NCBI GenBank assembly: GCA_945919465.1 | Contig: CAMEJG010000018.1 | Span: 1-37,820 of the forward strand | DNA: 37,820 bases | Direction of reading: 5' to 3' | Source of the DNA: an uncultured Anaeroplasma sp. | GTDB taxonomy: Bacteria; Bacillota_I; Bacilli_A; Acholeplasmatales; Anaeroplasmataceae | Shown: positions 1 to 37,820 of the stretch, one piece after another | Layout: the number at the start of each line of letters is the position of its first letter | How positions within the stretch are numbered: position 1 is the stretch's first letter | Position numbers and translations under genes: made by a program | Notes under the pieces: generated by a model | What the model was told of the DNA's origin: nothing | Seen by the model: the letters and a program-made list of their open reading frames with translations, nothing else | The model's database searches: none

Positions 1-221
1 CAAAAGAGGCCTTTACTATAGCCTTAAATACTTTAAAAAGTGAATTAGATTATACAACTGCCATTAAAACTGCTAAGGAAGAAGGAATTGAACAAGGTAT
101 TACTCAAAATAAAAAAGAGGTAATATTTAATCTTTATCAAATGGGACTATCATTTGACATGATAGCAAAAGCAGTTAATTTATCAATTGATGAGGTAAAA
201 GAAATTTTAGAAGGAAAATAG
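1..221 (+). CDS. Rpn-family nuclease/putative transposase, C-terminal fragment (5' end outside window)
   Basis: An open frame from base 3 to a TAG at 219-221 encodes the last 72 residues of a protein almost identical to the C-terminus of the complete gene at 371-1201. Shared features are the KEAFTIALNTLKSELDYTTA segment and the final helical motif LYQMGLS-DMIAKAVNLSIDEVK. In the Rpn (PDDEXK_2) family this helical tail follows the nuclease domain. The two copies differ mainly in the linker: this one has EGIEQGITQNKKE where the other has EGITQKQEE. Such EG-I-Q repeats commonly vary in length in the family. The nuclease domain lies outside the window, so it is unknown whether this copy is intact. 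Confidence 0.75.
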   Translation, partial: KEAFTIALNTLKSELDYTTAIKTAKEEGIEQGITQNKKEVIFNLYQMGLSFDMIAKAVNLSIDEVKEILEGK

Positions 222-230
222 ATTTTTTAG

Positions 231-260
231 GGACTAATAGAAAATATTAGTTCCTTTTTT
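231..260 (+). terminator. Rho-independent terminator after the first Rpn copy
   Basis: A stem of about 9 bp (231-239 with 245-254, one bulged A) is followed by six T (255-260), ten bases after the stop codon. It separates the two Rpn genes into different transcripts. Confidence 0.75.
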
Positions 261-370
261 CTTATTTTAAAAAAAAATAGAAAAAAACCAAAAACTTTTG
301 TAAAAACTTACTATTATTCTATGAAGGGTGAAAAAATCCTTCAAAAAATTTTAAGTAAGAGGTGATAAAA

Positions 371-1201
371 ATGGATGAAAAAATCCTAAATGACTTTAAT
401 TTAAGTCTTTCAAATGATGCAGTATTTAAGCATTATTATAGTGTAGCAAGTAACCTTAGTGTTCTTGTGTCACTAATTCTAGGTGAGGAAGTCCTCCCAG
501 AAGATATTACCTATTTATCTAATGAGGTAATAATAACACCAAAGGTTAAAAAGCCTAGGTTTGATTTAAGGATATTAATTCAAAATGAATTAAATATCGA
601 TCTTGAAATGCAAAATAATAAAGAAAAGTATTTCAAAGAAAGAGTAGTATATTATTTTTCATCAATGATTATGAATGATATACAAGAAGGTGAAAGCTAC
701 CATAGTAATAATAATTATTTAGGAATATGGCTATTGAATTCAAATGTGTCAATATTCGATAATAATAGTTATTATGAAGAGTATGTTATCTATGGAACTA
801 TTTCTAAAAAAGAAATAATAGAGGGCAAATATAAAATCTTAATTATAGATTTGAAAAAGCTTGATTTGTGTGATAACATAGAATTAAGGGAATATTTTTC
901 CATGATAGAGTCTAAATCTAATATTACAAGGAATTTAAATTCATCTAATGACTTAATAAAGAAGGAGGCAATTAAAATGGATGATTATTTAAGATCAAAA
1001 GAGGCCTTTACTATAGCCTTAAATACTTTAAAAAGTGAATTAGATTATACTACTGCCATTAAAAGTGCTAAGGAAGAAGGTATTACTCAAAAACAAGAAG
1101 AGGTAATATTTAATCTTTACCAAATGGGATTATCACTTGACATGATAGCAAAAGCAGTTAATTTATCTATTGATGAAGTAAAGAAAATAATAGAAAAATA
1201 A
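371..1201 (+). CDS. Rpn-family recombination-promoting nuclease/putative transposase
   Basis: A 276-residue protein of the PD-(D/E)XK nuclease family often annotated as Rpn or putative transposase. The N-terminus has the family's D-x-x-FK segment (residues 16-20). The nuclease core shows FDLR with Asp65 and then DLEMQ with Glu79 and Gln81, matching the D...E-x-Q/K active-site pattern. The C-terminal third (about 205-276) is helical and nearly identical to the fragment at 1-221. ATG 371 is preferred over GTG 362 because the ribosome-binding site AGAGGTGAT (358-366) overlaps the GTG and is correctly spaced for the ATG. Known Rpn proteins are DNA endonucleases linked to RecA-independent recombination; the role here is inferred. 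No inverted repeats or target duplications were seen. Confidence 0.82.
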   Translation: MDEKILNDFNLSLSNDAVFKHYYSVASNLSVLVSLILGEEVLPEDITYLSNEVIITPKVKKPRFDLRILIQNELNIDLEMQNNKEKYFKERVVYYFSSMIMNDIQEGESYHSNNNYLGIWLLNSNVSIFDNNSYYEEYVIYGTISKKEIIEGKYKILIIDLKKLDLCDNIELREYFSMIESKSNITRNLNSSNDLIKKEAIKMDDYLRSKEAFTIALNTLKSELDYTTAIKSAKEEGITQKQEEVIFNLYQMGLSLDMIAKAVNLSIDEVKKIIEK

Positions 1202-1236
1202 ATTAAATTACTATGTTAATTAAATAGTTTGATATT

Positions 1237-1263
1237 AGCGTTAATGAATTTTAACGCTTTTTT
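1237..1263 (+). terminator. Terminator of the Rpn gene
   Basis: Perfect 8-bp stem AGCGTTAA / TTAACGCT (1237-1244 and 1251-1258) with a 6-base loop, followed by a T run, 36 bases after the stop codon. Confidence 0.85.
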
Positions 1264-1303
1264 ATTTTAGCTATTCACTAAAAGGATTTGTATTATAGAT
1301 AAT

Positions 1304-1337
1304 AAAAATACTACCTTATTTCAAAAAAAGGTAGTAT
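1304..1337 (-). terminator. Terminator of trpS
   Basis: Perfect 10-bp stem ATACTACCTT / AAGGTAGTAT (1308-1317 and 1328-1337). On the minus strand it ends in a T run (complement of 1304-1308), just beyond the trpS stop codon. Confidence 0.85.
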
Positions 1338-1365
1338 GTTAATTTAATTATTAAGATATTATTAT

Positions 1366-2540
<1,175 letters not shown>

Positions 2541-2558
2541 ATATTAAGTACTATATTT

Positions 2559-2587
2559 AGTCTATTCTTTAGTTAACGAAAAGTCAA
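2559..2587 (-). promoter_or_regulatory. Probable sigma-A promoter of the trpS T-box transcript
   Basis: On the minus strand, TTGACT (2582-2587) and TAGACT (2559-2564) are separated by 17 bases, placing transcription start just before the T-box Stem I. The -10 box differs from consensus at two positions. Confidence 0.55.
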
Positions 2588-2744
2588 TATAAAATAATAA
2601 AATTTTTAAATTAAAGTTTCATTAAATGTTTTACTGGTTAATTGATTGTTAATGAATATTTAACTCTAAATTAACATATATTTCGAATTAAATTCATAAA
2701 AGTAATAAAATTAAAAAATTAAGTTTTATTTAATTTGAAATTAA

Positions 2745-2773
2745 TTGAATTTTATATACTAAATAATTATAAT
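2745..2773 (+). promoter_or_regulatory. Sigma-A promoter of the opp operon
   Basis: TTGAAT (2745-2750), a 17-base spacer and a perfect TATAAT (2768-2773), giving a leader of about 28 bases before the oppA start. No known riboswitch or T-box is visible between 2590 and 2745, which is very AT-rich. Confidence 0.7.
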
Positions 2774-2807
2774 TTGTGCCAAATTAATAAGAAAAGAGGA
2801 ATTAATC

Positions 2808-4940
2808 ATGAAATTTAAAAAAAGTTTATTAATTGGTTTTACAACCTTATCATTAATTGGACTAGCATCTTGTGGTGGAGGAGGAAGTAGTTCAAGTAGT
2901 GTATCTTCAACTACTACAACAACACCAACTACAGAGCTTACTGATTCGGAAATATATGATAAGGTATTAAAAGAATTCTACACTGCCTATAGTGAAGCAC
3001 TTGATACTGATATACTAGATGAAAGATATGCCAAAATGGCAATAGCTGAAGCTAAGCTATTAGAATCAGGAGTAATGCTTCCTACAACTACTCAAGGAGG
3101 ATTATATTCTTTATCTAGAGTAGCTCCATATACCTTTGATTATGCAAAAGCAGGAAATGACTCTGATAGATTTCATCAGGCTTTAGTTACAAAGGAAATA
3201 ATTAAGGTGCAAGATAGAATTACTATGAAAAACAAATGGGAAGAGCTTAAAGGCTCTGGGAATTATATTAGCTGGGCAAAAAATTATTTAGAGACTCATA
3301 ATTATACATTAGAGGATACTTATAATATTTCATATTCTTCAAATCCTAAAACATGGGATGTATTAGCAACATCATTATCAGCTGATAGTAATGCGATTAT
3401 TAATACCTATGATGGATTAGTAGAATATGATGTTGAAGGTGTATTAAAGCCAGCATTAGCTGATTCCTGGACTATCTCTGATGATGGTTTGACCTATACA
3501 TTTAAGATTAGACAAGGAGTAAGATGGGTTGATTCTCAAGGAAGAGAGCTTTCAGAGGTTACTGCTGATGATTTTGTTGCAGGTTTTCAACATATGCTAG
3601 ATGCGAAAGGTGGACTTGAATATTTAGTTGACGGATTAATTGCTGGTGTTTCTGAATATTTAGAAACTCAAGATAATTTTGAAGCTGTTGGAGTAAAGGC
3701 TATTGATAATTACACTTTAGAATATACATTAACTGAAAAGACAAGTTATTTTATTTCAATGCTAGGGTATGGAGTATTTGCCCCAATGAATAGAGCATTT
3801 TATGAATCATTAGGTGGTAAATTTGGAAGTAGCTATGATTCAGCTAGTAGTGATTATAAATATGGAAAATCAGAAGATACCATCGCTTATTGTGGTCCAT
3901 ATTTAGTGTCTAATAATACAGCTAATTCAATGATTTCATATACATTAAATCCATTATATTGGAATAAAGATAATATAAATGTAAAAAATATAAACTGGTA
4001 CTTTAATGATGGTACTGATGTAACTAAGTCATATACAGATTTTAAGGCTGGAACAATTGATGTATGTAGTTTATCTTCATCAACCATTGAAACAGCAAAA
4101 GCAGAGGGTTTATTTGATGATTATTCATATATTTCATCAACAACTACAACTACATTTATGACATTTTATAATGTAAATCGTAAAGCTTATTCTAATAGTA
4201 ATGATAATTCTTTAACATCATCTAAAACAGAAAATGAAAGAATTGCTACAAACAAAGCATTACAGAATCAAAACTTCCGTTTGGCATTATCATATGCTAC
4301 TAATAGAATTCTTTATAATGCTCAAAAGGTTGGTGATTCTTTAGCTACTACATCATTAAGAAACACCTATACTCCTGGAGATTTTGTTAGGTTAAGTGAG
4401 GATACTCAGGTATTAATTAATGGTGAGGAAGTATTATTTAAAAAGGGTACTTATTATGGTGAAATCATTCAGGCACAAATTGATAAAGATGGATATCAAA
4501 TTAAGGTTTGGGATGAAAATATGAATGATGGGTTAGGATCTAGTGATGGCTTTGATGGCTGGTATAATGTTGAAAATGCTAAATCACATTTAGATAAGGC
4601 TATAGAAGAATTAAAAGATTTAAATATTTCAAAAACTAATCCAATTAAAATTGATTATCCATATTTTTCAAATTCAAGTGTTTATACTAATGTAGCTAAT
4701 GCTTATAAGAAGTCAATTGAAGAGGCTTTAGAAGGAAAAGTAATAATTAATTTAGTTGCTTGTACGAGTCAATCAGAATGGTTAAATGCAGGATATACAA
4801 CAACATTAGGCTCTGAGGCAAATTATGATATGTATGATTTATCTGGATGGGGACCTGATTATTTAGATCCTTCTACATATTTAGATACATTTCTTCCTGA
4901 TGGAAATGGATTTATGACTAAATGCATCGGATTATTTTAA
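2808..4940 (+). CDS. oppA: Oligopeptide-binding lipoprotein, apparently C-terminally truncated
   Basis: A 710-residue solute-binding lipoprotein of the SBP_bac_5 (OppA/AmiA) family that captures peptides outside the membrane for the permease encoded next. The signal peptide has a lipobox GLASC with Cys22 as the lipidation site, then a Gly/Ser/Thr-rich linker to about residue 43. The family core begins near residue 175 after a helical N-terminal extension: NTYDGLVEYD, then ALADSWTISDDGLTYTFKIR and VTADDFVAGFQHMLD. Near the end, the conserved WGPDYLDPSTYLDTF block is followed by only about 15 residues; relatives normally continue for roughly 100 or more. No continuation is found downstream, where a hairpin and oppB follow. 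The start has AGAGGA seven bases upstream. Confidence 0.92.
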   Translation: MKFKKSLLIGFTTLSLIGLASCGGGGSSSSSVSSTTTTTPTTELTDSEIYDKVLKEFYTAYSEALDTDILDERYAKMAIAEAKLLESGVMLPTTTQGGLYSLSRVAPYTFDYAKAGNDSDRFHQALVTKEIIKVQDRITMKNKWEELKGSGNYISWAKNYLETHNYTLEDTYNISYSSNPKTWDVLATSLSADSNAIINTYDGLVEYDVEGVLKPALADSWTISDDGLTYTFKIRQGVRWVDSQGRELSEVTADDFVAGFQHMLDAKGGLEYLVDGLIAGVSEYLETQDNFEAVGVKAIDNYTLEYTLTEKTSYFISMLGYGVFAPMNRAFYESLGGKFGSSYDSASSDYKYGKSEDTIAYCGPYLVSNNTANSMISYTLNPLYWNKDNINVKNINWYFNDGTDVTKSYTDFKAGTIDVCSLSSSTIETAKAEGLFDDYSYISSTTTTTFMTFYNVNRKAYSNSNDNSLTSSKTENERIATNKALQNQNFRLALSYATNRILYNAQKVGDSLATTSLRNTYTPGDFVRLSEDTQVLINGEEVLFKKGTYYGEIIQAQIDKDGYQIKVWDENMNDGLGSSDGFDGWYNVENAKSHLDKAIEELKDLNISKTNPIKIDYPYFSNSSVYTNVANAYKKSIEEALEGKVIINLVACTSQSEWLNAGYTTTLGSEANYDMYDLSGWGPDYLDPSTYLDTFLPDGNGFMTKCIGLF

Positions 4941-4949
4941 AATAATATT

Positions 4950-4974
4950 AAGGGTGGGGAATAACCACCCTTTT
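4950..4974 (+). terminator. Intercistronic hairpin between oppA and oppB (leaky terminator)
   Basis: Perfect 8-bp stem AAGGGTGG / CCACCCTT (4950-4957 and 4965-4972) with a 7-base loop, followed by only four T. The weak T run suggests partial termination or 3'-end stabilisation, so that the binding protein is made in excess over the permease. Confidence 0.6.
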
Positions 4975-4993
4975 ATGCATAAAGGAGATTATT

Positions 4994-6580
4994 ATGTTAA
5001 GGTATTTATTTAAAAGATTATTTTATGGTTTGATATCATTAATAATTATTGTAGCTATTGTAATGGTATTGGTTTATTCATTATTAGATAGAAGCTTAGT
5101 CTTTGCTAATGATGGAGTTTATTTAAAAGCTCAAAATAATAGTAAAGAAATATATAAATATTCAAAATGGGAGGAATATGGCTATTTAGACTATGTCACT
5201 TATAATGAATATTTAGATGAATGTGTAAAAAATAATTCATTAGATTCTAGTTTAAAAAGTTCTGTTTCATCTTTTGGAAATACTGTAAAAGAAGACTCAT
5301 TGCTTACTAGCATAAATCAGGAATGGATAAATAAATTTAAAAATGAATATGAAAAATTAGGATATACCGTAGTTAGATTAGATACTATTTATCAAACGGG
5401 TAATAAGGTTGCAACAGGAGGACAAAAACAATATTTTGCTTATAAGGATAAGCCATTAATTACAAGATTATTCACATATTTTAGTAATTTAATAACTATT
5501 GATAATATCCATTATGCTGAAGGTGATATTGAAAATAGAGGAATTAGTTTTACATTTTTTGATCCTGTATATGGTGGTAAGGTATTTTCTCCTGCCATTA
5601 TTGGAAATGGTACTAAGCATAAATATCTTTTATATTTTGATAATAAATTTCCATTTATTCATCAAAATTTAATTACCTTAAATTTAGGAGTTTCCTATTC
5701 AATTAATCAAGGTATTGATATTACATCTATAATGTTTGATAGTCAGGGTAGTAAAAAATTAGATAATGTAATATATCCATCTGGAGTTAATGAAATATCT
5801 GCTGATGATTTACATTCATTAACTTATGTTAAGGGGTCATATGATTCAGGGCTTTCAACAATCAAAAATTATTTTATTGATGACTATACTAATGTTAAAA
5901 CCAATAAGGTGGGTTTATCTAGAACTGGCTATTCATTTGTTATTGGCATAATTTCAGTAATTATTACTTATTTATTAGGTGTTCCTTTAGGAATAATGAT
6001 GGCAAGAAAAAAGGACAAGCTTATAGATAAGCTTGGTACTATTTATATTGTATTTATAATGGCTGTACCTTCTTTGGCTTATATTTTTATGTTTAAGTCA
6101 ATAGGTGGAGCAATATTTAATTTACCTACAGTATTTAATACTGATAGTAGTAATTTATTAATGTATGTATTACCAATAGTATCCTTGGCTTTACCATTAA
6201 TGGCTAATACTATGAAATGGTTAAGACGATATATGATAGATCAAATGAATTCTGATTACGTAAAATTCGCAAGAGCTGGTGGTTTATCTGAATCAGAGAT
6301 ATTTAATAAGCATATTTTAAAAAATGCATTAGTTCCCATAATTCATGGAATACCTCAAGCTGTAGTTGGTTCTTTAATTGGTGCAGTAATAACTGAGGCA
6401 GTGTATACTGTACCAGGCACAGGTGGATTATTAACAGAAGCTATTAAACAATATGATAATGGTGTTATTGTAGGATTAGCTTTATTTTATGCAGCTTTAT
6501 CAATTATATCAGTAATTTTAGGGGATATTTTGATGTATTTTGTGGATCCTAGAATTTCATTTAAGGAAAAGGGGGTATAG
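4994..6580 (+). CDS. oppB: Oligopeptide ABC transporter permease with large ectodomain (OppB/AmiC type)
   Basis: A 528-residue inner-membrane permease subunit. Membrane helix 1 covers about residues 9-31. A soluble, presumably extracytoplasmic segment of about 275 residues follows, then the standard five-helix BPD_transp_1 core from about residue 310. The EAA loop that contacts the ATPases is ARAGGLSESEIFNKH at about 426-440, followed by the conserved VPGTGGLL. Typical OppB is about 310 residues; the streptococcal AmiC permease is also enlarged (about 500) between helices 1 and 2, so AmiC is the better comparison. The ribosome-binding site AAAGGAG lies just before ATG 4994. OppC starts one base after the stop codon. 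Confidence 0.93.
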   Translation: MLRYLFKRLFYGLISLIIIVAIVMVLVYSLLDRSLVFANDGVYLKAQNNSKEIYKYSKWEEYGYLDYVTYNEYLDECVKNNSLDSSLKSSVSSFGNTVKEDSLLTSINQEWINKFKNEYEKLGYTVVRLDTIYQTGNKVATGGQKQYFAYKDKPLITRLFTYFSNLITIDNIHYAEGDIENRGISFTFFDPVYGGKVFSPAIIGNGTKHKYLLYFDNKFPFIHQNLITLNLGVSYSINQGIDITSIMFDSQGSKKLDNVIYPSGVNEISADDLHSLTYVKGSYDSGLSTIKNYFIDDYTNVKTNKVGLSRTGYSFVIGIISVIITYLLGVPLGIMMARKKDKLIDKLGTIYIVFIMAVPSLAYIFMFKSIGGAIFNLPTVFNTDSSNLLMYVLPIVSLALPLMANTMKWLRRYMIDQMNSDYVKFARAGGLSESEIFNKHILKNALVPIIHGIPQAVVGSLIGAVITEAVYTVPGTGGLLTEAIKQYDNGVIVGLALFYAALSIISVILGDILMYFVDPRISFKEKGV

Positions 6581-6581
6581 T

Positions 6582-7592
6582 ATGAATATGGAATTAATTG
6601 ATTTAAGTAATTTAAATATGACAACTGAAGAATTATTTAAACTAGAAGATAATTCAAATGTAATTTTAGAAGAAATAAATGCACCAAAATATTCCTATTG
6701 GAAAAGTGTATTTAGAGTATTCTTTAGTAAAAAAATAAATGTAGTAATATTAATTCTTTTAGCAATAGTATTAATATTTACATATATATACCCTTTGTTT
6801 TCTAATTATAATCGTTTTGAATTTTTATTAGATAATAATTCAAAGCATTTATATCCTTTAAATGCAATGAAATATCATAATGAATTTAGTATAAAATGGC
6901 TATTTGGTTCGGGCTCATCGGGAGAATCAACCTTTGATGCATTATGGGATGGAGCTAGAGTCTCTATTACTCTTGCGGTAATATGTGCAATAATTAATAT
7001 GACTATTGGTTCTATTATTGGAGCTATTTGGGGCTATTCAAAGAAATTTGATAGTATTATGATGAGTATTTATAATGTTATTGCTAATATTCCATACATT
7101 TTATATATTTCAGTATTTGTATTAATATTCTCTTCAGGATTTTGGCCTTTTGTTTTCGCATTAACTTTAACTGGATGGCTAGGAATAGCTTATTTTATAA
7201 GAACTCAAGTAATTATTATTAGAGATAGAGAATATAATCTAGCTTCTCGTACACTAGGTACTCCAATATATAGATTAATAGGGAAAAATATTATGCCATA
7301 TTTAACCTCAATTATTGTTACCTTAGTCGCAACAGAAATTCCTTCATATATATCTTATGAAGCATTTCTATCTTATTTAGGTTTAGGATTAAATGGAGGA
7401 ATAAACGGAGATACTACAAAAGGGGTTACTTCATTAGGAAATATGATTGCTCAAGCTCAAAGTGCTATGGTTACACCTGGGTGGGAATTTGAATTTTGGG
7501 CTCCAGTATTAGTGGCTTCATTTGTTACTATTGTTTTATATGTAGTAGGTCAAAATCTAGGTGATGCTAGTGATCCAAGAACTCATATGTAG
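6582..7592 (+). CDS. oppC: Oligopeptide ABC transporter permease (OppC/AmiD type)
   Basis: A 336-residue membrane permease, partner of OppB. An N-terminal cytosolic segment of about 40 residues leads to the OppC_N pattern YWKSVFRVFFSKKINVVILI with helix 1 at about 53-75. The BPD_transp_1 core of five helices starts near residue 120. Its EAA loop is ASRTLGTPIYRLIGKNIMP near 220-238. It ends DASDPRTHM, like the usual OppC end (LRDALDPR). ATG 6582 is chosen because AAAAGGGGG ends six bases upstream; the frame is open further upstream, but those starts fall inside oppB. OppD follows nine bases after the stop, with its ribosome-binding site overlapping the TAG. Confidence 0.94.
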   Translation: MNMELIDLSNLNMTTEELFKLEDNSNVILEEINAPKYSYWKSVFRVFFSKKINVVILILLAIVLIFTYIYPLFSNYNRFEFLLDNNSKHLYPLNAMKYHNEFSIKWLFGSGSSGESTFDALWDGARVSITLAVICAIINMTIGSIIGAIWGYSKKFDSIMMSIYNVIANIPYILYISVFVLIFSSGFWPFVFALTLTGWLGIAYFIRTQVIIIRDREYNLASRTLGTPIYRLIGKNIMPYLTSIIVTLVATEIPSYISYEAFLSYLGLGLNGGINGDTTKGVTSLGNMIAQAQSAMVTPGWEFEFWAPVLVASFVTIVLYVVGQNLGDASDPRTHM

Positions 7593-7601
7593 GAGGTTTA
7601 T

Positions 7602-9350
7602 ATGAAAAATAATAATATCTTATTATCCTTAAAAAATGTATGGGTTAAATTTAAGGTTAGAGGAAGAGAATTAACGGCTATTAGAGGAATTTCTTTAGAT
7701 ATTTATGAAAATGAAGCTATTGCGATAGTTGGTGAGTCGGGTTCTGGTAAATCAGTATTAACTAAAGCATTATCTGGTATGCTTGATTCTAATGGGTATA
7801 TTAGTGAGGGGGAAATATTATTTAATAATAATGAATTAAGTGAAACTAATGCTAAATTAAATTATAGAGCTAAAAGAATTATTAATATTGTAGCTAATAA
7901 ATTAAATAGATTTTCTAAGCTTGAAAATGGAGCTTTAATTTATCAAAAAATAATTGAATTGAATAATGATAAAAATAAAAGAATGAGATTAAAAGATGAA
8001 GAACAATTAGAATTTGATAAAAAAATTAATTCACTTAATTATGAATTAATTGAATTAAAAAATCAAAAACAAGCATTAGATAATTTTAAAGATAAGGAAC
8101 AAATAAAAGTATTAAAAATTAAGATAAATAATATTAAGAATGAAATATATAGTATTAATTTAGAAAAGAAATTATTAAATAAACATTATATATTAGAAGC
8201 AAAAAATGATAAGGACTATTTAAATCAATATAATAAAACTATATCTAAATTAAATAAGGAATATAAAGAACTAATTAATTTAGATATTGATGAAGAAATA
8301 AAAAAAAGAAATTTAATTATAGCTAAAGAAATATATTTATCAATAGGAAGATATAATATTTTATTACAATATAAATATATTATTAAACTATTAATAGCTT
8401 TTAAAAGGGCTATGAGAATAGGTATTGATTTATCAAATGAAGATTTACTAAATAAGGTATTTGATAATGTTTTATTTAGAGTTAAGTACATTAAAGAAGA
8501 AGATAATTTAATAAAAGGAATTTGTATTTTAGATTTAGCTAAAATTAAATATACTAAGGATTGGCAACAAATAAGAGGAAGTAAAATAGCTACAGTATTT
8601 CAAGACCCTATGACTTCATTAAACCCTATTGTTACAATAGGAAAACAAATAACCTCAATTATTATGAAGCATCAAAATTGTAATGTTATTGAGGCTAGAA
8701 AAAGAGCGATTATATTGATGAAAAAGGTTGGTATTTCTAATCCAGAAAAAAGATTTGATGATTATCCATTTCAATATTCTGGCGGCATGCGACAAAGAAT
8801 AGTAATAGCTATTGCTTTATCCTGCAAGCCAAAGGTTTTAATATGTGATGAACCTACCACTGCATTAGATGTAACAATTCAAGCTCAAATATTAAAATTA
8901 ATTAAAGATTTACAAAAGGAATTTAATTTTACAATTATTTTTATTACTCATGATTTAGGAGTAGTTGCGAATATCGCTGATAGAGTGGCAGTATTATATG
9001 CAGGACAAATTGTAGAGCTTGGAAGTGCTAGAGAAATATTTTATGATCCTAGACATCCTTATACCTGGGCTTTATTATCCTCACTTCCTCAGCTTTCAAA
9101 AAAAGGAGAAAAATTATATTCTATAAATGGTACTCCACCATCACTTTATAACAAAATAATAGGAGATCCCTTCGCATTAAGAAATCCTTATTGTTTAAAA
9201 ATAGATACTATAATGGAGCCTCCATTATTTAAAATATCAGAAACGCATTATGCTAAAACCTGGTTATGTGACCCTAGAGCTCCTAAAATACCAAAACCAG
9301 ATATTATAACTAATATTCATGAAAAGCTTTTAAAGGCTTTTAATATATAA
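7602..9350 (+). CDS. oppD: Oligopeptide ABC transporter ATPase OppD with large helical insertion
   Basis: A 582-residue cytosolic ATPase energising peptide import with OppF. Walker A is GESGSGKS (44-51), the Q-loop is VFQDPMTSLNP with Gln334, the signature is YSGGMRQ (392-398), Walker B is VLICDEPT (412-419) and the switch His is His450. The C-terminal oligo_HPY domain has HPYTWALLSSLPQL and the spaced Cys531, His549 and Cys556. OppD proteins are usually 330-360 residues. Here about 230 residues (about 85-315), rich in Lys, Glu, Asn and Ile and strongly predicted helical or coiled-coil by eye, separate Walker A from the Q-loop. All catalytic motifs are intact, so this looks like a tolerated insertion. 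The start has AGGAGG. Confidence 0.93.
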   Translation: MKNNNILLSLKNVWVKFKVRGRELTAIRGISLDIYENEAIAIVGESGSGKSVLTKALSGMLDSNGYISEGEILFNNNELSETNAKLNYRAKRIINIVANKLNRFSKLENGALIYQKIIELNNDKNKRMRLKDEEQLEFDKKINSLNYELIELKNQKQALDNFKDKEQIKVLKIKINNIKNEIYSINLEKKLLNKHYILEAKNDKDYLNQYNKTISKLNKEYKELINLDIDEEIKKRNLIIAKEIYLSIGRYNILLQYKYIIKLLIAFKRAMRIGIDLSNEDLLNKVFDNVLFRVKYIKEEDNLIKGICILDLAKIKYTKDWQQIRGSKIATVFQDPMTSLNPIVTIGKQITSIIMKHQNCNVIEARKRAIILMKKVGISNPEKRFDDYPFQYSGGMRQRIVIAIALSCKPKVLICDEPTTALDVTIQAQILKLIKDLQKEFNFTIIFITHDLGVVANIADRVAVLYAGQIVELGSAREIFYDPRHPYTWALLSSLPQLSKKGEKLYSINGTPPSLYNKIIGDPFALRNPYCLKIDTIMEPPLFKISETHYAKTWLCDPRAPKIPKPDIITNIHEKLLKAFNI

Positions 9351-9362
9351 ATGGAGGCATAA

Positions 9363-10601
9363 ATGAAAAACGATAATAAAAAAGAGATATTATTATCACT
9401 TAAAAATGTTGATATTTCCTTTGGAAAAGGAGAAAAAAGAATTAAGGTAGTAAATAATGCTACATTTGATATTTATAAAGGGGAAACATTTTCTTTAGTA
9501 GGTGAATCAGGAAGTGGAAAAACTACTATTGGTAGAGCAATTATAAGAGTGAATCCTTTATCTAATGGAGAAATCATTTTTAAAGGAGAAAGAATATCAG
9601 GAAAAATATCAAAAAAATTAGAAAAAGAGGTTATTAGAAATATTCAAATGGTATTTCAAGATCCTGCTGCATCATTAAATGAAAGAGCTACAGTTGATTA
9701 TATTATTAGTGAAGGATTATATAATTTCCATCTATATAAGGATGAAAAGGATAGAATTAATAAGGTTGAAAATATTATTAAAGAGGTAGGTTTATTAAAA
9801 GAGCATTTAACTAGATATCCACATGAATTTTCAGGTGGTCAAAGACAAAGAATAGGACTTGCAAGAGCTATAGTAATGGAGCCTGAATTGATTATTGCAG
9901 ATGAACCTATTTCAGCACTTGATGTTTCTATTAGAGCTCAGGTTTTAAATTTATTAAAAAAATTTCAAGAAGAAAGAAATTTAACATATTTATTTATAGC
10001 TCATGATCTATCAATAGTACGTTTTATCTCTGATAGAATCGGAGTAATATATAAAGGTGATATCGTAGAAATTGCTCCAAGTGAAGAGCTATTTAATTTT
10101 CCTCTTCATCCTTATACTAGATCATTAATTTCAGCAATTCCTATTCCAGATCCAGAACTTGAAAAGAATAAGCTATTAAATAACTATGATCCATCTATTC
10201 ATGATTATTCAAAAGATAAACCTAATCTTGTAGATATTGGTAATAATCATTATGTTTTTGGAAATAAAAATGAAATAGAAGAATATAAAAGAATAAGAAA
10301 AGAAGGAAATATGCCAAAATCTATAATAATTTTAGATTCTAATGATGAAAGACTTAATCAAAATATTATAGTAGAGGATAATTATATAGATGAAATCAAT
10401 CCTAATGATACTTCTTCATTTATTTATACAATACTAGGATTTATATTTCCTTTTATTGGATTAATTGCGATGTTAATATTTAAAAAAATGAATTATATAA
10501 AAACATATTATTCTTTAAAAAAGGGAGTAATATATGGCTTTGGTGCTATTGGAATTATTGTATTAATATTTGTTTTTTCATTTATACTAGCTATTATATA
10601 G
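9363..10601 (+). CDS. oppF: Oligopeptide ABC transporter ATPase OppF with C-terminal two-helix membrane anchor
   Basis: A 412-residue ATPase paired with OppD. Walker A is GESGSGKT (47-54), the Q-loop is [11 protein letters not shown] (Gln99), the signature is FSGGQRQ (156-162), Walker B is LIIADEP (176-182) and the switch His is His214. After [12 protein letters not shown] the tail has YSKDKPNLV and NHYVFGN, known in the AmiF/OppF branch, and would normally end near residue 310. Instead a charged linker leads to two hydrophobic helices at about 352-374 and 388-411, separated by a basic loop. The pair resembles the PxxGLI...KK membrane modules of some small Firmicutes membrane proteins. ABC importer ATPases are normally peripheral proteins, so a built-in anchor is unusual. 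The ribosome-binding site is GGAGG. Confidence 0.92.
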
Positions 10602-10633
10602 GTGGTGATAATATTTCAAAAAATAAAGTTATT

Positions 10634-11797
10634 ATGAGAATATTATTATTTGTTAGTTTTTTTACTATTGCAATATTATCATTAACCTTTGGAATAGTAT
10701 CACTATTTAAAGGAGATTCTGGTTATCAAATAATAACAACTGGTAATGATGAAAATTCTTTTATGGATGATGAATTAGTACTTAATTATTATATTGGTAA
10801 TAATACTAATGAAAATGAATTAAAAGAAATAACTAAATTATATTCTGATTTAGTTTCATATTCTTATAAATTATTAGATTCAGAAATATTATATGATGAT
10901 ATTTATAATATTGCATATATTAATAATCATTTAAATGAAGAAATAGAAATAGATTCTATTTTATATAATTCATTTAAAATGATAAAAGAATATGATTTAT
11001 TATTTATATTATATTTAGGACCATTATATTATGAAACTACAGGTATTATTTATAATAGTAGTAGCTTGGATTTGTTTAGCCCTTTATATAATAATGAAGT
11101 TAATAAATATTTTAATGATATTATTCATTATGTAAATAATAATAGTATTGAATTAGTTTTATTGGATAATAATCAAATAAAATTAGTAATTAATAATGAT
11201 TATTTAGATTATATTAAGAATAATAATGTTAAAAATATTATAAGCTTTGGTTGGATTAAAAATGCAATAATGGTTGATTATATAGCTAATAATCTAATGT
11301 CAAAGGGATATATCTATGGAATATTATCAAGTGTAGATGGATACACTAGAATTTTAGATAATACTAATGAATATAATTATAGTATTATTGATTATGATAA
11401 AAGAAGTTATATTTGTGCAACAATAAAATATAATAATAGTTATTCTATTGTTAATTTAAGAAATTATATTTATTTAGCTGAGGATTATTATAGAATATTA
11501 TATATTAATGAAGAAGAAATATATTCATATTATTTAGATAGTAATGGTAAATATTTAAAAGAAAATAGAAATATTATCAATTATTCACTCTATTATTCTT
11601 GTTTAGAAATATCACTTAATATGTTTGATTTATTCTTTAATGAAATAAGTATTGATGAAATAAATAGAATCTATGAAAAAGAAATATTTACATTATATTG
11701 TGATAATAAGATAGTATATTATAATGATAAAAATTGTAATATCTATAATTTTGAAGAAGTAGACGGAATTAGATATAATAAAAAATATATAAAATAA
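10634..11797 (+). CDS. Membrane-anchored, degenerate ApbE-like protein (probable pseudoenzyme)
   Basis: A 387-residue protein (from ATG 10634) with one N-terminal membrane helix (about 2-25) and a soluble domain. I match it by eye to the FAD:protein FMN transferase (ApbE) fold. The block IYNIAYINNH...YNSFKMIKEYDLLF...LGPLYY (about 90-133) follows ApbE's sdl-x-x-lN...FDpalGpL region. FGWIKNAIMVDYIANNL (205-221) follows GGIAKGYAVD, and YYLDSNGK (299-306) follows HIIDPKTG. The catalytic His, the Gly after the Lys and the second metal-binding Asp are not conserved, so flavin transfer is doubtful. It is extremely AT-rich (Asn, Ile, Tyr). ATG 10634 lacks a ribosome-binding site; GGTGGTGAT at 10601-10609 would instead serve an in-frame ATT at 10613. 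It lies last in the opp operon. Confidence 0.6.
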   Translation: MRILLFVSFFTIAILSLTFGIVSLFKGDSGYQIITTGNDENSFMDDELVLNYYIGNNTNENELKEITKLYSDLVSYSYKLLDSEILYDDIYNIAYINNHLNEEIEIDSILYNSFKMIKEYDLLFILYLGPLYYETTGIIYNSSSLDLFSPLYNNEVNKYFNDIIHYVNNNSIELVLLDNNQIKLVINNDYLDYIKNNNVKNIISFGWIKNAIMVDYIANNLMSKGYIYGILSSVDGYTRILDNTNEYNYSIIDYDKRSYICATIKYNNSYSIVNLRNYIYLAEDYYRILYINEEEIYSYYLDSNGKYLKENRNIINYSLYYSCLEISLNMFDLFFNEISIDEINRIYEKEIFTLYCDNKIVYYNDKNCNIYNFEEVDGIRYNKKYIK

Positions 11798-11798
11798 A

Positions 11799-11822
11799 AA
11801 TGCAGGAAAAATATCCTGCATT
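11799..11822. terminator. Bidirectional terminator between the opp operon and the CYTH gene
   Basis: Perfect 9-bp stem AATGCAGGA / TCCTGCATT (11799-11807 and 11814-11822). The minus strand is followed by a T-rich run (complement of 11790-11800). The plus-strand tail is only moderately T-rich. Confidence 0.8.
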
Positions 11823-11826
11823 AATT

Positions 11827-12369
11827 CTATTTTCTATTATCAAAAGCTCTTTTACTTTTTCTAATTGATTCTTTATATGTAATATCATAGTTTTTAAGGA
11901 ATTGTGCAAAATCCTTTTTTCCTTGATTTACATCATCAACCTCATATTCTATTTCATAATCAACATGACCATAATATACACTCTTATCGAAGAATAAAGT
12001 GCCATCCTTATATGGAATAGAAGCTCTATAGGTTGTTAATTCTGCAATTTTATTAACATAGTAAGGTAAGCCAATTATTCTAGCATCAAACCCATTTTCT
12101 AATAAATTTAAAGCTTTTTCCTTTGATATTAGAATGTGAGTTTCATCAGCTCCTACTTCAGCTCTAGTCTTTTTAGTGATCTTAAAATTTTCACCCTTTT
12201 GGCGAATTCTTAATACAGTTTTTTCATTCATTAGTTTTGTATCTTCTGTATCAAAATAGAAGTTGGTTTGGGGGAAAATATTGTTATCTAGTTCAAATTT
12301 TTGAATTAGAAAATTATATTTCTCTTCAGTTATAAAAGTCTTAAATTCAATCTCTTTATTTACATACAT
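11827..12369 (-). CDS. CYTH-domain protein (YjbK-like triphosphatase family)
   Basis: A 180-residue soluble protein of the CYTH (triphosphate tunnel metalloenzyme) superfamily. The defining E-x-E-x-K motif is EIEFK at residues 6-10. Later charged strand residues follow the tunnel pattern: TVLRIRQKG, FKITKKTR, LFFDKSVYYG and YEIEYEV. Such proteins bind or hydrolyse triphosphorylated substrates or inorganic tripolyphosphate; the substrate of the YjbK branch is not assigned here. In Bacillus yjbK lies close to the NAD kinase gene, and here it is divergently placed beside it, which supports the assignment. Translation starts at ATG 12369 with GGGGGAAGAG upstream on the minus strand. Confidence 0.88.
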   Translation of the reverse strand: MYVNKEIEFKTFITEEKYNFLIQKFELDNNIFPQTNFYFDTEDTKLMNEKTVLRIRQKGENFKITKKTRAEVGADETHILISKEKALNLLENGFDARIIGLPYYVNKIAELTTYRASIPYKDGTLFFDKSVYYGHVDYEIEYEVDDVNQGKKDFAQFLKNYDITYKESIRKSKRAFDNRK

Positions 12370-12536
12370 AATCTCTTCCCCCTAATGAATATTCACCATA
12401 TTATCTAATAAATCTAGAAAAAAATCAAGTGGTGTGATAAAATATTCTTATATTTATTTATTTTTAGACAAAATATATGGGATATTTAATATATAATTAA
12501 TAAATTATTAATTATAAATTGTAAATGGGGGTTTTT

Positions 12537-13313
12537 ATGAGCTATTGTTGTTTAGTAAGAGAAGATAAAGCTTCATTAGAAATAGAAAAAGAGATAAAAA
12601 ATAGAATAAAGCTAAGTTATAATGATATGGATCCTGAAATTGTTATAGCCATAGGTGGTGATGGTACTATTATTAAGGCATCTCACCTATATCCTAATGC
12701 AATTATATTTGGAATTCATACGGGACATTTAGGATTTTATGCAAATTATAGTGTAGATGAACTAGATTTACTTATTGATGATATTAATAATAAAAATTAT
12801 TGTATTGAAAAGCTTAAACTATTATCTTGTGAAATAGAAGATTCACTTGGAAATGTCATTAAAGAAAATGCATTAAATGAAATTACAGTAGTTACTCCTC
12901 CTAGAACGTTGACTCTAGATGTAAAAATAGATGGAGAGTTTTTAGAAAGATTTAGAGGTACTGGTTTATGTATTTCGACTCCAAGTGGTTCTACAGCTTA
13001 TAATAAATCATTGGGTGGTGCTGTTATTGATTCATTATTAGATGTATTTCAGCTTACTGAAATGGCTGGTATCAATTCAACTAGCTATAGGACCTTATCT
13101 TCTCCATTAGTATTATCTAAAGATAGAAAAGTAGAGCTTGATGCGGTAATTGATTCTGAGGTATATATTACTGTAGATCATTTAAATTATTTAATAAAGG
13201 GCTTTAAAGCTATTAGAATCCATTATGATAATAAATATATTAATATGGCCTATCATAATCATGAAAATTATTTAAAAAGAATTAAAAGAACATTTTTAAT
13301 AAGTGAAAAATAA
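12537..13313 (+). CDS. nadK: NAD kinase
   Basis: A 258-residue NAD kinase that phosphorylates NAD+ to NADP+ in the cytosol. The diacylglycerol-kinase-like GGDGT motif is at 40-44, followed by FGIHTGHLGF, the ALNEITV motif (Asn114-Glu115) and the glycine-rich TPSGSTAYNKSLGGA at 148-162. Length is normal for the short Firmicutes type. I chose ATG 12537 (MSYCCLV) over ATG 12525, because the run of five G at 12527-12531 then acts as the ribosome-binding site and the N-terminus matches the family. The gene is alone between a divergent CYTH gene and a convergent clpP. Confidence 0.95.
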   Translation: MSYCCLVREDKASLEIEKEIKNRIKLSYNDMDPEIVIAIGGDGTIIKASHLYPNAIIFGIHTGHLGFYANYSVDELDLLIDDINNKNYCIEKLKLLSCEIEDSLGNVIKENALNEITVVTPPRTLTLDVKIDGEFLERFRGTGLCISTPSGSTAYNKSLGGAVIDSLLDVFQLTEMAGINSTSYRTLSSPLVLSKDRKVELDAVIDSEVYITVDHLNYLIKGFKAIRIHYDNKYINMAYHNHENYLKRIKRTFLISEK

Positions 13314-13336
13314 AAATAGAGCGAGGCTCTATTTTT
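13312..13336. terminator. Bidirectional terminator shared by nadK and clpP
   Basis: Perfect 11-bp stem AAAAATAGAGC / GCTCTATTTTT (13312-13322 and 13326-13336) with a GAG loop. It has T runs on both strands and overlaps the stop codons of both convergent genes (13311-13313 and 13335-13337). Confidence 0.9.
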
Positions 13337-13913
13337 ATGCTTTCTTAAGTATTATTTCATCAATTAATCCATAAGCTAATGCATCATCTGGTGACATATA
13401 ATAATCTCTTTCAATATCATTTTTGATTGTATTAATATCCTTTTTAGTATATTTTGCTAGAAGCTCAATCATTTGGCTTTTTGTTTTTAATAGTCTTTTA
13501 GCTTGGATATCAATATCACTTACAACACCTTCAATACCACCATATGGCTGATGAATCATTATTTCACTATGCGGTAATGCATAGCGTCTACCTGAGGTTG
13601 AAGCTAAAAGAAAGGCTCCCATTGACATTGCCATTCCGATACATATTGTATTAACCTTGCTAGAAATATAATGAATTGTATCATATATAGCCATTCCAGA
13701 GGTGATGCTTCCTCCTGGAGAGTTAATATAGATATTAATATCTTCATTATTTTGTGAATCTAGAAATAATAATTCGGATACAATAATAGATGACATCTCA
13801 TCATTGATTTCACCTACTAGTAAAATTATTCTATCTTTAAGAAGTCTTGAGTAAATATCATAGCCTCTTTCTCCGTTTTCATTTTGTTCTAAAACATAAG
13901 GTATATAATTCAT
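13335..13913 (-). CDS. clpP: ATP-dependent Clp protease proteolytic subunit
   Basis: A 192-residue serine protease that forms the double-heptamer barrel fed by ClpX or ClpC-type unfoldases. The catalytic triad is visible: Ser97 in AMSMGAFLL, His121 in IMIHQPYGG and Asp170 in ERDYYMSPDDAL. The IYINSPGGSITSGMAIYDT segment is also typical. ATG 13913 is preferred over the upstream ATG at 13946 because AAAGGAGA lies directly before it and the protein then has the usual length (MNYIPYVLEQ...). I looked for a CtsR heptamer repeat or CIRCE element in 13914-14064 and saw none, so heat-shock control of the usual Firmicutes type is not evident. Confidence 0.96.
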   Translation of the reverse strand: MNYIPYVLEQNENGERGYDIYSRLLKDRIILLVGEINDEMSSIIVSELLFLDSQNNEDINIYINSPGGSITSGMAIYDTIHYISSKVNTICIGMAMSMGAFLLASTSGRRYALPHSEIMIHQPYGGIEGVVSDIDIQAKRLLKTKSQMIELLAKYTKKDINTIKNDIERDYYMSPDDALAYGLIDEIILKKA

Positions 13914-13990
13914 TGTTAATTTCTCCTTTCGAGAAGATTTTAACAAAAACGTTTTCTAGAATATGTTTGATTATGTCGATAGAATTATCA

Positions 13991-14019
13991 TTGCAAAAAA
14001 AATTAATAGGTGGTAAAAT
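13991..14019 (+). promoter_or_regulatory. Sigma-A promoter of gapA with extended -10
   Basis: TTGCAA (13991-13996), a 17-base spacer ending TGG, and TAAAAT (14014-14019). The leader is about 40 bases long and carries AGGAGGAAT at 14048-14055. Confidence 0.75.
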
Positions 14020-14064
14020 ATGAGACGTAAAAATAATACAATTTTTTAGGAGGAATAAAATATT

Positions 14065-15099
14065 ATGGCTGTAAAAGTCGCAATTAATGGTTTTGGTCGT
14101 ATTGGCCGTTTAGCTTTCAGACAAATGTTTGGTGCTGAAGGTTATGAGGTTGTTGCTATCAATGATTTAACTGATCCAAAAATGTTAGCAAACCTTTTAA
14201 AGTATGACACTGCTCAAGGTGGATACTGTGGAAGAATCGGTGAGGGTTTACACACTGTAACTGCTACTGAATCTTCAATTGTTGTTGATGGAAAGGAAAT
14301 TACTATTTATAAGCAAGCTGATGCAAATTTATTACCTTGGGGTGAATTAGGTGTAGATGTTGTATTAGAGTGTACTGGTTTTTATACAAAGAAGGAAAAG
14401 GCTCTTGCTCATGTAAATGCAGGTGCTAAGAAGGTAGTTATTTCAGCTCCAGCTGGAAATGATTTACCTACAATCGTTTATGGTGTTAACGAAGGTACTT
14501 TAACTGCTGAGGATAATGTAATTTCTGCAGCTTCTTGTACTACTAACTGTTTAGCTCCTATGGCTAACGCTTTAAATAACTATGCTCCAATTCAATCTGG
14601 TATTATGTCAACAATCCATGCATATACTGGTGATCAAATGATTCTTGATGGACCACATAGAAAGGGCGATTTAAGACGTGCTCGTGCTGGTGCTGCTAAT
14701 ATCGTTCCAAACTCAACTGGTGCTGCAAAGGCTATCGGTTTAGTTATCCCTTCATTAAAGGGTAAGTTAATTGGTTCTGCTCAACGTGTTCCAGTAGCTA
14801 CAGGTTCAACTACTATTTTAACTGCAGTAGTTAAGTTTGATGGTGAATTAACTCCAGAGGGAATCAATGCAGCTATGAAGGCTGCTGCTAACCAATCATT
14901 TGGTTATAATGAGGATCCAATTGTATCATCTGATGTTATCGGTATGAGATTTGGTTCATTATTCGATGCTACTCAAACAATGGTATCTCCACTTGGAAAT
15001 GGTTTATATCAAGTACAAGTTGTTTCTTGGTATGACAATGAAAATTCATATACAAGCCAAATGGTTCGTACTATTAAGTATTTTGCTGAATTACACTAA
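14065..15099 (+). CDS. gapA: Glyceraldehyde-3-phosphate dehydrogenase (phosphorylating)
   Basis: A 344-residue glycolytic enzyme converting glyceraldehyde-3-phosphate, NAD+ and phosphate to 1,3-bisphosphoglycerate. The NAD-binding GFGRIGR is at 9-15 and Asp34 (AINDLTD) is the NAD-selecting acidic residue. Catalytic Cys158 lies in [12 protein letters not shown], and SWYDNENSY is near the C-terminus. Codon choice is visibly less AT-rich than in neighbouring genes (many GGT, GCT and CGT codons), as expected for a highly expressed gene. It has its own extended promoter and a strong terminator. It is not joined to pgk or tpi, which are outside the window if present. Confidence 0.98.
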
Positions 15100-15112
15100 T
15101 TTAGTCACTATG

Positions 15113-15146
15113 AAGGCCTAAGCTAAAACTTAGGCCTTTTATTTTT
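15113..15146 (+). terminator. Terminator of gapA
   Basis: Perfect 10-bp stem AAGGCCTAAG / CTTAGGCCTT (15113-15122 and 15129-15138) followed by TTATTTTT. It lies directly upstream of ung, which must rely on read-through or a promoter I cannot see. Confidence 0.92.
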
Positions 15147-15157
15147 AGGAGTGTTTT

Positions 15158-15811
15158 ATGGAATGGAATGAATTTATTAATAATGAAAGAGAAAAACCAT
15201 ATTTTAAGGATTTGATGGAATTTGTTGATGATGAATATTCTAAAAATCTATGTTTTCCTCCTTATGAATTAATTTTTAATGCCTTTAGTTTAACTAGTCC
15301 TAATGATTTAAAGGTTGTTATTCTTGGTCAAGACCCTTATCATGAAATAAATCAAGCTCATGGTCTTGCCTTTTCAGTTTTATGTGAAAAAATACCACCT
15401 TCATTAAAAAATATTTATAAGGAAATGGAATCTGATTTAAATATAAAATTAAATCAAGATGGAAATTTAGAATATTTAGCTAAGCAGGGAGTTTTATTAT
15501 TAAATACAGTATTAACTGTAAGAGAAAAAGAAGCAAATTCTCATTCTAAAAAGGGTTGGGAAATATTTACAGATAATGTTATAAAATATATAAATACTTT
15601 AGATAAGCCTATTGTATTTATTTTATGGGGTAAGCCTTCAATTTTAAAAACAAAATATTTAAATAATCCCAATCATTTAATAATTACTTCAAATCACCCA
15701 TCCCCACTTTCTGCTTATCGTGGATTCTTTGGTTCTAAGCCTTTTTCTAAATGTAATGATTTTTTAGAATCAAAAGGAATTACCCCAATTAACTGGGCTA
15801 ATACCCAATAA
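15158..15811 (+). CDS. ung: Uracil-DNA glycosylase, family 1
   Basis: A 217-residue DNA repair enzyme that removes uracil from DNA to start base excision repair. The water-activating loop is GQDPYH with Asp59 at residues 57-62, followed by AHGLAFSV. The DNA-intercalation and catalytic loop is HPSPLSAYRGFFGSKPFS, with His180. Length is close to the usual 220-230. AGGAG lies eight bases before ATG 15158, immediately after the gapA terminator. UDG is useful in a genome this AT-rich, where cytosine deamination drives the composition, but that is general inference. Confidence 0.97.
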   Translation: MEWNEFINNEREKPYFKDLMEFVDDEYSKNLCFPPYELIFNAFSLTSPNDLKVVILGQDPYHEINQAHGLAFSVLCEKIPPSLKNIYKEMESDLNIKLNQDGNLEYLAKQGVLLLNTVLTVREKEANSHSKKGWEIFTDNVIKYINTLDKPIVFILWGKPSILKTKYLNNPNHLIITSNHPSPLSAYRGFFGSKPFSKCNDFLESKGITPINWANTQ

Positions 15812-15851
15812 GATTCTATATTAGGGAATATATTATCATTGGGTGATATAA

Positions 15852-16316
15852 ATGCAAGGGAATTGGAATCAATCTAATTCTTATATGATGCAATATGTTG
15901 TTAAGCCAGGAGATAGTCTATATATGATTGCGAAGGCTCATGGAATAACAGTAGATGAGCTAAAAAATGCCAATCATTTAGTATCTAATGTGATTTATCC
16001 TAATCAGGTTTTATTAATACCAAAATATAGTAATTGTGATAAAACCTATATGACTGAACTAGGGGATAGTATTAAAAATATATTAACTAGACATAATATT
16101 ACTATTGATGATTTAGCATTTTATAATGATTTAGATAAGCTAACTCTTGAGGGAAATCAATTATTATATATTGATAAGAAAAAGAAAACTCATAAAATTG
16201 ATAAAAATGATACTGTTGAATCAATATTAGAAAAATATAATTTGTCTCCACTTGAGCTTTTAAAGCTAAATCAAGAACAATTATTCTCAACTGGTGAAAT
16301 AATAGTATCTAAATAA
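15852..16316 (+). CDS. LysM-repeat protein without export signal
   Basis: A 154-residue protein with one clear LysM domain (about 14-57: YVVKPGDSLYMIAKAHGI, then LKNANHLVSNVIYPNQVLLIP). Two weaker LysM-like repeats follow (about 66-107: TELGDSIKNILTRHNI, then LEGNQLLYI; and about 111-153: HKIDKNDTVESILEKYNL). LysM domains bind N-acetylglucosamine-containing glycans such as peptidoglycan, but there is no signal peptide or membrane helix, so the protein looks cytosolic or uses another route. Firmicutes spore-coat proteins also carry N-terminal LysM domains without signals, so sporulation or an envelope-associated role is possible; neither is shown here. The start has GGGTGAT upstream. Confidence 0.82.
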   Translation: MQGNWNQSNSYMMQYVVKPGDSLYMIAKAHGITVDELKNANHLVSNVIYPNQVLLIPKYSNCDKTYMTELGDSIKNILTRHNITIDDLAFYNDLDKLTLEGNQLLYIDKKKKTHKIDKNDTVESILEKYNLSPLELLKLNQEQLFSTGEIIVSK

Positions 16317-16322
16317 TATATT

Positions 16323-16349
16323 ATCCTCTTATTGAGGATTTTATTTTTT
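16323..16349 (+). terminator. Terminator of the LysM gene
   Basis: 6-bp stem ATCCTC / GAGGAT (16323-16328 and 16334-16339), 5-base loop and a long T-rich tail, seven bases after the stop codon. Confidence 0.8.
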
Positions 16350-16463
16350 ATCTGGTACCATAAAAAAATTATAATTTGGATGTTTATTTAGATTCAAACA
16401 TGTTTATAATAATATATTGTAAATATTTTAATATTTGAAAATGTTATACGAGGAGATTATTTT

Positions 16464-17270
16464 ATGAAGATGACAAATAAACAAATTATATTTAAAATTA
16501 GCCTTATGGCAGTTTTTTCAGCATTATCATTCGCATTAACCTATGTTAGTATCCCACTTCCAACTGGTGCGAAGGTTCATTTAGGAAATTTTGTATGTAC
16601 TCTTGCGGCATTATTATGTGGAGGTATTGTAGGTGGTGCTTCTGGTGCGATAGGTATGGGATTAAATGATATTGTATCAGGATATGGCTGGTCTACAATT
16701 GTAAGAACAATTATTGTAAAATTCTTATTTGGTTTTGTAGTAGGTTTTTTATTCCAGCTTTTAGTAAAAAGAGAAAAGGGAACTAAAGCATTAATGATTT
16801 CTTTATCAGCTATATTTGATATTTTATTTGTAGTATTTTTAATATTAAGTATTACAGGAACTTTAACATTAAATATAGGAGATGCGACAAAGGAATTTAC
16901 AGTTTCTGTATTATGTCCTATATTATTAGGAATAATTGGACTTTCATTAACAGTAGCAACCTTCCTATTAAATAAATTAAAGGGTGTAAATAGAGTGGTA
17001 CTTGCAGTATCATCTATTGGTGTACTTGTAAATATTGTATTTGAGTTTATATTAAGATGGCTATTAAAGGGAATTGAGCTTGGTGGAGGTGTTGCAGGAT
17101 TTAATACTTCACTTGTTGATTCAATAACCAAATTACCTTCTAATTTTATTACTGGTATTGCGACAGTAATAATAACATTATTAGTATATTTACCACTATA
17201 TAAAGCACTAACTACTACAGGATTTAGTAAATATATTATTAATAGTGAAGATGAAAAAGAATTAAATTAA
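16464..17270 (+). CDS. ECF transporter S component, substrate unknown
   Basis: A 268-residue integral membrane protein with the ECF S-component pattern. The first helix reads ISLMAVFSALSFALTYVSIPLP. It is followed by KVHLGNFVCTLAALLCGGIVGGASGAIGMGLNDIVSGYG, the substrate-binding and membrane-facing region of the PF07155-like family, here quoted only as its landmarks VHLGNF, GGASGA and LNDIV. S components are usually about 170-210 residues with six helices. This one has an extra block at about 108-172 with two more hydrophobic helices. The energising ATPases and T subunit are not in the window, so it probably shares a central ECF module. No TPP, FMN, cobalamin or other riboswitch is recognised in 16350-16463. 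AGGAGAT fixes ATG 16464. Confidence 0.85.
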   Translation: MKMTNKQIIFKISLMAVFSALSFALTYVSIPLPTGAKVHLGNFVCTLAALLCGGIVGGASGAIGMGLNDIVSGYGWSTIVRTIIVKFLFGFVVGFLFQLLVKREKGTKALMISLSAIFDILFVVFLILSITGTLTLNIGDATKEFTVSVLCPILLGIIGLSLTVATFLLNKLKGVNRVVLAVSSIGVLVNIVFEFILRWLLKGIELGGGVAGFNTSLVDSITKLPSNFITGIATVIITLLVYLPLYKALTTTGFSKYIINSEDEKELN

Positions 17271-17277
17271 TTTTATT

Positions 17278-17321
17278 AAACTAATAGAAGAAGTATATTA
17301 TACTAATCTATTAGTTTTTTT
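17278..17321 (+). terminator. Terminator of the ECF S-component gene
   Basis: Perfect 10-bp stem AAACTAATAG / CTATTAGTTT (17278-17287 and 17308-17317) with a 20-base loop, followed by a T run to 17321. Confidence 0.8.
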
Positions 17322-17407
17322 AAAAAAATGAAAAAATTCCATTTTAATAGTATTTAATATTTTTTAAATTTGCTAATTTGAAATATTTTGCCCTCTTTAT
17401 TTTTTTA

Positions 17408-17421
17408 TGAAAACGTAATCA
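17408..17421 (+). promoter_or_regulatory. cre-like operator upstream of adhE
   Basis: TGAAAACGTAATCA fits the CcpA catabolite-response consensus TGWAANCGNTNWCA at all positions except one (position 10). It lies about 45 bases upstream of the adhE -35 box. A weaker site with the core AAAACGTTT is at 17450-17463, directly next to the -35 box. Confidence 0.55.
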
Positions 17422-17465
17422 ATATTATTCTTTGAATAATTTATTTAGTCTAAAACGTTTACTTT

Positions 17466-17493
17466 TTTACATTATAGATATTTCGGTTATAAT
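17466..17493 (+). promoter_or_regulatory. Sigma-A promoter of adhE
   Basis: TTTACA (17466-17471), a 16-base spacer and TATAAT (17488-17493). The leader contains a small hairpin AGTGG / CCACT (17505-17517) before GGAGG at 17529-17533. Confidence 0.7.
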
Positions 17494-17537
17494 AAAAATA
17501 CAAAAGTGGAATGCCACTATAAAAAACGGAGGATACA

Positions 17538-20159
17538 ATGGAAGAAAAGATTTTAACCCCTCAAGAAGAGGTAGATGCTTTAGTACAAAAGGCTCTAAAG
17601 GCTTTAGATGACTATGCATCCTTTACACAAGAGCAAATCGATTATATCGTTGCTAAATGTTCAGTTGCAGCTTTGGATAAGCATGGAGAATTAGCTAAGC
17701 TTGCAATTGAAGAAACTGGACGTGGCGTATTTGAGGATAAGGCGACAAAGAACTTATTTGCTTGTGAATACGTTACTAATAATATGAAGAGACTAAAAAC
17801 AGTTGGCGTTATTAGCGAGGATGACGTTACAGGCTTAACTGAAATTGCAGAACCAGTAGGTGTTGTTGCCGGTGTTACACCTGTTACAAACCCAACATCA
17901 ACTGCTATTTTTAAATCATTAATCTGCTTAAAAACTCGTAACCCTATTATTTTTGGATTCCACCCAAGCGCTCAACAATGTTCAGTTGCAGCAGCTAAGG
18001 TTGTTTATGAGGCAGCTATTGCAGCTGGTGCTCCTGAAAACTGTATTCAATGGATTGAACATCCATCAATGGATGCAACTTCTGCATTAATGAATCATCC
18101 TGGTGTTGCTACTATTTTAGCTACAGGTGGTAATGCAATGGTTCGTGCTGCATATTCATGTGGAAAACCAGCTTTAGGTGTTGGTGCTGGTAATGTTCCT
18201 GCATATGTTGAAAAAACTTGTAATTTACGTCAAGCTGTAAATGATATTGTTATGTCAAAGAGCTTTGATAATGGTATGATTTGTGCATCAGAACAAGCTG
18301 CCATTGTAGATGTTGAAATCTATGAGCAATTTGTTGAAGAAATTAAGAAATATGGTGTATATTTAGTTAATAAGAGTGAAAAGAAGAAGCTTGAAGCATT
18401 TATGTTTAATGTTCATTCAAAGGATGAATGCCTACAAGCAAAATTAAATCCAAATATTGTTGGTAAGCCTGCAACTTGGATTGCACATGAGGCTGGCTTT
18501 GAGGTTCCTGAAAATACAGTTATCCTTTTAGCTGAATGTTCATTAGTTGGTCCAAATGAACCTTTAACAAGAGAAAAATTATCTCCAGTATTAGCATTAT
18601 TAAAGTCAAATTCTACAGAAGAAGGCTTCAAGCTTGCTAAGCAAATGGTTGAATTTAATGGTTTAGGACACTCTGCTGCAATTCATACAGCATCAAAGGA
18701 GCTTGCTACTAAATTTGGTGATTTAGTTCCTGCTATTCGTGTTATTTGGAATTCACCATCTACATTCGGTGGTATTGGTAATGTTTATAATTCATTTATT
18801 CCATCATTAACTTTAGGTTGTGGTTCTTATGGTCATAACTCAGTTGCTGGTAATGTAAGTGCAATTAATTTATTAAATATTAAGAAAGTAGGACGTAGAA
18901 GAAATAATATGCAATGGTTTAAGGTTCCAGCAAAGATCTATTTTGAAAGAGATTCTATTGAATATTTACACCAAATGAAGGAAATGAAGAAGGCTTTAAT
19001 TGTTACTGACCGTTCAATGGTAGATTTAGGCTATGTAAACAAGGTAGTAGATCAATTACAACTTCGTACTCCTGAGGTTCAATATCAATTATTCTGTGAT
19101 GTAGAACCAGACCCATCAATTCAAACAGTATTAAAGGGTGTTGAATTAATGCGTTCTTTTGAACCAGATACAATTATCGCTTTAGGTGGAGGTTCTTCAA
19201 TGGACTGTGCTAAGGGTATTTGGTTATTCTATGAACAACCACAAGTTAATTTCAATGACCTTAAACAAAAATTTATGGATATTCGTAAGCGTGCATTCCA
19301 ATATCCTGAATTAGGAAGAAAGGCTAAATTAGTTTGTATTCCTACAACTTCTGGTACTGGTAGTGAGGTTACACCTTTCGCAGTTATCACAGATAAGGTT
19401 GAGCATAAGAAATATCCATTAACAGATTATTCTTTAACTCCAACAGTAGCTATTATTGACCCTGCATTTGTTATGAATTTACCTCGTTCAATTGCAGCAG
19501 ATACTGGTATGGATGTATTAACTCATGCAACAGAAGCATTCGTTTCTACTTTAGCTTCAGATTTTACTGATGGTTTAGCTATTCAAGCAATTAAGATGGT
19601 ATTTGAATATTTAGAGCGTTCTTATAAGAATGGTAAGAATGACCCTGAGGCTCGTGAGAAAATGCATAATGCTTCTTGCTTAGCAGGTATGGCATTTGCT
19701 AATGCATTCTTAGGTATGAACCACTCTATGGCACATAAGATTGGTGGCGAATTCCATGTACCTCATGGTAGAGCTAACGCAATTCTATTACCATACACAA
19801 TTCGTTACAATGGTCAAAAGCCACAAAAGCTTTCTACATGGCCAAAATATAACTACTATCGTGCTGATGAAAGATATGCAGAATTAGCTAGAATTTTAGG
19901 TCTTCCTTGTTCAACAGTTGAAGAGGGTGTAGAATCATACGCTAAGGCTTGTGGTGAATTAGGTAAGAAGGTCGGAATTAAGATGAACTTCGAATCTCAA
20001 GGCTTAGATCGTGAAGCATATATGTCTCAAGTAGTTAAATTATCATATTTAGCTTATGAGGATCAATGCTCACCAGCTAATCCACGTGTTCCTATGGTAG
20101 AGGATATGCAAAGAATTTTAATTGATGCTTATGATTCAAAGGAATTCTTAGAGGACTAA
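17538..20159 (+). CDS. adhE: Bifunctional acetaldehyde-CoA/alcohol dehydrogenase
   Basis: An 873-residue two-domain enzyme reducing acetyl-CoA to acetaldehyde and then ethanol, consuming two NADH. The N-terminal aldehyde dehydrogenase domain (about 1-450) has TPVTNPTS and the catalytic Cys249 in [10 protein letters not shown]. The C-terminal iron-dependent alcohol dehydrogenase domain (about 460-873) has [29 protein letters not shown] and the metal-binding His cluster in [20 protein letters not shown]. Length is normal for AdhE, which forms spirosome filaments. Like gapA it uses less AT-rich codons, a sign of strong expression. cre-like operators upstream point to carbon-catabolite control. 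The ATG of yhbY follows one base after the stop. No Rex operator was recognised. Confidence 0.98.
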
Positions 20160-20160
20160 A

Positions 20161-20457
20161 ATGTTAACTACTAAACAAAGAGTATATTTACGTTCTCTTG
20201 CCCAAACTGAACCAACTACATTTCAAATTGGTAAAGATGGGTTAAGTGATAATATGCTTACTGATGTTATTAATTATTTGAATAAGCATGAAATAATTAA
20301 AATATCAGTACTACAAAATTCTAATGTTGAACCACAAGATGTAATTAGCTATTTTACAGTTAATAATATAGAATTTGTTCAACATATAGGTAGAGTATTT
20401 GTGTTTTATAAGCATTCAGATAATGCTAAAAATCCTATTGAATTACCAATAAAATAA
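20161..20457 (+). CDS. yhbY: YhbY-type CRM-domain RNA-binding protein
   Basis: A 98-residue single CRS1-YhbY (CRM) domain protein, which associates with pre-50S ribosomal particles in known relatives. It opens LTTKQRVYLRSLAQ and has the GKDG form of the family's GxxG loop at about 24-27. The end, HIGRVFVFYKHS, is the usual strand pattern. The ATG starts one base after the adhE stop and its ribosome-binding site (GAGG at 20150-20153) lies in adhE, so translation is probably coupled. In Bacilli yhbY usually sits in the yqeH-aroE-yhbY-nadD cluster, so its place behind a strongly expressed fermentation gene is unusual. Confidence 0.92.
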   Translation: MLTTKQRVYLRSLAQTEPTTFQIGKDGLSDNMLTDVINYLNKHEIIKISVLQNSNVEPQDVISYFTVNNIEFVQHIGRVFVFYKHSDNAKNPIELPIK

Positions 20458-20464
20458 TAAATAT

Positions 20465-20500
20465 AAACCAATCTTTAATAAAATAAGGATTGGTTTTTTT
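20465..20500 (+). terminator. Terminator of adhE-yhbY
   Basis: 9-bp stem AAACCAATC / GATTGGTTT (20465-20473 and 20488-20496) followed by a run of T. Confidence 0.88.
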
Positions 20501-20571
20501 TATATTTTTATATATTATTTCTTATTTTTTGGCTAATTATATGAAAAATATATCAAAAAAAGGATAATTTA

Positions 20572-20600
20572 TAGTAATTATTTAATAAATATGGTATATT
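20572..20600 (+). promoter_or_regulatory. Extended -10 promoter of glycosyltransferase copy 1
   Basis: TAGTAA (20572-20577), 17-base spacer ending TGG, and TATATT (20595-20600). The same arrangement occurs before copy 2 and before polA, which makes it more credible than its weak -35 box alone. Confidence 0.55.
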
Positions 20601-20656
20601 AATAATGCTTTAAAAAATAGATCAGATATGTTTTATTAAAATTGAGGTTTAGGATT

Positions 20657-22048
20657 ATGAATTATTTACAAATAATAAATTTAATATTTGGTATAATTAT
20701 GGGAATATATACATTGATGTTTTTTCATTTTGTTATATTCTTTTTTGTTGGTTTATTTAAAAGAAAAAAATTTCCTAAAACAACAGTAATGAATAAGTAT
20801 GGAATAATTATTCCAGCTAGAAACGAAGAAAATGTTGTTGGTAATTTAATTGAAAGTATTCAAAAATGTAAATATCCTCAGGATAAGCTTCATATCTTCG
20901 TCATTGCTCATAACTGCACTGATAATACTGCAATGGTTGCTAGAAAATATGGTGTTACAGTATATGAGTATAATAATTTAAATGAATGTACAATGGGATA
21001 TGCCTTTAGATATTTATTTAGTCAGATAGAAAAAGATTATAAAACCTCTAGTTTTGATGGCTTTTTCCTATTTAATGCTGATAATGTAGTTGCTGAAGAT
21101 TATTTTGATAAAATGAATGATGCTTTTGAATATTATGATAAGAAAAAGGTTATAACTTCATTTAGAAATGCTAAGAATTTTGGTACTAATTTAATGTCAG
21201 CTTTATATGGTTTATATTTTGTAAATGGCTGTCGTTTTGAATCTCGTGGTAGAACTGTGTGTGGTTGTTCTACACGTGTTCAAGGTACTGGATATGTAAT
21301 AAGTTCTGAAATAGTTAAAAATGGATGGAATTATGTAACCTTAACTGAGGATTGGGAATTTTCTACTGATCAAATATTATCAAATAATAAAATATATTAT
21401 TGTGATGAAGCCGAATTCTTTGATGAACAACCTACAAATGTAAAAATAATGTGGAGACAAAGAGTAAGATGGTCAAGAGGACACTGGTTGGTTTTCTTAG
21501 CTAGATTTAAAGATTTGATGAAATCATTATTTAGTAAAAATTCTAAGCATAAAATATCTGTTTGGGATATTACGATGAATATTATGCCATTTTGTTTAAT
21601 TGTTTTAGGTATCAATTTATTTCATTTGATTTTTTTACTATTTACTCCTTTGTTTTCTGATATAAGCCTACAATTTGTTTTCTTAAATAATCCAGGTTAT
21701 GGATTTATAGGAGTTGTTGTTGCTAAATTATTTGGAGTAGAATCTTTATATAGTATCTTTGGTGATTTTTGGACAAAATTATTATTTGGTGATGCTTATT
21801 TATTTTCTTTTGCAAGATCTGTTATTACCTATTGTTTAGTTTCATCACTATGGGGTTTTTTAACCTTTATAGTTGAACATAAGAGAATTAAGAATATTTC
21901 TTTAGGATTAAAAATATTATCAGCATTGTGCTGGCCATTATTCCTAGCCATTCAGTTTATTATTGATATTCAAGCAGTACTTTCAAGAAATTTAGGATGG
22001 AAGCCAATTCCTCATAAGGATGATACAAGAATACATAATTTAAAATAA
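20657..22048 (+). CDS. Membrane GT2 glycosyltransferase, copy 1 (first Asp of DxD replaced by Asn)
   Basis: A 463-residue cellulose-synthase-like family 2 glycosyltransferase. One N-terminal helix (about 10-34) precedes the catalytic domain and about four helices end the protein (about 312-450). Catalytic landmarks are IIPARNEENV, AHNCTDNTA, the acceptor motif TEDWEF (230-235) and RQRVRW (267-272), the Q-x-x-RW type seen in processive enzymes. At the nucleotide-sugar/metal site it has FNADN (139-143) where copies 2 and 3 have LDADN and LDSDN, so the first Asp is Asn140. ATG 20657 is chosen over TTG 20642 because GAGG lies upstream and the start then aligns with copies 2 and 3. Product unknown; glycolipid or surface polysaccharide synthesis is the general expectation. 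Confidence 0.88.
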   Translation: MNYLQIINLIFGIIMGIYTLMFFHFVIFFFVGLFKRKKFPKTTVMNKYGIIIPARNEENVVGNLIESIQKCKYPQDKLHIFVIAHNCTDNTAMVARKYGVTVYEYNNLNECTMGYAFRYLFSQIEKDYKTSSFDGFFLFNADNVVAEDYFDKMNDAFEYYDKKKVITSFRNAKNFGTNLMSALYGLYFVNGCRFESRGRTVCGCSTRVQGTGYVISSEIVKNGWNYVTLTEDWEFSTDQILSNNKIYYCDEAEFFDEQPTNVKIMWRQRVRWSRGHWLVFLARFKDLMKSLFSKNSKHKISVWDITMNIMPFCLIVLGINLFHLIFLLFTPLFSDISLQFVFLNNPGYGFIGVVVAKLFGVESLYSIFGDFWTKLLFGDAYLFSFARSVITYCLVSSLWGFLTFIVEHKRIKNISLGLKILSALCWPLFLAIQFIIDIQAVLSRNLGWKPIPHKDDTRIHNLK

Positions 22049-22051
22049 ATT

Positions 22052-22074
22052 AAGCCAAATATTGGCTTTTTTTT
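22052..22074 (+). terminator. Terminator of glycosyltransferase copy 1
   Basis: 7-bp stem AAGCCAA / TTGGCTT (22052-22058 and 22062-22068), 3-base loop, T run. The hairpin after copy 3 has nearly the same sequence. Confidence 0.85.
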
Positions 22075-22102
22075 AAAATAAAAAAAAGGATACATTATTT
22101 TC

Positions 22103-22131
22103 TAGTAAAATAAATTATTTTATGTTATATT
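22103..22131 (+). promoter_or_regulatory. Extended -10 promoter of glycosyltransferase copy 2
   Basis: TAGTAA (22103-22108), 17-base spacer ending TGT, and TATATT (22126-22131). The surrounding sequence (AAAAAAAGGATA, then the -10 followed by AATA) resembles the region before copy 1 and was probably duplicated with the gene. Confidence 0.55.
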
Positions 22132-22176
22132 AATACTTGATATTTTATTTATTATTAATATATTGGAGATTTATTT

Positions 22177-23568
22177 ATGGATTACTTACAAATTATTAAT
22201 TTAATATTTGGAATTGTATTTGGTATTTATACTATAATGGTTGCTCATTTTGCAGTTTTCTTTATTGTAGGTCTATTTACAAAAAAGAAATTTCCTGAGA
22301 CAAAAATAAAAAATAGATATGGCATCATTATTCCTGCAAGAAATGAAGGGAATGTTATGGGATCCTTAATTGAAAGTATTAACCATACTAGTTATCCAAA
22401 GGATAAATTACAAATATTTGTTATTGCTCATAACTGTACTGATAATACTGCAGAAATATCTAGATCTTTAGGTGCTACAGTATATGAGTATAATAATTTG
22501 AATGAATGTACAAAAGGATATGCCCTTAAATATTTATTTAATAAAATTGAGGAAGATTATAAGGTATCTAGCTTTGATGGATTTGTTATTTTAGATGCTG
22601 ATAATATTGTTTCTGAAAATTATTTTGACAAAATGAATGATGCTTTTGAAGCATGTGGAAAGAAAAATGTTATAACCTCATTTAGAAATGCTAAAAATTT
22701 CGGTTATAATTTAATGTCTGCATTATATGGTATTTATTTTGTGAATGGTTGTCGCTTTGAATCTCGCGGAAGAACTGTATGTGGCTGTTCAACTAGAGTG
22801 CAGGGTACTGGTTATATTATTAGCTCTGATATGGTAAAGGATGGATGGAATTATCTAACTTTAACAGAGGATTGGGAATTAAGTGTTGATCAAATATTTT
22901 TAAATAATAAAATAGTATATTGTGATGAGGCTGAATTTTTTGATGAACAACCTACAGATTGGAAAATAATGTGGAGACAAAGAGTTAGATGGTCTAGAGG
23001 ACACTGGTTAGTTTTTGTTCAAAGAATAAAGGATTTAATTCTAGGCTTATTTAGTAAAAAAACTAAATATAAGGTATCAGTTTATGATATTACAATGTGC
23101 ATTCTACCATTTTGCTTAATATTATTAGGAATAAATCTTTTACAAGCTATATTGTTGTTATTTACTCCATTATTTTCAGATTTAAGTATACAATATGTTT
23201 TTTTAGATAATCCAAGTTATGGATTATTAGGTGATATTGTTGCAAAAATATTTGGTGTTGAATCTCCGTATAGTATTTTTGGAGATGTTTGGACTAAGCT
23301 TTTATTTGGTGATGCGTATTTATTTTCTTTAGCTAGAACCTTTATTTTCTATTATATTGGAACCACTCTTTGGGGATTCTTAACCTTTATTGTTGAGCAT
23401 AAGAGAATTAAAAATATATCTATTGGATTACAAATTCTTGCTTCATTTTCTTGGTCATCCTTCCTTATTATTCAATTTTTAATTGATATCCAAGCAGTAT
23501 TATCAAAAAATTTAGGATGGAAACCAATTCCTCATAAGGATGATACAAGAATACATAATTTAAAATAA
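22177..23568 (+). CDS. Membrane GT2 glycosyltransferase, copy 2
   Basis: A 463-residue paralogue of copy 1, alignable by eye without gaps and with most residues identical. The complete catalytic set is present: IIPARNEGNV, AHNCTDNTA, the DxD motif LDADN with Asp140 and Asp142, TEDWEL and RQRVRW. The topology is the same: one N-terminal and about four C-terminal membrane helices, ending WKPIPHKDDTRIHNLK as in copy 1. With an intact metal site this is the copy most likely to be active. GGAG upstream fixes ATG 22177. It has its own promoter and runs into copy 3 with a 26-base gap, so copies 2 and 3 are probably cotranscribed. Confidence 0.9.
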   Translation: MDYLQIINLIFGIVFGIYTIMVAHFAVFFIVGLFTKKKFPETKIKNRYGIIIPARNEGNVMGSLIESINHTSYPKDKLQIFVIAHNCTDNTAEISRSLGATVYEYNNLNECTKGYALKYLFNKIEEDYKVSSFDGFVILDADNIVSENYFDKMNDAFEACGKKNVITSFRNAKNFGYNLMSALYGIYFVNGCRFESRGRTVCGCSTRVQGTGYIISSDMVKDGWNYLTLTEDWELSVDQIFLNNKIVYCDEAEFFDEQPTDWKIMWRQRVRWSRGHWLVFVQRIKDLILGLFSKKTKYKVSVYDITMCILPFCLILLGINLLQAILLLFTPLFSDLSIQYVFLDNPSYGLLGDIVAKIFGVESPYSIFGDVWTKLLFGDAYLFSLARTFIFYYIGTTLWGFLTFIVEHKRIKNISIGLQILASFSWSSFLIIQFLIDIQAVLSKNLGWKPIPHKDDTRIHNLK

Positions 23569-23594
23569 TTATTTATTAGATTTGAAGGTTTCAA

Positions 23595-24959
23595 ATGAAT
23601 TATTTTGATATAATTAATTTAATTTTTTCCATTTTGTTTTCTATAATAGCTTTATTAATGATTTTATATTTAATATTTGGAATAGCAGGATTATTCTTTA
23701 AAAAAAGATTTCCATATTCTAAAGAAAAAGCTAGATTTGCTGTTGTAGTAGCTGCAAGAAATGAAGAAAATGTTATTTGTAATTTAATAAATAGCATTAG
23801 AAATTGTGATTATCCAAGGGAAAAGATAGATATTTTTGTTGTTGCTCATAATTGTACAGATTCTACAGCTCTTGTAGCTAAAAATCTAGGTGCTATTATA
23901 TATGAATATAATAATCTAAATGAATCTAGAAAAGGTTATGCATTAAATTATTTATTTAGACAAATAGAAAAGGATTATAATATTTCTAGCTATGATGCTT
24001 ATATAATTTTAGATTCAGATAATACGGTTAATAAGGATTATTTTTTGAAATTAAATGATGCCTTTATGGCTAATAAAAATTCTATTATTACTTCATATAG
24101 AAATTGTTCAAATTTTAATGATAATATAATATCTAGTCATTATGGAATCTATTTTATGCTTGCAAATAGATTAGGTTCTCGTGGTAGAGCTTATCTAAAT
24201 TCCACATCTAGAATCCAGGGAACTGGATATTTAATTCCCTCATTATTTTTAATAAATGGATGGAATTATTATTCATTAACTGAGGATTTAGAAATGACTT
24301 GTGAAGAAATTATAAATAATCATAAAATAATATATTGTGATGATGCAGAATTTTTTGATGAACAGCCTACAAGTATTAATATAATGTATAAACAAAGATT
24401 AAGATGGGAAAAGGGATTATTAATTGTATTTAAGGAAAAAGCATTAAAACTAGTAAAATCTATTTTGAATAAAAATACAAAATATAAAATATCGGTTTTT
24501 GATACTTTAATTAATATAACACCTATAGTTCTTATTATGTCAATTATATATTTATTACATTTTATTTTATTATTGATTGGTTTTTTAATATATAAAGGTA
24601 CTTCATTTAATGATGCTTTTCTAAATTCATCTATATTTATTCAATCTGGAGAAATTCTATCATTAATTTTTGATAAAATAAATACTAATGATTTATGGTT
24701 CCAATTATTATTTTCTTGTAGCTATATTTATTCTTTAATAAGAGTGATATTTTTATTTATATTAATTAGTATTTTAGGGGCTATATTTATTTATATACTA
24801 GAAAATAAAAGAATAAAAAATGTTTCAATAGGATTAAAAATATTATCTATATTAACTTTTCCATTATTTTTAATATGCCAACTTGTTATTGATATTCATG
24901 CTGTATTTCAAAAAAATGTAAAATGGGATACAATTCCTCATAAGGGAAAAAATAAATAA
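23595..24959 (+). CDS. Membrane GT2 glycosyltransferase, copy 3 (divergent)
   Basis: A 454-residue, more divergent member of the same family. It keeps VVAARNEENV, AHNCTDSTA, the DxD motif LDSDN, TEDLEM and KQRLRW, but differs from copies 1 and 2 around the acceptor site (WEKGLL instead of WSRGHW, TEDLEMTCEE instead of TEDWELSVDQ). It also lacks their cysteine-containing GRTVCGCSTRVQG stretch, reading GRAYLNSTSRIQG. These changes suggest a different acceptor or product. The ends of the protein keep the shared topology and the IPHKG tail. It is even more AT-rich than its neighbours. AAGG lies upstream of ATG 23595, and a strong terminator follows. Confidence 0.88.
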   Translation: MNYFDIINLIFSILFSIIALLMILYLIFGIAGLFFKKRFPYSKEKARFAVVVAARNEENVICNLINSIRNCDYPREKIDIFVVAHNCTDSTALVAKNLGAIIYEYNNLNESRKGYALNYLFRQIEKDYNISSYDAYIILDSDNTVNKDYFLKLNDAFMANKNSIITSYRNCSNFNDNIISSHYGIYFMLANRLGSRGRAYLNSTSRIQGTGYLIPSLFLINGWNYYSLTEDLEMTCEEIINNHKIIYCDDAEFFDEQPTSINIMYKQRLRWEKGLLIVFKEKALKLVKSILNKNTKYKISVFDTLINITPIVLIMSIIYLLHFILLLIGFLIYKGTSFNDAFLNSSIFIQSGEILSLIFDKINTNDLWFQLLFSCSYIYSLIRVIFLFILISILGAIFIYILENKRIKNVSIGLKILSILTFPLFLICQLVIDIHAVFQKNVKWDTIPHKGKNK

Positions 24960-24967
24960 TTTTATTT

Positions 24968-24992
24968 AAGCCAAATCATTTGGCTTTTTTTT
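24968..24992 (+). terminator. Terminator of glycosyltransferase copies 2-3
   Basis: Perfect 8-bp stem AAGCCAAA / TTTGGCTT (24968-24975 and 24979-24986), 3-base loop, T run. Confidence 0.88.
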
Positions 24993-25023
24993 CTATTTAA
25001 TGGGATTAAAAATTAAAAATAAA

Positions 25024-25052
25024 TAGTAAATTACTTGATAATTTGTTATAAT
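25024..25052 (+). promoter_or_regulatory. Extended -10 promoter of the polA operon
   Basis: TAGTAA (25024-25029), 17-base spacer ending TGT, and a perfect TATAAT (25047-25052). The predicted start near 25059 leaves a leader of only about 35 bases before the polA ATG. Confidence 0.65.
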
Positions 25053-25092
25053 ATCAAATAATAAAGGATGTGAATGTCATTAAGACAAGACT

Positions 25093-27714
25093 ATGAAAAG
25101 ATTAATATTAGTAGATGGAAATTCATTGATGTATCGTGCTTATTATGGTACAAGTATGAGTGGTTCTATTCAGCAAAATTCTAAGGGTTTATATACTAAT
25201 GCTATTTATAATTTTGCAAGAATGATGAATCATTTGATTAATACTGAATATGATAATATATTAGTAGCCTTCGATGCTGGCAAAAAAACAATTAGACATG
25301 AATTAATGGCTGATTACAAAGCAGGAAGAGCTCCTATGCCAGATGAGTTTCGCATGCAAATTGCCTATATAAAAGAATATTTAGATATAATGCGTATTAA
25401 ACAATATGAACAATCATTATATGAAGCAGATGATATAATTGGTACAATGTCAAAAAGAGCAGAGGAAAGTGGATATCATGTTGATATTTATTCATCTGAT
25501 AAGGATTTACTTCAGCTTATCAGTGATAATGTAACAGTTCATTTGACAAAAAAGGGTATGACTGATTTAGAAGATTATACCCCAGAGTCTTTTTATGATA
25601 AATATGCTATTAAATACACTCAATTTATTGATTTAAAAGCATTGATGGGTGATAAGAGTGATAATTTGCCTGGGATTCCCGGAATAGGCGAAAAAAAAGC
25701 AGTTAAATATCTTCAAGCTTATGGTACCTTAGAGGGTATAATTGAGCATATGGATGAAATCAAGGGTGCTGATGGAGAAAAAATTAGATCTAATTTTGAG
25801 AGTGCTAGGTTATGCCAAAAAATGGCTACTATTATTCGTGATTTTGATATGAAAATAAGCTTAGAGGATACAGAACGTAAGGAATGTGATAGGGATAAGC
25901 TTATATCCTTTTATACTGAATTAGAATTTAAATCATTATTAAAGGATATTATAGTAGAAAAACCAAAGGTAGATACAAATTATAATTATGAAGTTATAAA
26001 GGATCCTTTTAGACTAAGAGAAATATTACTACCATATTCAGCATTATATTTTGAAACCTATGATTATAATTATCATAGATGTCCTATATTAGCTATAGCT
26101 ATTTCTAATAGCTTAGGAAATTTCATTATTGAACAGGATATGATTTTTGCTAGTATGGATTTTATGTTATTTTTATCTGATAAAAATAATCATAAATCTA
26201 TATTTGATTATAAAAAGTCTTATGTATTATGTAAAAGATTAGATTTAGAGCTATTGGGTGTTGATTTTGATTTGTTATTAGGTACATATATATTAAATCC
26301 TTCTATAGCTAAAGAAGAATTTAAGCTTATTGCAGATTCATATAATTATTCAGATACCTATTATGATGAACAAATCTATGGCAAGGGTGCTAAAAAATCT
26401 ATGCCTAGTAGTGATAGAATCTTTATTCACGCCTCAAAAAAAGCAAATGCAGTTTATAATTTAAGAAATACTGTAATAGAGGAATTAAAGAAAAAAGAAC
26501 AATTATCATTACTTAATGATATAGAAATACCATTATCTAAGGTATTAGGTAATATGGAATATACTGGTATCTCAGTAGATTTAGATGAACTAGAAAGACA
26601 AAGATGTGATTTATTTGATCAAATAACTAATTTAGAGCGTGAAATATTTAATATTGCTGGTAAAACCTTTAATATTTCTTCTCCTAAACAATTAGGTACT
26701 TTATTATTTGATGAATTAAATATTCCATATCCTAAAAAGAAAGGAAATTCATATTCAACTGATATTGAGGTTTTAGAAGCAATAAAGGAATATAATCCAA
26801 TAGTAAATTTAATAATTGATTATAGAGCTAAAACAAAGCTTTATAATACCTATATTATAGGATTAAAGGAATTTATATATCCTGATCAAAAGGTCCATAC
26901 TATTTTTCAACAAGCATTAACTCAAACAGGAAGATTATCTAGTATTGATCCTAATTTGCAAAATATTCCAATTAGAACTGAGGATGGACATAAAATAAGA
27001 AAGATGTTTATTCCTACTAAAAAAGGAAATCAACTATATTCTGCAGATTATTCCCAAATTGAATTAAGAGTATTGTCTCATATGGCTAATGTAAAAAAAT
27101 TACAAGAGGCTTTTATAAGTGGTGAGGATATCCATACAAAAACAGCTAAAGAAATTTTTCATAAGGATGAAATTTCTTCAATAGATAGAAGAAGAGCTAA
27201 GGCTGTTAATTTTGGAATAGTTTATGGAATATCTGCATTTGGACTTGCATCAGATATTGGGGTTACTAATGCTGAAGCTTCAAAATTCATTCAAAAATAT
27301 TATGAAGCCTATCCAGAAATAAAAGAATATATGGATAATACCATAGAATTTTGTAAAGAAACAGGCTATGTAAAAACAATGAAAAATAGAATAAGATACA
27401 TACCTGAAATTAATTCTAATGTATATATGCAAAGAGAATTGGGAAAAAGGATGGCAATGAATGCTCCTATTCAGGGTAGTGCTGCTGATATAATTAAAAT
27501 TGCTATGATTTTAGTTGATGAAGAACTTGAAAAGCAAAAGCTTAAAAGCAAAATGCTTGTAACAGTACATGATGAGCTAGTTTTTGAGGTTGAAAAAGGA
27601 GAAGAGGATAAACTTCAAAATATTGTTAGAGATAAAATGCAAAATGCCATTAAGCTTTCTGTGCCACTTTTAGTTGATGATTCTTTTGGCAATAACTGGT
27701 ATGAGGTAAAATAG
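25093..27714 (+). CDS. polA: DNA polymerase I
   Basis: An 873-residue family A polymerase for Okazaki-fragment processing and repair. The 5'-3' exonuclease domain (about 1-290) has VDGNSLMYRAYY, EADDIIGTM and LMGDKSDNLPGIPGIG. The middle domain (about 295-465) has the fold's position but lacks the DxE pair (LYFETYDYN), so proofreading is probably inactive, as in Bacillus relatives. The polymerase domain shows DPNLQNIP, motif A ADYSQIELR, motif B RRRAKAVNFGIVYG and motif C VTVHDELVFEV. Only ATG 25093 fits the conserved start, yet it lacks a well-placed ribosome-binding site: AAAGG sits 25 bases upstream, before short out-of-phase starts. mutM follows after 10 bases. Confidence 0.97.
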   Translation: MKRLILVDGNSLMYRAYYGTSMSGSIQQNSKGLYTNAIYNFARMMNHLINTEYDNILVAFDAGKKTIRHELMADYKAGRAPMPDEFRMQIAYIKEYLDIMRIKQYEQSLYEADDIIGTMSKRAEESGYHVDIYSSDKDLLQLISDNVTVHLTKKGMTDLEDYTPESFYDKYAIKYTQFIDLKALMGDKSDNLPGIPGIGEKKAVKYLQAYGTLEGIIEHMDEIKGADGEKIRSNFESARLCQKMATIIRDFDMKISLEDTERKECDRDKLISFYTELEFKSLLKDIIVEKPKVDTNYNYEVIKDPFRLREILLPYSALYFETYDYNYHRCPILAIAISNSLGNFIIEQDMIFASMDFMLFLSDKNNHKSIFDYKKSYVLCKRLDLELLGVDFDLLLGTYILNPSIAKEEFKLIADSYNYSDTYYDEQIYGKGAKKSMPSSDRIFIHASKKANAVYNLRNTVIEELKKKEQLSLLNDIEIPLSKVLGNMEYTGISVDLDELERQRCDLFDQITNLEREIFNIAGKTFNISSPKQLGTLLFDELNIPYPKKKGNSYSTDIEVLEAIKEYNPIVNLIIDYRAKTKLYNTYIIGLKEFIYPDQKVHTIFQQALTQTGRLSSIDPNLQNIPIRTEDGHKIRKMFIPTKKGNQLYSADYSQIELRVLSHMANVKKLQEAFISGEDIHTKTAKEIFHKDEISSIDRRRAKAVNFGIVYGISAFGLASDIGVTNAEASKFIQKYYEAYPEIKEYMDNTIEFCKETGYVKTMKNRIRYIPEINSNVYMQRELGKRMAMNAPIQGSAADIIKIAMILVDEELEKQKLKSKMLVTVHDELVFEVEKGEEDKLQNIVRDKMQNAIKLSVPLLVDDSFGNNWYEVK

Positions 27715-27724
27715 AGGTGATAAT

Positions 27725-28540
27725 ATGCCTGAACTTCCAGAAGTAGAAACAGTGAGAAGAGTTTTAACTGAGGAATTAGTTGGACTTGATATTACAGATA
27801 TAGATATAAGATATCCTAATTTGATTGAAGGAGATATCAATGAATTTAAAAATAATATTATTAATAAAAAAATATGTAAGCTAGATAGATTAGGTAAGCA
27901 TTTAATATTTATTTTAAATGATGGAGCCTTATTAAGTCATCTAAGAATGGAAGGAAAATTCTTTTATGTAGATAATGATTTTCCAATAAATAAACATATC
28001 CATGTAATTTTTAAGCTATCTAATAATAAATTATTATGTTATCAGGATGTGAGAAAATTTGGAAGATTTAATTATAGAAGTTTAAATGATTTATATACTA
28101 CTCCTCCTTTAAATGAAGTTGGAGTGGATTTAACTATTAATAATAATTATTCTATAAATGATATTTATAAAAAAATAATTAATAAAAAAATACCAATAAA
28201 GGCTACTTTACTTGATCAATCAATATTAGCAGGATTAGGTAATATTTATGTTGATGAGGTTTTGTATGAGGCTCATATTAATCCTAATAGATTATCAAAT
28301 ACTATTACTTTAGAAGAATTAGAATTAATAATTAATCAAATGAAAATTATTTTTGATAATGCAATATTAAATAAAGGAACTACTATTAAAAGCTATACTT
28401 CTAGCTTAGGAGTTATAGGAAATTACCAAAATTTTTTGAAAGTTCATACAAAATCTTCATGTCCTTGTTGCAAAAGCACCTTGACTCGTGTTAAAATAAA
28501 GGGAAGAATGACTTATTATTGTGAAAAATGTCAGAGGTGA
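27725..28540 (+). CDS. mutM: Formamidopyrimidine-DNA glycosylase
   Basis: A 271-residue bifunctional glycosylase/AP lyase that removes 8-oxoguanine and other oxidised purines. The mature N-terminal catalytic proline and glutamate are in MPELPEVETVRR. The H2TH region has LDQSILAGLGNIYVDEVL, and the C-terminal zinc finger has CPCC...CEKC (about 247-269). Length is normal. AGAGGTGATA lies directly upstream. It ends in TGA at 28538-28540, which supports the standard genetic code. polA, mutM and coaE in this order is a common Firmicutes arrangement, so these genes are almost certainly cotranscribed. Confidence 0.98.
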   Translation: MPELPEVETVRRVLTEELVGLDITDIDIRYPNLIEGDINEFKNNIINKKICKLDRLGKHLIFILNDGALLSHLRMEGKFFYVDNDFPINKHIHVIFKLSNNKLLCYQDVRKFGRFNYRSLNDLYTTPPLNEVGVDLTINNNYSINDIYKKIINKKIPIKATLLDQSILAGLGNIYVDEVLYEAHINPNRLSNTITLEELELIINQMKIIFDNAILNKGTTIKSYTSSLGVIGNYQNFLKVHTKSSCPCCKSTLTRVKIKGRMTYYCEKCQR

Positions 28541-28545
28541 CTTTA

Positions 28546-29136
28546 GTGAAACAGGTAATTGGAATTACTGGAGGCATTGCAAGTGGCAAAAGTAATGTTT
28601 GTAGTGTTATTAAAAACGAAGGATATCAAATAATTGATTCTGATCAAATTAGTCGTGATTTTTCTAAAAAAGATTATCCAATTTATAATGAAATAATAAA
28701 AGCCTTTGGTGAGGATTATTTAGATGATAATTTAGAAATAAATAGAAAGAAGCTTGCAAAGCTAATTTTTCATAATAATGAAGCAAAAGAAAAGCTAAAT
28801 AGTATAACTCACCCTATTATTATTGAGGAAATAAAAAAACAAATAGAATTAGCTACTGATAATATTGTATTTGTTGAAATACCTCTTTTATATGAGGCCA
28901 AGTTAGAATATTTATGTGATAAAGTAATTTGTGTATTTTTGAATAAAAAAACTCAAGTTGCTCGTTTAATGGAAAGAGAAGGAATAGATGAGGATTATGC
29001 CTTAGAAAAAATTCATTCTCAAATGGATTTATATCTTAAGAAAACCAAGGCTGATTATGTAATTGATTCAAAGGGAAGCTTTGAAGAAACTAAAAATCAA
29101 GTCTTAGAAATAATAAAAAAATTAAAAGGAGTGTAA
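28546..29136 (+). CDS. coaE: Dephospho-CoA kinase
   Basis: A 196-residue P-loop kinase for the last step of coenzyme A synthesis, phosphorylating the 3'-hydroxyl of dephospho-CoA. The Walker A motif is GGIASGKS (9-16), followed by DSDQISRDF, then EIPLLYEAKL and the lid-region RLMEREG. GTG 28546 is chosen as the start because AGAGGTGAC (28533-28541) is correctly spaced and overlaps the mutM stop. An in-frame ATG at 28528 would lie inside mutM and before that ribosome-binding site. The resulting N-terminus MKQVIGITGGIASGK matches the family. Confidence 0.96.
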   Translation: MKQVIGITGGIASGKSNVCSVIKNEGYQIIDSDQISRDFSKKDYPIYNEIIKAFGEDYLDDNLEINRKKLAKLIFHNNEAKEKLNSITHPIIIEEIKKQIELATDNIVFVEIPLLYEAKLEYLCDKVICVFLNKKTQVARLMEREGIDEDYALEKIHSQMDLYLKKTKADYVIDSKGSFEETKNQVLEIIKKLKGV

Positions 29137-29141
29137 AAAAT

Positions 29142-29489
29142 ATGGTTACAGTTGAAACTTCAGAAAATGCAAAGGATTTAACTTTACAAACTCATTATTA
29201 CAAAGCATCATATCAACAAATTAAAGCACTATACCTTGAAATCCTTGAGGGTTTAGGACATACTATTGTTTCTGAGAATGATGACTATAGTGAAATTTAT
29301 TCAGAAATTCCACATATGGAGGTTATTGCGAAAATAATTATGCAAGATCCTAAGGAAACCTCAATAGATTTTTATATTAATTCTGATTTTTTAGTTGGAT
29401 CTAAAGGCAAAGCCTTAAAATTTATTAAGGATACTCTTGCAAAAATTGAAGCAAAATATGAATTTAAGGGAGTATCATTACATAAATAG
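29142..29489 (+). CDS. Conserved-looking protein of unknown function
   Basis: A 115-residue soluble protein I do not recognise. It has no signal peptide or membrane helix. By eye it alternates strands and helices: a helix YQQIKALYLEILEGLG, a strand HTIVSEND, then EVIAKIIM and SIDFYIN strands, and a helix GKALKFIKDTLAKIEAKY. This pattern resembles a small ligand-binding alpha/beta fold, which is inference only. AAGGAG, overlapping the end of coaE, serves ATG 29142, and dnaB starts nine bases after the stop. In Bacillus subtilis nrdR precedes dnaB, but this is not NrdR (no zinc ribbon or ATP-cone). Its place between coaE and dnaB suggests a housekeeping role. Confidence 0.8.
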   Translation: MVTVETSENAKDLTLQTHYYKASYQQIKALYLEILEGLGHTIVSENDDYSEIYSEIPHMEVIAKIIMQDPKETSIDFYINSDFLVGSKGKALKFIKDTLAKIEAKYEFKGVSLHK

Positions 29490-29497
29490 GTGATAGT

Positions 29498-30673
29498 ATG
29501 GCTAAGAATATATTTGATGTTCAATCAAAAATGAATATTATATCTAGCTTTACTTTATCTAATGATGATGTATCATCTATATCGCTTTTATATGCACCAC
29601 TGATTGGCAGTGATGCATTATTGCTTTATTTTGCCTTTCAATCATTATTAGAGCGTAATAATATGAAGAGTGAAGAATTATCTCATCAAGATTTTTTTGA
29701 GATATATTCTTTAGATTCTTTAGCCTTTTTAAAGGCAAGATATAAGCTTGAAGGTATTGGATTATTAAATTCATATCAAAATGAGAATTCATTTATCTAT
29801 GTAGTTTGTCCTCCATTAACAGCTAAAAGTTTTTTAAAGGATGTTACATTAGGATTATTTTTATATTCTAAAATTAGAAAAGAAACCTTTGATTTTATAT
29901 GTAAACATTTTAAGATTGATTCTGTAAATAAAAATCTATATAAGAATATTACTAAACCTTTTGATGAGGTATTTGATTCTAGAATTGATAATAATTCTAC
30001 ATATGAAAAATTCCAATATTTATTAGGAAAAAATCCTAATAGAAGTATTAAAATATCAAAAAGCAATATAGATATTAATAGTTTTTTAAATAATATTAAT
30101 TTAGATTTTTTAGAAACTGGAATAACAGAACAATTTAAAACTCAAATCATTACTTTAGCATTTGTATATGGTTTTACGGAATCAGAAATGCTTTCTTTAT
30201 TTAATGATTCAATAAATAAAAGTGGTTTATATGATTATCGTTTATTAAAGAAAAAAGCCTATACATTATTTAATTATAAAAGAAATATGAAGGCTCCAAT
30301 TTTAGAAATGAAAGAAAATGAAACTATAAAAGATGATGATTTAATTAATTATTTAGATAATATATCTCCAAGTGAATTTCTTGAGGATATAATACCTAAT
30401 TATCCTCCAAAATATTTAGAAACAATCAATGATATATATATTAATATTGGACTTCCTAGAGGAGTTATTAATTGTATGATTATGAAGGTTGTTAAAGAAA
30501 AGGGAGGGGAACTCCCTACTCTTAAATATTTTCAAAGGGTTAGTGAATCATGGATTAAGGATAATATTTTTTCTACAGCAGATGCTATAAAATATGTAAC
30601 AGGCTTTAAGGATGATTCTGGTGATAAAGCTAATAAGCCATACGACAAATATGGGGGATTTGATGTATTATGA
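29498..30673 (+). CDS. dnaB: Replication initiation and membrane attachment protein DnaB (Firmicutes type)
   Basis: A 391-residue member of the DnaB/DnaD helicase-loading family of low-GC Gram-positives (not the replicative helicase). The N-terminal winged-helix-like region has SLLYAPLIGSDALLLYFAFQ. The C-terminal DnaB_2-type helical domain covers about 275-360 (LDNISPSEFLEDI, then INIGLPRGVINCMIM, LKYFQRVSESWI). It acts with DnaI to load the helicase onto origin DNA. Sequence conservation is low across this family, and identification rests on these blocks plus the overlapping dnaI gene. The stop TGA at 30671-30673 overlaps the dnaI start (ATGA), a classic translational coupling. GGTGAT precedes ATG 29498. 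Confidence 0.9.
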   Translation: MAKNIFDVQSKMNIISSFTLSNDDVSSISLLYAPLIGSDALLLYFAFQSLLERNNMKSEELSHQDFFEIYSLDSLAFLKARYKLEGIGLLNSYQNENSFIYVVCPPLTAKSFLKDVTLGLFLYSKIRKETFDFICKHFKIDSVNKNLYKNITKPFDEVFDSRIDNNSTYEKFQYLLGKNPNRSIKISKSNIDINSFLNNINLDFLETGITEQFKTQIITLAFVYGFTESEMLSLFNDSINKSGLYDYRLLKKKAYTLFNYKRNMKAPILEMKENETIKDDDLINYLDNISPSEFLEDIIPNYPPKYLETINDIYINIGLPRGVINCMIMKVVKEKGGELPTLKYFQRVSESWIKDNIFSTADAIKYVTGFKDDSGDKANKPYDKYGGFDVL

Positions 30674-31530
30674 GAAAAATTGAAATTGAATTTGATGCTA
30701 AAGCAGTAGATGAATATGTATTAAAACTTAAAGAGAAATTACCTCAATATGATATAAATGTCAATAATGCAAATGATTTTGAAATATTATTACATGAAAG
30801 AGAAAATTGTATTAATTGTAAGGGATTAAATTGTTGCTTAAATGGCAATAAAGGGTTATATACAGTTTTTAATGATGGAAAGTTTTCATTAGTAGATTGT
30901 GAATATAAAAAAGAAGCTAGGAATGAAAGTTTAAAGGATAGCTTGATTAAGACTCTATATTTACCTAAAAAAATATTAGAAGCTAATATAAAGGATTATT
31001 ATACTAATTCTGAAAGTAGAAAAAAGATTTATACTGCAATTGTCAATTTTGTAACAAATTATGATTCTAATTCTATGAATAAGGGTCTATATTTATTTGG
31101 TAATTTTTCAGTGGGTAAAACCTATACTTTAGCTTGTTTAGCTAATGAGCTTGCAAGAAAGAATATATCTTGCTTATTAATCTATTTTCCAGATTTAGTA
31201 TCTGATTTAAAAAATGCAATTGGTACTACTAGGTTTGAATCATTAATAAACATGTTAAAAACTGTAGATGTTTTGATGCTTGATGATTTAGGTAGTGAAA
31301 ATATGACTCCATGGTTAAGGGATGAAATATTAGGACCAATTATTAATTATAGATTATTAGAAGGAAAAACTTTATTTATTTCTTCTAATATACCACCAAT
31401 AGAACTTGTTAATCATTTTTCAATAGATAAGGCTCCTCAAAATAGAATTAAGGGAGAAAGAATTGTATCCAGACTTAAAGATTTAGTGACATCTATTTCA
31501 ATGGATGATTGTAATCCTATAAGAAGATAA
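30670..31530 (+). CDS. dnaI: Primosomal helicase loader DnaI
   Basis: A 286-residue AAA+ ATPase that loads the replicative helicase. The N-terminal domain contains a cysteine cluster (Cys47, Cys50, Cys55, Cys56) like the zinc-binding helicase-contact domain of Bacillus DnaI. The ATPase domain has Walker A GNFSVGKT (144-151), Walker B VLMLDDLGSE (201-210), sensor 1 LFISSNIP and the arginine-containing ERIVSRLKDL near the end. Length is close to the usual 300-310. The ATG overlaps the dnaB stop by ATGA. It closes the polA-to-dnaI block: the next promoter (thrS) follows within 10 bases and no clear terminator is seen between. Confidence 0.95.
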   Translation: MRKIEIEFDAKAVDEYVLKLKEKLPQYDINVNNANDFEILLHERENCINCKGLNCCLNGNKGLYTVFNDGKFSLVDCEYKKEARNESLKDSLIKTLYLPKKILEANIKDYYTNSESRKKIYTAIVNFVTNYDSNSMNKGLYLFGNFSVGKTYTLACLANELARKNISCLLIYFPDLVSDLKNAIGTTRFESLINMLKTVDVLMLDDLGSENMTPWLRDEILGPIINYRLLEGKTLFISSNIPPIELVNHFSIDKAPQNRIKGERIVSRLKDLVTSISMDDCNPIRR

Positions 31531-31538
31531 ATATCTAC

Positions 31539-31567
31539 TTGAAAATAATGAAGTGATTTGATATAAT
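31539..31567 (+). promoter_or_regulatory. Sigma-A promoter of thrS
   Basis: TTGAAA (31539-31544), 17-base spacer ending TGA, and TATAAT (31562-31567): one of the strongest promoters in the window, combining a good -35, perfect spacing and an extended -10. Confidence 0.85.
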
Positions 31568-31573
31568 ATTCTT

Positions 31574-31786
31574 GTCGATGATGAAGGACAAGATATAATT
31601 ATTTTATTTTTAGAGAGAATACGGCTGGTGAAAGTATTTAATGAATATTTATATTACTACCTTTAAAGACGAATGGAGGAAATGCCATTCCGTATTCCGC
31701 GTTAAGGATTTGAGAGTTAGAATTATATTCTAAAATTAAGGTGGTACCGCGATTAATCGTCCTTTTTAGGGCGATTTTTATTTTTT
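31574..31786 (+). promoter_or_regulatory. T-box riboswitch leader of thrS
   Basis: The leader has the canonical T-box sequence AAGGTGGTACCGCG (31738-31751). The terminator stem is AATCGTCC / GGGCGATT (31755-31762 and 31769-31776, one G-U pair), followed by a T-rich tail to 31786. Stem I begins near 31575 (CGATGATGAAGGACAAG...). The stretch ATTACTACC at 31653-31661 contains ACT and ACC threonine codons, and ACC (31659-31661) is the likely specifier, as in other thrS leaders. Uncharged tRNA-Thr would promote read-through into thrS. Confidence 0.95.
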
Positions 31787-31799
31787 AGGAGGGAATAAA

Positions 31800-33701
31800 A
31801 TGTTAAAGATTACATTAAAAGATGAAAGTGTAAAAGAAGTAGAAGAAGGAAAATTAGTTATAGAAGTAGCTAAAGAAATATCTTCTAGTCTTGCAAAAAA
31901 GTGTGTTGCTGCAAAGGTTGATGGTGAATTAGTTGATTTAAAATATAAATTAACTAAGGATGCAAAATTAGAATTAATATTACTTGAGGATAAAGAAGCA
32001 TTTGAAATTATTAATCACTCATGTGCTCATTTACTTGCTCAAGCAATGAAGAGATTATATCCAAATACTTTATGTGGTGTTGGTCCTGCAATTGAGGAAG
32101 GATTCTATTATGATTTTGGAGTTCCAACATCAGTAGCTTTAGAGGATTTACCTAAGATTGAAGCTGAAATGAAGAAGATTGTTAAGGAAAATATCTCTAT
32201 TAATCATTATTATTTATCAAAGGCTGAGGCTAAGGAAAAATTTAAGAATGATAAATTTAAATGTGAGCTTATTGATGCAGTAGATGATGATGTAGTTGGT
32301 ATTTATGAACAAGGAGATTATGCTGATGTTTGTAGAGGACCTCATGTCATTTCAACTGGTGTTTTAAAACATTTTAAGCTTTTGAATGTAGCTGGTGCTT
32401 ATTGGAGAGGAGATTCTAAAAATGAGATGCTTACTCGTATTTATGGTACTTGTTGGGCTACTCAAGAGCTATTAGATACTCACTTAAATAATTTAGAGGA
32501 AAGAAAGAAAAGAGATCATAGAAAGCTTGGAAAAGAATTAGGATTATTTATGATTTCTGATTTTGGACCTGGTTTACCATTTTGGTTACCTAATGGTTAT
32601 ACATTAAGAAGAACATTAGAGGATTTCTGGTTAAGAATTCATAGAGAAAGAGGCTATTTAACTATTAATACTCCTATAATGCTAAATAGAGAATTATGGG
32701 AAACATCAGGACATTGGGATCATTATAAGGAAGATATGTTTACTATTGAAGTTGAAGATGGAACCTATGCAATTAAACCAATGAATTGTCCAGGAGCTAT
32801 TCTAGTATATAAAAATGATCTACATTCATATAAGGATTTACCTTTACGTTATTCTGAATTAGGTAATGTTCATAGATATGAAGCTTCTGGTGCATTAAAT
32901 GGATTATTTAGAGTTCGTGGATTCACTCAGGATGATGCTCATATTCTACTAACTGAATCACAGGTTGGTGATGAAGTTGCAAGAATATTATCACTTTATG
33001 ATTATGTTTATTCTGTATTTGGTTTAGATTACTCTATTGAGTTATCTACTAGACCTGAGGATAATTACATAGGTGATATTGCGGTATGGGATGAAGCTGA
33101 AGAAGCATTAAAGAAGGCTTGTTTAGCTACTGGTCATAGCTTTAAGATTAATCCAGGAGATGGAGCTTTTTATGGACCTAAGCTTGATTTTAAGCTAAGA
33201 GATTCAATGAATCGTATTTGGCAATGTGGTACTGTTCAATTAGATATGCAATTGCCAGGAAGATTTAATTGTACTTATATTGCTGAGGATGGAACTAAGA
33301 AAACTCCTGTTATGATTCACCGTGCATGCTTCGGTTCATTAGAACGTTTTATTGGAATTATGATTGAAAATTATGCTGGAGTATTCCCTACTTGGTTAGC
33401 ACCTGTTCAAGTAAAATTAATACCTGTTAATATGGAATATCATAAAGAATATGCTGAAAAGCTTGTTTCTATTTTCTCTAAAGAGCAAATTAGATTTGAA
33501 ATCGATTATAGAGATGAAAAACTAGGCTATAAGATTCGTGAGGCTCAAACTAAGAAGATACCTTATACTCTTGTTATTGGAGATAATGAGGTTAAGAATA
33601 ATCTTGTTACTTATCGTAAGCATGGTTCTCAAGAACAGGTTACTGTTTCTGTAGATGAATTTGTTGAAATTATTAAAAAGCATAATTTAGAATTAAATTA
33701 A
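31800..33701 (+). CDS. thrS: Threonyl-tRNA synthetase
   Basis: A 633-residue class II synthetase charging tRNA-Thr. Domains in order: TGS (about 1-60), the second N-terminal editing domain with HSCAHLLAQAMKRLYP and DVCRGPHV (about 65-225), the catalytic core with MNCPGAILVY (motif 2 region), RVRGFTQDDAHI and CGTVQLDM (about 240-530), and the anticodon-binding domain (about 535-633). The editing site His pair (HSCAH) and the downstream Cys/His are retained, so clearance of mischarged Ser is expected. AGGAGGGAA lies just upstream of ATG 31800 and the gene is controlled by the preceding T-box. Confidence 0.98.
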   Translation: MLKITLKDESVKEVEEGKLVIEVAKEISSSLAKKCVAAKVDGELVDLKYKLTKDAKLELILLEDKEAFEIINHSCAHLLAQAMKRLYPNTLCGVGPAIEEGFYYDFGVPTSVALEDLPKIEAEMKKIVKENISINHYYLSKAEAKEKFKNDKFKCELIDAVDDDVVGIYEQGDYADVCRGPHVISTGVLKHFKLLNVAGAYWRGDSKNEMLTRIYGTCWATQELLDTHLNNLEERKKRDHRKLGKELGLFMISDFGPGLPFWLPNGYTLRRTLEDFWLRIHRERGYLTINTPIMLNRELWETSGHWDHYKEDMFTIEVEDGTYAIKPMNCPGAILVYKNDLHSYKDLPLRYSELGNVHRYEASGALNGLFRVRGFTQDDAHILLTESQVGDEVARILSLYDYVYSVFGLDYSIELSTRPEDNYIGDIAVWDEAEEALKKACLATGHSFKINPGDGAFYGPKLDFKLRDSMNRIWQCGTVQLDMQLPGRFNCTYIAEDGTKKTPVMIHRACFGSLERFIGIMIENYAGVFPTWLAPVQVKLIPVNMEYHKEYAEKLVSIFSKEQIRFEIDYRDEKLGYKIREAQTKKIPYTLVIGDNEVKNNLVTYRKHGSQEQVTVSVDEFVEIIKKHNLELN

Positions 33702-33704
33702 GAT

Positions 33705-33730
33705 TAGCCTAGCAAATTGCTAGGCTATTT
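33705..33730 (+). terminator. Hairpin after thrS (weak terminator)
   Basis: Perfect 9-bp stem TAGCCTAGC / GCTAGGCTA (33705-33713 and 33719-33727) followed by only three T, then the ribosome-binding site of the next gene. Read-through into the ABC-F gene is likely. Confidence 0.65.
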
Positions 33731-33746
33731 ATATGGAGGAATAATT

Positions 33747-35285
33747 ATGGCATTACTTGATGTAGAGGGTTTGAGATTTAAATATACTGATAATGAACTA
33801 TTTAATAATATTAGCTTTAGGATTAATCCTAAAGAACATATTGTATTAGTTGGAGATAATGGTTGTGGTAAATCTACATTTATGAATTTAATTGCCAAAA
33901 ATCTTATTCCTGATAGTGGTATAATTAGTTGGATGAATAATGTATCATTTGGTTATTTAGATCAGCATTTAAAGGTTAATAAAGATGTTACTATATATGA
34001 TTATATTACTGAGGTATTTAAGCCATTAATAGAAAAAGAAGCATTAATGAATTCATATTATGAAAAGCTTTGTAATTGTAAGGAATATGAATATGAAAGA
34101 TATTTAAATTATGCACAAACTATTCAAGATGAGCTTGATAAAGCTAATTTTTATGCAATGAATTCAACCATGGGAAATATGATTAATGGATTAGGTATAG
34201 CTGATTATGGAATGGATACTAAGCTTTCAAATTTGTCTGGTGGTCAAAGAGCTAAGGTTTATTTAGCTAAGCTATTACTTGAGGCACCTGATGTATTATT
34301 GATGGATGAACCTACAAACTTTTTAGATGTTGCACATATAGAATGGCTTAGTAAATATTTAAAAGAATTTAAAAAAGCTTTTGTAGTAATAAGCCATGAT
34401 GAAGGATTTCTAAGAAATATTGGTATGGTTGTTTATGATTTATCAAATAAAGAAATGACTAGATATAATATGGATTATGATCATTTTCTAATTGAAAAGG
34501 AAATTAGAAAAGAACAATATCAAAAGAATTATAATTCTCAACAAGCATTCATAAAGAAAACAGAACAATTCATTCAAAAGAATATTGTTAGAGCTACTAC
34601 TACTAAGCAAGCTCAATCAAGAAGAAAGATGCTTGAAAAAATTAAAGTACTTGAGAAACCTAAAAATCATGAGCCTATGCATTTAACATTTCCTTTTTCA
34701 AAGGGACTAGGGCAAGAGGTATTAAAGCTTGAAGGTTTATCAGTTGGATATGGGGATAAGATAGTATTAGGGGATTTGAATTTTTTAATGAAGCATAACC
34801 AAAAAATTGCAATATTAGGGCATAATGGAGTAGGAAAATCTACTATTTTAAAAACGATTATGGGGTTATTACCTAAAATAGAAGGAGAATATATATGGAA
34901 TCCTTCTGCTGATTTGAATTATTTTGCGCAAGAAGAGAAATATGAGGCAAATGAAACTCCAATAAGCTATTTAAGATATTTTTATCATATGAAAACTGAT
35001 GGTGAGCTTAGAAGCGTCTTGGCTAGTGCAGGTATTAAAGGTGACTTAGCTATAAAACCTATGAATAGTTTATCTGGTGGAGAGCAAACTAAGGTTAGAT
35101 TAGCACTTATGACTATGAAAAAAAGTAATGTTTTAATTTTTGATGAGCCTACAAATCATTTAGATATTCATTCAAAGGCTGAACTATGGGAATCAATTGA
35201 TAAATTTCCAGGCAGTGTAATATTAGTGACTCATGAGGATGATTTCTATCAGGGATTAGTAGATACGGAATTGAAATTTGAATAG
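33747..35285 (+). CDS. ABC-F family ATPase (ribosome-associated type)
   Basis: A 512-residue soluble protein with two ABC ATPase domains and no membrane segment, typical of ABC-F factors that act on the ribosome. The first domain has Walker A GDNGCGKS (36-43), signature LSGGQRAKV (about 162-170) and LLMDEPTNFLD. The second has GHNGVGKS (about 357), LSGGEQTKV (about 441) and LIFDEPTNHLD. The linker between domains carries the usual charged helical hairpin (QQAFIKKTEQFIQKN, then TTKQAQSRRKMLEK). Among ABC-F groups it looks closest to the YkpA/YbiT-like housekeeping branch; an antibiotic-protection role is not indicated. ATG 33747 has GGAGG; TTG 33717 is rejected because it lies in the thrS hairpin. 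Confidence 0.93.
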   Translation: MALLDVEGLRFKYTDNELFNNISFRINPKEHIVLVGDNGCGKSTFMNLIAKNLIPDSGIISWMNNVSFGYLDQHLKVNKDVTIYDYITEVFKPLIEKEALMNSYYEKLCNCKEYEYERYLNYAQTIQDELDKANFYAMNSTMGNMINGLGIADYGMDTKLSNLSGGQRAKVYLAKLLLEAPDVLLMDEPTNFLDVAHIEWLSKYLKEFKKAFVVISHDEGFLRNIGMVVYDLSNKEMTRYNMDYDHFLIEKEIRKEQYQKNYNSQQAFIKKTEQFIQKNIVRATTTKQAQSRRKMLEKIKVLEKPKNHEPMHLTFPFSKGLGQEVLKLEGLSVGYGDKIVLGDLNFLMKHNQKIAILGHNGVGKSTILKTIMGLLPKIEGEYIWNPSADLNYFAQEEKYEANETPISYLRYFYHMKTDGELRSVLASAGIKGDLAIKPMNSLSGGEQTKVRLALMTMKKSNVLIFDEPTNHLDIHSKAELWESIDKFPGSVILVTHEDDFYQGLVDTELKFE

Positions 35286-35329
35286 AACTAAAAGTATAGT
35301 TAAAAGTTTGTATGCAATGATGATTTTTC

Positions 35330-35358
35330 TTGACATTATATAGTAAAATCATTATAAT
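35330..35358 (+). promoter_or_regulatory. Consensus sigma-A promoter of the DUF177-rpmF operon
   Basis: Perfect TTGACA (35330-35335), 17-base spacer and perfect TATAAT (35353-35358), directly upstream of a ribosomal-protein operon. Confidence 0.92.
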
Positions 35359-35378
35359 TGAAATGCTGAGGTGATTTT

Positions 35379-35831
35379 ATGAAGTTTACTTTAGCTAATT
35401 TAAGGAAGCTAGGTAGCAATTATTCCTTTGATGAGGAAATGGATTTAAGTAAAGAGCTAGATGGATTTGAGGATATTAAATCATCTTCTTTATGTAAGGT
35501 TCATACAACTATTAAGGAAAGAGGAGAAGAAACCTATTTATGTATATTTCATATTGAAATAGATTTGGTTTTAGAGGACTCTGTTACATTAGAAGAAATT
35601 CCTTATAATATTACAGTAGATGCTGAAGAATTATTTTCAAATGATGAGAATTTAGATGATGCATTTCCTATTGAGGGAATTACATTAGATACTAAAGAGG
35701 CTATATTAACTAATATTTTAATTAATAAGCCTATGGCTACATCTAATACTGGTTATGTATCTGATGAAGAAGATGATTCTCCTAGTGATAATATTAATCC
35801 AGCATTTGCAAAATTAAAGGATTTATTATAG
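35379..35831 (+). CDS. YceD/DUF177 family protein
   Basis: A 150-residue acidic protein of the DUF177 (YceD) family, which nearly always precedes rpmF and is linked to large-subunit or 23S rRNA accumulation. Visible landmarks are the N-terminal [10 protein letters not shown], a central [23 protein letters not shown] region where relatives carry the C-x-R-C motif (here the Cys pair is spread out and CxRC is absent), and the C-terminal [11 protein letters not shown], the usual family ending (DPRWAALKDL). GAGGTGAT precedes ATG 35379. The rpmF ribosome-binding site overlaps its stop codon. Confidence 0.88.
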
Positions 35832-35844
35832 GAGGTGTTTTACA

Positions 35845-36042
35845 GTGGCAGTACCTTTTCGTAGAGTATCAAAAAGTAAGAAGCATATGAGACGTTCTCA
35901 CTTAGCTTTAAATGTACCTGGTATGATTACTTGTCCTAACTGTGGCGAATTAACTTTAGCTCATAGAGTATGTTCAAACTGCGGTTTCTATAAGGGTAAA
36001 CAAGTAGTAGTTGTTAAAACTTCTAATACTGAAGAAGAATAA
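35845..36042 (+). CDS. rpmF: 50S ribosomal protein L32
   Basis: A 65-residue large-subunit protein. The N-terminus [19 protein letters not shown] is the typical L32 start and the zinc ribbon CPNCGE...CSNCGFY is complete (four Cys), so this is the zinc-binding form. The start codon is GTG 35845, with AGGAGGTG at 35830-35837. It is cotranscribed with the DUF177 gene from a consensus promoter and ends at a long hairpin. Confidence 0.97.
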
Positions 36043-36044
36043 TA

Positions 36045-36086
36045 ATTAATAGAAATAGACACCTTGGGTGTCTATTTTCTATTAAT
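36045..36086 (+). terminator. Long hairpin terminator after rpmF
   Basis: The inner stem AAATAGACACC / GGTGTCTATTT (36053-36063 and 36067-36077) with a TTG loop is extended by ATTAATAG / CTATTAAT to about 19 pairs with one bulged T. T richness is within the right arm rather than after it. Confidence 0.75.
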
Positions 36087-36107
36087 AGTGATTTTTATAT
36101 AAATTTA

Positions 36108-36116
36108 TGATAAAAT
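36108..36116 (+). promoter_or_regulatory. Possible extended -10 element of rsmH
   Basis: TGA directly followed by TAAAAT, 17 bases before the GTG start of rsmH; no good -35 box is visible. Low confidence. Confidence 0.3.
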
Positions 36117-36133
36117 TAATTAGGTGATGGAAA

Positions 36134-37060
36134 GTGGAATATGTTCATAAATCAGTGATGTTAGAAGAAGCAATAAATAATTTAAATATCAAACCAAATG
36201 GAATATATGTAGATGCAACAACTGGTGGTGGTGGACATTCAAGTCATATTTTAGCTAAGCTAACTACTGGACATTTATATTGTTTTGATCAGGATGAATA
36301 TGCTTATCAAAGGAGTAAAGATGTATTAGATAAGATTAGCAATAATTATACTTTTATTAAAGCTAATTTTGTTAATATTAAAGAAGAATTAAACAAGCTT
36401 GGGGTTACTCATATTGATGGAATATTATATGATTTAGGAGTTTCTTCTTTTCAATTTGATATACCTGAAAGGGGATTTTCATATAATTATGATGCTCCAC
36501 TAGATATGAGAATGAATCAAGAACAGGATTTATCAGCTAAGGTTATAGTTAATACCTATTCTTTTGAGGAGCTTGTGAGAATTTTTTACCGATATGGTGA
36601 GGATCCCTTTTCAAAGCAAATAGCTAGAGCAATTGAAAAAGCTCGAGCTATTAAGCCTATTGAAACTACCTTTGACCTAGTTGATATTATTAAAAGTGCT
36701 CTTCCGGCAAAAGAATTAAGAAAAAAAGGACATCCAGCAAAACAAATTTTTCAAGCATTAAGGATAGCAGTTAATGATGAATTAAGAGTTTTTGAAAAAT
36801 CTATTGTTGATGCATTAGAAATGCTTAATAGTGATGGTTATGCTGTGGTTATCACCTTTCATTCATTAGAGGATAAGATATGCAAGAATGTTTTTAGGGA
36901 GTCATCTACAATAGATATTCCTGATGGTGTACCTATGATTATCAAGGATGAAGCACCTTTTGAATTAATTACTAGAAAGCCTATCACAGCTAGTGAAATG
37001 GAATTGAGTGAAAATAATAGAGCGCATAGTGCCAAGATGCGTGTAATTAGAAAAAGATAG
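36134..37060 (+). CDS. rsmH: 16S rRNA (cytosine(1402)-N(4))-methyltransferase
   Basis: A 308-residue SAM-dependent methyltransferase (formerly MraW) modifying C1402 in the decoding centre of 16S rRNA. The start [14 protein letters not shown] is typical. The SAM motif is [15 protein letters not shown] (27-41), followed by [14 protein letters not shown] and [16 protein letters not shown], then [18 protein letters not shown] and the end [13 protein letters not shown]. The start codon is GTG 36134, with AGGTGATGG just upstream. In walled Firmicutes rsmH normally sits in the dcw cluster between mraZ and ftsL. Here it is preceded by rpmF and followed by an unrelated small membrane protein, so the cluster is broken up. 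Confidence 0.97.
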
Positions 37061-37073
37061 GGAGATGAAAAGT

Positions 37074-37370
37074 ATGGCAAAAAAATCAAGTGGTGGTAGC
37101 TCTTATAATAAGCTTGCAGGATATTTAGCATTGATATCATTATTTGTAACAGGAATTTGTTATCTTATTAATCTTATTTTAAGATTATGTGGAGGTTCTA
37201 TAAATCTTGGAATATTAATGGTTATTGCTAATATATTTATGATTGTAGCAATTGTAATGATTTCTTGGAAGGCATTAAAGAGTGCTTATTTACCATGTAA
37301 AACAGTATGGATTGTTTTATATTGGGTTTTAGTTATTTTGGCTATTGTAGGTCAATATTCATTATTGTAA
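37074..37370 (+). CDS. Small membrane protein of unknown function, three helices
   Basis: A 98-residue protein I cannot assign. After a Ser/Gly/Lys N-terminus (MAKKSSGGSSYNKLAGY) there are three hydrophobic helices at about residues 17-38, 44-65 and 76-96. It is not FtsL, which has a single helix and a coiled coil, although ftsL is the usual neighbour of rsmH. ATG 37074 is preferred to ATG 37065 because GGGAG (37060-37064) is then correctly spaced. It starts 13 bases after rsmH and is probably cotranscribed with it. Confidence 0.8.
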   Translation: MAKKSSGGSSYNKLAGYLALISLFVTGICYLINLILRLCGGSINLGILMVIANIFMIVAIVMISWKALKSAYLPCKTVWIVLYWVLVILAIVGQYSLL

Positions 37371-37460
37371 AAAGAAAACACTGGATTATACATTTAAAAA
37401 TAAATTCAAAAGTTATGAATAAATATTAGGTAATAATTTATTTATTTGAGTATGTGGTTA

Positions 37461-37497
37461 TAGGAGGGAAATTCATTCCCTCCTAATTTCTTTTTAT
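37461..37497 (+). terminator. Terminator of the rsmH transcript
   Basis: Perfect 10-bp stem TAGGAGGGAA / TTCCCTCCTA (37461-37470 and 37476-37485), 5-base loop and a T-rich tail, about 90 bases after the last gene. Confidence 0.88.
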
Positions 37498-37738
37498 TGT
37501 TGATTTAATATAAAATAGATTAATTGCTATAAATATAATGTTTTTTGAAAGAATGTATTCATATAATATTAAAATATAAATATTGTATTAAATTATTATA
37601 ATTTAATATATGAATTTTATATGGTTTTTAATATTAATATATAATATTTAGGTTAAAAATAATTTATAAAAAGATAAACAAAATATTTTATGTTAAATTA
37701 TTTTTTACAATTAAAATATTTATTTAACCATTTTATTG
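37498..37738. other. Extremely AT-rich non-coding stretch
   Basis: About 240 bases with almost no G or C, no open frame of note, no clear hairpin and no RNA gene that I recognise. It lies directly upstream of a consensus promoter, where A/T tracts could act as an upstream-activating or curved region. Confidence 0.5.
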
Positions 37739-37767
37739 TTGACAAAATAAATTATTAATTGTATAAT
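37739..37767 (+). promoter_or_regulatory. Consensus sigma-A promoter of the gene at the right edge
   Basis: Perfect TTGACA (37739-37744), 17-base spacer and perfect TATAAT (37762-37767); the downstream gene is expected to be strongly expressed. Confidence 0.9.
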
Positions 37768-37807
37768 TTAGGTGTAATAACTTAATATTAAAGAAAAGGG
37801 GAAAAAT

Positions 37808-37820
37808 ATGAGCTACACAA
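37808..37820 (+). CDS. Start of a gene cut by the window edge
   Basis: ATG 37808 follows AAAGGGGAA at a good distance and a consensus promoter. Only the first four codons (Met-Ser-Tyr-Thr) are visible, so the product cannot be named. Confidence 0.6.

Follow-up and report, generated by a model that had tools for sequence, protein, structure and literature searches.

An open reading frame (ORF) located immediately downstream of a complete oligopeptide importer operon in an uncultured Anaeroplasma sp. encodes a degenerate relative of the ApbE proteins, here designated psApbE (Opp-associated ApbE-fold pseudoenzyme), which is probably a non-catalytic, membrane-anchored sixth subunit that scaffolds or gates the delivery of peptides in an expanded OppABCDF importer. 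The known activities of ApbE proteins are flavin transfer and FAD hydrolysis, and our searches of the literature found neither a description of the psApbE family nor a non-catalytic ApbE branch used in transport.

The whole stretch of DNA analyzed (37,820 nucleotides, hereafter the window) carries the complete oppABCDF operon at positions 2808-10601, with the psApbE ORF immediately 3' of it (Table 1). The five neighboring genes constitute a complete set for the OppABCDF importer, and the best NCBIfam match of OppF is the Mycoplasma-type model NF043078. Compared with the classical five-protein Opp system, this importer adds psApbE, the 230-aa insert in OppD and a long external region of OppB, as well as a two-helix tail of OppF in the clade to which the window belongs. 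Judging from a reading of the sequence, translation of psApbE probably begins at an in-frame ATT (10613), which lies 7 nt 3' of an AGGTGG motif overlapping the oppF stop codon. Downstream of psApbE lie a CYTH gene on the opposite strand and then the genes for NAD kinase (NADK) and ClpP, and the order TrpRS, opp, psApbE, CYTH and NADK is repeated in related species. Named members of the group to which the host genome belongs are Acholeplasmatales and Anaeroplasma metagenome-assembled genomes (MAGs), several of them from rumen or gut. An ORF for a PD-(D/E)XK nuclease family transposase is also present at 362-1201, upstream of the TrpRS gene.

Table 1. Positions of psApbE, its conserved or degenerate blocks, and the neighboring Opp components in the window.
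Feature	Position	Strand	Remarks
psApbE (Opp-associated ApbE-fold pseudoenzyme), 387 aa	10634..11797	+	ATG 10634, stop 11797
N-terminal transmembrane anchor of psApbE, aa 2-25	10637..10708	+	Model helix 2-25; hydrophobic; Arg ahead of helix
NIAYINNHLNEEI block of psApbE, aa 92-104	10907..10945	+	Profile alignment
ISFGWIKNAIMVD, aa 203-215, degenerate equivalent of DLGGIAKGYA	11240..11278	+	Lys to Asn, Gly to Ala
YSYYLDSNGK, aa 314-323, degenerate equivalent of YHHIIDPxTG	11573..11602	+	Catalytic His to Tyr
OppA, oligopeptide-binding protein, 710 aa	2808..4940	+	SBP_bac_5 E 6.5e-46
OppB, permease, 528 aa	4994..6580	+	About 270 aa between TM1 and conserved permease core
OppC, permease	6540..7592	+	Real start probably downstream of 6540
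OppD, ATPase, 582 aa	7602..9350	+	
OppD helical insert, 230 aa, between Walker A and Q-loop	7836..8525	+	Co-occurs with psApbE
OppF, ATPase, 412 aa	9363..10601	+	
OppF C-terminal tail, two hydrophobic helices (PIHDTG...CKKG)	10398..10598	+	Conserved in window clade

Relationship of psApbE to ApbE proteins

The first-pass annotation had described the product of 10634-11797, by eye, as a degenerate ApbE-like protein. As a single sequence, psApbE had no match in Pfam, NCBIfam or PDB, and a first scan of contigs with this sequence found no relative, while a later alignment-based scan succeeded. Because single-sequence searches miss any relative, profiles were needed to evaluate the ApbE assignment. 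A profile of 11 psApbE members of the genus (alignment A1; 22-34% identity to the window protein, with no genuine ApbE included) retrieved genuine ApbE proteins of a sister family over nearly the full length (E 2.8e-10), several of which adjoin Rnf-type genes. Profile-profile comparison (hhalign) between the psApbE family and 29 genuine ApbE proteins gave an E value of 1.2e-18 over 288 columns, and a second comparison of the family with genuine ApbE gave 1.6e-16. The best sequence match in PDB was ApbE TM1553, aligned in two collinear stretches (E 0.2 with A1 and 0.0024 with the wider alignment A5). At the level of Pfam, the family falls below detection, which distinguishes it from the ApbE/Ftp/FmnB proteins: the ApbE model (PF02424) gave no match for the window protein, and matches for 2 of the 11 relatives (best E 0.009) stayed below the gathering cut-off.

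The three ApbE blocks that had been recognized by eye, and their order, are borne out by these comparisons, as each of them falls where the psApbE and ApbE profiles align: ILYLGPLYY is paired with PFIGRLAHLW, ISFGWIKNAIMV with IDLGGIAKGYAT, and IYSYYLDSNGK with YHHLINPFSGY. The most conserved block of the psApbE family, NIAYINNHLNEEI, is aligned with NIYxLN of ApbE, and ApbE 1vrm, the top PDB match, spans this block.

The AlphaFold model of psApbE (pLDDT 73.6, pTM 0.77, with low-confidence loops at residues 128-141 and 277-306), together with the family profiles, confirmed the relation to ApbE. All of the 30 best Foldseek matches of the model were ApbE proteins, with an E value of 5.6e-9 for the top one versus 2.6e-3 for the first non-ApbE protein, and VIA-align superposed the model on Ftp from T. 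pallidum with a Z score of 23.0 and an rmsd of 3.1 Å over 300 residues. The only crystal structures matched well by the model were those of ApbE/Ftp/FmnB (FAD:protein FMN transferase, PF02424), with which psApbE shares the full-length fold (Z 19-23), the order of conserved blocks and a predicted extracytoplasmic location with an N-terminal anchor. However, the anchor is a transmembrane helix instead of the usual lipobox, as a lipobox-like pattern was found in 4 of 59 members and is absent from the window protein, and the Arg residue ahead of this helix is conserved in alignments A1, A2 and A5. According to the model, psApbE is composed of a single transmembrane anchor at the N terminus, followed by an extracytoplasmic domain with the ApbE fold.

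Loss of catalytic residues and conservation of the family

Residues at functional positions were counted in a joint alignment of 49 psApbE proteins and 29 genuine ApbE enzymes, which reveals that psApbE, unlike ApbE/Ftp/FmnB, is devoid of the catalytic His, the motif Lys, the Gly-rich loop and the metal-site Thr. The catalytic His, which corresponds to His257 in Vibrio ApbE and His273 in Listeria FmnB, is present in 28 of the 29 genuine enzymes versus 0/49 psApbE proteins, and is Tyr in the window protein. The motif Lys and the Gly following it are each present in 29/29 genuine enzymes versus 0/49 psApbE proteins, 43 of which have Asn in place of the Lys; the same counts were obtained for the metal-site Thr, which is Asn in the window protein. 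The triad Ser is found in 29/29 versus 5/49. At the metal-site Asp position, 14 psApbE proteins have Asp and 24 have Glu (acidic in 38/49; Glu in the window protein), and a motif of the family's own, IDF-x-W-x-KNAF, replaces the Gly-rich loop. The first-pass annotation correctly recognized that the His, the Gly after the Lys and the late Asp are changed (they are Tyr, Ala and Glu here, respectively), but its placement of the Lys was not correct: the ApbE Lys aligns with Asn210 rather than with the neighboring Lys209, so that neither the Lys nor the Gly after it is retained. The search for structural similarity that it had proposed matched psApbE to ApbE confidently and over the full length, as described above, and the whole family is without the active-site residues.

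Listeria FmnB is inactive when either His273 or Lys190 is replaced by alanine, and its Asp301 binds Mg (PMC8906456); Lys190 would correspond to the motif lysine, as assigned by the motif and the spacing to Ala187. A review giving the Vibrio ApbE numbering describes Ser, His and Asp as the only conserved residues (PMC12052999). Considering the loss of catalytic residues, FMN transfer by psApbE is very unlikely, and FAD (flavin) binding is also disfavored, because most of the residues that touch the pyrophosphate and the metal are gone. The host genome keeps a genuine ApbE with the full catalytic motif (L001 1444-2406, contig C26), which is neighbored by NusG_II and Hpre_diP_synt_I genes, as are the other genuine ApbE genes of the order. 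Because genomes with psApbE have also retained a genuine ApbE, psApbE is not a replacement for it.

A genome-wide scan with 14 psApbE members, many of the genomes being MAGs, detected 46 loci, which are distributed in Anaeroplasma-like Bacilli, Lachnospiraceae, Oscillospiraceae, Acutalibacter and Christensenella. The psApbE match is covered by one ORF in 45 of the 46 loci, none of which has the ApbE motif, and the Clostridia members that were tested against Pfam and NCBIfam are not described by any model there. Profile matches in other families (G067, G070, G132, G212, G266, G301 and others) represent genuine ApbE and were not counted as psApbE because both the glycine-rich loop and the motif Lys are present. 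The psApbE family is monophyletic with respect to the genuine ApbE proteins sampled (support 0.97) and has a single origin. Its dN/dS values between diverged relatives (0.09-0.27) are near those of OppA and above those of OppB, OppC, OppD and OppF, and psApbE is under purifying selection.

Linkage to the Opp operon and the OppD insert

Whereas ApbE/Ftp/FmnB genes are neighbored by Rnf, Nqr, Nos or EET genes, psApbE genes are located in opp operons. In all 44 of the 45 single-ORF loci that have upstream sequence, psApbE lies directly 3' of oppF, a count that includes a few loci in which oppD and oppF were merged by the ORF caller and one (L171) in which oppF is broken by the assembly. In the G490 lineage, psApbE is convergent to oppF rather than co-directional with it. 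The psApbE of this lineage (L121 3693-5009) is apparently early-branching: its TTGYP block resembles ApbE more closely, and it retains the metal-site Asp; it is possible that this protein, together with the shorter OppD insert found there, represents an intermediate.

OppD is 481-683 aa in length in operons with psApbE (where oppD is alone in its ORF) versus 346-384 aa in those without it, apart from G002, in which the OppD insert is present and the contig ends just after oppF. The insert, which lies between Walker A and the Q-loop, has 230 aa in most cases and is shorter in G490, and its length and sequence are conserved across Bacilli and Clostridia. It is predicted to form a helical domain (pLDDT 94), for which no credible match was found in PDB by either sequence or fold. 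A search of a viral structure library gave no match. Co-occurrence was examined in Bacilli only, the Clostridia loci having been selected by psApbE itself: among 395 genomes, eight are matched by the insert profile, and psApbE is present in these eight and in no others, although these counts are not phylogenetically independent and amount to three families plus one co-loss within a genus. In G011, the sister of the window species in the OppB tree (support 0.99), psApbE and the OppD insert are both cleanly absent, and OppA, OppB, OppC, OppD, OppF and a small two-helix protein remain. The earlier proposal of a pseudoenzyme tied to peptide uptake thus gains backing from both the 44 informative loci and the co-occurrence with the OppD insert. 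A coupling of psApbE to the long OppB alone, which was our first idea, was rejected because G011 and two families of Bacilli, f15 and f22 (probably Erysipelotrichales), have a long OppB without psApbE.

Several variations were also observed in OppF. In another clade of the genus, OppF has no two-helix tail, and psApbE is instead followed by small membrane proteins with two helices. The OppF ORF of G007 (L102, 8721-10391) has an N-terminal extension in which part of the OppD insert domain is repeated as a second copy (E 2.4e-8), and four Opp operons without psApbE (L095, L096, L097 and L098, from G001, G008, G018 and G050, respectively) encode a giant OppF (874-926 aa), approximately 600 aa of which form an N-terminal extension. 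The possibility that the OppF extension in other species of the genus is a fused ApbE domain was discarded, as neither a transmembrane helix nor an ApbE motif could be recognized by eye.

Possible role of psApbE

We infer that psApbE associates physically with the Opp importer. As a probable sixth subunit, it would sit on the outer face of the complex, next to OppA and to the extended outer portion of OppB. There it may scaffold or gate the delivery of peptides, while a connection to the OppD insert and the membrane tail of OppF may be made by its anchor and its short tail in the cytoplasm. A direct contact between psApbE and the OppD insert is not obvious, because the insert is cytoplasmic and the ApbE domain is outside. 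Alternatively, the oppF-adjacent position and the co-occurrence could reflect co-regulation only.

The main rival to the subunit hypothesis is that psApbE serves as an auxiliary receptor for the importer, whose former FAD cleft binds a peptide, flavin or other small molecule. Such a role would agree with the retention of a cleft-bearing fold, with the nearly invariant block NxxYINxHPNE of the family and with dN/dS values like those of OppA, the peptide receptor; however, bulky Trp and Tyr residues occupy positions of the Gly-rich loop and similar rates may only mean surface exposure, and we regard this explanation as rather unlikely. Somewhat less likely again is that psApbE is an assembly or quality-control factor outside the mature importer, which would account for the shared operon and the co-occurrence, as well as for Opp systems without psApbE in G011 and Erysipelotrichales-type genomes. 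However, the coupling is specific to the OppD insert and not to Opp as such, and therefore suggests a feature of the working complex. That psApbE is a divergent but active flavin transferase with migrated catalytic residues, flavinylating an importer subunit or another surface protein, appears quite improbable: although the fold is intact and most members have kept an acidic residue at the metal-site Asp position, the His and Lys essential in FmnB (PMC8906456) are absent from all 49 proteins, as is the metal-site Thr, the Gly-rich loop contains Trp, Asn and Ala, and the same genome possesses a genuine ApbE. Lastly, in spite of the lost catalytic residues and the low identity between members, a decaying ApbE pseudogene can be dismissed almost entirely, being contradicted by the selection test, the intact ORF in nearly all loci, the family-specific conserved motif and the wide spread across two classes.

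Considering that a conserved family accompanies this pump in many gut bacteria, psApbE has probably been repurposed as a part of the pump and is not a gene in decay. It seems reasonably likely that the sixth-subunit arrangement represents an undescribed importer with six components that is widespread in gut Firmicutes, the fold of a flavin transferase having been converted, in a single origin, to a structural subunit that is coupled to a new helical domain of OppD. If psApbE is indeed an Opp subunit, an additional component of one of the best-known ABC importers has been overlooked in common gut bacteria, including Lachnospiraceae, Oscillospiraceae and Anaeroplasma-like Bacilli.
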